From: Natrinema salsiterrestre | Lineage (GTDB): Archaea > Halobacteriota > Halobacteria > Halobacteriales > Natrialbaceae | Assembly (NCBI RefSeq): GCF_029502005.1 | Contig: NZ_JAMQOT010000007.1 | Coordinates: forward strand, 124,001 to 188,000 | Direction: 5' to 3' | Length of the DNA stretch: 64,000 nucleotides | Notes under the pieces: model-generated | Told to the model about the DNA's origin: nothing | The model's input: the letters and a program-made list of their open reading frames with translations, nothing else | The model's database searches: none | Shown here: positions 1 through 64,000 of the stretch, piece after piece | Numbering within the stretch: the stretch's first letter is position 1 | How the letters are laid out: every line of letters begins with the position of its first letter | Made by a program: the position numbers and the translations under genes

Positions 1-620
1 TCCGTGTGGCCGCACATGATGCTGTGTAAGTACATCGCCCGGTGGGAGTAGGACACGCCCTTGGGAAGCCCCGTCGTCCCCGACGTGTGACACATGCCGT
101 ACTCCGCGTCCTCGTCGATGTCTGGCCAGTCGTACTCCGTCGACTGGCCCTCGAGCAGCGACTCGTAGTCGGTCACCGGCTCGAGGCTCGTCTCGGGCAC
201 CTCGTCGTCGAGGACGACGTACTGCTCGACGGTCTCGAGCTCGTCGGCGTTGGCCTCGACCTTCTCGATGAGCCCGGGATCGACGAAGATCACCCGATCC
301 TCGGCGTCGTCGATCGTGTGGACGAAGTGGTGGTCGGGCAACCGCATGTTGCACATGTGGATCGAGCGCCCCGAGCAGGCCGGCCCGAAGTACAGTTCGA
401 AGTGCCGGTAGTGGTTCGTCGCGACGACGCCGACCCGATCGCCCGCCTCGAGGCCGAGGTCGTCGAGCGCGCCCGCGAGCCGGTTGATCCGCTCGCCGGC
501 GTCGGCGTACGTGTACCGGTGCGTGCTCCCGTCGGGTAGTTTCGTCACCAGCTCTCGATCGGGGAACAGGTCGATCGCCCGCTCGAGGAGCTTGTCAAGT
601 GTTAACTCGACATCCATCAT
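1..620 (-). CDS. Acyl-CoA synthetase (AMP-forming), N-terminal part
   Basis: This gene runs off the left edge, so only about the first 206 residues are present. It belongs to the ANL superfamily, which activates a carboxylic acid with ATP and then transfers the acyl group to CoA. The phosphate-binding signature TSGTTGLPKG is visible near residue 170, preceded by the usual N-terminal core. Two ATG codons lie in tandem at the start (620 and 617), and either may be used. The gene is last in a same-strand row behind the CaiB/BaiF gene (74 bases apart) and the R2-like oxidase gene, so it may share their transcript. The acid substrate cannot be read from this part of the protein. Confidence 0.85.
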   Translation of the reverse strand, partial: MMDVELTLDKLLERAIDLFPDRELVTKLPDGSTHRYTYADAGERINRLAGALDDLGLEAGDRVGVVATNHYRHFELYFGPACSGRSIHMCNMRLPDHHFVHTIDDAEDRVIFVDPGLIEKVEANADELETVEQYVVLDDEVPETSLEPVTDYESLLEGQSTEYDWPDIDEDAEYGMCHTSGTTGLPKGVSYSHRAMYLHSIMCGHT

Positions 621-694
621 GGTCGTCCGTAGTATTCTGTCCAGTACCTTATCATTTGGGACGAGTTTCCCGTCGTACCGAACGGACGAGCCGG

Positions 695-1858
695 TCAGCG
701 GACGGCTCCCGCCTCGCGGAGATCGGCGCGCTCGTCCTCGTCGTATCCGACCGACGCGAGCAGTTCGTCGGTGTGCTCACCGTGAGCCGGGATCGATTCG
801 TCGTGGCTCTCGGGCACGTTCGACCCCCTGGCAGGGAAGCCGATCCGCGGCGGTGCGTCGTCGGGCCGTTCGATCAGCCCGCGGGCCTCGAGTTGCGGGT
901 GGTCGACGGCTTCGGCCGGCGTACACACCGGCCCGACCATCGTCTCGTCGCTCAACGCCTCGAGCCACGCGTCCCGCGACCGGGTCGCGAACAGCGCCTC
1001 GAGTTCCTCGCGAACGGCCGTCAGTTCGGCCGGGTCCTCGGTCCCGTGGAGGTCGACGAGGTCCTCGCGACCGGCCTCCTCGCAGAAGGCCGTCCAGAAC
1101 TTCGGCTCGAGCGCGGCGAGGGTCACGTACCGCCCGTCTGCGGTCTCGTACACGTCGTACCACGGAACCCCGCCGGTGAGTGCGGTCTCGCCGGGTCGAG
1201 GATCGGCGCCCGTGAGCGCCTCGTGGGCGACGGCCTGCGAGAAGGAGGCGACCACGTCGGTCATCGCCACGTCGACGTACTCGCCGCCGTTGCCCAGCTC
1301 GCGCGAGAGCAGCCCGCCGATGATACTAAAGGCCGCGAACAGCCCGCCGCCGAGGTCGCCGATCTGGTAGCCCGGGATCTGCGGGGCCATCGACTCGTCC
1401 TCCCGGGTCATATCGAGTAATCCGGCCACGCCGATGTAGTTGAGGTCGTGCCCCGCTCGCTCGGCGTCGGGCCCCGTCTGTCCGTACCCCGAGAGCGAGC
1501 AGTAGACGAGGTCCTCGTTGTGCTCGCACAGCGTCTCGTAATCGATCTCGAGGCGGTCGGCGACCCCCGGCCGAAACTGCTCGAAGACGACGTCGGCCTC
1601 CTCGACGAGCCGGTAGAACGCGGTCGTTCCCACCTCCGACTTTAGGTCGAGCGCGATACTTCGCTTGCCACGATTGACGCTGTCGAACAGCGCGCCGACG
1701 TCGCGATCGGTCGTCGGCGGGGTATAGCGGGCGTAATCGCCCGCGTCGGTGTCTTCGACTTTTACCACGTCTGCGCCGGCGTCGGCGAGCAGTTGCGTCG
1801 CGTACGGTCCCGGAAGCAGGCGGGACAGATCGAGGACTCGGACGGAGTCGAGTTGCAT
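695..1858 (-). CDS. CaiB/BaiF family CoA-transferase or 2-methylacyl-CoA racemase
   Basis: The 387-residue protein has the full class III CoA-transferase fold: an N-terminal RVLDLSRLLPGPYATQLLADAGADV-type start, a GHDLNY segment with His137 and a GDLGGG segment with Asp168. In alpha-methylacyl-CoA racemase the active-site pair is a His and an Asp in equivalent places, and here the local sequence resembles the racemase branch more than formyl-CoA transferases, though formyl-type and glutarate CoA-transferases share the Asp. The role would be either moving CoA between acids or epimerising branched 2-methylacyl-CoA esters before beta-oxidation. It lies between an R2-like oxidase gene and an acyl-CoA synthetase gene on the same strand. 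Confidence 0.85.
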   Translation of the reverse strand: MQLDSVRVLDLSRLLPGPYATQLLADAGADVVKVEDTDAGDYARYTPPTTDRDVGALFDSVNRGKRSIALDLKSEVGTTAFYRLVEEADVVFEQFRPGVADRLEIDYETLCEHNEDLVYCSLSGYGQTGPDAERAGHDLNYIGVAGLLDMTREDESMAPQIPGYQIGDLGGGLFAAFSIIGGLLSRELGNGGEYVDVAMTDVVASFSQAVAHEALTGADPRPGETALTGGVPWYDVYETADGRYVTLAALEPKFWTAFCEEAGREDLVDLHGTEDPAELTAVREELEALFATRSRDAWLEALSDETMVGPVCTPAEAVDHPQLEARGLIERPDDAPPRIGFPARGSNVPESHDESIPAHGEHTDELLASVGYDEDERADLREAGAVR

Positions 1859-1933
1859 GGTAGCACGTTCCGGTCACGTTTCAAAAGTCTACTGTCGCCG
1901 TTCGGGCCCGCCGCAACGATCGCCGCTGCGCGC

Positions 1934-2866
1934 TCAGTCGTCCCCCTCGAGGGACACCAGCTCGTCGACGTCCGGGATATCGGCCGCGGCGTCCGTGATC
2001 TGTCGCATCCGATCCGTGTGCTTCTCGACCGCGTAGGCGGCGAGCTTCCCCTCCTCGAGGCCGGCGCGCTCCCCCGGATCGTCCGGCTGGAACCGGTTAT
2101 CCTCGGTGATTCCCTGAACCAGGGGAACGAGGTCGTCGACGGTGTCCTCGATGATCGCCGGATCGACGCCCTCCGCGATGAGCTTCTTCAACTGGTTCAT
2201 GCCGAAGCCGACGTGGCGACCCTCGTCGCTGCGGATCTTCGTGAAGCCCCGGACGAGTCCCGGCAGATACGGGAGCTCCTCGAAGTCGCCGCCGTAGGAT
2301 GTCTGCATCCCGTAGTAGCCCGTCTGCGCGAGGATGCCCTCGACCGTGAGGTGGTAGTGACAGTACGCCTTCGCGCGGTTTTCGGGCGTGTCCTCCTCGA
2401 GCAGTCGGAACTGCGCCTTCCGGTTGCGGTCGAACAGTTCGACGTAGGGATCGTTGAACCACCGGTCGTGGCGGGGATCGGACCGCTCCCAGCCCAGTTC
2501 GTCTTCGACGGTCCAGATGACCTCCCGCCAGTAGCGGTCGAAGAAGTCCGCGTGCTTTGCCTCCTCGTACATCTGGGTCGTCAGGAACAGCTGATCGTCG
2601 ATGTCGTCCAGCACCGTCCCCAGCGGCGCGAGGTCCTCGGTGACCGCGTCCTCTCCCGCGCCGAACTTCGCGATGCCGTTGAGCGTTCCGTACCACGACT
2701 CCCGGTCGTAGTCTTCGGCCCCGTCGATGTACGTCAGCAAGTTCTCGACGTCCCGCTCGAGGTCGATCTCGCCGGGATCCCAGTGGCGCTCGACCGCGTT
2801 GCGATAGTAGCGGTTCGACTTCGAGTCCCGATCCATCATCGCCGTCGGTGTGTACTCCGTTGCCAT
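1934..2866 (-). CDS. R2-like ligand-binding oxidase (R2lox), ribonucleotide reductase small-subunit-like
   Basis: This 310-residue ferritin-like protein carries a complete set of two-metal ligands: Glu72, Glu102 with His105 (EEAKH), Glu176, and Glu215 with His218 (DEGRH). Three residues after the first ligand is Val75, and five residues before Glu176 is Tyr171. These match the valine and tyrosine that form an ether cross-link in characterised R2lox proteins, so it is better called R2lox than class I ribonucleotide reductase R2, although databases often use the latter name. R2lox proteins bind a mixed Mn/Fe centre and a fatty-acid-like ligand; their reaction is not settled. A TATA box 24-29 bases before the ATG indicates a leaderless start. 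CaiB/BaiF and acyl-CoA synthetase genes follow downstream. Confidence 0.82.
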   Translation of the reverse strand: MATEYTPTAMMDRDSKSNRYYRNAVERHWDPGEIDLERDVENLLTYIDGAEDYDRESWYGTLNGIAKFGAGEDAVTEDLAPLGTVLDDIDDQLFLTTQMYEEAKHADFFDRYWREVIWTVEDELGWERSDPRHDRWFNDPYVELFDRNRKAQFRLLEEDTPENRAKAYCHYHLTVEGILAQTGYYGMQTSYGGDFEELPYLPGLVRGFTKIRSDEGRHVGFGMNQLKKLIAEGVDPAIIEDTVDDLVPLVQGITEDNRFQPDDPGERAGLEEGKLAAYAVEKHTDRMRQITDAAADIPDVDELVSLEGDD

Positions 2867-2889
2867 ACCACAATCTATGGGTCGCAGCT

Positions 2890-2895
2890 AATAAA
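2890..2895 (-). promoter_or_regulatory. TATA box of the R2lox gene
   Basis: TTTATT on the minus strand begins 29 bases before the ATG at 2866, the spacing of a leaderless haloarchaeal transcript. It supports the chosen start and suggests that this promoter drives the R2lox, CaiB/BaiF and acyl-CoA synthetase genes. Confidence 0.5.
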
Positions 2896-2949
2896 TGTGT
2901 ATCTACTGTCGTATCAGCCGGATTCCGTCCCGAGATCGTCCGGACGGCC

Positions 2950-4335
2950 TCAGTCGGTACTCTCGCCGGCGTCTCCGTCGACGCGTTCGTGGGTCTCGAG
3001 GGAAGTCATCGTTCGGTAGAGCTGGATCCGATCGGTCTTCCGGAGTCGGTATCGGTAGTAGACGTACGCGAGGACGAACCAGCCGATGAGAACCACACCG
3101 ACGACGGGTCGCTGGAGGAGGGTGACGATCCAGAACGCGCCCGTGACGACCGCACCGCCCAGTACCGCGAGGAGGAGCCCGCGGTACCGGCGGAGTCGAA
3201 ACGGCGCGGTGGCGTAGTGGTCCGGGAACTCCCGGGGCAGGTTCCAGAGGCCGATCGCACAGAAGAAGTACGCGGTGAGGCTGGCCAGTCCGATGAACGC
3301 GGAGAGACCGACGATCTCGCCGGCCAGGGGGACGAGCAGGAACGGCGGAACGCCGAGGACCGCGACCGCGTAGTGGGGCGTCTCGAACCGCGGATGGATC
3401 CGCGATAGCGGTGCCGGGAGAACGCCGTCGCGGCTCGCGCGCATGAGCGTCCGCGAGAAGACGAGCAGCGTCGTGTTCACCGTCGTGACGACCGCGAAGA
3501 CGGCCCCGGCGGCGACGACGTACTCGCCCCACCACGGGAGGTATCTCGAGGCGGCGAGCGCGAGGTCGGCCTCGTTGCCCAGCTGGGTGTACGGAACGAC
3601 GCCGACGAGGACGGCGATCAGCGCCACGTAGACCAGCGCCACGATACCGATGCCGAGCCCCAGTACCAGCGGAATCGTCCGCCCGGGGTCGTCGATCTCT
3701 TCGCCGAGTTCGATCAGTAGCCCGAAGCCGAGAAACGGATAGAACAGCGCGACCACCGCGAGGCCGAACGCGCCGTAGTCCGGGAAGAACGGGGCGTAAT
3801 TGGCGGGGTCGACCGCGCCCGCGCCGGGGACGATGACCGTCAGGAGTGCGACGAGGAGACCGACGAAGAAGACGATCTGCACCTGTGCGACGACCCTGAG
3901 TCCGATCAGGTTGACGACCAGGACGAACGCGAGCAGCACGTAGACGAGCAGCGTCGACGGTACGTCGAAGAAGATCCGGGTGTACTCGGCGAATCCCCTC
4001 GCCGTAATGAGCAACGACGCCCACGCGACCAGCGGGATCGTGACGGGAACCAGGAACCCCCAGTAGGGGGCCGTGAGCCGAGAGATGTACACGTACAGCC
4101 CCCCGGCGACCGGCATCGCCGACCCGAGCACGGCGTTGTACAGGACGACGAAACTCGCCGGAACCGCCGCGAGGACGATCGCCAGAACGACCGCCGGACC
4201 CGCACTTCTCGCCAGCGGCCCCGGCAGCACGAATATCGGGACCGAGATCGCGTTGCCGACCAGCAGCGCCAGCACGCCGACGACGCCGATACTCGAGGGG
4301 AGCGTCTCCGACGGGTCGTCCGTCGCGCCGCTCAT
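2950..4335 (-). CDS. APC family amino acid/polyamine permease
   Basis: The 461-residue product is an integral membrane protein with about twelve hydrophobic segments, beginning near residue 15 with a long helix ending at a proline-glycine-rich turn (the usual APC helix 1 break, GNAISVPIF). It ends with a short charged cytoplasmic tail. APC permeases move amino acids or amines in symport or exchange. Nothing in the sequence fixes the substrate. Its ATG overlaps the stop codon of the upstream small membrane-protein gene by 4 bases (ATGA), which implies translational coupling. Confidence 0.88.
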   Translation of the reverse strand: MSGATDDPSETLPSSIGVVGVLALLVGNAISVPIFVLPGPLARSAGPAVVLAIVLAAVPASFVVLYNAVLGSAMPVAGGLYVYISRLTAPYWGFLVPVTIPLVAWASLLITARGFAEYTRIFFDVPSTLLVYVLLAFVLVVNLIGLRVVAQVQIVFFVGLLVALLTVIVPGAGAVDPANYAPFFPDYGAFGLAVVALFYPFLGFGLLIELGEEIDDPGRTIPLVLGLGIGIVALVYVALIAVLVGVVPYTQLGNEADLALAASRYLPWWGEYVVAAGAVFAVVTTVNTTLLVFSRTLMRASRDGVLPAPLSRIHPRFETPHYAVAVLGVPPFLLVPLAGEIVGLSAFIGLASLTAYFFCAIGLWNLPREFPDHYATAPFRLRRYRGLLLAVLGGAVVTGAFWIVTLLQRPVVGVVLIGWFVLAYVYYRYRLRKTDRIQLYRTMTSLETHERVDGDAGESTD

Positions 4336-4583
4336 TCCTCCGAGGGACGGTCGGCCCGCCGGCGCCGGATCTCGTAGTCGCGAATCCGCCGTCCGAGGGC
4401 GAATCCGACGACGCCGCCGAGGACGGGTCCGACGAGGAGGAGCGCCTGTACGGTCACCAGCGGGAGGACGATCCCGACGCCGAGGCCGACCACGAGGCCG
4501 CCCTCGGGATACTGTGCGGCGGCTACTTCGCGCTCGATATCGTCCATCTCTGCCGGGACGTCTCGATACTCTCCGATTGCCAT
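4332..4583 (-). CDS. Small two-helix membrane protein coupled to the permease gene
   Basis: This 83-residue protein starts MAIGEYRDV, then has an acidic stretch and two hydrophobic segments joined by a short turn (roughly residues 31-64), and ends in a strongly charged tail. A start 15 bases upstream (MVGYD, at 4598) is also possible. It overlaps the APC permease start by 4 bases, so the two proteins are probably made together; an accessory role for the permease is an inference from that alone. I do not recognise a family for it. Confidence 0.6.
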   Translation of the reverse strand: MAIGEYRDVPAEMDDIEREVAAAQYPEGGLVVGLGVGIVLPLVTVQALLLVGPVLGGVVGFALGRRIRDYEIRRRRADRPSEE

Positions 4584-4759
4584 GTCATACCCCACCATAT
4601 TATGGGTGAAATAGCTTCGGGAGCTTGACACTCTCTGGGGGAGTCTCCGGGTCGTCGTCTCCGAGCGGTCGCGACGGACAGACCGGTGAGAGCGGCCGCG
4701 GATCGGCGTCTCCACGCGTGTTGATAAGAACTAAGTCAGTACCCGTGAAGGATGCTGCC

Positions 4760-5497
4760 ATGGCACAACAGAGCGCCGCCGTCGTCGGTGGCGGCATCAT
4801 GGGCGCCGGTATCGCACAGGTACTCGCGCGGAACGGCTACGAGGTGGCCGTCCGCGAGATTAACGAGGAACTGGCCGAGGAGGCCCGCGAACGGGTCGTC
4901 TCGGGCAACTACGGGCTCGAGGACGCCGTCGAGGGCGGCTATCTCTCCGAGAACGAGAAGGACGCGGTCCTCGAGCGGTTGTCGTTCACGACCGACCTCG
5001 ACGAGGCGACGAACGGCACGGACTTCGTCATCGAGGCGGTCACCGAGGACCTCGCGATCAAGGGGCAGGTCTTCCGCGATCTGGACGAGGTGACCGACGA
5101 CCAGCCGCTGTACTCGAACACGAGCGGCTTTTCGGTGACGTCGATCGCGAACGGCGTCTCCGACCCCTCTCGCGTCGCGGTCACGCACTTCTTCAACCCG
5201 GTGCCGGTCATGTCGATGGTCGAAATCGTCCAGGCCCCCCAGACCGACGAGGCCGTCGTCGAACGCGCCGAGGAGCTCGTCGACGAACTCGGGAAGACCA
5301 GCGTCACCATCGACGACGATCCCGGTTCCTACGGCTTCCTCGCCAACCGCTGTCACGCGGCGATGCGAGAGGAGGCCCAGAAGATCGTCGACGAAGGCAT
5401 CGCGACCGAGGAGCAGGTCGACAAAGCGCTCGAGGAGGGGTACAACCTCCCCGTCGGGCCGTTCTCGCTGCGGGGCATCGGCGAGGAGTGGGACTGA
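4760..5497 (+). CDS. 3-hydroxyacyl-CoA dehydrogenase, short form
   Basis: This protein of 245 residues has the NAD-binding fingerprint VVGGGIMGAGIAQV at its N-terminus and the catalytic elements of the family: the serine of NTSGFS, the His of THFFNP followed 12 residues later by Glu (the His-Glu dyad), and the Asn of ANRCH. It would oxidise 3-hydroxyacyl-CoA to 3-ketoacyl-CoA in beta-oxidation. Family members usually have about 280-295 residues, and the second copy in this window (13839-14726) has 295. This one stops right after the GYNLPVGPF segment, so roughly the last 45 residues of the C-terminal domain are absent. The ATG at 4760 is preferred over upstream codons because the Rossmann motif follows directly. 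Confidence 0.85.
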   Translation: MAQQSAAVVGGGIMGAGIAQVLARNGYEVAVREINEELAEEARERVVSGNYGLEDAVEGGYLSENEKDAVLERLSFTTDLDEATNGTDFVIEAVTEDLAIKGQVFRDLDEVTDDQPLYSNTSGFSVTSIANGVSDPSRVAVTHFFNPVPVMSMVEIVQAPQTDEAVVERAEELVDELGKTSVTIDDDPGSYGFLANRCHAAMREEAQKIVDEGIATEEQVDKALEEGYNLPVGPFSLRGIGEEWD

Positions 5498-5931
5498 CGG
5501 CTCGATCCGCGTCTCGAGTCGCTGCTGCCTTTCTGTTCGGTCTGGACTGCACAACCGGATGCGGTGGCGCGCGCTGTCGGCTGGCTGAGCGCTCGCGAAG
5601 GCAGCCGACGATGTTGTGCGAGGTCTTCGCGAACTTCGTGAGCGAATCGGCTGGGGAAGACGTGGAATCCCTCGTTGCCACGATAGCAGGACGAACTCGT
5701 CTGTCGGTTCTGACGACCGTTCACTGACTCTCTTCCACCGAAATAGAGTGCGCTGCTATCGTGGCTGCAGGGAGTCACCACACCCTCCCCAGCCGATTCG
5801 CTCGTTACACTCGCTCATCCCTCGCGCAAGGTTGTGTCGCGGTTCATTCGTCATTCACCGCGACACAGCGCGCGCCACCGCAGGGTAAGAAACCGGTCCG
5901 GAGCAAGACGCCGTTCGTTCGCCCTCCGCCG
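5498..5931. other. Non-coding region holding a palindromic repeat element
   Basis: No plausible gene lies between the 3-hydroxyacyl-CoA dehydrogenase stop and the end of the convergent enoyl-CoA hydratase gene. Most of it is the repeat element at 5561-5881; the remaining short flanks show nothing distinctive. Confidence 0.7.
5561..5881. repeat. Palindromic element with terminal inverted repeats, copy 1 (321 bp)
   Basis: The ends are perfect 17-bp inverted repeats: GCGGTGGCGCGCGCTGT at 5561-5577 and its complement at 5865-5881. Inside, the stretch at about 5641-5692 is complementary, with few mismatches, to about 5752-5803 (both contain AATCGGCTGGGGA and GCCACGATAGCAG in opposite orientation), so the whole unit can fold into one long hairpin with a loop near 5693-5751. 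There is no open reading frame of note. The same terminal repeat and core recur at 14830-15367. This looks like a non-autonomous mobile or structural repeat; no clear target-site duplication was seen. Confidence 0.75.
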
Positions 5932-6729
5932 TTACTTGCCTTCGAACTCGGGCTCGCGGTCCTCGGCGAACGCCGCCGCGCCCTCCGCGTGATCCTCGGT
6001 CTGGAGGAGCCCCTCGAAGAGCGTGCGGTCGTAGGCCAGCCCCTCCTCGAGCCCGGAGTGAACCGCCATATCCGCGGATTTCTTGATCGCCTGAATCGCC
6101 AGCGGGGCCTGCCCGGCGAGGTCGGTGACGAACGCGTCGACCTCGTCATCGAACTCGTCGTCGGCGTAGACGTGATTGACGATGCCTTCTTCGCCCGCCC
6201 GCTCCGCCGAAATGTGCTCGCCGGTCATCGCCAGTTCCTTCGCGACCGCGGGGCCGGCCAGCTTGCTGACGTACTGGACCCCGCCCGCACCGGGGAGGAT
6301 GCCGAGGTTCACTTCGGGGAAGCCGAACGTGGAGCCCTCGCTGGCCAGCCGGAAGTCACAGGCCAGCGCGGTCTCGAGCCCGCCGCCCAGGCAGTAGCCG
6401 TCGATCTTCGCGATCACGGGAGCCGGGAAGTTCCGGATGACGTCGTAGTGCGAGCGCGCCGAGGAGTCGCCGGCCGACTCGTCGGAGAAGCCGCCGATGT
6501 CCGCCCCCGCACAGAAGGCCTTCTCGCCGGCCCCCTCGAGGACCACCGCTCGCAGCGCGACGCCCTCGCGGTCCTCGGTTTCTTCCTCGAGGGCCTCGAG
6601 CCCCGCGACGATGTCGTCTCTGAGCTGGCCGTTCAGCGCGTTCAGCGCGTCCGGCCGATTCATCGTGAGCGTGCCCACGCCGCGGTCGTCGTCGAACTCA
6701 ACCAGGACAGTCTCCAGTGATTCGTCCAT
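5932..6729 (-). CDS. Enoyl-CoA hydratase/isomerase family protein
   Basis: The 265-residue protein has the crotonase layout: an oxyanion-hole segment FCAGADI near residue 94, and the second signature GGGLETALACDFRLASEGSTFGFPE-type region near residues 135-160, with the Glu-rich stretch of the hydratase active site. It would hydrate trans-2-enoyl-CoA to 3-hydroxyacyl-CoA in beta-oxidation, the step before the dehydrogenases encoded nearby. Other crotonase-fold activities (isomerase, dehydratase) cannot be excluded from sequence alone. It is convergent with the short 3-hydroxyacyl-CoA dehydrogenase gene, with the repeat element between them. Confidence 0.88.
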   Translation of the reverse strand: MDESLETVLVEFDDDRGVGTLTMNRPDALNALNGQLRDDIVAGLEALEEETEDREGVALRAVVLEGAGEKAFCAGADIGGFSDESAGDSSARSHYDVIRNFPAPVIAKIDGYCLGGGLETALACDFRLASEGSTFGFPEVNLGILPGAGGVQYVSKLAGPAVAKELAMTGEHISAERAGEEGIVNHVYADDEFDDEVDAFVTDLAGQAPLAIQAIKKSADMAVHSGLEEGLAYDRTLFEGLLQTEDHAEGAAAFAEDREPEFEGK

Positions 6730-7168
6730 GCGCAGTGGGTACGAGCACCAATCAAAAAGGTGTATTGTTCGGCACCCGGCTCGCGGCCCCCTCGGGGTTC
6801 CGGAACCGATGTTGCAGTTCGGGGACGATTTATAGTCCCTGTGCGTGGTCGAGAGGGAACGCTATAGATATGTTCGGAGGCTTATCTGATCGAACAGCGT
6901 TCTAACATCTGATATTATGATTCGGTGTGGCTCCGCTGTTCGACCGAGTGGTACTCGTGACCGTCGGAGACGAGAATCTATTTCCTCGAGACTGGCGTGA
7001 ATTCCCGTGTCTGGCCTAATTAACCGTCGACTCGGTATCGGTAGTTGATCCGAAAACGGCGATTCAGGCGGTGTCATCGGGACCGTCGCTTCACGATCCG
7101 AACTCGATTATATATGTCATTCGAAATGTAACGGTCAATATACAGCCGAGTCTGGAGTCGGTGGTCCC
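6730..7168. other. 439-bp intergenic region with a dyad at 6871-6896
   Basis: No convincing gene. It is richer in A+T than its surroundings, and holds TGTTCG at 6871-6876 facing CGAACA at 6891-6896, an imperfectly spaced dyad about 145 bases upstream of the enoyl-CoA hydratase start, which could be an operator. A short minus-strand reading frame at 6862-7077 lacks any recognisable feature. Confidence 0.4.
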
Positions 7169-8251
7169 TCAGAACGCCTGCAGTTCCTCGAGCACCGCCC
7201 GCGCGCTGCCGTCGGCGATGACGTCGCGGGCCTGCTCGAGCCCCTCCGCCAGACTCCCGACGTCCTGCCGGGCGTACATCCGGAACGCGCCGTTGAGGGC
7301 GATCGCGTCGGCGAAGTGGTCTTCGCGCTCGCCGGCGAGAACCGCCTGGGTGATCGACGCGGAGTCGGTCGCCACGTCGTCGACTGCGAGGTCGTCTCGC
7401 TCCATGTCCATGCCGTACTCGGCGGTCTCGATCTCGTAGTCCTCGAAGGACTCGTCGCCGTCGTCGCCGACCTGATCCCACTCCGCGACCTTCGTGTAAC
7501 CCGGCCGGATGTCGTCGTAGCCCTCCATCCCCTGGAAGAAGATGGCTCGCGTGTAGTCGAGGCGGTCGCTCTCCTTGATCAGGTCGGTCAGCTTCTTCGC
7601 GAACGCGAGGTGGTAGAACGAGCCCAGGTGGACGTCGGCGTTCGCCGGGTTCCCGACCGTCTCGATCGTGTTGACGAACGTCCGCACGCCCATCCGGTCG
7701 CGTCGCTCGAGGAGGTCGTGGACGCCGGGATTGAACGACGGCTGGTAGTAGAAGCCGAAGCCGGTCTCGTCGACCATGTCGGCGCTTTCGGTCGCCTCGA
7801 GTTCGGTCCGAACCCCGAGTTCCTCGAGGACGTGTTTGTACGCGGTCGCGTTCTGGGAGGGGACGCGGCCGCCGGAGTGGACGACGACCGGCGTGCCCGC
7901 GGCGGCGGCGACGACGCCGGCACCGACGCCGAGGATCGCGGACGTGTCCTTCCCGTCGTAGTTCGCGCCGCAGTCGACCGGGTCGCAGTCCGGTTCGGCG
8001 GTGACGACCGACTCCTCGCGCATGACGTCGGTGTAGGCCGCCAGCTCCTCGGGGTTGTTGCGCTTCCAGCGGTTCGCCAGCCAGAACGCGCCGAGCGTGG
8101 TTTCGTCGGGCTCGCCGGCGAGAATCCGCTGGAACGCCTCGCGAGCCTGCTCGCGGCTCATGTCGTCGGCCGATTTGGGACCCGAGCCGACGACCTCCGT
8201 CATCAGGCGTTTCAACGGCCACTCACCGAACTCCTGGGATGCCTGCGCCAT
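7169..8251 (-). CDS. Anthranilate phosphoribosyltransferase-like protein (TrpD2/YbiB type)
   Basis: This protein of 360 residues has the TrpD-like N-terminal helical domain (GPKSADDMSREQAREAFQ) followed by the glycosyltransferase family 3 alpha/beta domain. Where true TrpD has the PRPP loop GTGGD, this one reads CGANYDGKDTSA, and later GGRVPSQN replaces the usual GNRA(A/S)SS segment. It therefore resembles the TrpD2/YbiB branch, whose members can bind nucleic acid and have no proven phosphoribosyltransferase reaction. It is not in a trp operon. The start at 8251 (MAQASQEF) is preferred over one nine codons upstream. Confidence 0.75.
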   Translation of the reverse strand: MAQASQEFGEWPLKRLMTEVVGSGPKSADDMSREQAREAFQRILAGEPDETTLGAFWLANRWKRNNPEELAAYTDVMREESVVTAEPDCDPVDCGANYDGKDTSAILGVGAGVVAAAAGTPVVVHSGGRVPSQNATAYKHVLEELGVRTELEATESADMVDETGFGFYYQPSFNPGVHDLLERRDRMGVRTFVNTIETVGNPANADVHLGSFYHLAFAKKLTDLIKESDRLDYTRAIFFQGMEGYDDIRPGYTKVAEWDQVGDDGDESFEDYEIETAEYGMDMERDDLAVDDVATDSASITQAVLAGEREDHFADAIALNGAFRMYARQDVGSLAEGLEQARDVIADGSARAVLEELQAF

Positions 8252-8336
8252 GTGCAGGCGTTCGGACGGACGGCGCAAAAACCCCGCGTTTCCGGCGTCT
8301 TCCAGCGCCGATATGTGGCGGGGTAGCCCCGCCGCG

Positions 8337-9098
8337 TCACAGGTCGATCGCCATCATCACCTCGTCGATGTACTCGTCGTCGAGTTTGTAGTGGTCGTCG
8401 CGGACGGCCTCGATCTTCCAGTCGCGATCCTCGAAGAACTCGATCGCGTCCTCGTTGGTCGACGGAACGCTCTGGTACACTTTCTCGAGATCGTTCGCTC
8501 GAGCCCACTCGAGCGCCCGGTCGAGCAGCTGGTTCCCGATCCCCATCCCGCGGTACTCCTCGAGAACGCCGACGGTGAGCTCCGCGGTGTGGCCGAGTTT
8601 CTCGAGGTTCGGGAGGTGCAGGTGGGCCCAGCCGACGACGTCGCCGTCGACCGTCGCGACGAAGAACAGCCGGGACTCGAACTCGTTGTGGCGAAGTAGG
8701 ACGTTCTCGTGGTCGAGTTCGTCCGCGACGCTCTCGGCCTCGATGTAAGTCATCTCCTCGACGACCTGTCGCATCGCACCGACGATGCCCGAGAGGTCCT
8801 CCTGTCTCGCCGCTCTGATCGTGACGTCCACGTCTTCGATCGTGAACTCCTCGCCCGTCTCCTCGATATCGATGGCGATGCGGAGCGTGCCGTCGTCGTC
8901 CTCCTCGAGATAGCCGTCCCGTTTCAGGAGCGCGACGTTGTGCCGGAACGCTCTCGCGTGCTGTGCGCTCCCCGGTGGATCGGCCGGAAACAGCGCTTCT
9001 CGCGCTCGGTTCCGATCGACTGCGCCGTGGGTCTCGACGTACTCGTAGATCCGCCCTCGATCGTCGCCTTCGATCCGGATCGGTTCGGTCAGTGTCAT
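8337..9098 (-). CDS. GNAT N-acetyltransferase with an N-terminal winged-helix-like region
   Basis: The last 160 residues of this 253-residue protein form a GNAT domain: VTIRAARQED opens it, VGWAHL is the central strand, and LTVGVLEEYRGMGIGNQLLDRALEWA is the acetyl-CoA-binding motif A, with the Q/RxxGxG/A pattern at RGMGIG. The first 85 residues (start of MTLTEPIRIEGDDRGRIYEYV type) look like a winged-helix DNA-binding fold with a recognition-helix-like stretch and a wing ending DGYLEEDDDGTL. Acetyl transfer to an amine or a protein N-terminus or lysine is likely, target unknown. It is divergent from the siroheme decarboxylase gene. Confidence 0.82.
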   Translation of the reverse strand: MTLTEPIRIEGDDRGRIYEYVETHGAVDRNRAREALFPADPPGSAQHARAFRHNVALLKRDGYLEEDDDGTLRIAIDIEETGEEFTIEDVDVTIRAARQEDLSGIVGAMRQVVEEMTYIEAESVADELDHENVLLRHNEFESRLFFVATVDGDVVGWAHLHLPNLEKLGHTAELTVGVLEEYRGMGIGNQLLDRALEWARANDLEKVYQSVPSTNEDAIEFFEDRDWKIEAVRDDHYKLDDEYIDEVMMAIDL

Positions 9099-9303
9099 GT
9101 TTTATGGTAACGATGCGCACACTAATAATCGTTACAGTCCGGTGCTCGATGACCCGCTGTCGTCTCGTCAGAACGCTGAACGGAGCGTCCGACGGTGTCA
9201 CCCGGTACGCTGTCACGGCGGGGACCTTCCCCCGTCGGTCGCGATTCGCGAGCGAGCGGGAAGACCCGAAAACGATACGGTCCCCTTCTCCCTAGAACGA
9301 CCA

Positions 9304-10344
9304 ATGAGTACCCTGTCGGGGAACTGGCGCGAGGCCATCGACGACGCGGACGCGGCGCTGATCGACGGCTATCAGAGCGGCGTCCCGATCGAAGAGCGCC
9401 CGTTTCGCACCGTCGGAGCCGACCTCGGGATCGACGAATCGGCGGCGATCGATCGCGTCCGGGCCCTGCGAGACGCGGGAATCGTCCGCCGGTTCGGCGC
9501 CGTCCTCAACCCGCCCGTGATCGGCTCGTCGACGCTCGCTGCCGTCCAGGCCCCGGCGGACCGCTTCGACGAGGTCGCGGCGGTGATCAACGACTACCGG
9601 CAGGTCAACCACAACTACGCCCGCGACCACGAGTGGAACATGTGGTTCGTCGTCACCGCCGGCTCGCGGGACGCCCGCGACGAGATCCTCGCCGACATCG
9701 AGTCCCGGACCGGCTGTCCGGTGCTCGACCTGCCGATGCTGACCGACTACTACATCGACCTCGAGTTCCCCGTCGTCAACGGCGATCGCTTCGCCCGGGA
9801 GTCGCTCGCGAATCGAACCGACTCCTCCGCGACGCGGATCAGCGAGGAGGCCGCAGGGGACCTGTCGCCGCTCGAGGCGGAACTCCTCCTCGAGATCCAG
9901 GACGGGTTCCCGCTGTCGGCGACGCCCTATCGAGACATCGCCGCGAACGTGGGTTACGCGGTCGAGGACGTGCTCGCGGCGCTCGAGCGATTGCGGGACG
10001 ACGGCTGTATCAAGCGCATCGGCTGCGTGATCAACCACGTCGTGACCGGGTTCGACGCCAACTGTATGGTCGTCTGGGACGTGCCGGACGACGAGCTCGA
10101 CGTGCTGGGTGAGCGCGCGGGCGGCCTGCCCTACGTGACGCTCTGTTATCACCGCCCGCGCCGTCCCGATCGGGAGTGGCCGTACAACCTGTTCACGATG
10201 ATTCACGGCCGCGATCCCGAAGCCGTCGACGAGAAGATCGACGAACTCGCCGCGGACTACCTCCCGGTCGATCACGAGCGGCTCTACTCGACCGAGACGC
10301 TGAAGCAGACGGGCGCTCGCTACGACGATCTGGTCGGCGTCTAA
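9304..10344 (+). CDS. ahbAB: Siroheme decarboxylase, AhbA-AhbB fusion
   Basis: The 346-residue protein consists of two tandem AsnC/Lrp-like halves. Each has an HTH-like segment (RVRALRDAGIVRRFGAVLN in the first, ALERLRDDGCIKRIGCVIN in the second) and the heme-pathway signature: HNYARDHEWNMWFVV in the first half, CYHRPRR with WPYNLFTMIHG in the second. In Ahb proteins, separate AhbA and AhbB subunits decarboxylate siroheme to 12,18-didecarboxysiroheme, the first step of the archaeal route to heme b. Haloarchaea often fuse the two. It has its own upstream region, divergent from the GNAT gene, and is not beside other heme genes here. Lrp-type regulator is the main alternative, but the two signatures argue against it. 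Confidence 0.85.
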   Translation: MSTLSGNWREAIDDADAALIDGYQSGVPIEERPFRTVGADLGIDESAAIDRVRALRDAGIVRRFGAVLNPPVIGSSTLAAVQAPADRFDEVAAVINDYRQVNHNYARDHEWNMWFVVTAGSRDARDEILADIESRTGCPVLDLPMLTDYYIDLEFPVVNGDRFARESLANRTDSSATRISEEAAGDLSPLEAELLLEIQDGFPLSATPYRDIAANVGYAVEDVLAALERLRDDGCIKRIGCVINHVVTGFDANCMVVWDVPDDELDVLGERAGGLPYVTLCYHRPRRPDREWPYNLFTMIHGRDPEAVDEKIDELAADYLPVDHERLYSTETLKQTGARYDDLVGV

Positions 10345-10424
10345 CCCGCTCCCACCGGGCGTCGAGATATTTCGGGCACGCGAGCGGTAAACCCCGGTCG
10401 ATCGGCCCCTCTCGCGAGTCGGGA

Positions 10425-13400
10425 CTATCGGCGGTCATCGAGCGCCTCGGCCACGACCTCGATCGGCGTGGGCGGCTCCTCGGGCGCGCCGGGTCCGTTC
10501 TCGAGTTGCGTCCGACAGGAGGCACCGGGAGCGACGACGCGCTCGCCGTCGCTCTCGTCGACCTGTTCGAACAGGATCGAGGCGATGGCGTCGCTCATCG
10601 AGGCGTGTTCGGACTCGTAGCCGAAACTGCCGGCCATGCCACAGCACCCGGAGTCGAGCGGGTCGACGGCGTAGCCGGCTCGCCGGAGGACGCCGACCGC
10701 GTGGTGGTCCTTCGCGACCGATTTCTGGTGACAGTGGCCGTGATAAACGAGATCCTGCGTCGCCGCGCGCTCGTCGAACGCGATCGCCTCGTCCAGCCGG
10801 AAGGTGTCGATGTACTCGCAGACGCCGTAAGTCGCGTTCGCGAGCCCCTCGGCGGGCTCGGCGGAGAGCAGATCGAGGTAGTCGCGCTGGAACATGACCG
10901 CGTCGGACGGTTCGATCACGACGACGTCCCAGCCGTCCGCGACCCGCGGGGCGAGCGCGTTCACGTTCTCGCGGGCGGCGTCCCTCGCTTTGTCGAGGAA
11001 GCCCTTCGAGAACGCCGGCCGACCCGTGTCGCCGAGATCGCCGGGGACGGCGACGTGGACGCCGGCGGCCTCGAGCACTCGAACGGCCGCCTTCCCGGCT
11101 TCGGGGTGGCTGTAGTTCGTGTAGGTATCTGGGTAGAGGACGGCCTTACGAGTAGCGTCGGCCTCGCTGACCCTCGCGCCGCCTCGCTCCCGGAACCAGT
11201 CCCGGAACGTGTTCGCGTGAAAGGTCGGCAGCGGCCGGTCGGTATCGATGCCGAGCGTCACCTCGAGCGCCTTGCGCGCCCCCGGCAGTTTCGGCAGGGC
11301 GTTGGACAGCGGCGCGAACTGACTGCCCCACTTCGAGAGCGTGGCGACGTTGGCGAAGAGCCGATCCCGCAGACTCGCGCCGTTGCGCTGGTGGTACTCG
11401 TGGGTGACTTCGGCCTTGAGCTTCGCCATGTCGACCTCGCTGGGACAGTCGATGGCACAGCCCTTGCAGCCGATACAGAGGTCTATCACCTCCTCGACGA
11501 ACTCGTCGGTGAACGCCTCGTCCGGATCCAGGTCGCCGCTCATGGCCTGCCGGAGCGCGTTCGCCCGGCCGCGGGTCGCCGTGATCTCCTCGCGGCTCGC
11601 GCGGTAGGTCGGACACATCACGCCGCCCGTCGTCTCCTGCTCGCCCCGACAGCCGCCACAGCCGTGGCAGAGCTCGACCATGCCCTGCATGCCGTTGTCG
11701 TTGTCCCACTCGAGGGCGGGCTCGAACCCCGTCTCGAACTCGTAGTCGGGGTCGAACCGCAGGTTTTCCCGCAGATCCGTCGGGTTCTCGTCGCGGAAGA
11801 CCACCTGCCCCGGGTTCAGGATCCAGTCGGGATCGAACGCCGTTTTGAGGTCCTGGAACGTCTCCCAGAGTTCCTCGCCGTACAGTTTCCGGTTCCACTG
11901 GGTGCGCGCGCGGCCGTCGCCGTGCTCGCCCGAGACGGAGCCGCCGAGGTCGACGACGAGGTCGGTCACGTCGTCCGCGATGCCGTGGAGTTGCTCGAGG
12001 CCCACCTCCGTCTTCGTGTTCACGAGCGGCCGGACGTGGAGCACGCCGGGACCGGCGTGGGCGTAGAAACTGGCGTAGGTGCCGTGTTCCTCGAGTATCT
12101 CCTCGAACCCCTCGACGAACTCGGGGAGCCGCGCCGGCGGGATCGCGGTGTCCTCGATGAAGGAGATGTGTTTTTCGTCGGTCGTCCGCGAGAGCAGGAT
12201 CGGCAGGCCGGACTTGCGGAGTTTCCACAGCTCGGCGCGATCGGCGTCGTCGTAGGCCTCGAGCGCCTCGATCGCGAGGGCCTCGGCGTCGCTCGTCGGG
12301 GCGTCGTCGGCCGGCTCCCCCGCGGGCGTCGCCGACGGCGCGCGGTCGGCCAGCAGTCCGGCGATCTGTTCTCTCCCGTGGGCGGCGTCCTCAGCGTAGA
12401 ACTCCACGAGCAGGACGGCGTTGGTCCCCTCGGGGAGCATCTCGGTGACCGGCCCGAACTCCGCCGTGTCGCGCGCGAGGTCGATCAGCACGTCGTCCAG
12501 CACCTCGACCGCCGCGGGGTCGTGTGCGAGGATCGGCTCGACGTCCCGCATCGCCTCGTGAAGGTCGGGATAGCACAGCAGGGAAACCGCCTTCGTCTCG
12601 GGGACCGGCTCGAGCGAGACGGTGGCCTCGGTGACGATCGCGAGCGTCCCCTCGCTGCCGGCCAGCAGGCGTGCGAGGTTGAGGGTTCCTGCCTCGCCGG
12701 TCTCCTCGCCGCCCGGTAGCTCCTCGCCCCGGGCCTCCGCGACGAGCCGGTCGAGGTTGTAGCCCGAGACGTTACGTTTGAGATCGGGATACGTTCCCTC
12801 GATTCGGTCCGCGTCCTCCTCGAGGATGCGCTCGACCTCGGCGTAGATCCGGGCTTCGAGGTCGCCGTCGGGATCGGCTCGCTCGCCGATTTCCTCGAGC
12901 GTGACCTCGCCGAAGCGGGTGACGGTGCCGTCGGCGAGGACGGCCTCGCACTCCTCGATGTAGGCGTCTGTCTTGCCGTATTTCAGCGAGTGCGCGCCGG
13001 TCGAGTTGTTGCCGATCGCGCCGCCGATGGCGCTCTTGTCGCCCCACGCGGGGTCGGGGGCGAACTTGAGATCGTGAGGCGCGAGGGCCTCGTTCAGCGT
13101 CCCGAGGATCGTCCCGGGCTGGACCGTCGCGGCGCGGCCGTCGAGGTCGATTTCGCGGATCCCGTTCATGTGGCGGGTGAAATCCAGCACGACGGCCCGG
13201 TTGACGGTCTGCCCGGCGAGGCTCGTTCCGCCGCCGCGGGGGAGGACCGGGATCTCTCGCTCGGCGCAGTACTCGAGGAGCCCCGCCACGTCGGCCGTCG
13301 ACTCGGGGAAGGCGACGGCGATCGGCGTCATCTCGTAGGCGCTCGCGTCCGTCGCGTACAGTTCGCGGGAGTAGGAGTCGGCGCGGACCTCGCAGTCGAG

Positions 13401-13508
13401 GAGGGCCTCGAGGTCCGCGACCAGCGCCGGCCGATCGACGTCGTCGCTCCGGTAGTCGTAGTTCGCCCGCCGATCGGCCGCCGGATCAGCGCTCGGCTCC
13501 AGAGACAT
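10425..13508 (-). CDS. FAD- and Fe-S-dependent D-2-hydroxyacid dehydrogenase (D-lactate or D-2-hydroxyglutarate type)
   Basis: This 1,027-residue protein joins a GlcD-like flavin domain to a GlpC-like iron-sulfur domain. The FAD-binding segment PVLPRGGGTSLAGQ is near residue 90, followed by the oxidase C-terminal domain. Two cysteine clusters for 4Fe-4S centres are near residues 619 (CHGCGGC) and 680 (CIGCKGCAIDC), and the CCG-type cysteine motifs CHQKS and DSGCCGMAGSFGYE are near residues 927 and 955. The size and layout match E. coli YdiJ and Dld-type proteins, which oxidise D-2-hydroxyacids and pass electrons to the quinone pool. Starting at 13508 (MSLEPS) avoids an unsupported upstream extension. 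The gene is convergent with ahbAB. Confidence 0.88.
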   Translation of the reverse strand: MSLEPSADPAADRRANYDYRSDDVDRPALVADLEALLDCEVRADSYSRELYATDASAYEMTPIAVAFPESTADVAGLLEYCAEREIPVLPRGGGTSLAGQTVNRAVVLDFTRHMNGIREIDLDGRAATVQPGTILGTLNEALAPHDLKFAPDPAWGDKSAIGGAIGNNSTGAHSLKYGKTDAYIEECEAVLADGTVTRFGEVTLEEIGERADPDGDLEARIYAEVERILEEDADRIEGTYPDLKRNVSGYNLDRLVAEARGEELPGGEETGEAGTLNLARLLAGSEGTLAIVTEATVSLEPVPETKAVSLLCYPDLHEAMRDVEPILAHDPAAVEVLDDVLIDLARDTAEFGPVTEMLPEGTNAVLLVEFYAEDAAHGREQIAGLLADRAPSATPAGEPADDAPTSDAEALAIEALEAYDDADRAELWKLRKSGLPILLSRTTDEKHISFIEDTAIPPARLPEFVEGFEEILEEHGTYASFYAHAGPGVLHVRPLVNTKTEVGLEQLHGIADDVTDLVVDLGGSVSGEHGDGRARTQWNRKLYGEELWETFQDLKTAFDPDWILNPGQVVFRDENPTDLRENLRFDPDYEFETGFEPALEWDNDNGMQGMVELCHGCGGCRGEQETTGGVMCPTYRASREEITATRGRANALRQAMSGDLDPDEAFTDEFVEEVIDLCIGCKGCAIDCPSEVDMAKLKAEVTHEYHQRNGASLRDRLFANVATLSKWGSQFAPLSNALPKLPGARKALEVTLGIDTDRPLPTFHANTFRDWFRERGGARVSEADATRKAVLYPDTYTNYSHPEAGKAAVRVLEAAGVHVAVPGDLGDTGRPAFSKGFLDKARDAARENVNALAPRVADGWDVVVIEPSDAVMFQRDYLDLLSAEPAEGLANATYGVCEYIDTFRLDEAIAFDERAATQDLVYHGHCHQKSVAKDHHAVGVLRRAGYAVDPLDSGCCGMAGSFGYESEHASMSDAIASILFEQVDESDGERVVAPGASCRTQLENGPGAPEEPPTPIEVVAEALDDRR

Positions 13509-13838
13509 ACGTCTCCCTTGCTCAGGCGCGGCTAAAAGTGCCTGCATTAGCGACGATTCGACCGGCACCTCGATCCGCGAGCGACGACGGGAACGCGCCT
13601 CGGCCACGCTCGTCACTACCGGCTCGCGTCGTGAAAATGGCCGAACGGGGGATCTCATTCCGTCCGGCCTGCACGCGGGAATGGTGATCGAGTGGAAAGA
13701 TGGCCCCGTCGTTTTCCCACGTGCGCCCCCGGGGCCGCCGCCCGTAGTGCCGGGCGGTATCAGTCACTAACGGGGGAACCGAAACAAGCGATGTGCCTAA
13801 CTAGTAGGGGTTGTGATGAGCGGCGCTCGTCCGGGAGC
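13509..13838. other. 330-bp intergenic region
   Basis: This lies between the start of the large dehydrogenase gene and the end of the next minus-strand gene. I see no gene, tRNA or repeated sequence in it. It should contain the promoter of the dehydrogenase gene. Confidence 0.5.
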
Positions 13839-14726
13839 TTACTCTTCCCCTCCCCACTCGCCGCTCATGCCGACGCGCTCGCCGTCCTCCCAGACGTAGT
13901 AGCCCTCGCCGGTCTTCTTGCCGAGGTTGCCGGCCCGCACCTTCCGGCGCAGGGATTGGGGCGGCTTGAACCGCTCGCCGAGTTCCTCGCGGAGGTGCTC
14001 GGCGATGTGCAGGCGCACGTCCAGCCCGACGTGATCGGTCAGCTCGAGCGGCCCCATCGGATGCCCGTAGCCGATCTCCATCCCCTCGTCGATGTCGGCC
14101 GGGCTGGCGACGCCCTGCTCGACCATCCGGATCGCCTCGAGTCCCAGCGCGAGGCCGAGCCGCGACGTGGCGAAGCCGGCGGTGTCCCGGACGACGACGT
14201 CCTCCTTCTCGAGGCCTCGGACGTAGTCGACCGCGAACGCCTCCGTGCGCTCGTCGGTCTGCTCGGCGATGACGATCTCGACGAGGTCCATGATGTGGGG
14301 CGGGTTGAAGAAGTGGAGGCCCACGGCCCGCTCGGGGTGCTCCAGAGCGCTCGCCATCTCGGTCACCGACAGCGAGGAGGTGTTCGACGCGATGACCGTG
14401 TCCTCGCTCGCCGCGTCCTCGATTTCCGCGAACACTTCCTGTTTGAGGTCCATGTCCTCGGGCACCGCCTCGACGACGAGGTCGGCGTCGTCGACCGCTT
14501 CCGCGAGGTCCGTCGTCCCCTCGATGCGCTCGAGGGCCGCTTCCATCTCGTCCTCGCTGAGCTTGTCCCGGTCGACGCCGCCCTGGAGATTCTCGCGGAT
14601 CCCCTCGAGGCCGTCCTCGACGAACTCCGCCTCGATGTCCCGCAGGACGACGTCGTGGCCCGCCATCGCGGAAACCTGTGCGATTCCGTGACCCATACTC
14701 CCGGCTCCGAGAACTGCGATTTGCAT
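13839..14726 (-). CDS. 3-hydroxybutyryl-CoA / 3-hydroxyacyl-CoA dehydrogenase
   Basis: The 295-residue product has the NAD-binding motif VLGAGSMGHGIAQ at residues 4-16, the catalytic NTSSLS segment, the His of LHFFNPP with Glu 12 residues later, and a full C-terminal domain (GYGHPMGPLELTDHVGLD and on to GEGYYVW). It oxidises (S)-3-hydroxyacyl-CoA with NAD. The usual Asn of the active site is replaced by Ser in the GFATSRLG segment, which is common in a large subgroup of the family. The start at 14726 is fixed by the Rossmann motif, although the reading frame stays open far upstream. It is full length, unlike the copy at 4760. Confidence 0.9.
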   Translation of the reverse strand: MQIAVLGAGSMGHGIAQVSAMAGHDVVLRDIEAEFVEDGLEGIRENLQGGVDRDKLSEDEMEAALERIEGTTDLAEAVDDADLVVEAVPEDMDLKQEVFAEIEDAASEDTVIASNTSSLSVTEMASALEHPERAVGLHFFNPPHIMDLVEIVIAEQTDERTEAFAVDYVRGLEKEDVVVRDTAGFATSRLGLALGLEAIRMVEQGVASPADIDEGMEIGYGHPMGPLELTDHVGLDVRLHIAEHLREELGERFKPPQSLRRKVRAGNLGKKTGEGYYVWEDGERVGMSGEWGGEE

Positions 14727-15451
14727 GTACGAACCCTCTGCGGAAACGGGCAAAAGGGTTCCCTTTCGAACGAACTGCGACAGTGCGATATCGGCCGTAA
14801 TCCGCGACGGCCGAGTCGAACGAGTCCACGTGGCGCGCGCTGTCGATCCGTCCGAGTGATGCGAGGACGGATCGATGACCTGTGCGAGGGATGAGCGAAC
14901 GAGCAGTGCGAGGCGCTCACTATGTTCGCGCCTCGAAAAGCGAACGGCGAAGTCGTTCGAGAGGCGCTTTGCGCCGCTCGTGATGACGAAACGCCTACGG
15001 CGTCTCGAACCACCGTGAGCGAAGTGAGTGAGCGGTAGCGCGGAACCGCAGGTTCCGCGAACAGTCGAACGGGTGCCCTGCACCCGTGAGACGAAATCGG
15101 TCGGGGAGGGTGTGGTGACTCCGTACCGCCACGATGGGCAGGACGCTCGCGGTCCACCGCTCAGCAGACGTTTGCTAGCGCTGGCAACACGGAATTGCCA
15201 CGCCCTCCCCAACCGATTGCGGTCCTCGCTCCCGTCGGTCGCTGTGGTCCTCATCCACCGGAAGACACTTCGTGTCTCCCGAGCCTTGGTTCGCTACGCT
15301 CACGAAGACCTCGCACGGCAGCAGACCGCGGCTCACGTGTTGTTCGCCGCGGTCCAGCGCGCGCCACCCACCGTATCCCGACCCGCTACCCACAGTTCCG
15401 TGATAAAGAACGGTGCTACTTTACTTCCGGAGCGCGAGCCACGCAGTACCA
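14727..15451. other. Non-coding region holding the second palindromic repeat element
   Basis: This region is between the divergent 3-hydroxyacyl-CoA dehydrogenase and thiolase genes. Most of it is the repeat element at 14830-15367. A TATA-like TTTACT near 15419 is about 33 bases before the thiolase ATG. Open frames across this stretch have no family features. Confidence 0.65.
14830..15367. repeat. Palindromic element with terminal inverted repeats, copy 2 (538 bp)
   Basis: The left end GTGGCGCGCGCTG starts at 14830 and its exact complement ends at 15367, the same 13-bp terminal sequence that bounds the 321-bp element at 5561. The core segment at 15095-15122 matches 26 of 28 bases of the complement of 5771-5798, and faces a second, diverged copy at 15191-15218, again forming a hairpin. 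The left third is built of small perfect hairpins, for example GCGGAACC/GGTTCCGC near 15040-15058 and CGGGTG/CACCCG near 15069-15086. No coding potential is evident. Confidence 0.75.
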
Positions 15452-16594
15452 ATGACCGATCGCCAGCCAGTTATCGTACAAGCAGTCCGGACTCCGCAGG
15501 GAAAACACGGCGGCGTCTACGCCGAGACCGGTAGCGAGGAGCTGTCGGTCCCGCTCGTCGACGCGATGCTCGAGCGCACGGGCCTCTCGGGCGAGGACGT
15601 CGACGACATTCGATGGGGTTGTGCCAAGCAGGTCAACGAGCAGAGCAACAACATCGCGCGGGTCATCGCTCTCCTGTCGGATCTCGGCGAGGGAGTGCCC
15701 GGGACGACCATCGACCGGCTCTGTGCGTCCTCGGCGGAGGCGATCATGAGCGCGAGCGACGCCATCCGGGCGGGCCAGCGCGATGTCATCGTCGCCGGCG
15801 GCGTCGAGAACATGTCCCGCAACGAGCGCCGGAAGGGGATCGGTTCCTACGCGGGGATCGCCGATCAGTACGACGCGGCCGGACTCGCGATGGGCCAGAC
15901 CGCCGAGAAGGTCGCTCGAGAGTACGACATCGGCAGGGACGAACAGGACGAGTACGGCGCTCGCAGTCAGCAGCGGGCCTGCGAGGCAACCGAGGCGGGC
16001 AAGTTCGATGACGAGATCGTCCCTATCGAGACAGACGAGACTCTCGTCGAGGAGGACGAGGGGCTCCGTCCCGGCACCACGAAAGAGAAGATCGCCGGCT
16101 TGCCGCCCGCCTTCCGGGAGGACGGTACCGTCACCGCCGCCAACGCCTCGCAGGTCTCCGACGGCGCTGCCGGCGTCCTGATCACGAGCAGGGAGTTCGC
16201 CGAGCAAGAGGGGCTCGAGGTCATGGCCGCGATCGAGGACCACAACGTCGCGGGCGTCGATCCCACGGTAATGGGCATCGGACCCGTGCCCGCAGTCCGC
16301 GGTATCTGGGAACGAAACGGCCGCGACGCCGACGACTACGATCTGGTGGAACTCAACGAGGCCTTCGCCAGCCAGACGATCTACTGTCGGGACGAACTCG
16401 GGTTCGACGACGACCGGTTCAACGTCAACGGCGGCGCGATCGCCATCGGCCACCCGCTGGGCGCGTCGGGCGCTCGCCTCCCGGTCACCCTGATCCACGA
16501 ACTGCAGCGCCGGGGCGGCGGCCTCGGCCTCTCGACGATGTGCGTCGGCTACGGGCAGGGTGCTGCCGTCGAGTTCCAGGTGCCCGAACAGTAG
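15452..16594 (+). CDS. Acetyl-CoA C-acyltransferase (thiolase)
   Basis: The 380-residue protein carries the three thiolase signatures: the nucleophilic Cys91 in [11 protein letters not shown], the NEAFASQT and [16 protein letters not shown] segment with the active-site His, and the second catalytic Cys in CVGYGQGAA near the C-terminus. It cleaves 3-ketoacyl-CoA with CoA, or condenses two acetyl-CoA, and completes the beta-oxidation set encoded around it. The start [10 protein letters not shown] at 15452 fits the family N-terminus. The gene is transcribed away from the 3-hydroxyacyl-CoA dehydrogenase gene across a repeat-bearing spacer. Confidence 0.92.
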
Positions 16595-16837
16595 GGACGA
16601 ACCACACCTCTCGAGCGACCCGCGGTTCGCGTCGACCTCGAGTTTGAACGGGGACGAACTCGAGGGAGGTGTCGCCGTTTCTATGACTGTCTTCGGAAAG
16701 TCAAATCCGGACTCGAGTAAGTACAATACTCCTGAGAGAGGCTTCATCGGTCGATCTCAGGGAGAATTACTTTTCGCCCACATCCTGCAAAAATACCGAG
16801 AAGTTTCGCGGCGTTACCGCGATTTGACGGAACCCGT

Positions 16838-17977
16838 CTACAGGATCTGGTCGGCGATGATGTTCTTCTGGATCTCGCTGGTGCCCTCGTAGATCTTCGT
16901 GATGCGGGCGTCGCGGTAGTAGCGCTCGGCGGGGTAGTCCGTGACGTAGCCCGAGCCGCCGTGGACCTGAATGCCCTCGTCGGCGACTTCGACCGAGATC
17001 TCGCTGGCGAAGTACTTCGCCATGCTCGAGTACTGCGCGGCGACGTCCTGGTTGTTCTGCTCGACCTGGGTCGCCGCACGATACGTCAGCGAGCGGGCGG
17101 CCTCGACCTTGGTTGCCATCTCGGCGATCTTGTGCTGGATGGCCTGGAACTCCGAGATCTTCTGGTCGAACTGCTCGCGCTGGTTGGCGTACTCGATGGC
17201 GGCGTCGAGCGCGCCCTGGGCGGCACCGACGGCCTGCGCGGCGACGCTGGTGCGGCCGGAGGCGAAGAACTCCATCAGCTGGTAGAAGCCCTTGTCGACT
17301 TCGCCGATGACGTTCTCCTCGGGAACGCGGACGTCGTCGATGACGACCTCGGCGAGGTCGGAGGCGCGGATGCCCAGCTTGTTGGTGATCTTGTCCGTCG
17401 AGACGCCGTCGCGGTCCATCTCGACGAGGAACGCGGTGATCCCGCGGTGACCCTCGTCGGGGCTGGTCTTGGCCATCAGGACGCCGACGTCGGCCACGGT
17501 TCCGTTGGTGATCCACATCTTGTTGCCGTTGAGGACGTACTCGTCGCCGTCCTTCTCGGCGACCGTCTCGATGCCGGCGACGTTCGAGCCGTGGGCCGGC
17601 TCGGAGATCATGGAACAGGAGGCCGTCTCGCCGTTAGCGATCTTCGGCAGCCACTCCTCTTTCATCCACTCGTCGCCGAACTCGATGATCATGTCCGAGC
17701 CGAAGCCGGCGGAGCCGACGGCGGAGCCGATTCCGGGGTCGGCGCGCCAGAGTTCCTCGGTGACGATCGTCGAGGAGATCTTGTCCATCCCGGCGCCGTC
17801 GTACTCGACCGGGATGTTGGGCGCGACGAAATCGTACTCGGCGGCCTTCTCGCGGAGATTCTCGGGATACTTGTGCTCCCGGTCGTGCTCCTCGGCGACC
17901 GGCACCATCTCGTTTTCGCCGAATTCGCGGACGGCGTCACGGATCGCCTCGTGCTCGGCTGATAACTGGAATGCCAT
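16838..17977 (-). CDS. Acyl-CoA dehydrogenase
   Basis: The 379-residue protein is a full-length flavoprotein of the acyl-CoA dehydrogenase family, with the FAD and substrate segments SMISEPAHGSNVAG and WITNGTVADV in the middle and the catalytic Glu364 in IYEGTSEIQKN at the C-terminus. That position of the catalytic base is typical of short- and medium-chain enzymes. It introduces the trans-2 double bond in acyl-CoA and passes electrons to ETF. It is convergent with the thiolase gene, with about 240 unremarkable bases between them. Confidence 0.92.
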   Translation of the reverse strand: MAFQLSAEHEAIRDAVREFGENEMVPVAEEHDREHKYPENLREKAAEYDFVAPNIPVEYDGAGMDKISSTIVTEELWRADPGIGSAVGSAGFGSDMIIEFGDEWMKEEWLPKIANGETASCSMISEPAHGSNVAGIETVAEKDGDEYVLNGNKMWITNGTVADVGVLMAKTSPDEGHRGITAFLVEMDRDGVSTDKITNKLGIRASDLAEVVIDDVRVPEENVIGEVDKGFYQLMEFFASGRTSVAAQAVGAAQGALDAAIEYANQREQFDQKISEFQAIQHKIAEMATKVEAARSLTYRAATQVEQNNQDVAAQYSSMAKYFASEISVEVADEGIQVHGGSGYVTDYPAERYYRDARITKIYEGTSEIQKNIIADQIL

Positions 17978-18110
17978 GATTGTTTGCTAGGAGTCGTCTT
18001 ACAAAGTAGCTTCGGATATGCTCGAAATCTGTTTTTGTTAATGCATCGCGGCCCGAATCTCGGAAGTGGAAACGGGGTTCGGGCGGCGCCCGATCAGCGG
18101 GCGACCGCGA

Positions 18111-19727
18111 TCAGTCGTCGCCCTCGTCCCGGAGCTCGAACTTCTGGACCTTCCCGGTCGTCGTCCGGGGGAGCTCCTGCACGAACTCGACTTCCCGCGG
18201 GTGTTTGTACTCCGCGAGGTTCTCGAGGCAGTACTGTTTGATATCGTCCGGCGTCGCCTCGGCGTCGGGGGTGGGGACGACGAAGGCCTTGACCGTCTCG
18301 CCGCGGCGGTCGTCGGGCACGCCGACGACGGCGGCGTCGGCGATGTCGTCGTGCTCGAAGAGGAGCTCTTCGACTTCCCGCGGATAGACGTTGTACCCCC
18401 CGGTGACGATCATGTGCTTCTCGCGGTCGACGACGTAGTAGAAGTCGTCCTCGTCCCAGTAGCCGATGTCGCCGGTGTGGAACCAGCGCTTACCGTCTTC
18501 CTCGGTGAAGGCCTCCTCGTTGGCCTCGGGCAGGCCGTAGTACTCCTTCATCACGTTCGGCCCGTGGATGACGAGCTCGCCCGTGATCTCGTGGAGATCC
18601 GCTTCGTCCTCGTCGATCGGGCCCTCTTCGACTCGGGGAACCTCGTCGAAGTCCTCGTCTTCGGGCGGCTCGTCACCGCCCGAACGGTCAGCGGAACTTC
18701 GTTCCGCGCTATCGACGATCTTCGCCTCGACGCCCTCGAGGGGCTGGCCGATGCTCCCCTTCCGGCGCGCGTCGTCCGTGTTCGCGTGCGTGACCGGGCT
18801 CGTCTCGGTGAGGCCGTAGCCCTCGTTGAGCTGGACGCCCCAGAGCTCCTCGAACCGCTCGAGGACCTCGATCGGGAGACTCGAGCCGCCGGAGTTGGCG
18901 AAGCGAAGCGCCTCGAACTCGTAGCTCTCGGCGTCGGGCTGGTTGATCATGTCGTTGAACATCGCGGGGACGCCGAACATGATCGTGATCTCGTCGTCCT
19001 CGAGCTGGTTCATCACGGTCGGCGCGTCCCACTCGGGGACGGGGTAGTAGGTGCCGCCGCTGTACATCGCGCCGTTCATCACGACGGACATGCCGTAGAT
19101 GTGAAACAGCGGGAGAGTGCCGATGAGCCGATCGGAGGCCTGAAACCCGCCCGGCGGGACGTCGGCGTTGGCCCGCGTGGTAAAGGCGAGGTTGTGGTGA
19201 GTCAACAGGACGCCCTTCGGCGTGCCGGTCGTCCCGGACGTGTAGGGCTGGACCGCGATGTCGTCGTCCGCGCGGTCCACGACGTCCTTGGTGTCGTCGG
19301 CGAGGAAACCGTCGAAATCGGTCGCGCCGTCGACGTCGGCGCCGACGCTGACGACCTGTTCGACGTCCGTGTCGTCCTGTACCTCGAGGACGTTCGGCAC
19401 GAGGTCGGCCAGCGCGACGACCGCTTTCGCTCCGCTGTCGCCCAGCATGTGTTCGATCTCGCGGGCCTTGTACTGGGGGTTCATCGGGACGATGATCCCG
19501 CCGGCGCGCAGGGTGCCGTAGAAGGCGACGACGAACTGGGGGAGGTTCGGGAGGTAGATCCCGACGCGGTCGCCCTCGCCGATGCCGCGGTCCTCGAGGG
19601 CTCGGGCGAACTGGCCCGCCTGCTCCCAGAATTCGTCGTAGGTCAGTTCGGTTCCGTCGTACGCGATCGCGGCCGAGTCCGGGTTCGCGTCCACCGTCTC
19701 GGCGACGTCTGTCACGAGGTTTGTCAT
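18111..19727 (-). CDS. Long-chain fatty acid-CoA ligase
   Basis: This AMP-forming acyl-CoA synthetase of 538 residues has the phosphate-binding loop YTSGTTGTPKGV near residue 165, the adenine motif YGLTETSPV, the hinge region near WFHTGDIGYWDEDDFYYVVDR, and the C-terminal catalytic Lys in TTGKVQKFELR. It activates a fatty or related carboxylic acid for the beta-oxidation enzymes encoded nearby. An insertion rich in Asp and Glu after VDSAERSS (about residues 340-375) is longer than in most relatives and may be a haloarchaeal surface loop. Confidence 0.9.
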   Translation of the reverse strand: MTNLVTDVAETVDANPDSAAIAYDGTELTYDEFWEQAGQFARALEDRGIGEGDRVGIYLPNLPQFVVAFYGTLRAGGIIVPMNPQYKAREIEHMLGDSGAKAVVALADLVPNVLEVQDDTDVEQVVSVGADVDGATDFDGFLADDTKDVVDRADDDIAVQPYTSGTTGTPKGVLLTHHNLAFTTRANADVPPGGFQASDRLIGTLPLFHIYGMSVVMNGAMYSGGTYYPVPEWDAPTVMNQLEDDEITIMFGVPAMFNDMINQPDAESYEFEALRFANSGGSSLPIEVLERFEELWGVQLNEGYGLTETSPVTHANTDDARRKGSIGQPLEGVEAKIVDSAERSSADRSGGDEPPEDEDFDEVPRVEEGPIDEDEADLHEITGELVIHGPNVMKEYYGLPEANEEAFTEEDGKRWFHTGDIGYWDEDDFYYVVDREKHMIVTGGYNVYPREVEELLFEHDDIADAAVVGVPDDRRGETVKAFVVPTPDAEATPDDIKQYCLENLAEYKHPREVEFVQELPRTTTGKVQKFELRDEGDD

Positions 19728-19856
19728 ACGTTGTGTAGGCGTCGGTTGAGGGCCACAAAAGGATTGTTACTCGTCGATCCCGCGTATTCGGATCGGCCGT
19801 GAGAGCTCGCGAGTAGAACCGCCGTCTGACCGGCCAGTGGCCGGGTTGTGCGGTCG

Positions 19857-22220
19857 TTAGTCCCCGTCTCCGGCGGAGGCCGCGAACGCGGTCGGCAACC
19901 GCTCGAGGTGGGCGAGCCCGAGACCGGTGAGGGCGAGGACTGCCGCGGCGACCTGCACCATCACTGCCGTGCTGTCACCGACGGCGTAACTCGTCGCCGG
20001 GGCGTACATCGCGGTGAACGACAGCACGAGGTAGACGAACCGCTGGGGGAGACTGAGCACGTTCCGGCCGTCGTAGCCGATCGTGACGGCCGTCAGTGCA
20101 ACGACGCCGACGAACACGGCGAACGTGGCGACCGGCGTGGCGGTCAGCGACCAGTTCACGAGACTGTCGTTCGCGACCAGCGCGAACGGGATGAGGAATC
20201 CGGCCGCACCGATACGGAGCGCCTGTTTGGCGGACGTCATGAACCCGCTGTCGGCGATTCGCGAGCCGACGGCCACGGCCACCGCGACGGGCGGCGTGAT
20301 AGCCGACAACATCGCGAAGTAGAACACGAACAGGTGGGCCGTGATTTCGCTGACGCCGAGGTCCTGCAGCGGCGCGGTCAGGAGCGTCGCGACCAGAATG
20401 TAGGCCGCCGGGGTCGGCATCCCCAGCCCGAACAGAATGCTCGTGATCATCGCCAGCAGGAGCACGACCAGGAGGACGCCGCCGCCCAGCGCCACCATCC
20501 GGACGCTGATGACGGAGGTGAGCCCGGTCTGGGTGAGCATGGAGATGATGAGTCCCATCGCGGCCAGGACGCCCACGAGGGGTGCCATGTCCAGCGCGCC
20601 CCGCTTGAACCCCTTGAACGTCGTGTAGCCCGTCCGGAGCAGCGCCGCGGCGCTCGCCGTAGCGAAACTCGGCGTCTCATCGCCGGTCTCGTCGGCGGTC
20701 CGACCGAACTGGTCGGGGAACAGTCGCCGCCCGACGAGCAGCAACTGATCGCGGACGAACATCGTCGCGATGATGGTGATCACGGTGTAGAGCCCCGCAG
20801 CCATCGGCGAGAGTTCCATGACGACGAGCGTGTACAACAGGACCGCCATCGGGATTCCGAAGTGGCCGCCGTCGAAAAACCGCACCAGCGCGCCGACGAA
20901 CTCCCTCGAGGCCGCCTTCAGGTCGTCGGTGACCGCGACCGCCTGTAGCAGGCGGGCGACGACGAGGACCGCGGCGGCGACGGCGGCCGAGGGGAGCAGC
21001 CCGAGCGAGAGGATCGACTGTCCCGCGTAGAAGGTTCCGCACAGGACGGCGACGTACAGTCCCGTGAGCAACGTGCTCGCGCTGAACAGCGAGCCGAGGA
21101 TCCCGCCCTCGTTGACGTCCTCGGTGACCCAGCCGAAGCGCAACACGGCGAACTGGACGGCGATGCCGGCGCTGAAGTAGAACAGCAGGGCCGGAATGAG
21201 CGCTGCGCGGATGATCTCGACGTAGGAGACGCCGATGATGTCCGCCATCAGGAAGGCGGCCACGCCCATGACCGGGGGCATGATCTGTCCGCCGGAGGAG
21301 GCGACGCTCTCGATCGCGGCCGCGTAGTCGGAGCGGACGCCCTGACGCTTCATCATCGGGATGGTGAACGATCCGGTCGTCGCGGTGTTGGCCGCGGCGC
21401 TGCCGGTGATCGACCCCATCGCCATGCTCGAAATGACGGCGACGTGGACGACGCCGCTCCGCAGGTTGTTCCCGATCTTCTGGCCGGCACCGAGGATGAC
21501 GTCCAGCGCACCGTAGGCCCGGGCCAGCCCCGCGAACATGATGAAGATGGCGACCCAGGTGGCACCGACTTCCATGATGAAGCTGAACACGCCGGAGATG
21601 CGGACCGCACCGAAGGTCACCACGTCCGTCAGCGTGAACCCTGGGTGAGAGAGGAAGCCGGGCAGCGACTCCCCGAACAGCGCGTACAGCACCGACGCGA
21701 GTGCGACGAGCGAGATCGACCACCCGTACGCGCGACGCGTCGCGTCGATGGTCAACCCGATGACGACGAGGCCGACGTAGAGGTCCGTGTTGGTGAACCC
21801 GAACACGATGGCCTCGCGGGACAGCCGAAAGTACGCCGTATACACGTAGTATCCGGTGGCCACCCCCGCGACGGCGGCGAGCAGACAGACGAGGGAGTCG
21901 ACCCGTCTGACGATCGCGTACTGCCGGGTGCCCAACTGACGCGTGAAGGCCGATCTCGCGCTCTCGTCGGTGGGGTTCTCGATCAGTGTCAGTGCCTGTG
22001 TGAGGTAGTAGAGGCCGATGCCGACGCCGAAGAAGGCGACTGCGAATCTCGTTCGGACGATCGGCCGGGCGTACGCGTAAAAGATCGTTCCGAGGGTCAA
22101 TCCGATGGCCATCCCGGTGATGAGAACGACCAGCACCTGCTCGACGGCTGGGCGGCGAAGAAAGTCGTCGAGGGCCTCTCGAGGGCGTGGTACCTCCGTG
22201 TCAGTTGCAGTTTCGCTCAT
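19857..22220 (-). CDS. TRAP transporter fused permease (TAXI type, DctQ-DctM fusion)
   Basis: The 787-residue product is an integral membrane protein with around eighteen hydrophobic segments. The N-terminal third is the small DctQ-like four-helix part, and the rest is the DctM-like large permease with characteristic segments such as GSITGSAAANTATTGSFTIP and PPVMGVAAFLMA. Fused permeases with these signatures pair with TAXI-type binding proteins, and the gene for one lies 61 bases upstream on the same strand. Such transporters use an ion gradient to import organic acids; the substrate cannot be read here. The pair forms a two-gene operon. Confidence 0.92.
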   Translation of the reverse strand: MSETATDTEVPRPREALDDFLRRPAVEQVLVVLITGMAIGLTLGTIFYAYARPIVRTRFAVAFFGVGIGLYYLTQALTLIENPTDESARSAFTRQLGTRQYAIVRRVDSLVCLLAAVAGVATGYYVYTAYFRLSREAIVFGFTNTDLYVGLVVIGLTIDATRRAYGWSISLVALASVLYALFGESLPGFLSHPGFTLTDVVTFGAVRISGVFSFIMEVGATWVAIFIMFAGLARAYGALDVILGAGQKIGNNLRSGVVHVAVISSMAMGSITGSAAANTATTGSFTIPMMKRQGVRSDYAAAIESVASSGGQIMPPVMGVAAFLMADIIGVSYVEIIRAALIPALLFYFSAGIAVQFAVLRFGWVTEDVNEGGILGSLFSASTLLTGLYVAVLCGTFYAGQSILSLGLLPSAAVAAAVLVVARLLQAVAVTDDLKAASREFVGALVRFFDGGHFGIPMAVLLYTLVVMELSPMAAGLYTVITIIATMFVRDQLLLVGRRLFPDQFGRTADETGDETPSFATASAAALLRTGYTTFKGFKRGALDMAPLVGVLAAMGLIISMLTQTGLTSVISVRMVALGGGVLLVVLLLAMITSILFGLGMPTPAAYILVATLLTAPLQDLGVSEITAHLFVFYFAMLSAITPPVAVAVAVGSRIADSGFMTSAKQALRIGAAGFLIPFALVANDSLVNWSLTATPVATFAVFVGVVALTAVTIGYDGRNVLSLPQRFVYLVLSFTAMYAPATSYAVGDSTAVMVQVAAAVLALTGLGLAHLERLPTAFAASAGDGD

Positions 22221-22281
22221 GGTTGTGTATCGCGGTTAGGAGTGTTCAGTGATACCGTCGAACGGAATCGATTGGGGGACG

Positions 22282-23352
22282 TTACTCTCCGATTTCGTAG
22301 TCGTCGTTCCAGACGCCCTTGTCCTGGTAGAACTCCGCGGCGGCGGGGTGGAACGGGATGGTCGTGTAGCCGTTCGTCGTCCAGTGTTCGCCCTCGGCCA
22401 TCGGGCCGAGCAGGGCGTTCGAGTCGCCCAGTCCCTCGCGTTGCTCCCAGAGCGTCTCCAGGAACGCCGTGAGGGTCTCGTCGCTGAAGTCGTCGCGGAC
22501 GACGAAGTTGTACGACAGCCCCGGCGTATTCAGCGTATCAGGCGCGTAGCCGTAGTTCTCCATCCCGGTCGTGTCGACCGAGTTCATGATGACGGCAGGG
22601 TCGTCCTCGAGATCCGAGACGACGTCGTCGGACCACTGAAGCAGCCGCAGGTCGACCGTTCCCTTCATCTGCTGGAGCCATCCGGGCTCGACGCTGCCGT
22701 TGATGAACGTGCCGGCCCCGGCGTCGAGGCGACCCTCGCTCATCGCACTGCCCTGCTCGCCGTAGTCGATACTGATCCGGTCGTAGTCCTCCGTGACGAA
22801 GCTCAGCGCGTACTCGAGCATCTCCGCGGTCCCGGACCCGCTCGGCGTCGGCGAGATGCTGTCGCCCGATCCGATGTCGGAGACGTTCGTCCAGCCGTCG
22901 TTTGCGCTACAGAGGAACCACGCGAGGTCGTACAGGTGGAAGGCCTGCTGGGGCTGGTAGCTCAGGTCGCTGAAGGGATCTTCCTCGTTCGCGATCTTGC
23001 TCGCCGTCCAGTTCTGAATGTAGGAAATGTCGGCGTCGTCGCTTCCGAGACGGCCGATGTTGGCGTTGGTGCCCTCGCTCGGACGGGCCTGCACGTCGAG
23101 ATCGGAGTTCTGCGTGACCGCGTTGGCGATGACCTGACTCATGGAGTACGCCGCGGTCGTTTCCGTCGACGTGGTCATGATCATCTCGCCGTCTTCCCCG
23201 GGGACCGAACCGCCGTTCCCGTTTCCGTTGCCGTTGCCGGACGTTCCGGAGTTTTCGAAACAGCCGGCCAGTGCTGTGAGACCAATTGCGCCGGCAGTTC
23301 CCTTCAGGAACGTCCGCCGGCGACTTCCGTCGTCGCTCATATTTCCAGACAC
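22282..23352 (-). CDS. TAXI family TRAP transporter solute-binding lipoprotein
   Basis: This extracytoplasmic binding protein of 356 residues begins with a twin-arginine signal (RRRTFLKG) and an LAGC lipobox near residue 31, followed by a Gly-Asn linker, so it is probably exported folded and anchored by lipid. The mature part carries TAXI features (segments starting EMIMTTSTETTAAYSMSQ). The GTG at 23352 lies 30 bases from a TATA box, which fits a leaderless start; an ATG four codons later (23340) is the alternative. It is the first gene of the operon with the TRAP permease. Confidence 0.9.
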   Translation of the reverse strand: MSGNMSDDGSRRRTFLKGTAGAIGLTALAGCFENSGTSGNGNGNGNGGSVPGEDGEMIMTTSTETTAAYSMSQVIANAVTQNSDLDVQARPSEGTNANIGRLGSDDADISYIQNWTASKIANEEDPFSDLSYQPQQAFHLYDLAWFLCSANDGWTNVSDIGSGDSISPTPSGSGTAEMLEYALSFVTEDYDRISIDYGEQGSAMSEGRLDAGAGTFINGSVEPGWLQQMKGTVDLRLLQWSDDVVSDLEDDPAVIMNSVDTTGMENYGYAPDTLNTPGLSYNFVVRDDFSDETLTAFLETLWEQREGLGDSNALLGPMAEGEHWTTNGYTTIPFHPAAAEFYQDKGVWNDDYEIGE

Positions 23353-23728
23353 GGGAACTTCACTATCTTTCCGGGTAATAAACGCTTCGCTCTTAGAAAC
23401 GAGTTTTAAATTTCACCGAGGAGTGGAGGGGAAATACGAGGGCACGTTCTCTAGTGAATTCTTTCGCGTTCATGTCGACGAGCGCTTTCGACTGCGGTGT
23501 CGGATCGTTTCGTGATTCGTTCTGCTGGGACTCGGAAATTTCCCGACGACCAGTGGCTATCCGCACGTGTCCGTCGATCTTTGCTACCGCCACGTTCGTC
23601 AGCACTGCAACCGGGAGGTCCGATCGGGTTTCGAGCGCGCTCCAGACGGAAAACCCGATACGATCTGCAGACTGTCACGTGATACTCCGTACCGCAATAC
23701 CTATTGTGCCTTTTCCCTAGGATCAGGT
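23353..23728. other. 376-bp divergent promoter region
   Basis: This lies between the TAXI-TRAP operon and the glutaryl-CoA dehydrogenase gene. It has TTTATT on the minus strand (23377-23382) as the transporter TATA box, an A+T-rich stretch near 23400-23415, and a perfect 10-bp palindrome GGAAATTTCC at 23534-23543 that could be an operator, perhaps for the nearby IclR protein. No gene is supported. Confidence 0.5.
23377..23382 (-). promoter_or_regulatory. TATA box of the TAXI-TRAP operon
   Basis: TTTATT on the minus strand begins 30 bases before the GTG at 23352, the spacing expected for a leaderless transcript. Confidence 0.45.
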
Positions 23729-24892
23729 ATGCTGGATTTCGTTCAGCTCGAGGAGGACCTCGACCAAGAAGAGCGGATGATCCGGGACACGGCCCGGGAG
23801 TTCGTCGAAGAGCACGTCAAACCCGACATCGGTGACCACTTCGAGGCGGGGACCTTCCCGAAGGAGCTCATCCCGAAGATGGGAGAAATGGGCTTTTACG
23901 CGCCGAACCTCGAGGGGTACGGATCGCCCAACGTGTCGGAGACGGCCTACGGACTCCTGATGCAGGAACTCGAGGCCGGCGACTCGGGGCTGCGCTCGAT
24001 GGCGTCGGTTCAGGGGGCCCTCGTTATGTACCCCATACACGCGTACGGGAGCGAGGCGCAGAAAGAGGAGTGGCTGCCGGCGATGGGCGAGGGCGAGGCG
24101 ATCGGCTGCTTCGGGCTGACGGAACCCGAACACGGCTCGAACCCGTCTGCGATGGAGACCCGGGCCGAGGCGGACGGCGACGGCTACGTCCTGAACGGCT
24201 CGAAGACGTGGATCACGAACTCGCCGATCGCGGACGTCGCGATCGTCTGGGCGCGAGACAAATCGTCCGAGGACGACCCGGTTCGCGGGTTCCTCGTCGA
24301 GACCGACCGCGACGGCATCACGACCAACAAGATCGACGACAAGCTCTCCCTGCGCGCCTCGATCACGGGCGAGATCGGCCTGAATAACGTCCACGTCCCC
24401 GAGGAGAACGTGCTCCCCGGCGTCGAGGGGATGAAAGGGCCGCTGTCCTGTCTCACGCAGGCCCGCTACGGCATCGCCTGGGGTGCGGTCGGTGCCGCTC
24501 GAGACTGCTTCGAGGAGGCGCGCCAGTACGCGAAAGATCGCGACCAGTTCGGCGGCCCGATCGGTCGGTTCCAGCTCCAACAGCGCAAGCTCGCGGAGAT
24601 GGGGACCCAGATCACGCTGGCCCAGCTGCTCGCCTACCGGCTCGCCGAACTCAAGGAGCGCGGCGACATGCGACCGCAGCACGTCTCGATGTCGAAGCGG
24701 AACAACGTCCGCATGGCTCGCAACCAGTCCCGCATCGCCCGCGAAATGCTCGGCGGGAACGGCATCACCACCGACTACTCGCCGATGCGCCACATGGCCA
24801 ACCTCGAGACGGTCTACACGTACGAGGGGACACACGACATCCACACGCTCGTCCTCGGCGAGGAGTTCACCGGCATCCAGGCCTACCAGTAG
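23729..24892 (+). CDS. Glutaryl-CoA dehydrogenase-like acyl-CoA dehydrogenase
   Basis: The 387-residue protein matches glutaryl-CoA dehydrogenase closely in its signature regions: GLRSMASVQGALVMYPIHAYGS with the Arg expected to bind the distal carboxylate, GCFGLTEPEHGSNPS, KTWITNSPIADVAIVWAR, and the C-terminal TYEGTHDIHTLVLG holding catalytic Glu366, followed by FTGIQAY. Such enzymes oxidise and decarboxylate glutaryl-CoA to crotonyl-CoA, a step of lysine, tryptophan and aromatic acid breakdown. Crotonyl-CoA could then enter the hydratase, dehydrogenase and thiolase steps encoded upstream. It is divergent from the TAXI-TRAP genes and followed by an IclR regulator gene. Confidence 0.85.
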   Translation: MLDFVQLEEDLDQEERMIRDTAREFVEEHVKPDIGDHFEAGTFPKELIPKMGEMGFYAPNLEGYGSPNVSETAYGLLMQELEAGDSGLRSMASVQGALVMYPIHAYGSEAQKEEWLPAMGEGEAIGCFGLTEPEHGSNPSAMETRAEADGDGYVLNGSKTWITNSPIADVAIVWARDKSSEDDPVRGFLVETDRDGITTNKIDDKLSLRASITGEIGLNNVHVPEENVLPGVEGMKGPLSCLTQARYGIAWGAVGAARDCFEEARQYAKDRDQFGGPIGRFQLQQRKLAEMGTQITLAQLLAYRLAELKERGDMRPQHVSMSKRNNVRMARNQSRIAREMLGGNGITTDYSPMRHMANLETVYTYEGTHDIHTLVLGEEFTGIQAYQ

Positions 24893-25021
24893 CGACGGAG
24901 CCGGCGGTTCCGTTTTCTCTCGCTTCGATCCGCGTTCGAATACGGGGACGACCGTCCCGTCCGACAAGCCGTCCGTTTCAGTATCCGGAACATTGATTGC
25001 GCCGTGCGAATAGCATCGGAT

Positions 25022-25792
25022 ATGGATACGGATCGAGACGAGACCGCAACCGACGAAGTCGGCGTCTCGACGACGCGAAAGACATTCGCACTCCTCGAGG
25101 CGCTCAAAGACGAGGAGGGCGTCACGATAGCGGACCTCACCGAGCGGACGGACCTCCCGAAGAGCACCGTCTATCGGCACCTGCAGACGCTCACCGATCT
25201 CGGGTACGTGATCGAACGCGACGGGAACTACTACGTCGGGTTTCGGTTCGTCGAACTCGGGGAGCAGGCCCGGTCCCGGAGAGTGGGATACACGGCGGCC
25301 AAGCGCGCGGTGTTCGAACTCGGCCAGGAGACCGACGAACGCGCGGTGTTCATCGTCGAAGAGGACGACGAGGCCGTCTACGTCCACCGCTACGGGAGCC
25401 TCACGAACACGATGATCGGTCACCGGCGGCCCCTCCACTCGATGGCGGCGGGCAAGGTCGTTCTCGCGGAGCGGGACGACGACGGCGTCTCCCGCTATAT
25501 CGAGGAGGTGGGGCTCGAGGCGATCACGCCGAACACGATCACCGATCCCGACGCGCTGTTCGCGGAACTCGAGCGGGTCCGCGACCGGGGATACGCGGTG
25601 AACAACCAGGAGCACATGGAAGGACTTCGCGGCGTCTCCGTGCCCGTCTATACGCCCGACGAGGACTTCCTCGGGTCGCTGAGCGTCTTCGGGCCGACCA
25701 GCCGATTCACCGACGACTACGTTCACGACGAGCTCCCGACCCGACTGCGGGACAAGGCGGGCGAAATCAGGGTCACGCTCGCGTACGGCTAA
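25022..25792 (+). CDS. IclR family transcriptional regulator
   Basis: The 256-residue protein has an N-terminal winged helix-turn-helix (about residues 15-75, with TIADLTERTDLPKSTVYRHLQTL) and a C-terminal IclR effector domain that begins RRVGYTAAKRAVFELGQETDERAVF and contains HRRPLHSMAAGKVVLA, the family's ligand-pocket region. IclR proteins sense small acids or aromatics. Being next to glutaryl-CoA dehydrogenase and the TAXI transporter, it probably controls them. The ATG at 25022 is preferred over a GTG six codons upstream. Confidence 0.9.
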   Translation: MDTDRDETATDEVGVSTTRKTFALLEALKDEEGVTIADLTERTDLPKSTVYRHLQTLTDLGYVIERDGNYYVGFRFVELGEQARSRRVGYTAAKRAVFELGQETDERAVFIVEEDDEAVYVHRYGSLTNTMIGHRRPLHSMAAGKVVLAERDDDGVSRYIEEVGLEAITPNTITDPDALFAELERVRDRGYAVNNQEHMEGLRGVSVPVYTPDEDFLGSLSVFGPTSRFTDDYVHDELPTRLRDKAGEIRVTLAYG

Positions 25793-26080
25793 CGACGTCG
25801 ACGTCGACGAACCGAGACTGCCGGTCCGGGGTCCGAGACCTCGGAACTGATCACGAGGGCTCGCCCGGCGATCGGGGCCGGATCTCAGCGGTCGGCGTTT
25901 CACTCGTCGAAACGGCGGCCGGATCGGTCGGTCCTTCCGAGCGGGTCACCGCCATCGCACGTAACTCGTCCCGTCATTCAGTCCTATCCGTTCGAAAACC
26001 GGGTCCTGCCTTCCGTATGATGAAACGAGTCGTGCCCGCTACCGAAACGGTTTTGTCGATTTCCCGGAATATCCGATCCG

Positions 26081-26695
26081 ATGACTGACCACCTCGCAGC
26101 GCCGGGACCGGATCCCAAAGTCCTGCGTCTCATCCGAAAATACGAACTCGAGGGCCTCGGCGACGAGCTCGAGGCTCAGTGGACCCGTTCAGACGACCGA
26201 ACGAGTCTCCGAGGACTCGCCGAATCGTTCAACCAACGGCTCCTCCGAGCCGCGCTCGCCGACGCCGGTGTCGACACGATTACCGACGACGTCAGTCGGC
26301 TCTACGCCCTTCTCGACGGCGACGAGGGAAGTCGCGGCGAACGAACCGCGGCCAGACGGCGGCTCGAGCGAGCGGAGGTCGACGTCGAGACGCTGCGAGA
26401 CGAGTTCGTCTCCTACGGGGCGATCCGGTCGTACCTCACCGGCTACCGGGACGCGTCGCTCCCGGAATCGGAGGCGGACGTCCGGGAGACGGAGTCCCGA
26501 ACGATCGAGGGACTCCGCCAGCGGACGATCGCGGTCACCGAGAGCAAACTCGCTCGACTGCGGGACGGCGGGCACCTGCGACTCGGTTCCCACCGGGTCC
26601 TCGCCGACGTCCAGGTCCTCTGCGAGGAGTGCGGTCGACAGTACGACGTCGCCAGACTGCTCGAGACTGGCGCGTGTGACTGCGGGGATTCCTGA
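26081..26695 (+). CDS. Rod-determining factor RdfA-like protein
   Basis: The 204-residue protein begins with a helical segment KVLRLIRKYELEGLGDELEAQWT, then SLRGLAESFNQRLLRAALADAGVD, and ends in a cysteine-bearing tail with CEECGRQYDVARLLETGACDC, which has CxxC and CxC pairs and could bind a metal. I recognise it as a member of the haloarchaeal RdfA family, named for a Haloferax volcanii factor needed for rod-shaped cells. Many haloarchaea carry several copies near integrated or accessory genes, so not every copy need act in cell shape. Confidence 0.7.
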   Translation: MTDHLAAPGPDPKVLRLIRKYELEGLGDELEAQWTRSDDRTSLRGLAESFNQRLLRAALADAGVDTITDDVSRLYALLDGDEGSRGERTAARRRLERAEVDVETLRDEFVSYGAIRSYLTGYRDASLPESEADVRETESRTIEGLRQRTIAVTESKLARLRDGGHLRLGSHRVLADVQVLCEECGRQYDVARLLETGACDCGDS

Positions 26696-27166
26696 GGACA
26701 CTCGAATCGGACCGGACGAACCCATAACAATCGTACGGCTGTTACGGGTATCGCCGATCCCGGATTTTCTCCGCCGACTCGGTACTGTTCGGGAAACATG
26801 TTATGTGATAGTAATGACGCTCGAATTTTCATATATGCGGTACCGATGCGATTACTCGGCAGCAGTCGTCGGAAACACCGCGCCGCGACGCAGCAACGGT
26901 TCGATCGGTACCGAATCGCCTATTACGCCGTTTAACGACGGGTTCGTCTCCCGAAGCCGGCCGGCTGAGCCTCTCTCCATTCAGACGCACGCTGTGACCG
27001 TTCGACGTAACAGTCTCAACAAATATTATAGCATTTCATAGAACGATCAATGTAGCTATGGTTCTACGAACGGGTGTACCGTCGACGGATTTGATCGGTC
27101 GATCGGGCGGGTACGGGTCGTGGTATCCGCCGAGGGTTTATACCGGAAGCCGCGGCCAAGGGGGGT
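26696..27166. other. 471-bp intergenic region
   Basis: No gene seen. Several A+T-rich patches occur, notably around 26805-26840 and 27015-27055, together with a short inverted repeat TAACA/TGTTA spaced 10 bases apart near 26726-26745. The last 30 bases are the promoter of the next gene. Confidence 0.4.
27137..27142 (+). promoter_or_regulatory. TATA box of the DUF3006-like gene
   Basis: TTTATA begins 30 bases before the ATG at 27167 and indicates a leaderless transcript. Confidence 0.55.
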
Positions 27167-27622
27167 ATGTCGGAACGATCCCGACGACAGCGACGAACAG
27201 TGCTTCGAACGGTCGGTGCCCTCGGTGCGGGGGCGGTCGCCGCGGTGACGACCGCCGGTGCGAGTACCGGGGATCCACCGAATCGACCCGATCGCGCACC
27301 TGAGCCGGAGAGCACGCCGTCGGCCGCTCCCGGTTCGTCCCCGGTCGATGTCGAGATCGGTGACCTACTCGAGGGCTCCGATCTGTACGTCGGCGTCGTC
27401 GACCGAATCGTCGACGGGGAACACGTCGTTCTCCTGCTCGAGGACGGGGAGGAGGTCGTCGACCAACTCGTGTTACCGGTCGATCGATTCGACGATATCG
27501 AACCGGACGACATCCTGTTGACCGCCGCGACGGACGGCGAGTTACACGCGTACCGGCGGGTTCCGTCGAAACCGAACGGCTGTCCCGATCCCGGTTTCGA
27601 GCCGCTCCCGTCCGACGACTGA
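27167..27622 (+). CDS. Tat-exported small protein with DUF3006-like domain
   Basis: The 151-residue protein starts with an arginine-rich Tat-like signal (RRQRRTVLRTVG followed by a hydrophobic stretch ending near residue 33), then a proline-rich linker. The folded part (about residues 60-115) reads VGVVDRIVDGEHVVLLLEDG and then EVVDQLVLP, the pattern of DUF3006, a small beta domain of unknown role often found next to surface or nuclease domains. There is no lipobox cysteine. The function is unknown; it is probably outside the membrane. Confidence 0.65.
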   Translation: MSERSRRQRRTVLRTVGALGAGAVAAVTTAGASTGDPPNRPDRAPEPESTPSAAPGSSPVDVEIGDLLEGSDLYVGVVDRIVDGEHVVLLLEDGEEVVDQLVLPVDRFDDIEPDDILLTAATDGELHAYRRVPSKPNGCPDPGFEPLPSDD

Positions 27623-27767
27623 GACGGACGCCGCGCTCCGTCGTCCGTCTCCCCGGGCCGCTCAGACCCGGTGGTTCCCCGGCACTATCGGTGGTTGTCA
27701 ACTCGTGACGGAGCAGGAATCAGCAAGTACAACGCGTAATGCTCGTAGACGCGTCGGTCTATACACG

Positions 27768-28127
27768 ATGATGGAAACGGACTCCGCAGGGATCGAGCTA
27801 GAGCGGCCCGGGACCACGAGCCTTCGTGCCGCGTTTTTCGGCGTCTGGTTCGTCGACCTCGTCGCGACGATCCTGTTCTTTACCGTCCCGTACGCGTCCG
27901 AGCTGAATCCCGTGACGGTCTTCCTGCACGATGTCTTCGGAATGGTCGGCGTCGTCCTCGCCGCCCTCATCTACGCCGGGTTCGTCGTGGGGATCGGCTC
28001 CCTCCTCTCGCGGCCGTTCGACGTCGGCTTCGTGACGGGAGCGGTCCTCATGTACGCCCTCTTCGCGAGCAACAACGTCGTCCTCCTCGTGTCGCGCGAG
28101 CCGTTGCTGGCCCCGATCGTCCCGTGA
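27768..28127 (+). CDS. Small three-helix membrane protein (DUF5658-like)
   Basis: This protein of 119 residues has three hydrophobic segments, near residues 22-43, 55-80 and 86-110. The WFVDLVATILFF and SELNPVT segments resemble the D...T...ELNP pattern of DUF5658, a haloarchaeal membrane family of unknown role. The tandem ATGs at 27768 and 27771 are the likely start; the frame is open from a GTG at 27705, but that adds a polar stretch without support. Confidence 0.6.
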   Translation: MMETDSAGIELERPGTTSLRAAFFGVWFVDLVATILFFTVPYASELNPVTVFLHDVFGMVGVVLAALIYAGFVVGIGSLLSRPFDVGFVTGAVLMYALFASNNVVLLVSREPLLAPIVP

Positions 28128-28248
28128 CCGAGGCGGTCCGGTTCGGGCCGCGAAGCGGTCGACCGACGGGATCGAGGCGCGTGAACCTCGAGGCGTGCGT
28201 CAGTCGCGATCGAGACGCCGTCGGCTGGAACTCATCGACGAGGTGATG

Positions 28249-28256
28249 TTTTAATA
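28249..28256 (+). promoter_or_regulatory. TATA box ahead of a possible 13-codon upstream reading frame
   Basis: TTTTAATA begins 31 bases before the GTG at 28280 and 69 bases before the ATG of the next membrane protein gene. If transcription starts about 25 bases after it, the transcript would begin at or near that GTG. Confidence 0.4.
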
Positions 28257-28279
28257 GCGTCCGGTGAGCAGGGTCGCTC

Positions 28280-28321
28280 GTGCAGGGAGCAATCGTTCGG
28301 ACGCTGGAGGGATCGGGATGA
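28280..28321 (+). CDS. Possible leaderless upstream mini-reading frame (13 residues)
   Basis: GTG at 28280 opens a 13-codon frame (MQGAIVRTLEGSG if initiated as Met) whose TGA overlaps the ATG of the downstream gene as ATGA. The TATA box is at the right distance for a leaderless start at this GTG. Frames this short arise by chance, so this is a weak call and rests on position only. Confidence 0.25.
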   Translation: MQGAIVRTLEGSG

Positions 28322-28539
28322 GTACGCGAGACGAGTTCTGGGACGTCGTGTGTGCTCGCGCCTCGTCGTTTTATTTCATGCTCGTCGCCGTCACCGTGAT
28401 GGGCGTCCTGAACCTGGCGGCGATGGTACTCGGAAACCAGTCGACGGGAGCGTTCGTCGTCTCGACGGTCGTCTTCGCTATCCTCGGGGTTACCGGCCTC
28501 GGACTCGCCCTCGTCCTCTGGCAGTGCAAGCGACTGTAA
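28318..28539 (+). CDS. Small two-helix membrane protein
   Basis: The 73-residue protein has two hydrophobic segments (about residues 14-36 and 42-66) flanked by short charged ends, and ends WQCKRL. I do not recognise a family. The ATG at 28318 is chosen because the preceding in-frame stretch has no support, and because the stop of a possible upstream mini-frame overlaps it as ATGA. Confidence 0.5.
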   Translation: MSTRDEFWDVVCARASSFYFMLVAVTVMGVLNLAAMVLGNQSTGAFVVSTVVFAILGVTGLGLALVLWQCKRL

Positions 28540-28640
28540 CGGCTGTGCCAGCCGTTCGCCCGATCTATTACAATAAATCTATATTGAGTTAACTTCTATT
28601 ATCGGTGGATTCTTTTACCTGTGGTTAAACGATGGTAGCC

Positions 28641-29567
28641 ATGTCCACAGGAGTTCCGGAGGACGAGGCCATCCTCGAGACCGCACGGACCGATCCCGGG
28701 GCGGTCGACCTCGAGACGATCGTCGCGCTGTTCGACGCCGAGCAGGGACAGGTTCGCAACGTCGCGTTGCGGTGCGTGCGCTTCGTCGCGATCGACGATC
28801 CCGGTCGCGTCGCGGCGATCAGCGAGCACGTCGTCGAGCGCCTGGACGACGAGTTCGCCGTCGCGGGGAGCACCGCCGCCGCCGTCCTCGCGCGCATCGC
28901 TCCCGATCACCCCGACGCGGTCCGTCCGGCCGTTCCCGCGCTCGTCGGAAAGCTCGATGAGCACCCGCCACAGACCGGCTACCGAGCGGCGCGCGCACTG
29001 TCGCCGCTGCTCGAGGACGACCCGGCCGCATTCGTGCCGGAAGCCGACGCGCTCTTCGACGTGCTAGTCGATCCGCCCGAGGTGTGGGCACCGGAGTCCG
29101 GAGAGCTGCAGGACCTGCCCCGGAAAAAGCGAGAGTCGATCACGAACCTGCTGGCCTCCCGGCGGGACGAGATCGCGACGGACGAGGCGCGTGCCAGGGC
29201 GATTCGGGAATTCGCCGCCCACGCGCTCGTCGAGGTGACCGCACTGGACCCCGACGCGATCGCGGACCGGCTCGAGGAACTGCCACCCGTTCTCGCGCGT
29301 GAGCCACCGCTCGCCCGAGCAGCGACCGTCGACGTCATCGCGACCGTGGCCAGGGCGGAGCCGGCGGCTGCGGCCCCCACCACGGATGCGGTGATCGACC
29401 GGCTTGAGGACGACGTGGACGTCGTCCGCACGCACGCGGTTCGCGCGCTGGGCTTTGCCGAGGCGACGGACGCCGTCGACCCGCTTCGAGCCCTGGCCGA
29501 GGACGCCGACGGTGAGCTGCGGGAGTTGGCGGCGGATACCGCCGATTGGTTGGACGAGGCGTCGTGA
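28641..29567 (+). CDS. HEAT-repeat protein
   Basis: The 308-residue acidic, all-helical protein has alpha-alpha hairpin repeats of about 35-40 residues. The clearest are near the N-terminus (QVRNVALRCVRFVAIDDPGR, then AVAGSTAAAVLARIAPDHPD) and at the C-terminus (VVRTHAVRALGFAEATDAVDPLRALAEDAD). Such repeats act as protein-binding scaffolds; the partner is unknown. A TATA-like TTTTACC about 28 bases before 28641 favours this start over an ATG nine bases upstream. Confidence 0.75.
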   Translation: MSTGVPEDEAILETARTDPGAVDLETIVALFDAEQGQVRNVALRCVRFVAIDDPGRVAAISEHVVERLDDEFAVAGSTAAAVLARIAPDHPDAVRPAVPALVGKLDEHPPQTGYRAARALSPLLEDDPAAFVPEADALFDVLVDPPEVWAPESGELQDLPRKKRESITNLLASRRDEIATDEARARAIREFAAHALVEVTALDPDAIADRLEELPPVLAREPPLARAATVDVIATVARAEPAAAAPTTDAVIDRLEDDVDVVRTHAVRALGFAEATDAVDPLRALAEDADGELRELAADTADWLDEAS

Positions 29568-29756
29568 GCACGGTCGTGTCCGCCGTCGCTCGAGTGTCGT
29601 CGTCGGAACCGGCGCTTCGGTGAACCCGCTTATCAGTATCCCTCACCCGCAGCAAGGAACGTTTTCGCGCGCTACGCATATGAAAAGGTACTAACACAGA
29701 TCTACTTAAAATATATCCCTAAACTTATGTATGATCAACTTTGACTAGGGTATCGT

Positions 29757-31469
29757 ATGGTTCGCAGCCAAACAAGTGGGGACTATAGCGATATAGTGTC
29801 CCGAAGAGAGTTCGTATCGATTGCGGGTGCGACGGGTGCCGCTGCGATCGCCGGCTGTACCGGCGGCGGCAGCGACGGCGGTGGCGACTGGTTCGTCGGT
29901 ACGCAGGTGAACTTCCCCGCCAGTAACTATCACTGGAACCTCCTCGCCGGCTGGGAGATCCCGCACGACCGGTTCGGCCTGTTCGCCCAGTGGACCCAGT
30001 ACCTGATCGACGACGACGAGTTCTATCCGCACCTCGTCCAGGAGTGGGACCACGACGGCGGCGAGCTGACGCTCACCCTCTCCGAGGAGTTCACCTGGGG
30101 CAGCGGTGACGCCGTCACCGCCGAGGACCTCGCGTTCCAGCTCGAGGTCCTCGAAGCGGCCGATCAGCCGGTCTGGCAGTTCATCGACGGCGTCGAAGCG
30201 ACCGGCGAGTACGAGCTGACCGTCTCCTATCCCGAGGGAACGAACACGGACCTCGTCGAGTACGCGCTGCTGGCCGAGCAGGCGGCCTACTCGCCGGCGG
30301 ACTTCGAGGGGGAAAACTGGGCGGAAGATCCCGCGGGTGTCGAGGTCGCCGACCCCGATCCGTCGGGCCCGATCGCGCTGACCGAACACAACGACACGTA
30401 CTCGCAGACCGAGCCGCGCGACGGGCTCGAGGAGTACGCCGATCACGCCCTGGCCGATCGGTACAACTGGGACGGCTACCGGGTCGAATTCCGCGACGGG
30501 AACAACGCCGCACAGGAGTCGCTGAAACGCGGCGAAACGGACGGCCAACACAGCCTGTTTACGCCGCCGGACGTCCTCGAGGGGTTCCCGGACCACGTTC
30601 ACGAGTACCGGGTCCCCGGCGGCTTCGGCATGGCGATCTGGTTCGATCACGAGCAGGAGCCCTGGGACCAGCGGGAGGTCCGGCAGGCGCTCTATCACTC
30701 GATCGATCGCGAGGCGGTGATCGGGAACATCGGCGAAAGCACGAAGGTCAGCCACCACCCCGCGCCGACCGGACTCACGTGGGCCAGCGTCGAGGACTGG
30801 CTCGGCTCCACCGAACCGGACGGGTTCACCGTCTACGACTACGACCCCGAGCGGGCCGAAGAACTGCTCAACGAGGCCGGTTACGAGATGGGCGAGATCG
30901 GGATCGAGCTCACCTTCCCACAGACCTGGACCGACTGGGCGGACGCGGCCAGAACGATCGTCGACTACCTCAATCAGGCCGGCTGGGACGCGTCGGCCGA
31001 CGGCCGATCCGAGGGACCGGGGAGCTACGCGGGGTCCGGTCCCGACCTCTTCGTCGACCAGCACACGGCGGGCGGCGCGCCGCGCATGAACCACCCCTAC
31101 TTCTCGCTGGACTACATCCTTCGCAATCGGCTGCGCGACACCGAGAGCCACTTCGCGAACTACCCCACCGAGGTCGAACTCGACGGCGAGACGATCGACG
31201 TCGAAGCCGAACTCGAGACCTTCGCGACGACGACCGACCAGTCCGAGCAGGAAGCGATCGTCGAACGGCTGGCGCGCATCGTCAACGAGGACGTTCCCTG
31301 TATCTACGTCATGGAGAAGTACGAGCAGTCGTTCATCAACGGCGACCGCTTCGAGGTTCCCGAGGAGTCGCCGCACTTCTCCTCGTACTGGCCGCTGTGG
31401 TGGCTCCCCAAGGTCGACGAGAGCCTCGAGGGGTACGACACGCCCGGGCTGCTGAAATTCGACGATTGA
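29757..31469 (+). CDS. ABC transporter substrate-binding lipoprotein, oligopeptide/oligosaccharide family 5
   Basis: The 570-residue protein has a twin-arginine signal (SRREFVSIAG) and an AIAGC lipobox near residue 35, so it is probably a lipid-anchored extracellular binding protein. It belongs to the SBP family 5, whose hallmark segments are seen here: LTEHNDTYSQTEP-type substrate strand near the middle, WDQREVRQALYHSIDREAVIG, and YDYDPERAEELLNEAGYE. Family members bind peptides, but also cello-oligosaccharides in some archaea. It is the first of five genes of one operon. The upstream region is A+T-rich, with candidate TATA sequences near 29706 and 29722. Confidence 0.88.
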   Translation: MVRSQTSGDYSDIVSRREFVSIAGATGAAAIAGCTGGGSDGGGDWFVGTQVNFPASNYHWNLLAGWEIPHDRFGLFAQWTQYLIDDDEFYPHLVQEWDHDGGELTLTLSEEFTWGSGDAVTAEDLAFQLEVLEAADQPVWQFIDGVEATGEYELTVSYPEGTNTDLVEYALLAEQAAYSPADFEGENWAEDPAGVEVADPDPSGPIALTEHNDTYSQTEPRDGLEEYADHALADRYNWDGYRVEFRDGNNAAQESLKRGETDGQHSLFTPPDVLEGFPDHVHEYRVPGGFGMAIWFDHEQEPWDQREVRQALYHSIDREAVIGNIGESTKVSHHPAPTGLTWASVEDWLGSTEPDGFTVYDYDPERAEELLNEAGYEMGEIGIELTFPQTWTDWADAARTIVDYLNQAGWDASADGRSEGPGSYAGSGPDLFVDQHTAGGAPRMNHPYFSLDYILRNRLRDTESHFANYPTEVELDGETIDVEAELETFATTTDQSEQEAIVERLARIVNEDVPCIYVMEKYEQSFINGDRFEVPEESPHFSSYWPLWWLPKVDESLEGYDTPGLLKFDD

Positions 31470-31493
31470 CCGTCAGTTCCATCTTCCTCGCTT

Positions 31494-32510
31494 ATGAACT
31501 GGTACCTCAAACGGACCGGACAAGCACTGTTCACGCTCTGGGCGGTGGTGACCGTCGCGTTCGTCCTGGCGTGGAACGTTCCGGGATCCCTGGTCGATCA
31601 CATGGTCGATCGGATCGTCCAGAACAGCAACGTCGACCCGGAAATCGTTCGGGAATCGATCGAGAGTCGGCTCATGTTCGACCCGGAGGCGTCGCTGCTC
31701 GAGGGCTATCTCACGTACGTGTCGGCGTTGCTCGAGGGCGACCTCGGATATTCGTTCGTGGCCGGTCAGGACGTCAGCACGACGCTCGCCGAGGCCGTTC
31801 CGTGGACGCTGCTCGTGATGTCGCTCGCGACTCTCGGCATGTTCGCGATTTCCCTGGCGCTCGGCGCGATCATGGCCTACCGGGAAGGGTCGTGGTTCGA
31901 CATCGCGAACACGTTCGTCGGGATCGTCACCACCTCGGTCCCCTACTTCGTCGCCGCGTTCCTGCTGATCCTCTGGGTCGGCTACAGCGACGCGCCGATC
32001 CTCGAGCTGTTCCCGCCGCGGGGACGACGACCGCCGCGGGTCGACCCCGGCTTCACCGTCGCGTTCGTCTGGGGCGCGCTCAGACACGCGGTGCTCCCGG
32101 CGCTCTCGTATCTCATCACCGGCTACGGACTGCTCGCGCTCTCGATGCGCGGCAACAGCATCCAGACCCTCGGCGAGGACTACGTCAGGGTCGCCGAGCT
32201 TCGCGGATTGTCCTCGCGACGCATCGCCCTTCGATACGTCGGCCGAAACGCGGTCCTCCCCCTCTACACCAGCCTGTTGCTCTCGATCGGGTTCATGCTG
32301 GGGTCGTCGGTCGTCCTGGAGCAGATCTTCCAGTACCACGGCGTCGGCTACTGGATGTACGAGGCGATCGACGCCACCGACGTCCCGCTCATGATGGGCA
32401 CGTTCATCGTGATCACGGTGTGCGTCGTGATCGCGACGTTCGTCGCGGACGTGACCTACAGCATGCTGGATCCGCGGATCAAATCGGGTGATCAGGGTGA
32501 AGCGTACTGA
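31494..32510 (+). CDS. ABC transporter permease, DppB/OppB type
   Basis: The 338-residue protein has about six membrane helices and the inner-membrane-component signature near residues 220-245 (YVRVAELRGLSSRRIALRYVGRNAVLPL), which contacts the ATPase. It is the first permease of the transporter. The gene starts 24 bases after the binding-protein stop and overlaps the next permease gene by 23 bases. Confidence 0.9.
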   Translation: MNWYLKRTGQALFTLWAVVTVAFVLAWNVPGSLVDHMVDRIVQNSNVDPEIVRESIESRLMFDPEASLLEGYLTYVSALLEGDLGYSFVAGQDVSTTLAEAVPWTLLVMSLATLGMFAISLALGAIMAYREGSWFDIANTFVGIVTTSVPYFVAAFLLILWVGYSDAPILELFPPRGRRPPRVDPGFTVAFVWGALRHAVLPALSYLITGYGLLALSMRGNSIQTLGEDYVRVAELRGLSSRRIALRYVGRNAVLPLYTSLLLSIGFMLGSSVVLEQIFQYHGVGYWMYEAIDATDVPLMMGTFIVITVCVVIATFVADVTYSMLDPRIKSGDQGEAY

Positions 32511-33606
32511 CGACGACGCGGGTGACGACGATCCCCGAACCGACGGCGGGACCGGTGAGATGTTCGGCGACTCGGAGATCACGGCCGTCACCCGCCGGCA
32601 GCGCGCTCGAGAGACGTTCGACGAGTCGGTGATCGCCCCGTTCAAAGTGGCGTGGGCCGACTGGCGGACGAAAGTCGCGCTGCTGATCCTCGGTGGCTTC
32701 GTCGCGACGGCCCTCCTCGTCTGGCTCCATCAGGCCGGCTACACCCTGCTGAACGACGCGCTTCGACTCTTCGGCTCGCCCTGGGAACTCGAGGCCCCGC
32801 GGAGTCCGGTCGGGATCACCGATGAACGACGCAGCGTACGCCCGTTCGAGAACTGGCAGTACCCGCTGGGCACGTTCGACAACGGCGTCGACATCCTCTC
32901 GGCCCTCCTCTGGGCGACGCCCAGTATGTTGCAGATGGTCCTCGCCGGCGGCGTCTTCTCGACGGCGATGGCGACCGCGGTCGGGACGGTCTCCGGCTAC
33001 AAGGGCGGTACCGTCGAATCCGTTCTGAACACGATCGTCGATATCGCGATGTCGATCCCCGGCCTGCCGCTGGTCGTCGTGCTCGTCGCGATCATCCGGC
33101 CGTCGTCGCCGTACGTGATCGGGGTGCTCATCACGATCAACGTCTGGGCGGGTCTCGCCCGGACGATCCACTCGCAGGTGCTCTCCCTGCGCGAGCAGTC
33201 CTACGTCGAGGCCTCGCGCACGATGGGTATCTCGACCCCGCAGATCATCCGGACGGACATCCTGCCGAACCTGATGCCGTACATTACCGTCAACTTCGTC
33301 TACGCGGCCCGACGTGTCGTCTACGACAGCATCGCGCTGTACTACCTTGGGCTGCTCGGCGGCGGAATGGCCGAGAACTGGGGCGTGATGCTCGACTGGG
33401 CGTACAACCTCTACAACGCTCTGACCGTCTCGGGCAAGGCGTACATGCTCCTCGCCCCGATGGTCCCGATCGTCGCGCTCTCGATGGCGCTGATCCTCCT
33501 CTCGCAGGGCACGGACAGGCTGTTCAACCCCCGCGTTCGCACCCGACACGCGGGCGAGACGGTCCAGGAAGACGACACCGACCGCGAGGTCAATCCACCC
33601 GCCTGA
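32488..33606 (+). CDS. ABC transporter permease, DppC/OppC type
   Basis: The 372-residue second permease has a long charged N-terminal tail, then six hydrophobic segments and the ATPase-contact signature YVEASRTMGISTPQIIRTDILPNLMPY near residues 240-265. The GTG at 32488 overlaps the preceding gene by 23 bases; a GTG three codons later is also possible. It pairs with the DppB-type subunit. Confidence 0.88.
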   Translation: MIRVKRTDDDAGDDDPRTDGGTGEMFGDSEITAVTRRQRARETFDESVIAPFKVAWADWRTKVALLILGGFVATALLVWLHQAGYTLLNDALRLFGSPWELEAPRSPVGITDERRSVRPFENWQYPLGTFDNGVDILSALLWATPSMLQMVLAGGVFSTAMATAVGTVSGYKGGTVESVLNTIVDIAMSIPGLPLVVVLVAIIRPSSPYVIGVLITINVWAGLARTIHSQVLSLREQSYVEASRTMGISTPQIIRTDILPNLMPYITVNFVYAARRVVYDSIALYYLGLLGGGMAENWGVMLDWAYNLYNALTVSGKAYMLLAPMVPIVALSMALILLSQGTDRLFNPRVRTRHAGETVQEDDTDREVNPPA

Positions 33607-33609
33607 GCA

Positions 33610-34731
33610 ATGACCGACCAAGACACACGATCCACGCAGACGGCAACGCACAGTACAGAGCGTACGGGTAGCACGGACGGCACGGCCGATCACGTCCTCG
33701 AGATCCGGGACGCCGAGGTCTCCTTCGAGATGGACCGCGGGGTCTCCCGCGTCATGGATCACGTCGATCTCGACGTCCACCGCGGCGAGATCATCGGGGT
33801 CGTCGGGGAGAGCGGTAGCGGCAAATCGATGCTCGCCTCCTCGATGCTGGACGCGGTGGTCGATCCCGGCGTCCTGTCGGGGGAGATCACCTACTACCCC
33901 GAGGACGGCGAGCCGGTCGACGTGCTCGGACTCAGCGACCGGAAACTGAAACGGCTGCGCTGGGAGGAGATCTCCATGGTGTTCCAGGGCGCGATGAGTT
34001 CGTTCAACCCCACCATGGGTGTTCGCGAACACTTCGTCGAAACGCTCGAGGCCCACGACGACGACGTCGAGGCGGGGATGGAGCGGGCTCGCGAACTGCT
34101 CTCGGACCTCTACCTCGAGCCCGAGCGGGTCCTCGACGCCTACCCGCACGAACTCAGCGGCGGCATGCGACAGCGGGCGCTGATCGCGCTGTCGCTGGTG
34201 CTCGAGCCGGAGGTGCTCGTGATGGACGAGCCGACGGCCGCGCTGGACCTGCTGATGCAGCGGTCGATCCTCTCCCTGCTCGAGGACCTCCGGGAGAAGC
34301 ACGATCTGACGATGGTGTTCATCACGCACGATCTGCCGCTGGTCGCCGAACTGGCCGACCGCATCGCCGTGATGTACGCCTTCGAGTTGATCGAGATCGG
34401 GCCGACCGACGAGATCCTCCGGCACGCGGCCCACCCCTACACCCGGGCGCTGTTGAACGCGACGCCGAACCTCGACGCACCGCTCGAGGAGATGCGATCG
34501 ATCGAGGGGGCGGCTCCGGACCCGGTGGACGTTCCCGACGGCTGTACGTACCACCCGCGGTGCCCGCTCGCCGACGAGACGTGCGTCGCCGACGATCCGG
34601 ACTTCCGGCAGGTGGATGCGGCTCACGAGGCCGCGTGTTTCCACTGGGAAGACGCGGCCGAGGCGGTCCCGTTCACCGGCGTAGACGTCGACGCGGACCC
34701 GCAGACGTCGATTACGGAGGAGCACCGATGA
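33610..34731 (+). CDS. ABC transporter ATP-binding protein, DppD/OppD type
   Basis: The 373-residue protein has a Walker A loop GESGSGKS near residue 70, the signature LSGGMRQR, and the Walker B motif VLVMDEPTAALD, followed by the C-terminal oligopeptide-family extension with CTYHPRCP and a further Cys pair that in relatives can hold an iron-sulfur cluster. It begins 3 bases after the DppC-type gene and its last 4 bases overlap the DppF-type gene. Confidence 0.92.
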   Translation: MTDQDTRSTQTATHSTERTGSTDGTADHVLEIRDAEVSFEMDRGVSRVMDHVDLDVHRGEIIGVVGESGSGKSMLASSMLDAVVDPGVLSGEITYYPEDGEPVDVLGLSDRKLKRLRWEEISMVFQGAMSSFNPTMGVREHFVETLEAHDDDVEAGMERARELLSDLYLEPERVLDAYPHELSGGMRQRALIALSLVLEPEVLVMDEPTAALDLLMQRSILSLLEDLREKHDLTMVFITHDLPLVAELADRIAVMYAFELIEIGPTDEILRHAAHPYTRALLNATPNLDAPLEEMRSIEGAAPDPVDVPDGCTYHPRCPLADETCVADDPDFRQVDAAHEAACFHWEDAAEAVPFTGVDVDADPQTSITEEHR

Positions 34732-35834
34732 GCGGGGAGCCGCTCGTCTCGCTGGACGGCGTCGAGGTGCACTTCGAGGAGAGCCAGGGACTGCTCGACT
34801 TCGGCGAGCCGGAGGTCGTGAGAGCCGTCGACGGCGTCTCGCTGGATATCGAAGAGAACGACGTCGTCGCCCTCGTCGGGGAGTCCGGCTGCGGGAAGAC
34901 GACCCTCGGGAAGACGACGATCGGGCTCCAGCGACCGACCGGGGGGAGCGTCCGGTACCGCGGGCAGGACGTCTGGGACGCGAAGGACGGCCGCGGCGAC
35001 GTCGAAATCCCCCACGACGAGATCCGCCGATCGCTCCAGATCATCCATCAGGACCCCGGCGGTTCGCTCAACCCCAATCGGCGGGTGCGGAAGATCCTCG
35101 AGGCCCCGCTCAAGCGCTGGCAGTCCGACATGAGCGCGGGCGACCGCCGCCGCGAGGTGCGCTCGATGCTCGAGCGGGTCGGTATGACGCCGCCGGCCGA
35201 CTACGCGGGGCGATATCCCCATCAGCTCTCGGGCGGGGAGCAACAGCGCGTCGCGCTCGTCCGCGCCCTGTTGATGGATCCCGACCTGATCCTGGCTGAC
35301 GAGGCGATCTCGGCGCTCGACGTCTCCCTGCGCGTCGAGATGATGGATCTGCTGCTCGAGTTACAGGCCCAGTTCGACACGTCGTTCGTGTTCGTCTCCC
35401 ACGACCTCTCGAACGCGCGCTACCTCGCCTCCCACGCCGGAGGACGGATCGGCGTGATGTATCTCGGGGAGCTGGTCGAGATCGGCCCCGCGGAGCGGAT
35501 CATCAACGACCCGAAACACCCCTACACGAAGGTGCTTCGGTGGGCGACACCGGATCTCCACGCCGGATCCGACGCGCCGGAACCGCCGGTTCGGACGATC
35601 GACATTCCGGACCCAACGGATCCGCCGAGCGGCTGCCGGTTCCACACCCGCTGTCCCGAGGCGCGCGAGGCGTGCCGGCGGCACAGTCCGGAGCCCGTCG
35701 ATGCGGCGGCGGACCACGAGGTGGCGTGTTTCCGCGAGCTCGACGACCACGAGTACTGGTCGTCGCCGCCGCTGGCCGACGAGGACGAGTCGGTCGACGA
35801 CGCGCCTCCGTCACAGCCGTCACCCGCCGAGTAA
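34728..35834 (+). CDS. ABC transporter ATP-binding protein, DppF/OppF type
   Basis: The 368-residue second ATPase has GESGCGKTT, the signature LSGGEQQRVALVRAL, and LILADEAISALDVS, plus the C-terminal extension with CRFHTRCPEARE. Its ATG overlaps the stop of the DppD-type gene (ATGA), a sign of coupled translation. It forms the ATPase pair of the five-gene transporter. Confidence 0.92.
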   Translation: MSGEPLVSLDGVEVHFEESQGLLDFGEPEVVRAVDGVSLDIEENDVVALVGESGCGKTTLGKTTIGLQRPTGGSVRYRGQDVWDAKDGRGDVEIPHDEIRRSLQIIHQDPGGSLNPNRRVRKILEAPLKRWQSDMSAGDRRREVRSMLERVGMTPPADYAGRYPHQLSGGEQQRVALVRALLMDPDLILADEAISALDVSLRVEMMDLLLELQAQFDTSFVFVSHDLSNARYLASHAGGRIGVMYLGELVEIGPAERIINDPKHPYTKVLRWATPDLHAGSDAPEPPVRTIDIPDPTDPPSGCRFHTRCPEAREACRRHSPEPVDAAADHEVACFRELDDHEYWSSPPLADEDESVDDAPPSQPSPAE

Positions 35835-35900
35835 CCGTCGCCGGTCGTTTTTGCGTCCCGAGTCGGCTCGAACCGGTAGCGTCCGTCGCGAGCACTCACT

Positions 35901-35907
35901 TTTAATA
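35901..35907 (+). promoter_or_regulatory. TATA box of the beta-glucosidase gene
   Basis: TTTAATA begins 32 bases before the ATG at 35933, so the glycosidase gene appears to have its own promoter and may be read separately from the transporter operon. Confidence 0.5.
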
Positions 35908-35932
35908 GCCGTCACCGCCTTCGAAAGCAACA

Positions 35933-38152
35933 ATGGCCGCTCCAGAGCGACCTCCGGAGAGCGAGGACTGTGCAGTACCCGATCTCGAGACCATGACGCT
36001 GGCCGAGAAGGCCGGGCAACTCGTCGGTGCGTTCGTCGGGTCGATGGGAGACGTCGAACTGAGCGTCGACGACGCCGCGGCGCTCGTCCGCGACGAGAAC
36101 GTCGGGTCGATCGCGGCGTTCGGGATCGGCGTCTCTCGGTATCACGATCCCGAACGTGTCGCCGAGATCGCCAATCGCCTCCAGCGGGTCGCGGTCGAAG
36201 AGACGAGCCACGGGATCCCGCTGTTGCTTCCCGTCGACGCGGTGCACGGCCACGCGTACGTCGACGGGGCGACGGTGTTTCCCCACGGACTGGGGATCGC
36301 CGCCACCCGGAACCCCGCGATCGCGCGGCGGGCCGGCGAGATCACGGCCGCGGAGATGCGGGCGACCGGCGCGACCCTGAACTACGGCCCGACCTGTGAC
36401 GTCGTTCGCGACCCGCGCTGGGGCCGCACCTTCGAGACGTACGGCGAAAGCCCGCTGCTGTGCGGGGCGTTCGCGGGAGCGACCGTTCGCGGGCTCGAGT
36501 CCGAGGACCGCGGGCCGCGGGTTGCCGCGACGGCGAAACATTTCCCGGCGTACGGCGATCCCGCGGGGGGCGAGGACGCCGCGGCGGTGGATCGGTCCGC
36601 GAGCACGATCCACCAGCTGTTCGTACCGCCGTTCGTCGAGGCGATCGACGCCGGCGCGTCGGTGGTGATGCCCTGTTACAACTCCATCGACGGGGAGCCG
36701 GCACACGGCTCCCGGCGGTACCTCACCGACCTCCTGCGCGAGCGGCTCGGGTTCGAGGGTGCGGTCGCCTCGGACTGGGGCGGGATCGATCACCTCCACG
36801 AGGACCACCGCGTGACCGCCTCGCAGCGCGATTCCGCACGGACGACGATCGACGCAGGGCTCGACCTGATCTCGATCGGTCGCGACGAGTACGCGGCCCA
36901 CGTTCGGGACCTCGTCGAGTCGGGCGAGCTGTCGGAGGCCGCGATCGACGCCGCAGTCTCCCGAATTCTCGATCTCAAGGCCTCGCTCGACCTCTTCGAC
37001 GATCCCTACGTCGACGTCGAGACGGTCCGGACCACGGTCGGCTCGTCGGCCCACCGGACGGCCGCGCTGCGAGCGGCCCGCGAGTCCCAGACGCTCCTCG
37101 AGAACGACGGGGTGCTCCCGCTATCCGCGGGGCTGGACTCGATTCTCGTCGCGGGGCCGAACGCGGCGTCGCTTCGGAACCAGTACGGCGGATGGAGCGT
37201 TCAGGAGCCGGATCCGGCGTCCGGAACGACCGTCCTCGATGGGATCATGGATCGAGCCGGCGACCAGACGACGGTCCGGTACGAGCGGGGGGCCACCCTC
37301 CGGGAGCGACGGGATCTCGAGACGGTCGCCGACGCGGCGGCGGACGCGGACGTGGCGGTCGTCGCCGTCGGCGAGGGGTGGTACTACCACGAGTTCGGAC
37401 CGAACGGTCTCGTCGGACCGACCGGTGAGTTCCCGACCCGATCGCAGCTCGCGCTCCCGAGCGCCCAGCGAGACCTGCTCGAGGCGGTCTACGAGACCGG
37501 GACGCCGCTCGTGGTCGTCGCGATCGCGGGCCGACCGCTGTCGCTGTCCTGGTGCGCCGAGAACGCCGCTGCGCTGTTGTACTCGTACTACCCGGGAAGC
37601 GAAGGCGGAAAAGCCATCGCGGACGTCCTGTTCGGCGATTACAACCCGTCGGGTCGACTGCCCGTCAGCGTCCCTCGCTCCGTGGCCGACGTGCCGACGA
37701 CGTTCAACCACTTCGCGCATCCGACGCCGATCGGTGCCGACGAACACCCCGACACGTACGACCCCCTCTACGAGTTCGGCCACGGCGAGAGCTACACCGA
37801 GTTCGCCTGTTCCGACCTGTCGGTCGCGGAGCCCCGGATCGGCCCCGCCGAATCGGTCACCGCGTCGATCACGGTCGAAAACGTCGGCGACCGAGCGGGC
37901 GATCGAGCGGTCGATTTCTTCCTGCGAGACGAAGTGAGCTCGCGCGTTCGACCGGTCTGCGAGCACGTCGGGTTCGCGCGGGTCGCCCTCGATCCGGGCG
38001 AGTCGACGACGGCCGAGGTGACGATACCGAACGACGCGCTCGCCGTGACCGATTCCCGCGGACGGACGACCGTCGAGCCGGGAACGTTCGAACTCTCCTG
38101 TGAGGGCCGGTCGACGACTGTCACGGTCGAGCCGGGGACCGAGCGGCGCTGA
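35933..38152 (+). CDS. Glycoside hydrolase family 3 beta-glucosidase
   Basis: The 739-residue enzyme has a family 3 TIM-barrel with the nucleophile Asp281 in ASDWGGI, the C-terminal sandwich domain with PGSEGGKAIADVLFGDYN, and a fibronectin type III-like end (ESVTASITVENVGDRAG). There is no signal peptide, so it acts in the cytosol, on short beta-glucosides or related sugars. Its start fits a TATA box about 32 bases upstream. It follows a complete oligosaccharide/oligopeptide-type ABC transporter and precedes a TrmB regulator, which together suggest uptake and internal hydrolysis. Beta-xylosidase or N-acetylglucosaminidase activity is possible in this family. Confidence 0.9.
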   Translation: MAAPERPPESEDCAVPDLETMTLAEKAGQLVGAFVGSMGDVELSVDDAAALVRDENVGSIAAFGIGVSRYHDPERVAEIANRLQRVAVEETSHGIPLLLPVDAVHGHAYVDGATVFPHGLGIAATRNPAIARRAGEITAAEMRATGATLNYGPTCDVVRDPRWGRTFETYGESPLLCGAFAGATVRGLESEDRGPRVAATAKHFPAYGDPAGGEDAAAVDRSASTIHQLFVPPFVEAIDAGASVVMPCYNSIDGEPAHGSRRYLTDLLRERLGFEGAVASDWGGIDHLHEDHRVTASQRDSARTTIDAGLDLISIGRDEYAAHVRDLVESGELSEAAIDAAVSRILDLKASLDLFDDPYVDVETVRTTVGSSAHRTAALRAARESQTLLENDGVLPLSAGLDSILVAGPNAASLRNQYGGWSVQEPDPASGTTVLDGIMDRAGDQTTVRYERGATLRERRDLETVADAAADADVAVVAVGEGWYYHEFGPNGLVGPTGEFPTRSQLALPSAQRDLLEAVYETGTPLVVVAIAGRPLSLSWCAENAAALLYSYYPGSEGGKAIADVLFGDYNPSGRLPVSVPRSVADVPTTFNHFAHPTPIGADEHPDTYDPLYEFGHGESYTEFACSDLSVAEPRIGPAESVTASITVENVGDRAGDRAVDFFLRDEVSSRVRPVCEHVGFARVALDPGESTTAEVTIPNDALAVTDSRGRTTVEPGTFELSCEGRSTTVTVEPGTERR

Positions 38153-38472
38153 CGCGCTGGCGGGATTACGGGCGGATCGACTCTTCTCGACACACCGAAC
38201 CGATAGCGACGGTCGTCTCGACTCAGGGGGCCCCTCTCTTCGATCCGTTCAACGGACGCCGACCGCCCCGTTTCCGCCCTCAGATCGACCCGATACTTGC
38301 CAAGCGGTTTGTGTATCGACCAGTACAGAACGACTACTCGAACGCGAATCGAAAGACGAAGTGGCGGTAAATACCGCGACTGAACGATAAAATATGTGTG
38401 TTGAAAATGTGTTTTTACAACTTCAAAACTCCATGCACATAGATTTTTGTACACCCGGAAACCAGCACACGT
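38153..38472. other. 320-bp intergenic region before the TrmB gene
   Basis: No gene is evident. The last 90 bases are strongly A+T-rich, with a TTTTTGTACA patch about 30-40 bases before the ATG, likely the promoter. An inverted pair TTGAA/TTCAA is near 38402-38426. A TrmB-type operator could lie here, but I could not find the full published motif. Confidence 0.4.
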
Positions 38473-39534
38473 ATGGACACGGAAACGCTCCAACGCGTGC
38501 TCGAGGACGCCGGACTGACCGGTCAGCAATCCGAGGCGTACTTGGCGCTCCTCGAACTCGGGACCGCACCGGTCGTCGAGATCGCTCACGAGTCGTCGGT
38601 CTCGTCCTCGCGGATCTACGAGATCGTTCGGTCGCTGGAGGAAGAGGGATTCGTGGAGACGCTCGACCGGGACCAGTTGTACGCTCGGCCGCGCGAACCG
38701 GTCGACGTGCTCAACCGGCTGCGACACAAAAGCGAGATGCTCGCGGACGCCGCCGGCGAGATCGAAGAGCGCTGGGAACGACCCGATCCCCAGGACTCGC
38801 GAATCAGCGTCCTCAAGCGGACCGAAACGGTCCTCCGGAGTACCGGGGACGCGATCGCCGAATCGAACGTCTCCGTCGCGCTGGCCGCCACGCCGGACCA
38901 GCTCGAGGAGTTGCGGCCGTCGATCGAGACCGCGGCCGCGAACGGCGCGTTGATCCAGATCGCGGTCTACGACGCCGGCGACGCCGACGTTCCCGACATC
39001 GACGGCGTCCTCGAGGTTCGACGGTGTCCGATCCCGGGCCCGTTCCTGGCGATCGTCGACCGTCGGTACGCGTTCTTCGCTCCGAACGTCCACAGCGACC
39101 GCTCCTACGGGATCACGATCGGCGACGAGATCCTCTCCTTCATCATGCACTGGTACTTCCGGACGTGTCTGTGGGCGCACAACGACCGGCTCTCGATCGA
39201 TCGAGACCAGTCCCCGACCTACGTGAGCATCGAGGGGTTCGTCCACGACGCCGCCTCGCTACTCCGCGACGGCGCGGAGATGACGCTCCGCGTGATCGGC
39301 CACCGAACCGAGACCGGAGCGCGGGTCGACCTCCGCGGAACCCTCGTCCGGGCGACGTGGGGCGGCCGACTCGAACCGCCGCGGGACCCCACGTACACGG
39401 ACCTCGCCGGACAGGTCACGCTCTTCCTCGAGACGGACGAGGGGGTCGTCTCGATCGGCGCGTGGGGCGCCCTGTTCGAGGACGTCGAGGCCGAGATCAT
39501 CCGGGTGGAGGGAATCGATCTCCCGAACCCGTAA
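38473..39534 (+). CDS. TrmB family sugar-sensing transcriptional regulator, full length
   Basis: The 353-residue protein has an N-terminal winged helix (about residues 10-75, with SEAYLALLELGTAPVVEIAHES) followed by a helical linker and a C-terminal sugar-binding domain that ends GVVSIGAWGALFEDVEAEIIRV. That domain is the TrmB effector domain; the Pyrococcus and Halobacterium members bind sugars and control carbohydrate genes. Its length fits the full-length form, unlike the shorter TrmB protein at 51258. Being next to a beta-glucosidase and an ABC transporter suggests that it regulates them. Confidence 0.85.
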   Translation: MDTETLQRVLEDAGLTGQQSEAYLALLELGTAPVVEIAHESSVSSSRIYEIVRSLEEEGFVETLDRDQLYARPREPVDVLNRLRHKSEMLADAAGEIEERWERPDPQDSRISVLKRTETVLRSTGDAIAESNVSVALAATPDQLEELRPSIETAAANGALIQIAVYDAGDADVPDIDGVLEVRRCPIPGPFLAIVDRRYAFFAPNVHSDRSYGITIGDEILSFIMHWYFRTCLWAHNDRLSIDRDQSPTYVSIEGFVHDAASLLRDGAEMTLRVIGHRTETGARVDLRGTLVRATWGGRLEPPRDPTYTDLAGQVTLFLETDEGVVSIGAWGALFEDVEAEIIRVEGIDLPNP

Positions 39535-39665
39535 CGGGGATGCGGCGGGCCAGCGATCGGTGCCTGTCGCGTGGCGGCCTCCGGTGACTCCTCGGGAATC
39601 GTGCCTGGACACTGGTTTGCGATATCTGTCGGTGTGTCCCTCCTTTACACATATATGAATGTAAT

Positions 39666-39691
39666 CCCGACCGAGTCCCGGGACGGTCGGG
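39666..39691. other. Perfect 8-bp dyad, possible terminator or regulatory hairpin
   Basis: CCCGACCG at 39666-39673 faces CGGTCGGG at 39684-39691, with a 10-base loop. It lies about 130 bases after the TrmB stop codon and has no run of T after it, so the role is uncertain. Confidence 0.4.
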
Positions 39692-39733
39692 TGGTCTCGA
39701 GCGGCCGTCCGATATAGTATAATAATACTGTCT

Positions 39734-39775
39734 ATATCTCCCATCTACTAGAACAAGTATGTGTCTGGGAGATAT
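39734..39775. other. Perfect 10-bp inverted repeat with 22-base spacer
   Basis: ATATCTCCCA at 39734-39743 faces TGGGAGATAT at 39766-39775. A dyad of this length could be an operator or form a hairpin in RNA. It lies about 510 bases ahead of the acyl-CoA synthetase gene and 200 bases after trmB. Confidence 0.45.
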
Positions 39776-40282
39776 CTAGTTCCGCTCGCTGATCGGCTTG
39801 GTTATCGCGTGACTGGTCCGGAATAGCCGCTTTCTGGCCGTTTGTCGCGAATTTTGGCTATATACGGCGTTCCGATGAACGATCGGCCGACCTGTCGGTA
39901 CCCCCTCGCTCGTCGTGGACCGATGGTTCCGTCGATAACTCCCAACTGGTGTCCACACGAACCGTTTTTGCCGAGAGATCGCGACGATGACGGCCGACAC
40001 ACGGTACGGCACCCTGCTGCTCCTCCCTCGTGTATCGAACTATACGAGTGAATATATAATATCGTAAAACTATATCTGATTCCGTTACTTTCCACGAATA
40101 CGGGTGCTCGAGACGGGGTACCGATCCGGCGCTCGACGATGGGTTCGTCGCATCCACCGCGGCGAGCTGGCCCCGAATCGGTCACTACCGAGTCCGCTGC
40201 GTCTAGTAGCAAGCTTTTCGTCGGCTCCGACGGAAGGTCCCACTGAGAGTATGGTCGCTGATAACACATCTCGAGTGATAGA

Positions 40283-41950
40283 ATGACGGCCGGAACGCGA
40301 TTGGACGCCTATCATTTCTACGACGACGAGTGGGAGAGCTACGAGCAGCTTCGGGAGTCCTTCGAGTGGGAGGTGCCCGACCGGTTCAATATGGCGACGT
40401 ACGTCTGCGATCGGTGGGCGGAGGACAAGGGTCGCGTCGCCCTGTTCGCCGAGGATGAGGACGGGAACACGGCAACGTACACGTTCTGGCAGCTCCGAAA
40501 TATCACGAACCAGCTCGCCAATCACCTGCGCGAACGGGGCGTCGAACCGGGGGACCGTATCGGGGTCAACACCCCACAGCGGCCCGCGGCCGTGATCGCC
40601 CACGTGGCCTGCTGGAAACTCGGCGCGATGTCCGTCCCGCTGTCGACCCTGTTCGGCCCCGACGCGGTCGGGTATCGCCTGGCCGACTGCGACGCGGTCG
40701 CGGCCGTCGTCGACGAGTCCAACGCGGAGACCCTCCGGGAAGCCCGCACGGACCTCCCCGACCTCGAGACCGTCCTGACCGTCGGCGACGTCGATCGACG
40801 CGACGACGAGACGGACCTCTGGGACGCCATCGAGGACTACTCCCGCGAGTTCGAGCCCGTCGAGACCGATCCCGAGGACGACGCGGTCCTCATCTACACC
40901 TCCGGGACGACCGGCGATCCGAAGGGCGTCCGCCACGCCCACCGGATGCTGCTGGGACACCTGCCGCTGTTCATCACGACGTTCGGAAACGTGGACCTGC
41001 AGGCGGGCGACGTCTTCTGGACGCCGGCCGAGTGGGCCTGGATCGCCTCGCTGTTCGACGTCGTCGTTCCGGCGCTGTTCTACGGGAAGCCGGTCGTCGC
41101 GTACAACGGCGGCCAGTTCGACCCGGAGACGGCCTTCGACCTGCTCGAGCGCTACGGGGTCACGAACTTCTTCGCACCGCCGACGGCCCTGCGGATGATG
41201 ATGCAGGTCGAGGAGACGGACGGCTACGACGTGGGTTCGCTCCGGGCGATCGCGAGCGGCGGCGAGTCGCTCGGCGAGACGATCGCCGACTGGGCGGGGG
41301 AGACGTTCGACGGTGCGGTCGTCCACGAGGGGTACGGCCAGACCGAGGCCAACCTGCTCGTCGGCGAGTGCACCGCCCTCGCGGAGTCCCGCGAGGGATC
41401 GATGGGGCTGCCCGGTCCGGGCCACGAGATCGCGATCGTCGATCCCGACACGGCCGAGGCGACCGTCGAGTCCGGTGAGGTCGGCGAAATCGCAGTCCGG
41501 TACGAGAACGATCCGGTTTGCTTCAAAGAGTACTGGAACAAGCCCGCGAAAACCGAGCGGAAGGTTCGCAACGGCTGGCTCCTGACGGAGGACCTCGGGA
41601 CCATGGACGACGACGGCTACGTCTCGTTCAAGAGCCGGAAGGACGACGTCATCATCTCCGCGGGGTACCGAATCGGCCCCGAGGAAGTCGAAGACAGCAT
41701 CGCCGGCCACGACGCGGTCGCAGACGCCGCCGTCATCGGCGTTCCCGACGACGAGCGCGGCGAGGTCCCGAAGGCCTTCGTCGTCCTCTCCTCGGGGCGG
41801 AACCCGAGCGACGCCCTCCGAACGGCGATCCGAGAGCACGTCCGGGAACGCCTCGCCAAGTACGAGTACCCCCGCGAGATCGAGTTCGTCGACGAACTCC
41901 CGAAAACCGCGACCGGGAAAGTGCGTCGCGCGTCGCTCGAGGACTCGTAA
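40283..41950 (+). CDS. Acyl-CoA synthetase, medium-chain/acetate type
   Basis: The 555-residue AMP-forming synthetase has the phosphate-binding loop YTSGTTGDPKGV near residue 205, HEGYGQTEANLLVG as the adenine motif, DDVIISAGYRIGPEEVE, and the C-terminal catalytic Lys in KTATGKVRRASL. Its spacing resembles the MACS branch that activates short- and medium-chain acids rather than long-chain FadD. The gene stands alone on the plus strand between the trmB and DtxR-type genes. Confidence 0.9.
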   Translation: MTAGTRLDAYHFYDDEWESYEQLRESFEWEVPDRFNMATYVCDRWAEDKGRVALFAEDEDGNTATYTFWQLRNITNQLANHLRERGVEPGDRIGVNTPQRPAAVIAHVACWKLGAMSVPLSTLFGPDAVGYRLADCDAVAAVVDESNAETLREARTDLPDLETVLTVGDVDRRDDETDLWDAIEDYSREFEPVETDPEDDAVLIYTSGTTGDPKGVRHAHRMLLGHLPLFITTFGNVDLQAGDVFWTPAEWAWIASLFDVVVPALFYGKPVVAYNGGQFDPETAFDLLERYGVTNFFAPPTALRMMMQVEETDGYDVGSLRAIASGGESLGETIADWAGETFDGAVVHEGYGQTEANLLVGECTALAESREGSMGLPGPGHEIAIVDPDTAEATVESGEVGEIAVRYENDPVCFKEYWNKPAKTERKVRNGWLLTEDLGTMDDDGYVSFKSRKDDVIISAGYRIGPEEVEDSIAGHDAVADAAVIGVPDDERGEVPKAFVVLSSGRNPSDALRTAIREHVRERLAKYEYPREIEFVDELPKTATGKVRRASLEDS

Positions 41951-42111
41951 CGTCCAGCCGGCCGTCGGTCGACGTCCGTCCCCGCCGGCCTCTCGAGCGC
42001 GGACCGCTCGAGACGGCAGCCCGAGACGGGACGACCGGCTGTGCGGACTCGAGGACCGAAGGTATTCGGCGAACGCCTTTCACGGTATCCCGTGTCACTA
42101 CCTACCGAACA

Positions 42112-42597
42112 ATGGCTTCCGCAGAATCGTCACCCGAATCCGACGAAACCGCCACGCTCCCCGATTCGCTCAGTTCGGCAGCGGGGTGGTACCTTCTCAC
42201 CGTCTATCGACTCTCCTCACGAGACGATCGGCGAGTTCGAACCGGCGAACTCGCCGAGCGACTGGCCATCAGTCCCGCGAGCGTGACGGAGATGGCGGGA
42301 AAGCTAGCCGACGACTCGTTCCTCGAGTACGAACCGTATGCAGGCGTCGCGGTGACGCCTCGGGGAGAGCGAACCGCCGAATCGCTCGCGTGGCGACAGT
42401 GCGTTGTTGCGTCCTTTTTCGATCGCATTTTGTCGTACGATATCGACGGCGACACCGCGTATCGAATCGGGTACACGGTTCCCGAAGGCGGTATCCGTCG
42501 ACTCCGTGAGCGGGTCGATAATCCGTGTCTCGATACCTGTCGACGCGTCGGACGGGAGGACGACGACTGTCTCGTTGCAGCGCGTGCCGAAGGCTAA
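42112..42597 (+). CDS. DtxR-type metal-responsive regulator
   Basis: The 161-residue protein has a winged helix-turn-helix with TGELAERLAISPASVTEMAGKLADDSFLEYEPYAGVAVTPRG, the DtxR/MntR pattern, then a dimerisation helix region with WRQCVVASFFDR, and a cysteine-bearing tail with CLDTC and DDDC near residues 139-152. The metal sites of the canonical DtxR are only partly evident. It might sense Fe or Mn and control transport or oxidative response. The frame stays open upstream to 41518 only as a shadow of the synthetase gene. Confidence 0.75.
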   Translation: MASAESSPESDETATLPDSLSSAAGWYLLTVYRLSSRDDRRVRTGELAERLAISPASVTEMAGKLADDSFLEYEPYAGVAVTPRGERTAESLAWRQCVVASFFDRILSYDIDGDTAYRIGYTVPEGGIRRLRERVDNPCLDTCRRVGREDDDCLVAARAEG

Positions 42598-42716
42598 TTC
42601 GGACGATTCCGGCCTACCGACTGGCCGCGAAATGGAGGGAGAAGGCCCGCGCTTCAGTACGGAGTGTTACCCTCTCGGTTCCGGAAGAGAAATTCCGGAC
42701 CGTCCATCTGTTTCGG

Positions 42717-43001
42717 TTACTCGGATCGGACTGAACCCGCTTCGGCTGTCTCACTCGGCGGCCAGGCTGCCCACGCCAGTACGGCGATGACGATCCCCAA
42801 TCCGAGCACGATCGTCTCGAAGACGGAGAGCGTGATACCGAACCACGAGAGGGCCGTCCGTAACTCGACGATGATCGGGACGAGGACGGCCACGAGGACG
42901 AGGAGTCCACCACTGGATACCGCCGAATAGGTTCGGTGTACCGGACTGCGGCCTTCGACGGCTATCGGCCGAACGCTCGACGCTCGAGCGATCGACGGCA
43001 C
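42717..43001 (-). CDS. Putative small two-helix membrane protein
   Basis: The 94-residue reading frame has a polar N-terminus and two hydrophobic segments (near residues 31-46 and 58-80), then an acidic end. Haloarchaeal genes of this type are often missed, but no family is recognised and the N-terminal part may not be coding. It lies between the DtxR-type and nitric oxide reductase genes on the opposite strand. Confidence 0.4.
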   Translation of the reverse strand: MPSIARASSVRPIAVEGRSPVHRTYSAVSSGGLLVLVAVLVPIIVELRTALSWFGITLSVFETIVLGLGIVIAVLAWAAWPPSETAEAGSVRSE

Positions 43002-43078
43002 CCCCAGCGATCACTCCTGGTGACTCTCGGTTCGCGTCCGTCTATTCGCCGACGGCAGTTACTGCAGCCCTCGCCGGA

Positions 43079-43273
43079 CTATCCGGAACTCGTGAGGGCC
43101 CACCCCAAACTGTGGGCCGTCTTTCCGGAAAAATAGCCGACGAGGGCCAGTACGCTGGCAGCTTCGCCCCCTCCGACGGCGAATCCCATCACTCCACCGA
43201 TCAGAGCGAGGCAGACGGCTGCGTACTGATACAGCAACTGAAACCCGCGCGAATCGCGCCCCATCGCGGTCAT
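43079..43273 (-). CDS. Putative small two-helix membrane protein
   Basis: The 64-residue frame starts MTAMGRDSRGFQ and has hydrophobic segments near residues 16-33 and 38-48. A second possible start is MGRDS, three codons in. No family is recognised; the hydrophobic pattern is the only support. Confidence 0.4.
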   Translation of the reverse strand: MTAMGRDSRGFQLLYQYAAVCLALIGGVMGFAVGGGEAASVLALVGYFSGKTAHSLGWALTSSG

Positions 43274-43415
43274 AGACGACCCAGTGATCGACGATCAGTC
43301 CATCGGCTCGAGCGAACCGGGGTCTCGTAGCCGCTTTCCTGTGTGGATGCGAGCGAGGACGGCCGATCGCGGCAGTTCATAGCGATGAACACGGTCACAG
43401 ACGCAACTCAGTTTT

Positions 43416-43431
43416 CCCGAACCCGTTCGGG
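43416..43431. promoter_or_regulatory. 16-bp inverted repeat upstream of the nitric oxide reductase gene
   Basis: CCCGAAC, two bases, then GTTCGGG forms a perfect inverted repeat 117 bases before the ATG. Its half-sites resemble the CGAAC/GTTCG halves reported for the haloarchaeal anaerobic regulator NarO, but the reported spacer is longer, as I recall it, so the match is partial. Confidence 0.35.
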
Positions 43432-43547
43432 CCGTTCGCCCGGTATCCGTCGCGTCGCTCCGGTGGAACGTTGCTTGCAGCTGACGCGTGTACCATTATC
43501 CGCCGGCTTCGAGCCTACTAGGATACCGAACGTGGCAATAACTGATC

Positions 43548-46500
43548 ATGGGTCTCAGGAACCTTCTGTCAGCGAATGACTCGGCCAGCGGCACCGGTCG
43601 ACAGCGCCCGTCCGGGTACCTGACGGATCGGGTCGAGGCGGGGACGGAACTCGTCACCGACTTCTCGAAGCGGACCCGTCGGGCTGCCGGCGAGCGGGTC
43701 CTCGGCGCCATCGATCGGGGCGTCGACGAACTCCGGACGCGGTCCGCGGACCGACCCGGGGACGAGTTCCGCGATCGACTCCTCGAGCGGGCCGCCGACG
43801 AACTGTGCGAACGACTGGCGGGGCGTCCGCTCGAGGAACTCCGCGAGCGATCCGGACTCGATTCGAGTATCGACGATCCCTTCGATCGCCGGCTCGAGCG
43901 GTTCCTGCGCCGATACGGGCTGGACGAGACGCGACTCGACGACGACGCGCTGCGGGCGATCCGGGACCAGCTGGCCGCGGAAACGGACGTGGAAATAGAG
44001 GAGGTGCTCGAGGCGCTCGGTGCCGACGATTCGAGAGAGCTCTCGGACCCATCGAAATCAGACGGGAGGTCGTACTCGGACGCGTGGTCGCGATTCTGCG
44101 GGGAACTGGACGTCGAGTGCGATCGATCCCTCGAGTGCGTTCTCGCCGACGTTCTCCGGCGGGACGCCGTCCTCGTCGGTCACGCCCTCGAGCGAACCCT
44201 GACCGAGGAACTACCGACGATCGCCGGTGACCGGTCGGCCGATGCGACCGGGATCGAGGAGCGCCCCCGACGAGGACGTTCCCGGTCGATCGACGCTGCG
44301 GTTCCGACGGACGCGAGGTCCGGCCGACCGGCAGCAGCGCTGGCGCTCGCGGCACTAATCCTCTCGGACTCCGTTGGTGGCGATCGGTCCCTCGCCCGTC
44401 TCCTCCCGGTCGTGGCGTCGACCCTGACCGACGCGGAGAGCGGGTTCCTCCCGCTCGAGCGGGACGTCCTCGAATTGCTCTCGAGTTTGCCGCTCGAGAC
44501 CGGGGGCGACGGGCTCGATCTCGCAGCGCTTCGGTCCGGATCGACCGGGTCGCTGGCGCTGGTCGCGCTCTTCGTCGCCAACCTCGTCGCGATGGGGCTG
44601 GGGGCGTGGGTATCCCACAGGCGGGCACCGCCGATTCCCGACGAGATCCGCGGACCGGACGGGGACCCCGTCGTCACCGACGAGCAGGTCCAACTCGGCA
44701 AGAAGGTGTTTCAGGCGAACGGGCTCATGAACTTCGGCTCGGTCCTGGGCAACGGCTCGTACTTCGGGGTCGACCTCACCGCGGACGCCCTGGAACTGAA
44801 AGCCGAGTTCATGCGCGAGTACTACGCTCGCGAGCGAGGCGGGGAGTCGTTCGAGGCGCTCCCGGACGACGAGCGGGCAGTCGTCGCCGAACGCGTCGAA
44901 CGGGAACTCGACGCGGACGCGCCCGACGGGTCGATCGCCCGGTACTCGGCGGCGGAAGTCTACGCTCACGAACGCGTTCGGGAGCGGTACGTCGACCGGT
45001 ATCACGACGGGTCGCCCGAACGCGGAATTCCGTCGGAGTTCGTCGACTCGGCCGACCACGCCGAGCGACTCGCCGACTTCGCGTGCTGGACGGCGTGGAT
45101 GGCCCACACCAACCGGCCCGGCTCGGACCACTCCTACACGAACGACTGGCCGTACGTGCCCGCGACCGGGAACCGGCCCACCGGTCAGGTCCTGGTCTGG
45201 AGCACGGTCAGCGTCGTCCTGCTCATCGCCGGCGGCGGGTTCGGCGTCTGGGCGTACCACGCGTTCGACTTCGCGGAACCGACGACCGAACTCGTCGACG
45301 TGCCCTCTCCCGACGCCGTCTCGGTCACGCCGACCCAGCACGCCGCGGCGTGGTACGTCCCCGTCGCCGGCGCGCTGTTCGTCGCCCAGACGCTCGTCGG
45401 CGCGCTGCTCGCGCACTACTACGTCGAACGCACCGGCTTCTATCGAATCGGGGAGGCGCTCGGGATCGACATCGTCTCGCTGCTCCCGTTTTCGGTCGGC
45501 CGCGCCTGGCACGTCAACCTCGGAATCCTCTGGATCACGACGCTGTGGCTCGGCGGCGGCCTCTTCCTTCCGGGACTGTTCAGCGACCGCGATCCGCCCC
45601 GGCAGGCCGCTGGCGCGACCGCACTGCTCGGCGCGCTCGTCCTCGCGACGGTCGGCGCGTTCGCGGGCGTCTGGCTCGGCACCCGCGGGAAATTCGGCTC
45701 GCCCGAGGACGGCGAACGCTGGTGGTGGCTCGGCTCCGAGGGCCTCGAGTACCTCGAGGTCGGCCGGGTCTGGAAGCTCGCGTTGCTCGCCGCTTTCGCC
45801 GGCTGGACGGGATTAGTGCTGCGCGGCGTCCGCCAGCTGGACGAACCGGCGACCGGGCTGGGTCACTTCATGACGTACGCGGGGGGCTCGATCGCCCTCA
45901 TGTTCGCCGCGAGCATGCTCTACACGCCGGAGACGAACATGGCGGTCACGGAGTTCTGGCGCTGGTGGGTCGTCCACATGTGGGTCGAGGGCGTCTTCGA
46001 GTTCTTCGTCACCGCCGTGATCTCCGCCGCGCTGGTCTCGATGGACCTCATCGACAAAGGCGACGCCGAAAAGGCGATCCTCTTCGAAGTGTTCGCAATC
46101 ATGGCGGCGGGCATCGTCGGCGTCTCCCACCATTACTGGTGGGTCGGGCTCCCCGACTTCTGGGTCCCACTCGGGACGACGTTCTCGACGCTCGAGTTCG
46201 TCCCGCTCGTGTTCGTGCTCTACCGGAGCCTCGGCGAGTATCGATCCCTGAAGGCCCAGGGCGAATCCTTCCCGTACACGCTGCCGCTCCTGTTCATCCT
46301 CGGGAGCAGCGTGTGGAACTTCGTCGGCGGCGGCGTCCTCGGCTTCTTCATCAACCTCCCGGTGATCAACTACTACGAACACGGCACCTACCTGACCGTC
46401 GCCCACGCGCACACGTCGCTGTTCGGCGCGTTCGGACTGCTCGCACTCGGTCTCGGCACGTACATCCTGCGCGTCGTCGCGCCCGAAGCCGCGTGGGACC

Positions 46501-46781
46501 CGACCTGGTTCCGCGGGGCGTTCTGGCTGACGAACGTCGGTCTCGTGATCATGTCCGTCGCGTCGCTGCTCCCCCTCGGATTCGTCCAGCTCCGGACCGC
46601 CTATCGGGACGGCTACGCCGCCGCGCGCAGTCTCGAGTTCTACGAACAGGAGCACGTCCAGACGCTGCTGTGGGCGCGAACGCTCGGCGACGCGCCGATG
46701 ATCCTCGGCGCGCTCGCCTTTACCGCCGGGGCGATCCGACACCTCCGTGCCGCCCGGCGGCACTCGGCTACGGATACCTGA
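43548..46781 (+). CDS. norB: Quinol-dependent nitric oxide reductase (qNOR) with a long N-terminal extension
   Basis: From about residue 332 the 1,077-residue protein is a normal qNOR of some 745 residues: a first helix, the soluble domain containing GKKVFQANGLMNFGSVLGNGSYFG, then about twelve helices with heme and metal histidines in GRAWHVNLGILW, VVHMWVEGVFEFF, GVSHHYWWVG and VAHAHTSLFGAFG. It would reduce NO to N2O using quinol. Relatives start near the first helix; here about 330 extra residues precede it. They are helix-rich, charged, with one weak hydrophobic stretch near 265-280, and no domain I recognise. The extension has haloarchaeal codon use and is in frame from the ATG; a downstream start is not excluded. 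Confidence 0.88.
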   Translation: MGLRNLLSANDSASGTGRQRPSGYLTDRVEAGTELVTDFSKRTRRAAGERVLGAIDRGVDELRTRSADRPGDEFRDRLLERAADELCERLAGRPLEELRERSGLDSSIDDPFDRRLERFLRRYGLDETRLDDDALRAIRDQLAAETDVEIEEVLEALGADDSRELSDPSKSDGRSYSDAWSRFCGELDVECDRSLECVLADVLRRDAVLVGHALERTLTEELPTIAGDRSADATGIEERPRRGRSRSIDAAVPTDARSGRPAAALALAALILSDSVGGDRSLARLLPVVASTLTDAESGFLPLERDVLELLSSLPLETGGDGLDLAALRSGSTGSLALVALFVANLVAMGLGAWVSHRRAPPIPDEIRGPDGDPVVTDEQVQLGKKVFQANGLMNFGSVLGNGSYFGVDLTADALELKAEFMREYYARERGGESFEALPDDERAVVAERVERELDADAPDGSIARYSAAEVYAHERVRERYVDRYHDGSPERGIPSEFVDSADHAERLADFACWTAWMAHTNRPGSDHSYTNDWPYVPATGNRPTGQVLVWSTVSVVLLIAGGGFGVWAYHAFDFAEPTTELVDVPSPDAVSVTPTQHAAAWYVPVAGALFVAQTLVGALLAHYYVERTGFYRIGEALGIDIVSLLPFSVGRAWHVNLGILWITTLWLGGGLFLPGLFSDRDPPRQAAGATALLGALVLATVGAFAGVWLGTRGKFGSPEDGERWWWLGSEGLEYLEVGRVWKLALLAAFAGWTGLVLRGVRQLDEPATGLGHFMTYAGGSIALMFAASMLYTPETNMAVTEFWRWWVVHMWVEGVFEFFVTAVISAALVSMDLIDKGDAEKAILFEVFAIMAAGIVGVSHHYWWVGLPDFWVPLGTTFSTLEFVPLVFVLYRSLGEYRSLKAQGESFPYTLPLLFILGSSVWNFVGGGVLGFFINLPVINYYEHGTYLTVAHAHTSLFGAFGLLALGLGTYILRVVAPEAAWDPTWFRGAFWLTNVGLVIMSVASLLPLGFVQLRTAYRDGYAAARSLEFYEQEHVQTLLWARTLGDAPMILGALAFTAGAIRHLRAARRHSATDT

Positions 46782-46968
46782 CGGTGGGCTCGGCGTTCGT
46801 CCGGCGGACTCGCCACTCTCGAGTGTGACGGCGGGAAGACGGTGAGAGGAACCACCGAATCGCTCGAGGTGACGCGGGCCGGCCGAGAGATCTACCGGGT
46901 CACCCGTCGATACGGGCTCGGTTCGATTCGCACGGTGGATTGATACCCGTTCGCACGAATACACGGCC

Positions 46969-48372
46969 GTGACGGGATCTTGCGTCGGCTTTCACTCATT
47001 GACCACCGAGGTCACCGATCACCGCCCGACGGTCGAGGGTACCGTTCCGGACTGGCTCTCCGGGACGCTGATTCGCAACGGGCCGGCCCGTTTCGAGGTC
47101 GGCGACCGCCGCGTCAACCACTGGTTCGACGGGCTCGCGATGCTCCGCCGCTACGCCTTCGACGACGGCCGGCTCCGCTATTCGAACCGGTTCCTCCGTA
47201 GCGACGCCTACGAGGATGCGATGAACGGCCGGCTGACCGGCCAGTTCGGTACTGACACGCGCGGGTGGCGGCGCCTCCTCGAGACGGTGACCGCGCTGGG
47301 GCTGCCGGACCCGACCGACAACGCGAACGTCCACGTCGCCCGCGTCGACGGCGAGTACGTCGCCCTCACCGAGGCACCACGTCGGGTCGCCTTCGATCCC
47401 GAGACGCTCGAGACGCGCGGGCGGTTTCGGTTCCGCGACGACCTGCCCGAGCACATCGCGGCCGCCCATCTCGTCGACGACCCCCACCGCGACGAACTGG
47501 TCGGATTCACCACGCAGTTCGGGCGGACGCCGCAGTATCACCTCTACCGTCTCCCACGGGACAGTCGCACCCGCGAACTCGTCGCGTCCGTCGACGCAGC
47601 GGGGCCGGCCTACATCCACGACTGCAGCGTCACCACCGATCACGTCATCATCGTGGAGTCGCCGCTCGTACTTTCAGTGCTTCGGGCGCTCAACCCGTTT
47701 TCCGAGGGGGTGACCGACATGCTCGACTGGCAGCCGGACCGCGAGACGCGCGTGCTCGTGATCGACCGCGACACCGGCGACATCGCGGCTGACCCGACGC
47801 TCGAGCCGGCCTTTACCTTCCACCACGTCAACGCCTACGTCGACGGCGAGACCGTCGTTCTCGACCTCGTGGCGTTCCCGACCGGCGACATCGTCGATTC
47901 AATGTCGCTGGCCGAACTCGAGGGCGAGGGGTTTCCGGCGGTGTCCGACGCCCGCCTGATGCGGTACCGCATCGATCCCGACGCGAACGCGGTCCGCCGG
48001 CGGCGACTCTACGATGGCGGAATGGAGATGCCGCGCGTCGCCCGCTCAGCCGTCGGCCGGCACCACCGGTACGCCTACGGCCAGGCGACCCACCGAGAGG
48101 GGGCGAACGGACTCGTCAAAGTGGACTGCGAGACGGGTACCGCCAGGGAATGGTGGGAAGAGTCGGTCTACCTCGAGGAACCGATCCCCGTCCGGCATCC
48201 CGATGCCGAGGCCGAAGACGAGGGGGTCGTCCTCGCGACGGCGCTGGACGTCGACCGCGAGCGGACGATGCTTCTGGTCTTCGACGCGGCGACGCTCGAC
48301 GTCCGAGCGCGGGCCGATCTCCCGCACGCGGAACCGTTCGGTTTCCACGGCCGGTTCTTCCGGGACGTGTAG
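46969..48372 (+). CDS. Carotenoid cleavage oxygenase family protein
   Basis: The 467-residue protein has a beta-propeller layout and the four widely spaced histidines that hold the catalytic iron in this family: in IAAAHLVDD, in YIHDCSV, in FTFHHVNAY and in GFHGRFF near the end. The N-terminal segment PDWLSGTLIRNGPARFEVGD is characteristic. It would cleave carotenoids or apocarotenoids oxidatively, producing retinal or smaller products. The GTG at 46969 gives a sensible length. It follows the qNOR gene on the same strand by about 190 bases, with no sign of coupling. Confidence 0.88.
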   Translation: MTGSCVGFHSLTTEVTDHRPTVEGTVPDWLSGTLIRNGPARFEVGDRRVNHWFDGLAMLRRYAFDDGRLRYSNRFLRSDAYEDAMNGRLTGQFGTDTRGWRRLLETVTALGLPDPTDNANVHVARVDGEYVALTEAPRRVAFDPETLETRGRFRFRDDLPEHIAAAHLVDDPHRDELVGFTTQFGRTPQYHLYRLPRDSRTRELVASVDAAGPAYIHDCSVTTDHVIIVESPLVLSVLRALNPFSEGVTDMLDWQPDRETRVLVIDRDTGDIAADPTLEPAFTFHHVNAYVDGETVVLDLVAFPTGDIVDSMSLAELEGEGFPAVSDARLMRYRIDPDANAVRRRRLYDGGMEMPRVARSAVGRHHRYAYGQATHREGANGLVKVDCETGTAREWWEESVYLEEPIPVRHPDAEAEDEGVVLATALDVDRERTMLLVFDAATLDVRARADLPHAEPFGFHGRFFRDV

Positions 48373-48431
48373 CTTGAGTGGGGTCGTGCGATACGTCACG
48401 CGACCTCGAGCGAGCGATACTGCGGCTCACC

Positions 48432-48464
48432 GAGGTAGTTCGTCGCGAGAAGTGGGCCAACTCG
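48432..48464 (+). repeat. Direct repeat of the tRNA-Ile 3' flank, distal copy
   Basis: This 33-bp segment matches 48611-48643 with one mismatch. It covers 20 bases of downstream flank and the first bases of the tRNA 3' end, so it behaves like one arm of an attachment-site duplication 179 bases from the tRNA copy. Confidence 0.65.
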
Positions 48465-48501
48465 AATACTCGCGGCTCGCGGAGTTGCTCGCCGCAAACG
48501 T

Positions 48502-48524
48502 ATGGGCCAACTCGGATTTGAACC
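48502..48524 (+). repeat. Direct repeat of the tRNA-Ile 3' end
   Basis: ATGGGCCAACTCGGATTTGA and the next three bases (23 in all) are identical to 48631-48653, the 3' acceptor and T arm of tRNA-Ile. It is a partial copy 129 bases from the tRNA and cannot encode a tRNA on its own. Confidence 0.7.
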
Positions 48525-48583
48525 ACCTGAAGACGGTCTCACTCGCGTCGCTCGTGAGCATGCGTCTTCCGTAGTTCAAATCC
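48514..48583. repeat. Hairpin built from the tRNA T arm
   Basis: GGATTTGAAC at 48514-48523 faces GTTCAAATCC at 48574-48583 as a perfect 10-bp stem. Further in, GAAGACG faces CGTCTTC, and near the tip CTCAC faces GTGAG. The outer stem is the tRNA-Ile T-arm sequence and its inverted copy. Confidence 0.6.
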
Positions 48584-48610
48584 TCGCGGCAGCACGTACT
48601 CACGACTCAC

Positions 48611-48643
48611 GAGGTAGTTCGTCGCGAGAAATGGGCCAACTCG
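48611..48643 (+). repeat. Direct repeat of the tRNA-Ile 3' flank, tRNA-proximal copy
   Basis: This 33-bp segment is the partner of 48432-48464 and overlaps the 3' end of tRNA-Ile, starting 21 bases outside it. Confidence 0.65.
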
Positions 48644-48705
48644 GATTTGAACCGAGAGCCTCCACCTTATCAGAGTGGCGCTCAACCTAATTGAGCTATT
48701 GGCCC
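48632..48705 (-). tRNA. tRNA-Ile (anticodon GAU)
   Basis: The minus-strand sequence folds into a standard cloverleaf of 74 bases: acceptor GGGCCAA with UUGGCCC, D arm GCUC/GAGC, anticodon stem CCACU/GGUGG with loop CUGAUAA, giving anticodon GAU, and T arm CUCGG/CCGAG with loop UUCAAAU. The discriminator is A, and CCA is not encoded. No intron is visible. Confidence 0.95.
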
Positions 48706-48782
48706 GCACCGCCGTCCTTCGCACTCGGTAGTTGCCCGGTGGAACGTTTAAGGGTTTCTTTCTCTCGCACCCGTGAGAACCC

Positions 48783-49382
48783 CTACCGAGCGAGGGGATC
48801 GTCGTCTCTGTCGTCGTCCGCGTCGTCCGTCCGCTCGTCGCCGAAGTCGATCGTGTACGAGTTCTCGTCGTCGTTCCCGTCGACCGTATAGGCGTCGTCG
48901 CCGAGATCGTAGGTCCCGTCGCCGGTCGACTCGGAGCGTTCGCCCGCCTCTTCTCGATTCGGGAAGCCGATCGTCCAGACGTTCCCGCTGGCGAACCCGC
49001 CCGTCTTCTTGTCCGCGTAGGGGACGATCACGAAGCGCTTGAGCGCGGCCCGGATCGGGATCCGCGTCAGCGGCACGGCGAGCAGGAACCCGAGGAGGTC
49101 GGTGACCAGCCCCGGGGTCAGCAGGAACGCCCCCGCGGCGATCAGGAGGGCCCCGTCGAGCAGCTCGTTCGTCGGCGGGTTGCCCTCGGCCATCGACCGC
49201 TGTATCTTCCGGATCGTCCGCCGCCCCTCGGCTCGGACGAGCAGCATGCCGACCAGTCCAGTCAGGACGACGAGCAGGATCATCCCGGCCCAGCCGATGA
49301 CGTCCAGCTGGGTGACGAAAAGCGCGAGCAACACGGCGTCGAGGAACGGGATGAGCAACAGCGCGAGGATCCACCGGAGCAT
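48783..49382 (-). CDS. FxsA family membrane protein
   Basis: The 199-residue protein has four hydrophobic segments in its first 120 residues and the FxsA features: a starting helix with IPFLDAVLLALFVTQLD and the central GALLIAAGAFLLTPGLVTDLLGFLLAVP. E. coli FxsA, as a membrane protein, modulates sensitivity to phage T7 exclusion; the role in archaea is unknown. The last 60 residues are a haloarchaeal acidic tail. It is next to tRNA-Ile on the same strand. Confidence 0.88.
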   Translation of the reverse strand: MLRWILALLLIPFLDAVLLALFVTQLDVIGWAGMILLVVLTGLVGMLLVRAEGRRTIRKIQRSMAEGNPPTNELLDGALLIAAGAFLLTPGLVTDLLGFLLAVPLTRIPIRAALKRFVIVPYADKKTGGFASGNVWTIGFPNREEAGERSESTGDGTYDLGDDAYTVDGNDDENSYTIDFGDERTDDADDDRDDDPLAR

Positions 49383-49526
49383 GGCCAGATATAGCCACCG
49401 AAGGGTGAAAATCCTTTACTCTCGTCCCAGGATCGGAATCGCCGCCGCTCGAGACCGCGAGCCGCGACGCCGGGCCGCGTCGCGTGCGAACGAAGGGCTT
49501 ACCCTCGGCACGCGCCTCGGTCCGGT

Positions 49527-51176
49527 ATGGACGATACGACGCGCGTCGAGTGGCGCGAGTGGGAACAGGCCGCCTTCGACGACGCCGACGCGGCCGACGT
49601 TCCCGTCTTGCTCTCGCTGACTGCGACGTGGTGCGATCACTGCCACGAGATGGACGAGGAGACGTATTCGGAGCCCCGAATCGCGGCCAACATCAACGAC
49701 AGTTTCATTCCCGTGCGAGTCGACGTGGATCGGCATCCGCGCGTTCGCGATCGGTACAACATGGGCGGGTTTCCGTCGACGGTGTTCCTTGCACCCGACG
49801 GAAAGGTCCTGACCGGCGCGGGCTACCTCGGCCCCGACGGGATGCGGCAGGTCCTCGACAGCGTTCGAACCATGTGGGAGACGAAAGGCAGCGGCGCGGC
49901 GCGGGTCCCGCGGCCGTTGCGAGAGGACAACCCGCCGGCCGGCGAGCTGACGACCGACATCGAAACCGGAATGCTCGGCCACCTCACCGACACGTACGAC
50001 GAGACCGCCGGCGGCTGGGGAGAGAGCCCGAAGTTCCCGCTTCCCGACGCCCTCGAGTTCGCGCTGAAGCGCGACCGGGAGATGGCGCTGCGGTCGTACG
50101 ACGCGGTCGGCGCGAACCTGCTCGACGAGTACGACGGCGGCTTTTATCGGTTCGCGACCGATCGCGACTGGTCGGGGGTCCAGCGCGAGAAACTGCTCGA
50201 CTCCAACGGCGCGCTCGTTCGGGCCTTCGCCAACGCCTACCTCCACACCGGCAAGGACGAGTACCGCGAGCCCGCCGATCGCACGATCGAGTTCCTGACC
50301 ACGACGCTCTGGAACCCCGACGCCGACGCCTTCGCGAACAGCCAGGCCCCCGGTGACGACGATGCGCACAGCCTCGACGCGACCGATCGAGCGGCCGCCG
50401 ACGAGCCGCCGGTCGATCGAGGCGTTTTCGCCGGCTCGAACGGGCTTGCCATCGAGGGGCTGCTCACCTACTACGCCTACACCGACGACGAGCGGGCCCG
50501 CCGGTACGCCGAGCGCGCGCTCGCGACCCTCCGCGAAGACCTGCTCCAAGACGGCGTCGCGGTCCATGCGCTCGACGAGCGCGCGGAACGCACCGCCGAC
50601 GGCGATCCCGTCCCGCTCCTCACGAATCAGGCGCGTGCGCTGGCGGCGCTGACGACGGCCGCCAGCACCCTCGAGACGGACGCGCTCGAGGACGCGACGC
50701 GCGTCGCGGAGTCGACGATCGATCGGCTCCGCGACGAGGACTCGTTCCTCGACGGGCCCGCCGAGGGCGTCGGCCTGTGCGACCGGCCGCTGCGTCCCCT
50801 CGACGCCAACGTCGCGTTCGCGGACGCGCTGATCGATCTGGCAGTCCTCACCGGCGACGACCGCTACCGCGAGTTCGCTCGAGCGACCCTCGAGACGTTC
50901 GCGGGGGCCAGCGACCGATTCGGCGTCCAGATCGCCCGCTACGCGACGGCGGTGTCCCGGTTGCTCGAGGGCCCGCTGGTGATCCGGGTCGCGGCCGACC
51001 CGGGCTCGGACCTCCACCGGGCGGCGCTTCGGCTCGCGGACCACGAGAAGGTGGTCGTTCCCGACGCCGACGACCTCGACGCGGGAACTGCGCGGGCCGA
51101 ACGAGGCGATCGGATGTCGGCACCCGCCGAAACTCCCGACGAGTTGAGCGAACGAATTCAGACCGTTTTGGACTGA
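49527..51176 (+). CDS. Thioredoxin-like DUF255 / YyaL family protein
   Basis: The 549-residue protein starts with a thioredoxin-like domain with the CDHCHEM motif at about residue 35 (a CxxC pair), then VRVDVDRHPRVRDRYNMGGFPSTVFLAP. The remainder is a helical barrel-like domain of the six-hairpin glycosidase type, with GGWGESPKFPLP and DEYDGGFYRFATDRDW. Family members have been linked to thiol-disulfide chemistry and carbohydrate-like folds, with no settled reaction. It is shorter than the roughly 680-residue bacterial members. Confidence 0.85.
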   Translation: MDDTTRVEWREWEQAAFDDADAADVPVLLSLTATWCDHCHEMDEETYSEPRIAANINDSFIPVRVDVDRHPRVRDRYNMGGFPSTVFLAPDGKVLTGAGYLGPDGMRQVLDSVRTMWETKGSGAARVPRPLREDNPPAGELTTDIETGMLGHLTDTYDETAGGWGESPKFPLPDALEFALKRDREMALRSYDAVGANLLDEYDGGFYRFATDRDWSGVQREKLLDSNGALVRAFANAYLHTGKDEYREPADRTIEFLTTTLWNPDADAFANSQAPGDDDAHSLDATDRAAADEPPVDRGVFAGSNGLAIEGLLTYYAYTDDERARRYAERALATLREDLLQDGVAVHALDERAERTADGDPVPLLTNQARALAALTTAASTLETDALEDATRVAESTIDRLRDEDSFLDGPAEGVGLCDRPLRPLDANVAFADALIDLAVLTGDDRYREFARATLETFAGASDRFGVQIARYATAVSRLLEGPLVIRVAADPGSDLHRAALRLADHEKVVVPDADDLDAGTARAERGDRMSAPAETPDELSERIQTVLD

Positions 51177-51227
51177 CGCTCGGCCACGAACCCGCCGAGA
51201 CCGATCCCGTATCAAACTACCACAGCG

Positions 51228-51233
51228 TTTATG
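51228..51233 (+). promoter_or_regulatory. TATA box of the short TrmB gene
   Basis: TTTATG begins 30 bases before the ATG at 51258. It includes an ATG at 51231 that is in frame, but the TATA spacing makes the later ATG the real start. Confidence 0.5.
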
Positions 51234-51257
51234 GCCCTCCGGTTGGTCTGTCGTGAC

Positions 51258-52061
51258 ATGGCCAGTCTCAGGGACCTCGGGCTCTCGGAGTACGAGGCTC
51301 GAGCCTACCGATCGTTACTGAACACCGGCCCGACAACGGCCAAGGAACTTTCACGAGCGAGCGACGTTCCGATGGGGCGGATCTACGACGTGCTCAACAG
51401 TATCGAACAGTACAATCTGGTCCGGAGTCAGACCGCGAGCCGGCCGAAGAAGTACGTCGCCGTCGAGCCCTCGACGGCGCTCGATCGGCTGCTCGAGGAC
51501 AAGAAGCGCGAACTCGAGGAGAAGGCCGACCAGTACGAGTCGATCGTCGACGATCTGGCCGACGAGCTCGACGCGGCCGAGCCGGTCGAGGAACAGTTCT
51601 GGACCGCCGCCGTCGGTCCCGAGGAGACGATCGACCTCCTCCTGGAACGGCTCGCGGCCGCCGACCGCGATATCGTGATGGTCTCGTCCCATCCGTCCCC
51701 CCAGTGGGACATGCAGGCCGTCAGCGAGGAGATCAACGCCCAGCTCGAGGACGCCCTCGATCGGGGCGTCTCGATCGACCTGTTGATGACCCGCGAGATG
51801 GTCGCCTCGATGTCGGAGGAGGTGGGTCGACGGTACCGAGAGACCCTCCAACAGCGCGAGGACTTCGACGTCCGAACGCACGACGACGTGACGGGCTCGT
51901 TCAACATCATCGACGGCGTCGAAGTCTGCATTCAGGTTCCCAACCCGCTCTCTTCGGGCGAGGCCTTCGGTATGATCGACCTGAAGGATCCGGAGTTCGC
52001 GGCGAACGTCCACGAGGAGTTCGCCCCGCGGTGGACGGAAGCGGAGCCGCTCGAGTTCTAA
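51258..52061 (+). CDS. TrmB family transcriptional regulator, short form
   Basis: The 267-residue protein has an N-terminal winged helix with [38 protein letters not shown], a coiled-coil linker ([21 protein letters not shown]), and a C-terminal domain of the PLD-like type seen in many archaeal TrmB relatives, including [14 protein letters not shown] and [13 protein letters not shown]. It lacks the long sugar-binding domain of TrmB proper, so its ligand is unknown. It is tail-to-tail with mptA, overlapping it by 4 bases. Confidence 0.85.
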
Positions 52062-52984
52062 CGGTCGATTTCTTCCCGGAGCGTCCCCATTTCGACGATG
52101 CGCTCGGCGTGGGCGTTGTGCTGGTGGATCGACTCGTCGTTGGACTGGCTCATCGTGATCACCGCGTCGTCGGCCAGGTGATCGAACTCGTCGACGACGC
52201 CCTCGGCCAGCGCCCGCACGCAGTCCTCGACGAACTTCGCGTCGGCGTGGGCCTCGTAGGTCATGTGGTCCTCGTCGGGTCGCTTCGCGAGGTTGTAGAT
52301 CCGGGCGCTCATCGAATCCCGAGCGATGTCGATGATGTCGTTCAGGTCGACCGACGGATCGCCGTTGGCTTCGACGGTCAGCGTCGCGTGACCCCGCTGG
52401 GAGTGCCCCGGCTGCGGTACTTCCTCCAGGAACTCCGCGATCGTCTCCTCCTCGACGCCGAGGTCCTCGAGGGTCTGTTTCGCGCGGGACGTGGACATCC
52501 CCTGCGAGCACGGACAGACGGTCATCCCGGTGACCGTGGCACCGATCTCCTCGCGAGTCCCCTCGTCGGTCGCCGTCGCCGAGGCCACGATATCGACGGT
52601 GTGTTGCGTTTCCCGGTCGCTCGCGGGCGTCTGTTCGCGCCGCATGAACTCGGCCTCCATCGAGACCTCCGCCCGCGACGTGTAATCGTGTCGCTCGAGC
52701 AGCCGTTCGGCGGCCTCGCCGCAGACTTCCTCGACGCCGTAGGCCTCCTCGCGGGTCGCGTCCTCGAGGATCTCGTCGATGACCTCCATGTTGCGGCTCA
52801 TGTCCGCGCCCTTTCGCCACCCCGGGAGGTCGACGAAGACCTCGAACTCGGCGGTCAGGACGATCGGTCGCTTGCCCTCGCGGGCGATCTTGACGAGCTT
52901 GTCGACGCCGGTGACGCCGACCTGACTCAGGCCGACGGTCACGTCGGGGGACGTCGCCTGCACGTCCGGCAGCTGATGACTCAT
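52058..52984 (-). CDS. mptA: GTP cyclohydrolase MptA (GTP cyclohydrolase IV)
   Basis: The 308-residue protein has the MptA/FolE2 fold: [15 protein letters not shown] near the start, [21 protein letters not shown], the cysteine-rich [10 protein letters not shown] active-site segment, and [16 protein letters not shown] near the end. It converts GTP to a 7,8-dihydroneopterin cyclic phosphate, the first step of folate-type and archaeosine-related pterin synthesis in archaea, using a bound metal. The start MSHQLPD at 52984 is preferred. The gene ends within the last 4 bases of the convergent TrmB gene. Confidence 0.92.
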
Positions 52985-53083
52985 TGCCCGCATTCAGGGT
53001 AGGGTGCGATTCAACCTTTCGGAACCAGTAGTTACTGGCTCGACGTGCCGTGAGCCCGGGTACGGACTCGAGCGAGCCGTCGC

Positions 53084-53125
53084 TTCTTTAAGTGCCTCTG
53101 GTCTCAAGGTTGAGATATGACGGGA
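53084..53125 (+). repeat. TATA-bearing 42-bp repeat, copy 1 (diverged)
   Basis: TTCTTTAAGTGCCTCTGG and the bases after it match the two copies at 54949 and 55987 closely up to about 53110, then diverge, with a one-base insertion. TTTAAG (53087-53092) is the TATA-like part. It lies 136 bases ahead of the zinc-ribbon gene. Confidence 0.65.
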
Positions 53126-53219
53126 AGACGGTCGTTCTCCGGGATGCCGATTCGATAGTTGCACTACTACTCCTCTCAGCGGCGCTGACGTTCCGGCCAC
53201 GAGCGGTACGGCTCGAGTC

Positions 53220-53630
53220 ATGGCGGCAGCCACGCGAAATGACAGGGATAGGATTACGGTCGCCCCGTCCCAGTCCTTCGATACCGTGACTAGCGAGCGC
53301 GAGTCGCCGAACGACGACGAGACCCCGGACGGCACTGCTCCCTCCGCCACCGACGTGTGCGACGAAATGGAGCCGTTCGAACCCTACACCTCCGGTGAAC
53401 TGGCCGCGATTCTCGATATCCCGAAGCGGCTCGCCCGCACGCTCTTGAAGAGACTCACCGACGACGGACGGATCCGACGGAAGGAACTCGAGTCGGATCG
53501 CGCCGTCTGGATCCGGGAACCGCCGACACACGCGTGTCCGGACTGCGGCCGCGAGTTCGAGATCAGGTACTCCCATCCGATCTTCCAGGCGGTTCAGTTC
53601 TGTCCCGGCTGTGGCACGCGACTCGAGTGA
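53220..53630 (+). CDS. Winged-helix protein with C-terminal zinc ribbon
   Basis: The 136-residue protein ends in a zinc ribbon with CPDC and CPGC pairs about 22 residues apart. Ahead of it is a helix-turn-helix-like stretch (about residues 54-95, with YTSGELAAILDIPKRLARTLLKRL). The acidic first 50 residues have no features. A GTG at 53287 is an alternative start. Fusion of these two parts suggests a small transcription regulator, with an unknown target. Confidence 0.65.
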   Translation: MAAATRNDRDRITVAPSQSFDTVTSERESPNDDETPDGTAPSATDVCDEMEPFEPYTSGELAAILDIPKRLARTLLKRLTDDGRIRRKELESDRAVWIREPPTHACPDCGREFEIRYSHPIFQAVQFCPGCGTRLE

Positions 53631-53700
53631 CCTACACGGCGATCCGGTAACCGACACGGCGATCCGTTTCCCGGTCACCTAAGACCCCGGAGTGCCAGCG

Positions 53701-54846
53701 GTGAGTGTGCGAAGTTACACTATTACGGAGATCTGGGATATTCCGATTCGGATCAACACGTCGTTGCTGATTTTCCTCCCGATCCTCGCATGGCTCATCG
53801 GAAGCGGGCAGCAGATCGAACTGTACGCCGGGTTCATCGACGGACTCACCGGGACCGGATTCGACCTCTCCCGTCTCCTCGCGGGGACGACGCCGTGGCT
53901 CATCGGCATCACGGCAGCGGTCGGGCTGTTCGTGAGCGTCACGCTGCACGAACTGGGCCACTCGTGGGTCGCGCTGCGATACGACATCGAGATCGAGTCG
54001 ATCACCCTGTGGATCCTCGGCGGCATCGCGTCGCTGAAGACGCTGCCAAAGGAGTGGGACCGCGAGTTCTGGATCGCCATCGCCGGCCCCATCACGAGCG
54101 TTCTCGTGGCCGCCGGCTGTTACGTCGCCGTTCTCGTCGCGCCGGACTCCCTGCAGGTCACCCGGTTCGTCCTCGGGTATCTGGCCATCACGAACCTGAT
54201 CCTCGCGGGATTCAACCTCCTCCCCGCGTTCCCCATGGACGGCGGACGCATCTTCCGCGCGCTCCTGGCTCGCTCCCGTCCCTACGGGAGCGCGACGCGG
54301 ATCGCGGCGCGAGTCGGCGTCGGCTTCGCGTTCCTGTTCGCTATCGTCGGGATCCTCAACTTCCAGCTCATTCTCCTGCTCCTCGCCTTCTTCATCTACG
54401 GCGCGGCGACCACGGAGTCGCGAACCGTCCTCCTCGACGAACTGCTCGAGGGAATCACCGTCGGCGACATCATGACCCGGGATCCAGCGACAGTCTCCGC
54501 CGACACGACGATCGCGGCGTTCGGTGACCGGATGATCCGCGACCGTCAATCCGTTCACCTCGTCACGGACGGGACCGGGGCGGTCGTCGGCGTCGTCACG
54601 CTCGAGGATCTCCGGACGTCTCGAGGGGACGACCGGGGATCGACCCGCCTCGAAGACGTGATGCAGGACGTCCCGCGTATCGAATCGACTGCCGACGCCT
54701 TCGACACGCTCCCCGTCGTGAACCAGTCCGGGAACGGGAACGTACTCGTCGAGAAGGCCGGGGAGATCGTCGGTGTTCTCTCGCAATCCGATTACGCCCA
54801 CGCCATGACGGTTCGACGCGGCTTTCAGAGTTCGATCGGCGGGTAG
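53701..54846 (+). CDS. Site-2 protease family metalloprotease with CBS domains
   Basis: This protein of about 381 residues is an intramembrane metalloprotease of the M50 family: zinc-binding HELGHSW near residue 82, LLPAFPMDGGR as the second motif near residue 178, and about six hydrophobic segments. The C-terminal third holds two CBS repeats (TVGDIMTRDPATV and VLSQSDYAH), which in relatives bind adenylates and may tune activity. Possible starts are three GTG codons at 53692, 53701 and 53707; I use the middle one. It may cleave membrane-anchored regulators; the substrate is unknown. Confidence 0.85.
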   Translation: MSVRSYTITEIWDIPIRINTSLLIFLPILAWLIGSGQQIELYAGFIDGLTGTGFDLSRLLAGTTPWLIGITAAVGLFVSVTLHELGHSWVALRYDIEIESITLWILGGIASLKTLPKEWDREFWIAIAGPITSVLVAAGCYVAVLVAPDSLQVTRFVLGYLAITNLILAGFNLLPAFPMDGGRIFRALLARSRPYGSATRIAARVGVGFAFLFAIVGILNFQLILLLLAFFIYGAATTESRTVLLDELLEGITVGDIMTRDPATVSADTTIAAFGDRMIRDRQSVHLVTDGTGAVVGVVTLEDLRTSRGDDRGSTRLEDVMQDVPRIESTADAFDTLPVVNQSGNGNVLVEKAGEIVGVLSQSDYAHAMTVRRGFQSSIGG

Positions 54847-54948
54847 CGAACGCGTTCGAGGGTGCGACGGATCCGCGACACGGAGGGTCACCGGTTCGCG
54901 TATCGGCCGACTTCGGAACGGTCCCCTCGGCGGGCCCGGTTCCGATCG

Positions 54949-54990
54949 TTCTTTAAGTGTCTCTGGTCACAAGGTGAAGCTACGAAGGGC
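54949..54990 (+). repeat. TATA-bearing 42-bp repeat, copy 2
   Basis: This 42-bp stretch is identical to 55987-56028 at 40 positions. It has TTTAAG at 54952-54957 and then a conserved part ending GAAGGGC, and lies 55 bases before the nucleotidyltransferase ATG. Confidence 0.75.
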
Positions 54991-55044
54991 ATTCGGCACG
55001 CCGGTCTTCTCGCAGTTCCGTTTTCGACGACTCGAGCCACAACC

Positions 55045-55965
55045 ATGTCTCCCGTCCCGAATCACGTCCAGCGGAGCGTCGACGAGCACCTGACGGCGAT
55101 CGAACGCGAGTACGACGTCGCGGTCGTACTGGCGGTCGCCCGCGGGAGCCACGCCTGGGGCGCGGCGAGTCCTGACAGCGACTACGACGTCGGGTTCGTC
55201 TTCGTCCCGAGCGATCTGCGCCGGTACGCCCACCTCGAGGGACCGCCCGAAACTATCGTCGCGGACCGTGGCGAGCTCGAGTATCAGGGCTGGGACGTGC
55301 GGACGTTCGCAGGGCTGCTCGCGGATTCGAACGAGGGCGCGATCGATTTGCTGCGAAGTCCGATTCGCTATCGGGTGGCGTACGATCCCGCCGACCTCGC
55401 CGACTACCTCGAGCGGACCTACAACCCGATCGACCTGTATCACACGTGGCGCGGGATCGCGACGAACAACTACCGCACGTACGTCTCGCACCACCTGGTC
55501 CGAACCGACGACGAGACCGTCCCGATCGTCGACGCGGGCGAGGACACGTACACCGTCGAAACCGGCGACGGAACGACGACGGTGCCGGCCGACGACGACC
55601 GGTTCACCGAGACCCAGACGAAACCGACGGTGAAGCGAAACCTGACGATCTGTCGGGCCGCCATGTCGGCGTACTACCTCAAAACGACCGGCGAGAGCGG
55701 CGCACACGAGTTACCGGCCCTCGACTTCGAGGCGTTCCTGACCGAGCAAGCGCCCGCGGTCTTCGACGCCGAACGGATCGACCGCGCTCGCGAGTTGCTC
55801 GAGCGCAAGCGGGCGGGCGAGGGCGATGTCGACGTCGGCGACGCCGTGGGCCGCGAGTTCGCACACCCGCCACGAGAGATCGAGCCGGACGTGCACGCTC
55901 GAGCCGGGCCCGATACCGAACGGCTGGACGGATACATCGACGAGATGCTCCGAGCCGTCCGCTAG
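55045..55965 (+). CDS. Nucleotidyltransferase domain protein (DNA polymerase beta superfamily, YcgL type)
   Basis: The 306-residue protein has a nucleotidyltransferase motif near its start: VARGSHAWGAASPDSDYDVGFVFVP, with the Gly-Ser and the two acidic residues D-x-D. The next 180 residues include YHTWRGIATNNYRTYV and a helical tail. It resembles predicted nucleotidyltransferases of COG3541 (YcgL), whose substrate is unknown. Its transcript may begin in the 42-bp repeat 55 bases upstream, giving a short leader. Confidence 0.75.
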   Translation: MSPVPNHVQRSVDEHLTAIEREYDVAVVLAVARGSHAWGAASPDSDYDVGFVFVPSDLRRYAHLEGPPETIVADRGELEYQGWDVRTFAGLLADSNEGAIDLLRSPIRYRVAYDPADLADYLERTYNPIDLYHTWRGIATNNYRTYVSHHLVRTDDETVPIVDAGEDTYTVETGDGTTTVPADDDRFTETQTKPTVKRNLTICRAAMSAYYLKTTGESGAHELPALDFEAFLTEQAPAVFDAERIDRARELLERKRAGEGDVDVGDAVGREFAHPPREIEPDVHARAGPDTERLDGYIDEMLRAVR

Positions 55966-55986
55966 CAGCGTCCGCTCGCCGATCCA

Positions 55987-56028
55987 TTCTTTAAGTACCT
56001 CTGGTCACAAGGTGAAGCTACGAAGGGC
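55987..56028 (+). repeat. TATA-bearing 42-bp repeat, copy 3
   Basis: This copy is 40/42 identical to copy 2, with TTTAAG at 55990-55995. It lies 189 bases before the RNA polymerase epsilon-type gene, leaving a leader of roughly 190 bases if used as its promoter. Confidence 0.75.
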
Positions 56029-56216
56029 TTTTCGCGGAGTGGTTCGTCCGGCACCGGAGCGACCGCGATGCACCGGTGTCGATCGTTACGCACCGGAAAT
56101 CGGCGATCGTTCCGGATCACGCAGTAGGATAACCTATCAGAGCGGCTGTCTGTCCGGTTTCACGGATCGCTGTGCGGAGCGAGCCTTTTTCACTCTCCCC
56201 CTCTCAGCGACAACTG

Positions 56217-56984
56217 ATGCAAGACGACGGTGCCGATCCAGGTCCAGCGTCCGAGCGAGCGTCGGCCGTCGGAGACGGTGTCGAACCCGATTTCGACGGT
56301 GAGCGCCATCTCGAGACCCGACCCGGGTCCGGGTCGCTCTCGCGGGCGGACGTCCAGCGCGATTCGACGGTCCGCCGATGGGGCGTCGTCACGCCGAGTG
56401 CGACGGTCATCGGTCGCGCGGACTCGCCCGAGGCGGACCTCTCCGAGAGCGTGCGCCGCCTCCACGACGAACAGCACGCGGCGACGCCCGGCTACAGCGA
56501 GCGCGCCCACCACCTCGACCGGCTCCGAACGACGCAGGCGCTGTGTAACGCCCTCGAGGTGACGCCGTGGCAGCGAGACCTCGCGCTGGGGGTCATGGAC
56601 GAGATCGACCTCACCGAGTTCGGCAGCCAGCGGGCGATCCCGAAGGTCGCGCTGGTGGTGATCCGCCACGTCGTCGACGTCGACCGCCAGCAGTACTTCG
56701 GGCTGGACGATATCGACGCACAGGAGCTCTCGGCCGACCGGATGGAGGAACTGTTCGCCCAGTATCGGGCCCACGACATCACCGACGAGGAGGGGTTCAA
56801 ACGACTCGCGGCCGAGTACGGACTCGATACGACGAGTCTGAATCGGCTTCGTCGCGTCCTGAAGGCCCAACTCGAGGACGACCTGCCGGCCTACGGGCGG
56901 AACCCGTATCGGGACCCGAACCTCCCGGACGTGACCGAGTCGAACGCCGAGGCCGCGGAGACGGCTGCCGGAACCGAGAGTTAA
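56217..56984 (+). CDS. DNA-directed RNA polymerase subunit epsilon (haloarchaeal type)
   Basis: The 255-residue protein has a conserved core from VRRWGVVTPSATVIGR through HDEQHAATPGYSERAHHLDRLRTTQALCNALEVTPWQRDLALGVMDEIDL to SQRAIPKVALVVIRHVVDVDR. I recognise this as the haloarchaeal protein annotated as RNA polymerase subunit epsilon; the helical core resembles a cyclin-like fold, but I have no evidence here for its role. The first 50 residues are acidic and variable. The start at 56217 fits the common length. Confidence 0.7.
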   Translation: MQDDGADPGPASERASAVGDGVEPDFDGERHLETRPGSGSLSRADVQRDSTVRRWGVVTPSATVIGRADSPEADLSESVRRLHDEQHAATPGYSERAHHLDRLRTTQALCNALEVTPWQRDLALGVMDEIDLTEFGSQRAIPKVALVVIRHVVDVDRQQYFGLDDIDAQELSADRMEELFAQYRAHDITDEEGFKRLAAEYGLDTTSLNRLRRVLKAQLEDDLPAYGRNPYRDPNLPDVTESNAEAAETAAGTES

Positions 56985-57071
56985 CGACCGGCCGCCGACC
57001 GGATCCACACCTCGTCACGAGTCGACTGCCGGTGACCGGCGACTTTTCCGTCGGTGGCTCCTACCGGAGCT

Positions 57072-57725
57072 ATGGCTGACGCTGACACCGGATCCACGCC
57101 GTCGACGACCGATCGCATCGAAATTTACGCCGACTACGTCTGCCCGTTCTGTTACCTCGGCACGCGCTCGCTCGAGCAGTACCGCGAGGGACGCGACGAG
57201 CCGCTGGAGGTCGACTGGCACCCCTTCGATCTGCGCAGCGGGAAGCGGAACGCGGACGGCTCGATCGATCACGACGTCGACGACGGCAAGGGCGAGGACT
57301 ACTACGAGCAGGCGAGACAGAACGTCCGCCGGCTCCAGGAGGAGTACGGCGTGGAGATGGCACAGGAGATCGCGACCGACGTCGACTCGTTGAACGCGCA
57401 GGTCGCCTCGTGGTACGTCAAGCAGGAATACCCCGAGCGGTGGGCGGAATTCGACGAGTCGATCTACACGGCGCTCTGGCAGGACGGCCGCGACATCGGC
57501 GACGTCGACGTACTGGCCGACCTCGCGGCGGACGCCGAGCTCCCCGTCGAGGAGATCCGCGACGCGATCGCGGACGACGGCATCCGAGCGGAACTCGAGG
57601 ACAGGTTCGCCGAGGCCCAGCAGAAGGGGATCACCGGCGTGCCGACGTTCGTCTCCGACGGCCACGCCGCCCGGGGATCGGTCCCGCCGGAACACCTCGA
57701 GCGACTCGTCGAGGGCGATCGGTAG
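57072..57725 (+). CDS. DsbA family oxidoreductase (FrnE type)
   Basis: The 217-residue protein has the thioredoxin-like DsbA layout: IEIYADYVCPFCYLGTRSLEQY near the start with a CPFC active-site pair near residue 26, a helical insertion, and GITGVPTFVSDGH carrying the cis-proline loop. There is no signal peptide, so it acts in the cytoplasm, as FrnE-type members do, in thiol-disulfide exchange. It is convergent with the NAD kinase gene. Confidence 0.9.
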   Translation: MADADTGSTPSTTDRIEIYADYVCPFCYLGTRSLEQYREGRDEPLEVDWHPFDLRSGKRNADGSIDHDVDDGKGEDYYEQARQNVRRLQEEYGVEMAQEIATDVDSLNAQVASWYVKQEYPERWAEFDESIYTALWQDGRDIGDVDVLADLAADAELPVEEIRDAIADDGIRAELEDRFAEAQQKGITGVPTFVSDGHAARGSVPPEHLERLVEGDR

Positions 57726-57749
57726 GGATCGGTCGAGGATCTGAACGGC

Positions 57750-58586
57750 TTATTCGAGTTTGTCGAGCCCGTCGAAGAAGTTCGCCTGCGGGCCGACGAG
57801 CCGGACCGGCTCCGCCGCGAGCGAGACGGAGATCGTCGCGGGCAGTTCGAGTCGCTGTCGATTGCGTCCGTCGCTGATCGCGTAGCCGGTCTCGGCACCG
57901 GAGACGGTGAGGACGAGTTCGGTATCGGGCTCGACGACCAGCGGCGGCATCGAGTCGGTCGCGGCCATCTGCGTGACGACGAGCGCCTCGGCGGCGGGAT
58001 GAACCAGCGGCCCGCCTTCGCTCAAGTTGTAGGCGGTCGAGCCCGTCGGCGTGGCGACGAGAACGCCGTCCGCGTGGCTCTCGACGTATTGTTGTCCGTC
58101 GGCCTGCACCTCGATAGTCGCGCCGCCGCCGTTTCCCCGTCGCGGCCCGTGAACGACGACCTCGTTGAGAGCCGGCTCGAGCGTCCAGTCCGCGTCGACG
58201 CCGGTCGCTCGCAGCCGCGACAGTTCGCGTTCCGGCACCGCTCCCGTTTCGTCGAGTTCGGCCGCGAGACCGGTGACGACGCCGAGCGCGTCGGCGGGTG
58301 CGACGGCGTTGAGAAAGCCGACTTCGCCGAGATTGATCCCGAGGATCGGGGTCGATCCGACTTCTCGGGCGACAAACAACAGCGTTCCGTCGCCGCCGAT
58401 ACTCACGACGAGATCCCGACCCGCCATCGCCGCGACCGGGACGGCGGTCGCGTCGATCGCACCGCCGGTCGACTCGTCGACGACGACACTCGCTCCGTCG
58501 CGCTCGAGGGCCTCCACGAGGTCGACGGCCAGCGCCTGTGCATGCTCGTTGTCACGTTGGGCGACGATTCCGACGGCGACGTCCAT
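57750..58586 (-). CDS. nadK: NAD kinase
   Basis: The 278-residue protein has the two NAD kinase signatures: SIGGDGTLLFVAR at about residues 62-74 with the catalytic Asp, and GVLVATPTGSTAYNLSEGGP near residue 190. It phosphorylates NAD at the 2' position of the adenosine ribose to give NADP, using ATP or polyphosphate. Its length is normal. It is divergent from the KaiC-like gene over a structured spacer. Confidence 0.92.
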   Translation of the reverse strand: MDVAVGIVAQRDNEHAQALAVDLVEALERDGASVVVDESTGGAIDATAVPVAAMAGRDLVVSIGGDGTLLFVAREVGSTPILGINLGEVGFLNAVAPADALGVVTGLAAELDETGAVPERELSRLRATGVDADWTLEPALNEVVVHGPRRGNGGGATIEVQADGQQYVESHADGVLVATPTGSTAYNLSEGGPLVHPAAEALVVTQMAATDSMPPLVVEPDTELVLTVSGAETGYAISDGRNRQRLELPATISVSLAAEPVRLVGPQANFFDGLDKLE

Positions 58587-58647
58587 CGACGGCGGCTACC
58601 CGCCCCGTCGTCAAAAACCCACGCTTGTCCGGCCGACAGCAACAAGC

Positions 58648-58653
58648 TTAATC
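58648..58653 (+). promoter_or_regulatory. TATA box of the KaiC-like gene region
   Basis: TTAATC (58648-58653) in an A+T-rich patch begins 28 bases before the GTG at 58676, which opens a 48-codon frame ahead of the KaiC-like gene. Confidence 0.4.
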
Positions 58654-58675
58654 GGGATGGAGTGACTCCGGTCAC

Positions 58676-58822
58676 GTGAACGATAGCGACGACCTCGTCG
58701 CAGTGTCCAGTATGGCTCCCGTCCACCCGCGTCTCCCCGCCGCCGCATCGTCGCCGGCGGCGGGGAGGGCCCCGTGCGTTTTCGCTCGGTCTCGGCTACC
58801 CGCAGGTGATCGCCGTGAGTGA
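58676..58822 (+). CDS. Possible leaderless upstream reading frame (48 residues)
   Basis: GTG at 58676 opens 48 codons that end with TGA at 58820-58822, overlapping the KaiC-like GTG (58815) by 8 bases. The distance to TTAATC fits a leaderless start. The encoded peptide is rich in Ala, Pro and Arg and has no recognised feature. The frame contains a 13-bp perfect hairpin. It may instead be a non-coding leader. Confidence 0.3.
   Translation: MNDSDDLVAVSSMAPVHPRLPAAASSPAAGRAPCVFARSRLPAGDRRE
58733..58767. other. Perfect 13-bp GC-rich hairpin in the leader of the KaiC-like gene
   Basis: CTCCCCGCCGCCG (58733-58745) faces CGGCGGCGGGGAG (58755-58767) with a 9-base loop. It starts about 57 bases after the possible transcript start, too early to be a terminator of the gene it precedes, unless it acts as an attenuator. 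Confidence 0.6.
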
Positions 58823-59921
58823 CGACGACTGGTTCGAAGACGCGCTCGAGGGCGAAGACGCGAGCGATGCGGACGAGGAGACGGACGGTGACGAGGAGTG
58901 GACCGAGTTTCCGCGCGACGACGATCCCTCGGACACGCCGGAGAGCGCCGATTCCGACGGGCCGCCCGACGGTAGTGCTCCGGCGGCCGAGCAGCCGGGC
59001 GAGGTGCCGTCCGAAGCGGACGGAACGGCGACTCGCGACGATGCCGAGGACGACTCCCTGTTCGACGAGGGGTTCGGCTCGGCGCTACAGGACGTCGAGA
59101 CCCCCACCATCGACGACGAAGACGGTGGTGACGGCCCGGTAGCCGGCCCCGAGGGGTTCGACGACCTCGATTTCGTCCTCGAGGGCAGTGACGAACCCGA
59201 CTTCGACGAGGAGATCGACTCCGAACTGCCCCGGCTCGATCTCGGCATCGACGGCCTCGACAGGATGATTCAGGGCGGCGTTCCCGAGCGATCGCTGATC
59301 GTCGCGATGGGCAGCGCCGGGACCGGCAAGACCACCTTCGGCCTCCAGTTTCTCCATCACGGCCTCGAGCAGGGCGAGCGTGCGGTGTTCATCACGCTCG
59401 AGGAGAGCCGCGACCGGGTCATCAACAGCGCGACCGAGAAGGGCTACGCGTTCGACGAGTACGTCGCCGACGGGCAACTCGCCGTCGTCGACGTCGATCC
59501 CATCGAGATGGCCAACAGTCTGGCGTCGATCCGCAACGAACTTCCCGCGCTCGTCGAGGAGTTCGACGCCTCGCGGCTCGTGTTGGACTCCGTCTCCTTG
59601 CTCGAGATGATGTACGAGGACCGGGCGAAACGGCGGAACGAAATCTACGATTTCTCCCGGAGCCTGAAAGAGGCGGGCGTCACCGCGCTGTTGACCAGCG
59701 AGGCGTCGGAGGAGACGCCCTACGCCTCGCGGTACGGCATCGTCGAGTATCTCACGGACGCCGTCTTCGTCCTGCAGTACGTCCGGCCCGACGACTTCCG
59801 CGAGACCCGGCTCGCGATCGAGATTCAGAAGATCCGCGACGCGAACCACTCTCGAGAAAAGAAACCGTACGAGATCACGAACGAGGGAATTTCCGTCTAC
59901 CAGCAGGCGAATCTGTTCTAG
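58815..59921 (+). CDS. KaiC-like RecA-superfamily ATPase with acidic N-terminal extension
   Basis: The 368-residue protein has two parts. The first 130 residues are almost all acidic and low in complexity. The rest is a KaiC/RAD55-type domain, starting LGIDGLDRMIQGGVPERSLIVAMGSAGTGKTTFGLQFLHHGLE with a Walker A loop (GSAGTGKTT), and VFITLEES and RLVLDSVSLLEMMYEDR as the Walker B region. It hydrolyses ATP; regulatory or archaellum/gas vesicle roles are known for relatives. GTG at 58815 is preferred over one at 58806. Confidence 0.82.
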   Translation: MSDDDWFEDALEGEDASDADEETDGDEEWTEFPRDDDPSDTPESADSDGPPDGSAPAAEQPGEVPSEADGTATRDDAEDDSLFDEGFGSALQDVETPTIDDEDGGDGPVAGPEGFDDLDFVLEGSDEPDFDEEIDSELPRLDLGIDGLDRMIQGGVPERSLIVAMGSAGTGKTTFGLQFLHHGLEQGERAVFITLEESRDRVINSATEKGYAFDEYVADGQLAVVDVDPIEMANSLASIRNELPALVEEFDASRLVLDSVSLLEMMYEDRAKRRNEIYDFSRSLKEAGVTALLTSEASEETPYASRYGIVEYLTDAVFVLQYVRPDDFRETRLAIEIQKIRDANHSREKKPYEITNEGISVYQQANLF

Positions 59922-60034
59922 CCCTCGCCACCGTTCCGGCGAGCGGCCGCGACAGCGCGTTTCAGTCCAGTAAGGGACACTTATCGGCGCGTTCATGGCC
60001 CATACTTTTGCGGACAGGTGTCCGATGGATCCGC

Positions 60035-60274
60035 ATGGCGCAACGGACGACAGCCGACGAGACACTGCCGCGAGAGGAACTCGCCGCGTACTTTCAGGAC
60101 CTCGCGAGGGAGTTCGAGGGCGAGGACGAGGAGGTGATCGTTCCGGTCGGGAACAAGAACGTGTCGCTCAGCCCGCCCCACAACGTCGACGTCTCGGTCG
60201 AGGTCGTCGAACGCTCGTCGATGCTCCGGGGGAACCGTGAGACAGTCGAGATCGAACTGAGCTGGAAACCCTGA
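60035..60274 (+). CDS. Amphi-Trp domain protein
   Basis: The 79-residue protein follows the amphi-Trp domain pattern: an amphipathic start (ETLPREELAAYFQDLAREFEGED) followed by short strands and the closing ELSWKP with the tryptophan that gives the domain its name. The role is unknown. It lies one base ahead of the next small membrane protein gene, which starts just after its stop, so the two form a pair. Confidence 0.7.
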   Translation: MAQRTTADETLPREELAAYFQDLAREFEGEDEEVIVPVGNKNVSLSPPHNVDVSVEVVERSSMLRGNRETVEIELSWKP

Positions 60275-60275
60275 C

Positions 60276-60638
60276 ATGGCCGCCGCGGACTCCATCCTCA
60301 TCTTCGTCCTGAGTCTGCTCGTGGGAACGATCGGCATCCTCGCAGGTGCGCGGCTCGTGCTGGACAGGGACGCGAGCTTCGTCAACGCGGCGGTGACCGC
60401 GCTGATCGGCGCGGCCGCCTGGGCGATCACGAGCTTCTTCGTCGGCTGGATCCCCATTCTGGGCGTGGTGTTGATGCTGATCATCTGGGTCGGCGTCATC
60501 AACTGGCGCTACCCCGGCGGCTGGGGATCCGCGGCCGCGATCGGCTTCGTCGCCTGGATCGTCGCAGTCGGCATCCTCTACGCGCTCGCGGTCGTCGGCT
60601 TCGTCACGCCCGACGCGCTCGGCATTCCGGGCGTCTAG
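60276..60638 (+). CDS. Four-helix membrane protein
   Basis: The 120-residue protein has four hydrophobic segments spanning most of its length (about residues 6-26, 38-60, 62-79, 88-112). Its ATG is one base after the amphi-Trp stop, which implies co-expression. I do not recognise a family. Confidence 0.65.
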   Translation: MAAADSILIFVLSLLVGTIGILAGARLVLDRDASFVNAAVTALIGAAAWAITSFFVGWIPILGVVLMLIIWVGVINWRYPGGWGSAAAIGFVAWIVAVGILYALAVVGFVTPDALGIPGV

Positions 60639-60718
60639 GCCGACCCCGGAACTTCCCATCGGGCGAGAACGTGGGGAACCGCTTTGGTCGTTCGCTCGAG
60701 AGACCCGAGTAGCAAACG

Positions 60719-61147
60719 ATGTACGAGACGATCCTGTTCCCGACGGACGGCAGCGATCACGCGGCGACCGTTGCGGATCACGCGATCGATATCGCGGCCA
60801 CGAGGGACGCGACGCTCCACGTCCTCTCGGTCGTCGACGACCGCGCCTTTCTGGTTCTCGACGACGACCGCATCGAGCGAGTCCGCGATGACCTCCGAAC
60901 GAGCGCCCACGAGGCGGTCGACGAGGCGGCGACCCGTGCCGCCGACCGCGGTCTCGAGACGACGACGGCGGTCGACACCGGCAACCCGGTCGAATGTATC
61001 CTCGACGCCACCGCGACGATCGACGCCGATCTGATCGTCATGGGGACCAGCGGCGACGAGTACGAACGGAACGTCGTCGGAAGCGTCTCCCAGCGCGTCG
61101 TCCGTGACGCCCCCGTTCCCGTTACGACCGTCGGGCCCGACGTTTGA
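60719..61147 (+). CDS. Universal stress protein (UspA family)
   Basis: The 142-residue protein is a single Usp domain, starting YETILFPTDGSDHAATVADHAIDIA and ending with the ATP-binding motif MGTSGDEYERNVVGSVSQRVV, in which G-x2-G-x9-G(S/T) is visible. This is the ATP-binding subtype. Function in stress survival is general to the family. Confidence 0.92.
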   Translation: MYETILFPTDGSDHAATVADHAIDIAATRDATLHVLSVVDDRAFLVLDDDRIERVRDDLRTSAHEAVDEAATRAADRGLETTTAVDTGNPVECILDATATIDADLIVMGTSGDEYERNVVGSVSQRVVRDAPVPVTTVGPDV

Positions 61148-61215
61148 TCGGGTCGGACGCCGTCGAGAACCGTCACGGATGGTTTGATATGGTCTCCGTG
61201 GGTAGTGAGTAGGAG

Positions 61216-62673
61216 ATGCGTCGATCGATCGTAATCGCGGGTGTGCTGCTCGTTCTCGCCTTCCTGCTGGTCGGCGGGCCGTCGCTGTTGCTCTCGGTGT
61301 CGACCAGCCAGACGACGGCGGACGCGCCCGCCCAGCCGACCCAAACGAAGTCGACGCCGGAGCTCGTTACGCTCGAGGGCTCCGAAAGCGGCTTCTGGGA
61401 GTATCTCAGTCCGACGAAGAGCTTCCAGAAGCGAAGCCCGATCAACGTGGTCGTCCGCGGCGACACCGAAGACGTCGAGCGGGTGTTGACCGAGACCGAC
61501 GGCGGTAACTGGGAGGAGATGAACGAGTCCGAGGAGGAAGCACTGCCGGATACGTTCTCGCTCACCGACGAGAACGAGACCGACAACGAAACGGAATCGG
61601 TACCCGAAACCGACACCGAAACGACGACCAACGAATCCACCGAGAACGCGACCGACGAGGACGAGGCGTCGAACGAGACCCCGGTCACCCTTCCGGACCT
61701 CGACTGGGGGCAGGCCGACGGCGGCACCCGGTACGCCTACGTCGATCCCGGGCCGAACGAGAGCGGCTACTGGATCACCGAAACGCGCCAGCTCGAGGAC
61801 GGCGACTACTACGGACAGCGCTACCACATCCGGCTCTACGAGAGCCCCAACGAGGACGACGACTGGGTCGCGATGCAGACCCACTCGGAGCACTTCGACT
61901 GGTTCACGCTTCGCCACCGGGTCCACGGCTCGCAGGACGCACAGACCAAAGTCGAGGCCGACTTCATGAAACACCCGCAGGTCGACGTCAAAGAGGACGT
62001 GAGCCGCGTCTACCTCGACAACAGGAACTCCGCGGACGCCGACGGCTGGGCGACCCTCGTCGAACTGGCCGGACTGCTCGTCGTCCCGACGCTCGTCGGC
62101 ATCCGAGCCGGGAGACGCGGTGGAAGCGCGTCCGGCGCGACCGACGGCCACATCACCGACCGGACGGCGGACGCGATCGACGACCACCTCACCGACGTCG
62201 ATCGCCAGCGGCTCGCCGCCGCCGCCGACCGCCTCGAGGCCGGCCACGTCCTCCTCTTCTTTACCATCGTGGCGCTGTTCCTCGGCGTTCGAATGGGCGG
62301 CCTCGCCCTCGAGCGTCAGGCATCGTTCCTGACCCCCCACCAGATCGCCGCGATCCTCTACCCGGTGATCGGGATCGGGATCCCGGTCGCGACGTACCTG
62401 CTCGCGGGAGCGCTCACGCGGCGACTCGACGCCGCCGTCGTCGCAGCCGGTTCGCTCGCGGTCGCGATCTGGATCGATTACAGTCTGCTCGGTGTCAACT
62501 CGCTACCGGTCGACGTCGTCGTCCAACGGATGCTCGTCGTCGTCGCTCTCGGCCTGATCGCCGGCGGCGCAGCCAAACGGGCGTCCCGAAACGAAACGTT
62601 CAACGATATGTTGCTGGTCGGAACGGCGATGTGGCTGCTCGTACTGGCCGGAACGCTCCTCGGGTACCTGTAG
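61216..62673 (+). CDS. Membrane protein with an extracytoplasmic LssY C-terminal-like domain
   Basis: The 485-residue protein has one N-terminal hydrophobic segment (residues 4-31) and then about 250 soluble residues, followed by six hydrophobic segments. The soluble part resembles the LssY C-terminal domain (SPINVVVRGDTEDVERVL, and YGQRYHIRLYESP, and DWFTLRHRVHG), with a Thr/Glu/Asn-rich low-complexity insert near residues 100-155. The role is unknown; the soluble part probably faces outward. Confidence 0.6.
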   Translation: MRRSIVIAGVLLVLAFLLVGGPSLLLSVSTSQTTADAPAQPTQTKSTPELVTLEGSESGFWEYLSPTKSFQKRSPINVVVRGDTEDVERVLTETDGGNWEEMNESEEEALPDTFSLTDENETDNETESVPETDTETTTNESTENATDEDEASNETPVTLPDLDWGQADGGTRYAYVDPGPNESGYWITETRQLEDGDYYGQRYHIRLYESPNEDDDWVAMQTHSEHFDWFTLRHRVHGSQDAQTKVEADFMKHPQVDVKEDVSRVYLDNRNSADADGWATLVELAGLLVVPTLVGIRAGRRGGSASGATDGHITDRTADAIDDHLTDVDRQRLAAAADRLEAGHVLLFFTIVALFLGVRMGGLALERQASFLTPHQIAAILYPVIGIGIPVATYLLAGALTRRLDAAVVAAGSLAVAIWIDYSLLGVNSLPVDVVVQRMLVVVALGLIAGGAAKRASRNETFNDMLLVGTAMWLLVLAGTLLGYL

Positions 62674-62750
62674 CGCGCCGTATTACGCCGCTTCGTCGAT
62701 ATTGGCGGTACCGATCCGCTGATTAAAGCGCGATTTGCTGGTGGCGAGCC

Positions 62751-62756
62751 CTTAAG
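62751..62756 (+). promoter_or_regulatory. TATA box of the TFB gene
   Basis: CTTAAG begins 33 bases before the ATG at 62784, with a GAGC stretch before it that may serve as BRE. It fits a leaderless or near-leaderless transcript. Confidence 0.5.
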
Positions 62757-62783
62757 TCCTTGCAACATCGTTATCTACACGAC

Positions 62784-63749
62784 ATGGCAAGCCCCACCCG
62801 TCAACGCGAGCGCGATCCTGAAACGACAGAAAAAACGCAGGAACCGGAGCGCGAACGGGTGTGTGACGAGTGTGACGGGGGAACGCTCGTCAAGAGCGAG
62901 GATCAGGGGGAACTCGTCTGCGATCAGTGCGGTCTCATCGTCGAGGGAACGAACATCGACCACGGCCCGGAATGGCGCGCGTTCAACCACTCGGAACGGC
63001 AGAACAAGTCACGCGTCGGCGCGCCGACGACGCAGACGATGCACGACAAGGGCCTGACGACCTCCATCGACTGGAAGAATCAGGACGCCTACGGCCGATC
63101 GATCTCCTCGGACAAACGCAATCAGATGCGCCGCCTGCGGAAGTGGCAGGAACGGATCCGTACCAAAGACGCCGGCGAACGGAACCTCCAGTTCGCTCTC
63201 TCGGAAACCGACCGGATGGCCTCCTCGCTTGCGATCCCCCGATCCGTCCGGGAAGTCGCCTGCGTCATCTACCGGCGCGCACTCGACGAGGACCTCATCC
63301 GCGGCCGCTCCATCGAGGGGGTCGCGACCAGCACGCTCTACGCCGCCTGCCGCATGGAAGGCATCCCCCGCTCGCTCGAGGAAGTCGCCGCCGTCTCCCG
63401 CGTCGAGCGCAAGGAGATCGGCCGCACCTACCGCTACGTCGCCCAGGAACTCAACCTCGAGATGGAGCCGGTCAACCCGAAGAAGTACGTGCCGCGGTTT
63501 TGCTCGGAACTCGAGCTCTCCGAAGAGGTGCAGGTGAAAGCGAACGAGATCATCGACACGACGACCGAGAAGGGGCTTCTCTCGGGCAAGTCGCCGACCG
63601 GCTACGCCGCGGCCGCGATCTACGCCGCCTCGCTGCTCTGTAACGAGAAGAAGACCCAGCGCGAGGTTTCGGACGTCGCGCAGGTGACCGAGGTAACGAT
63701 CCGGAACCGGTATCAGGAGCAGATCGAAGCGATGGGCATTCACGAGTAA
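62784..63749 (+). CDS. tfb: Transcription initiation factor IIB (TFB)
   Basis: The 321-residue protein has a zinc ribbon (about residues 29-52, CDEC and CDQC), a B-reader with [17 protein letters not shown], and two cyclin-like repeats, the first with [22 protein letters not shown] and the second with [23 protein letters not shown]. It bridges TBP-bound promoters and RNA polymerase. Haloarchaea usually have several TFBs; this is one of them. The start at 62784 (MASPTRQ) fits the TATA spacing. Confidence 0.95.
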
Positions 63750-63852
63750 GGCGGTCGACTAGAGCTTGGGTTTCGATGTCAGACGCGGAACGCATTCTCT
63801 CGAGTCTCCGACGACGAAGCTGTTATTATCGTGTTTTCGCTCGCTCGAAAAG

Positions 63853-63923
63853 TGCGCCGGCCGGGAATTGAACCCGGGCCGCGAGCTTGGGAAGCTCGAG
63901 TCCTACCACTGGACCACCGGCGC
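63853..63923 (-). tRNA. tRNA-Gly (anticodon CCC)
   Basis: The minus-strand sequence folds into a cloverleaf of 71 bases: acceptor GCGCCGG/CCGGCGC, anticodon stem CGAGC/GCUCG with loop UUCCCAA giving anticodon CCC, and T arm with GUUCAAUUC. The discriminator is A; CCA is not encoded and no intron is visible. Confidence 0.94.
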
Positions 63924-64000
63924 TCGCACGAACATACCTGCCGATCACACTTCAACGTAGCGCTCTCGAGCGATCTTCGCCCGACGACGACCCGGTCTCG
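63924..64000. other. Right edge without features
   Basis: No gene is seen after tRNA-Gly up to the edge of the window. Confidence 0.5.

Follow-up and report, generated by a model that had tools for sequence, protein, structure and literature searches.

Papers on haloarchaeal denitrification treat nitric oxide reductase (NOR) as one type, NorZ/qNOR (PMC8400030, PMC8301774). Solved qNORs and the short haloarchaeal NorZ proteins start around 10–25 residues before their first membrane helix (about 10 in the short haloarchaeal ones), whereas 334 residues precede that helix in the product of a gene that we analyzed in a 64,000-nucleotide stretch of the Natrinema salsiterrestre genome (the window). 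In its catalytic and cytochrome c-like part, its metal- and quinol-site residues and its fold, this long NOR is like the qNOR/NorZ of Geobacillus stearothermophilus (3ayf). Solved qNORs aligned to residues 335 to ~1070 (3ayf, E = 1.8e-158), which leaves ~334 residues extra at the N terminus (Table 1). The frame of 1,077 residues described in the first-pass annotation, which put the start of the qNOR near residue 332, was thus recovered, with the boundary at ~335 according to 3ayf. Its statement that known qNORs begin close to the first membrane helix was also borne out, the extension being absent from solved qNORs and from short haloarchaeal NORs.

A long NOR with an intact qNOR core

Membership of the qNORs was indicated by a single chain, read in one frame, that holds both a COX1-type catalytic domain (PF00115) and a NorB cytochrome c-like domain (PF22085). 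Residues H810, E814, H861, H862, E883, H953 and H955 match gsNOR positions that supply haem b, haem b3 and FeB ligands, and these His/Glu ligands were invariant or nearly so in 34 alignment rows. In a residue map, the pair H623/E627, which we take to be the quinol-site His/Glu pair, matches gsNOR chain positions 328 and 332. The full-length model has the qNOR fold (Foldseek TM-score 0.86 to 3ayf, E = 1.3e-38). NO dismutase (Nod), which has substitutions at quinol-site and catalytic residues, was considered and ruled out because the residues found here are those of qNOR. With its core intact, the product is predicted to be a working qNOR that carries out quinol-driven NO reduction, a prediction that forms part of the joint account graded below. 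The same genome (G000, 4.79 Mb), which has Natrinema ejinorense and N. gelatinilyticum among its genus-mates, also carries a short NorZ (G000:C26:84198-86375) of the same enzyme type, with ~55% core identity, no extension and a place in a separate tree group, as well as two NirK matches above the curated cut-off.

Table 1. Features of the long NOR locus, in window coordinates
Feature	Position	Strand	Evidence
Conserved promoter element TGACGCGTGTACCATTAT, 66 bp before ATG	43482..43499	+	Footprint in 7 relatives
Gene for the long quinol-type NOR (1,077 aa), ATG start	43548..46781	+	Frame, domain matches, 3ayf alignment, fold
N-terminal extension, residues 1–334	43548..44549	+	3ayf alignment, homologues, frame tests
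Segment A, putatively transposase-derived, residues 1–50, same start Met as IS701 transposase	43548..43697	+	HHalign
Helical insert (predicted), residues 51–105, length differs among genera	43698..43862	+	Alignments, predicted helices
Segment B, putatively transposase-derived, residues 106–141, helical hairpin	43863..43970	+	HHalign, profile searches, pN/pS
Remaining extension, residues 142–334, helices and linkers	43971..44549	+	No transposase or library match
In-frame GTG, codon 289, proposed alternative start	44412..44414	+	Not conserved
First transmembrane helix of qNOR, ~residues 335–360	44550..44627	+	3ayf alignment; helix 333–359 in model
NorB cytochrome c-like domain, residues 364–536	44637..45155	+	PF22085, E = 1.2e-48
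Haem-copper oxidase-type catalytic domain (COX1), residues 599–1048	45342..46691	+	PF00115, E = 2.9e-52, invariant columns, residue map

Coding signal and start of the extension

The extension occurs in frame in about 36 haloarchaeal sequences. It is present in 25 of the 125 genomes of the family (Natrialbaceae), nearly always fused in-frame to NOR, and a profile search showed that further families of the order carry it as well. Homologues share 26–56% identity with the window in the extension and 67–92% in the core. This frame was free of stops in all of 29 homologues, compared with a mean of 2.0–5.0 stops in the other five frames, each of which was stop-free in at most 4 of the 29. Gap lengths were divisible by 3 in 10 of the 11 pairs of close sequences, and third codon positions are the most variable within the extension. 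Pooled pN/pS was 0.36 for residues 106–146, 0.48–0.69 for the rest of the extension and 0.13–0.20 for the enzyme, and the extension changes 3–4 times faster than the enzyme. The stop-free frame, the in-phase indels and the pN/pS values indicate that the extension is coding but weakly constrained, and not just a frame left open by chance in GC-rich DNA. An antisense open frame of 324 aa that spans it (window 43654–44628, minus strand) is a GC artefact, because antisense frames are seldom stop-free across the same homologues. Codon use had earlier been likened to that of the neighbouring genes; this holds roughly, although third-position GC is lower in the extension (0.79) than in those neighbours (0.87–0.90) or the core (0.91).

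The ATG is found at the same place in most homologues and, in many, lies few codons past an in-frame stop. Upstream of it, seven relatives share a conserved footprint from ~-75 to -40, with the element TGACGCGTGTACCATTAT; the pattern TGACRCGTNNACNNTTAY gave seven matches in 12 whole genomes, every one before a long NOR, and none in the control. At roughly the corresponding upstream position, Natronococcus has an AT-rich box of another kind. The idea that the element is a remnant of an IS end was rejected, as the similarity did not rise above shuffles for any row. An exact palindrome, CGAACCCGTTCG (CGAA-N4-TTCG), is located 130 bp upstream (window 43418–43429); as a candidate conserved regulatory site it has exact copies in just 4 of the 36 regions upstream of long NORs (0.13 expected). 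A search for a conserved internal start among the homologues found none. Together, the conserved ATG, the promoter element and the lack of a conserved internal start argue strongly against the GTG at 44412, which the first-pass annotation had proposed as an alternative start (near 44411), and translation of the extension is very likely, as that annotation had considered probable.

The genes around the NOR were not conserved beyond close relatives or across genera, and a conserved operon partner was rejected on these grounds. An RPE65-family carotenoid oxygenase gene (PF03055, window 46969–48372) lies directly 3' of the NOR. Upstream is a gene for a DtxR-type iron-dependent repressor (PF01325, window 42112–42594), which, among the loci compared, is shared at this place only with Natrinema ejinorense. 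In Natronococcus (L117/L118 flanks), the long NOR is found near a ScdA_N/hemerythrin di-iron repair protein and a TorD/NarJ-like chaperone (Nitrate_red_del), neighbours that fit NO stress or denitrification.

Similarity to IS701-family transposases

We built a profile from 19 extensions and used it to search 391 genomes of the class. Apart from long NORs, it gave weak matches of 31–40 residues in transposases (E about 3e-4 per genome). The whole-genome matches consisted of long NORs or their remnants (the G012 match looks like a NOR-extension remnant), IS701 transposases, one probable antisense artefact (the weak G372 match) and nothing else. The matched transposase is of the IS701 family (NF033540, E = 4.8e-72, model positions 10–361; PF13546 = DDE_5), and the region matched is the N-terminal part that precedes the DDE domain; because the match covers NF033540 model positions 10–361, this N-terminal domain belongs to the IS701 family. 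HHalign comparison of 36 extensions with 25 transposase N-termini gave a probability of 96.63% (E = 5.2e-10) over 77 columns, colinear from Met1 of both, with a transposase profile of low diversity (Neff 1.8), while 40 column-shuffled profiles and one reversed profile reached at most 0.25%. The probability was 93.6% with a separate alignment set and 96.5% without the two most transposase-like (basal) rows, and just 72% with the window's close relatives alone. In the reciprocal direction, a transposase HMM matched the basal extension L109 at E = 2.8e-7 over nearly its whole length (positions 2–87), and many others of the 36 extensions scored well, against E = 0.63 at best among about 1,800 decoys. 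Run over 7,735 ORFs, the same HMM had long NORs as all of its top 17 matches, and over whole genomes the transposase profile retrieved transposases and NOR extensions, then noise. On these profile and HHalign tests and their nulls, homology of residues 1–50 and 106–141 to the N-terminal, pre-catalytic domain of IS701 transposases is well supported.

Residues 106–141 (segment B) are the best conserved block of the extension, with the hairpin pattern DRxLExFLRRYxLDExRLDDxTLxAIR, and residues 51–105 are an insert missing from both the transposase and the basal NORs. A repetition of the hairpin along the extension was rejected, the best extra match (9.2 bits) being barely above shuffles (6.8). A DDE catalytic domain was sought in residues 146–334 and not found (HHalign against full transposases, 0.36%; no Pfam match), and residues 142–334 matched neither transposases nor any library. 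Single extensions searched against Pfam and NCBIfam, and the extension profile searched against PDB sequences, yielded no domain. Likewise, no relatives came out of a pattern scan of genome contigs based on the window's own sequence alone, whereas alignment-based searching recovered them. The first-pass annotation had recognized no domain in the extension and had advised a search of residues 1–330 against archaeal proteins and structures; the former led to the IS701 transposases and the latter to no match, so that the description stands for residues 142–334 and gives way, for the first part, to a probable transposase N-terminal domain.

History, possible role and competing explanations

In a maximum-likelihood tree of 61 cores (38 long NORs, 22 short), the 38 long NORs grouped together (support 100/100) as a single clade on a long branch of 0.92, apart from the short haloarchaeal NORs. 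L108 and L109, whose extensions are the most transposase-like or the most compact, branch first among them, and the tree fits one fusion. The direction would have been from transposase to NOR, because the domain is part of the IS701 model and the NOR extension is limited to one clade. Long NORs thus represent a second, deeply separate NOR clade with an extension of 250–350 residues, which provides the sole NO reductase in several organisms; within the part of the haloarchaeal NOR literature that we covered, we found no mention of it.

Several long NORs have been broken or lost. In one genome (G069), a 2.1 kb deletion has taken the promoter region and ~residues 1–176, leaving the core intact; this NOR (L070), with a core 97% identical to ours, is a natural truncation, in which the lost stretch corresponds to window 41975–44076 and takes in the regulator and about half of the extension as well. 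G024 has a frameshift inside the extension and an intact core, the long NOR of G025 (L093) has decayed, and G080 (L091) and G012 (L207) retain remnants only. L133 (Haloarcula mannanilytica), considered as a further broken long NOR, is a short NOR. By hand tally, each genome with a broken or lost long NOR also has a short NOR, and the remnants point to repeated loss of the long NOR where a short one exists. Since the G069 deletion and the G024 frameshift leave the core intact, the extension may be dispensable, at least alongside a second NOR. The long NOR was whole in 16 of 16 genomes where it is the sole NOR and in 13 of 18 with a second NOR (p about 0.03), a tally made by hand that concerns the whole gene and not the extension alone, and in which, outside the Natrialbaceae, two candidates were scored per genome, so that 'sole' is uncertain there.

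The extension is charged and is predicted to be helical, in keeping with its earlier description as charged and helix-rich. Fold models of it were poor (mean pLDDT 58.5, with confidence over 80 just around residues 111–146 and 181–200), and a Foldseek search of the model against the PDB gave no match. In solved qNORs, the residues that precede the first membrane helix are in the cytoplasm and the cytochrome c-like domain lies outside, and the extension would, on that topology, be on the cytoplasmic side. It has no CxxC, no conserved Cys/His set, no cofactor motif and no known domain, which makes a role as electron carrier unlikely. The proposal of a fused partner coupling NO reduction to something else found little to sustain it, with no cofactor motif, no partner found and a neighbourhood not conserved across genera. 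In the NORs, most of the basic residues seen in the transposase domain (HHAK, NKT) have been replaced, which speaks against retained DNA binding, and this activity has probably been lost.

Our best explanation is that one ancient capture of a transposase domain produced a qNOR with a cytoplasmic, likely structural appendage, and we give this account as a whole a probability of about 0.7. A transposase gene of the IS701 family would have contributed its 5' portion, from its own start codon on, which would have joined a haloarchaeal qNOR gene once, and the fused frame would later have grown by the helical insert and the sequence of residues 142–334. The product would be a qNOR with a translated, mostly helical appendage before the first membrane helix. 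Counting against this account, a third to half of the extension is matchless; the account is built on sequences and models, with translation, location and function predicted. An unlikely alternative is that no transposase was captured, and that an older helical domain, for DNA binding or as a scaffold, spread independently and is common to the NOR extension and the N-terminal part of IS701 transposases, as the limited reach of the similarity (just about 77 columns), the shortness of the hairpin and the low Neff of the transposase profile would allow. However, whole-genome searches met the domain in IS701 transposases and long NORs only, the match begins at the first Met of both proteins, and the general IS701 model includes the domain, whereas the NOR extension is confined to one haloarchaeal clade. 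It is still harder to believe that translation begins downstream, either near residue 289 or at the Met that is conserved in the first membrane helix, with the extension as 5' untranslated sequence. Weak constraint (pN/pS up to 0.69) and the intact cores behind the broken G069 and G024 frames would suit such a start, but the uninterrupted frame in every homologue, the in-phase indels, the blocks conserved at the protein level, the conserved upstream ATG, often just past an in-frame stop and preceded by a unique promoter element, and the lack of any conserved internal start all oppose it.

If a fusion occurred, the appendage would most likely be structural, serving assembly, stability, dimer formation or docking of a partner on the cytoplasmic face, with no direct part in electron transfer, a role that we propose tentatively. 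Somewhat less probable, and in our view doubtful, is that the extension persists as a leftover under little constraint, translated but passive and without function, as its fast evolution, length changes, low-complexity linkers and breakages might suggest; against this, segment B is comparatively constrained (pN/pS 0.36), Y123, L125 and L130 are invariant over the clade, the extension has been kept throughout a clade spanning several families, and long NORs are more often whole where they are the sole NOR, as far as the whole gene goes. Retained binding of DNA or some other nucleic acid by the transposase-derived domain, which would make a membrane-anchored NO reductase with a cytoplasmic nucleic-acid-binding arm, is very improbable given the replaced basic residues; if true, such an arm would tie the chromosome or its regulation to NO respiration.

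The probable transposase origin of the first part of the extension is a new result, and would represent an archaeal case in which a core membrane enzyme of respiration captured a transposase domain. To our knowledge, such capture is known mainly for eukaryotic regulators. It raises the testable question of whether a domain whose former task was the handling of transposon ends has come to affect NO reduction, complex assembly or gene expression. With IS701-family transposases, the extension has in common the start Met, the first helices and the hairpin RALxxFLxxYxxDExxLxxERLexLq, and it differs from them in having no DDE domain, in the insert between its two blocks and in the replacement of most of HHAK and NKT. 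In primate SETMAR, a host enzyme was joined to a transposase part through a nearby insertion (PMC6326780). The long NOR resembles SETMAR as a host enzyme joined to part of a transposase; however, SETMAR is a eukaryotic, nuclear protein that has kept the DNA-binding transposase, whereas the long NOR has the N-terminal domain alone, on an archaeal membrane respiratory enzyme.

Follow-up and report, generated by a model that had tools for sequence, protein, structure and literature searches.

A repeated TATA-bearing element that accompanies the RNA polymerase epsilon gene of haloarchaea may represent a distinct promoter class for very short RNAs

In the 64,000-nucleotide stretch of Natrinema salsiterrestre DNA analysed here (the window), a short TATA-bearing element is repeated ahead of plus-strand genes. 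Judged by its sequence, this repeat may constitute a distinct haloarchaeal promoter class for very short, mostly non-coding RNAs that are probably acted on by the RNA polymerase subunit epsilon, a reading to which we assign a probability of about 0.5. The constant partner of the element is rpoeps, the gene for the epsilon homologue, and neither the zinc-ribbon gene nor the nucleotidyltransferase gene that follow two of the copies; these are incidental neighbours.

The sequence-only reading had placed copies of the repeat at 53084, 54949 and 55987, and all three are present. By direct reading the copies at 54949 and 55987 are identical at 40 of 42 positions, and in a repeat search over 45 nt the copies at 55987 and 53084 matched that at 54949 with 93% and 78% identity, respectively. 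The 19-mer TCTGGTCACAAGGTGAAGC occurs twice in the window as compared with a mean of 0.01 in shuffled sequences. The copy at 53084, which had been taken to diverge after about 27 bases, is not decayed, its downstream part, ATGACGGGAAGACGGTCGTTCTC, representing a second common subclass of the element (AyGACGGG). A genome-wide search, as the same reading had suggested, yielded five copies, three of them in the window; the other two lie ahead of a ribose-phosphate pyrophosphokinase gene (prs) and a GNAT acetyltransferase gene (Pfam assignments).

The repeat consists of a core of about 38 bp that comprises the TATA box TTTAAGT (positions 1-7), the 14-bp block TCTGGTCACAAGGT (11-24) and AGmTAyGAmGGG (27-38). 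In a set of 203 distinct copies, drawn from the loci collected at that stage, the core was near-invariant at positions 1-7 and 11-38 save for a few two-letter positions, and its flanks were near random except for the C-rich positions -9, -8 and 0. Position 35 was C in 58% of these copies, which form the AyGAC subclass. TTTAAGT fits a TATA box and lies about 27 bp 5' of the predicted start, A31. The 14-bp block sits between the two, and its adenines at positions 20 (98%) and 21 (99%) occupy -11/-10 relative to this start, which fits a WW element. This block is also written as TCTGGTCACAAGG; other families have the version TTCTsGynACAAnG, with TTCTGGCGACAAGG, TTCTCGTGACAAGG or TTCTGGTTACAAGG as variants. 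A CGAAA BRE was not conserved 5' of the TATA box, where A reached at most 24% at positions -10 to 0 in the 203 copies. The predicted transcript begins near A31 with AyGAmGG, followed by a T-rich motif (TTCT/TTTTC) between about +10 and +22 and by AGC-N4-GC at about +33 to +48. The original notion, in which a TATA promoter continues into a conserved segment that might be a leader or a small RNA, stood, with transcription as the predicted part of it. A TCAC-N3-GTGA palindrome was considered as an operator and dismissed, one half being lost in many GGTAGAG copies.

All three copies in the window lie on the plus strand, with TTTAAGT boxes beginning at 53087, 54952 and 55990. The core of copy 1, TTTAAGTGCCTCTGGTCTCAAGGTTGAGATATGACGGG, spans 53087-53124 and belongs to the AyGAC subclass; its start is predicted at A53117, judging by the distance from the TATA box and by the AA at -11/-10, and conserved motifs run to about 53165. 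It is followed by the gene for a small zinc-ribbon protein (53220-53630, +; start codon uncertain) with sub-threshold Pfam and NCBIfam matches only. Copy 2 (core 54952-54989, predicted start A54982) precedes a gene for an RNA-repair nucleotidyltransferase of the RlaP family (55045-55965, +; PF10127, Pfam E 5e-30), to which it would give a leader of 63 nt. The rpoeps-proximal copy 3 (core 55990-56027) has its predicted start at A56020, 197 nt 5' of the ATG of rpoeps (56217-56984, +; identified through annotated plasmid homologues). Its predicted short RNA would extend from 56020 to 56075 (+) if the 3' end is set where conservation fades, at about +50. A TATA-like box of rpoeps itself, CCTTTTTCA, is located at 56186-56190 (+), about 28 nt 5' of the ATG, and would represent a leaderless promoter apart from copy 3; similar boxes precede rpoeps in other families, and the same box follows the copies in Natrialbaceae.

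Conservation in related genomes, on which the sequence-only reading had staked its proposal, was pronounced in surveys of genus, family and order. Pattern searches with mismatches found copies in 29 of 29 genomes of the genus and in 107 of 121 genomes of the family (26 of 29 genera), and at a strict cut-off of three mismatches over a longer pattern 96 of 293 genomes of the order were positive. The reversed pattern gave zero matches in every genome listed in the three surveys. Tandem copies are frequent: we counted 186 spacings below 400 bp between co-oriented neighbours, the commonest bins being 110-140 bp. Placement of all copies on one strand is seen in several genomes of the genus and not in the family and order surveys, and its reading as a replication or segregation mark was rejected. 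Plasmids of Halomontanus rarus and a relative also bear the element; several plasmids from one strain have a copy each, which on two of them lies near a ParA gene. Searches of the open literature listed no entry naming the element.

The association with rpoeps is the most consistent feature of this distribution. Fifty-five of the 60 rpoeps loci examined carry the element, which lies 5' of rpoeps on the same strand in 51; at 16 loci there are also convergent copies at the 3' side of the gene. At 30 of those loci, 71 copies were detected with up to five substitutions, compared with none in ten shuffles. Among the named rpoeps loci of Natrialbaceae, 37 of 41 carry copies, 147 in total and all co-oriented with rpoeps. 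Outside the family, the strict element and rpoeps were both present in 33 of 164 genomes; 30 had rpoeps only, one had the element only and 100 had neither, four weak, partial rpoeps matches being scored as absent. The element thus occurs in 33 of 63 genomes with rpoeps versus one of 101 without it (Fisher 5e-16, a value that is overstated because related genomes share ancestry and are not independent). In the sole element-bearing genome without rpoeps, the contig ends about 290 bp past the last element. The strict pattern was missed in 30 of the 63 rpoeps-containing genomes, and relaxed copies are present in most of the subset for which the rpoeps locus was retrieved. In the families f4 and f5, rpoeps is present in all six genomes that were strict-positive in the order survey (five of g61, plus G323). 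In f6, a strict element lies no more than 170 bp from 12 of 13 rpoeps genes and 1165 bp from the thirteenth; the element accompanies diverged rpoeps paralogues there, and four f6 genomes (G180, G194, G208 and G218) have several paralogues each, nearly all with the element close by. In Halorussus halophilus and Halococcus dombrowskii, rpoeps and the element are located together on named plasmids. The rpoeps on a plasmid of Halocatena salina has no element nearby at up to six substitutions, and elements are found elsewhere on the plasmids of this organism. No recognisable element was seen at five of the 60 loci (L228, L232, L233, L234 and L236) and no copy at four of the 41 named ones (L193, L198, L199 and L200), for which a relaxed search brought no rescue; L198 retains a piece of the transcribed block and the sequence of L200 spans only about 280 bp upstream.

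RNA polymerase prepared from halobacteria has long been known to contain epsilon. Section 3.8 of a review (PMC8305020) cites earlier work in which polymerase with epsilon (OE_1279R), unlike polymerase lacking it, is efficient in transcribing native templates, and the review calls the relevance of the subunit 'enigmatic'. Our literature search listings contained no cognate promoter or target of epsilon. Homologues of the protein encoded at 56217-56984 are annotated on named plasmids as 'DNA-directed RNA polymerase subunit epsilon'; the four that span the larger part of the protein share 58-61% identity with it. The product itself has no Pfam or NCBIfam match. An AlphaFold model built from an alignment of 52 sequences contains a confident helical domain at about residues 91-222, mostly with pLDDT above 90. 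With VIA, the top 16 rows for this domain were all of the TFIIB/Brf family (Z 9.6-10.3 over 93-99 residues) and cyclins reached Z 9.5, values that by the tool's own warning are not decisive for helical domains; Foldseek matches were weak (E at least 0.07). Homology of epsilon to TFB found no support at the sequence level: TFIIB was absent among the 25 of 28 Pfam families listed for the 52 epsilon members at E up to 1, and when hhalign was used to compare epsilon with 20 TFB repeats from this genome, the probability was 1%. An N-terminal zinc ribbon was not found in the 52-sequence alignment, which has one nearly invariant cysteine only. Since sequence profiles find nothing and the hhalign probability is 1%, 'TFB-shaped' is a lead and not a statement of membership. 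A TFB gene is situated near the end of the window (63183-63728, +).

We propose that epsilon, encoded next door, may help the polymerase to start at these promoters, a step suggested by association, and that the 14-bp block between TATA box and start could stand in for the missing BRE. Together with rpoeps, the surrounding arrays might form an autoregulatory or read-out unit, and at the RlaP gene the short transcript would have been turned into the leader of a protein gene. In a more specific form, which we hold tentatively and consider possible rather than probable, epsilon would be a one-repeat, TFB-shaped specificity factor of halophilic archaea and the repeat its cognate promoter, in which the TATA box is joined by a downstream recognition block that takes the place of the BRE and which would produce RNAs of about 40-80 nt arrayed around the epsilon gene. 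This would make epsilon the archaeal equivalent of an alternative initiation factor and give it an RNA family of its own.

By analogy with 6S RNA, the transcript could instead be the working part, as a multicopy small RNA with epsilon itself or the epsilon-containing polymerase as its binding partner. Several properties of the putatively transcribed part point in this direction. Position-bound motifs are present (TTCT at 46-52, or 48-53 if judged by its peak, and AGCG at 60-78), and AGC-N4-GC was found in 140 of 360 copies as compared with 49 copies when the loop is set to 3 nt and 19 when it is set to 5 nt. Base 35 tends to be matched by the 3' arm, ACGAA occurring with TTCG in 72 of 116 copies and ACGAC with GTCG in 63 of 154, and at least four pairs can form in 160 of 203 copies versus at most 128 in 300 dealt-out controls. 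An 8-bp hairpin at positions 36-80 exists in 13 of 391 copies versus 3 and 4 in control windows, and several of these hairpins are followed by T runs. However, the pairing is not clean because ACGAC copies take CTCG as often as GTCG (68 versus 63), and 6-bp hairpins are not enriched (28 versus 34 and 52 in control windows). A globally structured RNA was set aside: in 150 copies sampled from the 360, the mean folding z against shuffles was about 0, and RNAalifold returned no consensus structure. Rfam gave no match at E up to 5 for positions 52000-58000 of the window. Because the transcribed part folds no more stably than shuffled sequences, a structured RNA is unsupported, and the promoter is therefore the likelier site of function; we regard a working RNA of the 6S kind as unlikely. 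A leaderless micro-ORF starting from the ATG of the AyGAC subclass was also discarded, as T is found at position 32 in 28% of copies and the frame is not kept. A few diverged copies have a strong hairpin and a T run close behind the predicted start. In G323 three copies (L238-L240) have a perfect hairpin of at least 8 bp right past the predicted start, two of them followed by T runs, and resemble promoter-proximal terminators; on a Halorussus vallis plasmid a terminator-like arrangement, GTGCGCCCG...CGGGCGCAC and then AATTTTT, directly follows the predicted start near 2408 (-).

Alternatively, the copies could be distal promoters that serve in tandem the genes following them (rpoeps, RlaP), in the manner of the multi-promoter arrays of rRNA operons. 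The same-strand upstream copies at 51 of 60 rpoeps loci accord with this, and between copy 2 and the ATG at 55045 no other TATA-like box was noticed by eye, leaving the RlaP gene without another obvious promoter. The leader of this gene looks element-derived, ending in AGC-CACA-ACC before the ATG, and the gene is patchily distributed. Elsewhere, too, some copies precede same-strand genes: on annotated plasmids three do so at a distance of 150-290 bp, and a scan of ten downstream proteins with Pfam identified a same-strand serS in one case (L251). Against this, inspection by eye shows a separate TATA-like box about 28 bp 5' of the ATG of rpoeps, of prs and of the GNAT gene, and at 16 loci copies 3' of rpoeps are convergent with it. 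We inspected what follows 20 copies that lay either at a distance from rpoeps or in mixed settings, and nine of them faced a long reading frame on the opposite strand that ended 86-142 bp past the TATA start. The Pfam scan confirmed six convergent genes (L252, L096, L102, L016, L017 and L240); three of the ten proteins (L242, L246 and L245) had no Pfam match. Five copies on annotated plasmids likewise face a convergent gene, one further plasmid copy lies near the record end, and in none of 13 plasmid records does the best match overlap an annotated gene, the gene table being incomplete. Some copies are thus directed into the 3' end of a gene on the opposite strand, which excludes them as promoters of protein genes; copies with convergent genes occupy intergenic sites independent of a downstream ORF, with their own predicted promoter. 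The view in which each copy works for the plus-strand gene that follows it consequently fails as a general rule and survives for the RlaP gene, which alone seems to use its copy. The rpoeps-proximal copy could still read through into rpoeps. Overall, we consider distal promoters an improbable account of the family. RlaP as a functional partner was rejected because its gene is too rare, being present in 12 of 117 genomes of the order as against an element at 55 of 60 rpoeps loci.

An ordinary regulon of an unlinked factor, or of one of the roughly 15 TFBs, with rpoeps as a frequent member or a neighbour by descent, appears more doubtful still. Any factor might use the block as its operator, the genome itself has 29 TFIIB-repeat matches, and copies are also found near prs, GNAT, serS and other genes. 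On the other hand, genomes lacking rpoeps lack the element save for the one contig-end case, and in f6 the element follows diverged rpoeps paralogues. A mobile or neutral tandem repeat, as tandem arrays and plasmid copies might suggest, is hardly credible, given that the core stays fixed while the spacers diverge, that families with different spacers share the same grammar, that no terminal repeats were noticed around the copies by eye and that viral contigs held no exact match and phage records no match, on which grounds a viral origin was also rejected.

Bacterial 6S RNA is a small RNA tied to RNA polymerase, and a shared role is possible; the element differs in being archaeal and multicopy in tandem, with no stable fold detected, the comparison having been made through Rfam on the window stretch. 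The tandem rRNA promoters of halobacteria are repeated about 100 bp apart and conserve the sequence between TATA box and start. The element is similar in spacing and in its conserved TATA-to-start sequence and, as far as seen, is not located at rRNA operons; no archaeal 16S rRNA gene that could serve for comparison was found in the 99.98% complete assembly, probably owing to an assembly gap. In the predicted model, the epsilon domain (91-222) aligns with the cyclin repeats of the TFIIB family at Z about 10; epsilon differs from TFB/TFIIB in having one repeat only, with neither a Pfam TFIIB nor a profile-profile match. The haloarchaeal core promoter as described in PMC4983044 has a 'WW' element at -10 and a CGAAA BRE upstream. 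The element resembles it in the TATA box about 27 bp 5' of the predicted start and in the AA at -11/-10, and departs from it in lacking a conserved CGAAA BRE and in its near-invariant 14-bp block, which does not figure in that description. The neighbouring gene is the annotated homologue of haloarchaeal epsilon OE_1279R as presented in PMC8305020. A promoter family that is all but confined to genomes with epsilon, and that lies next to the epsilon gene in several families, would provide a concrete template for the old question of what epsilon does.
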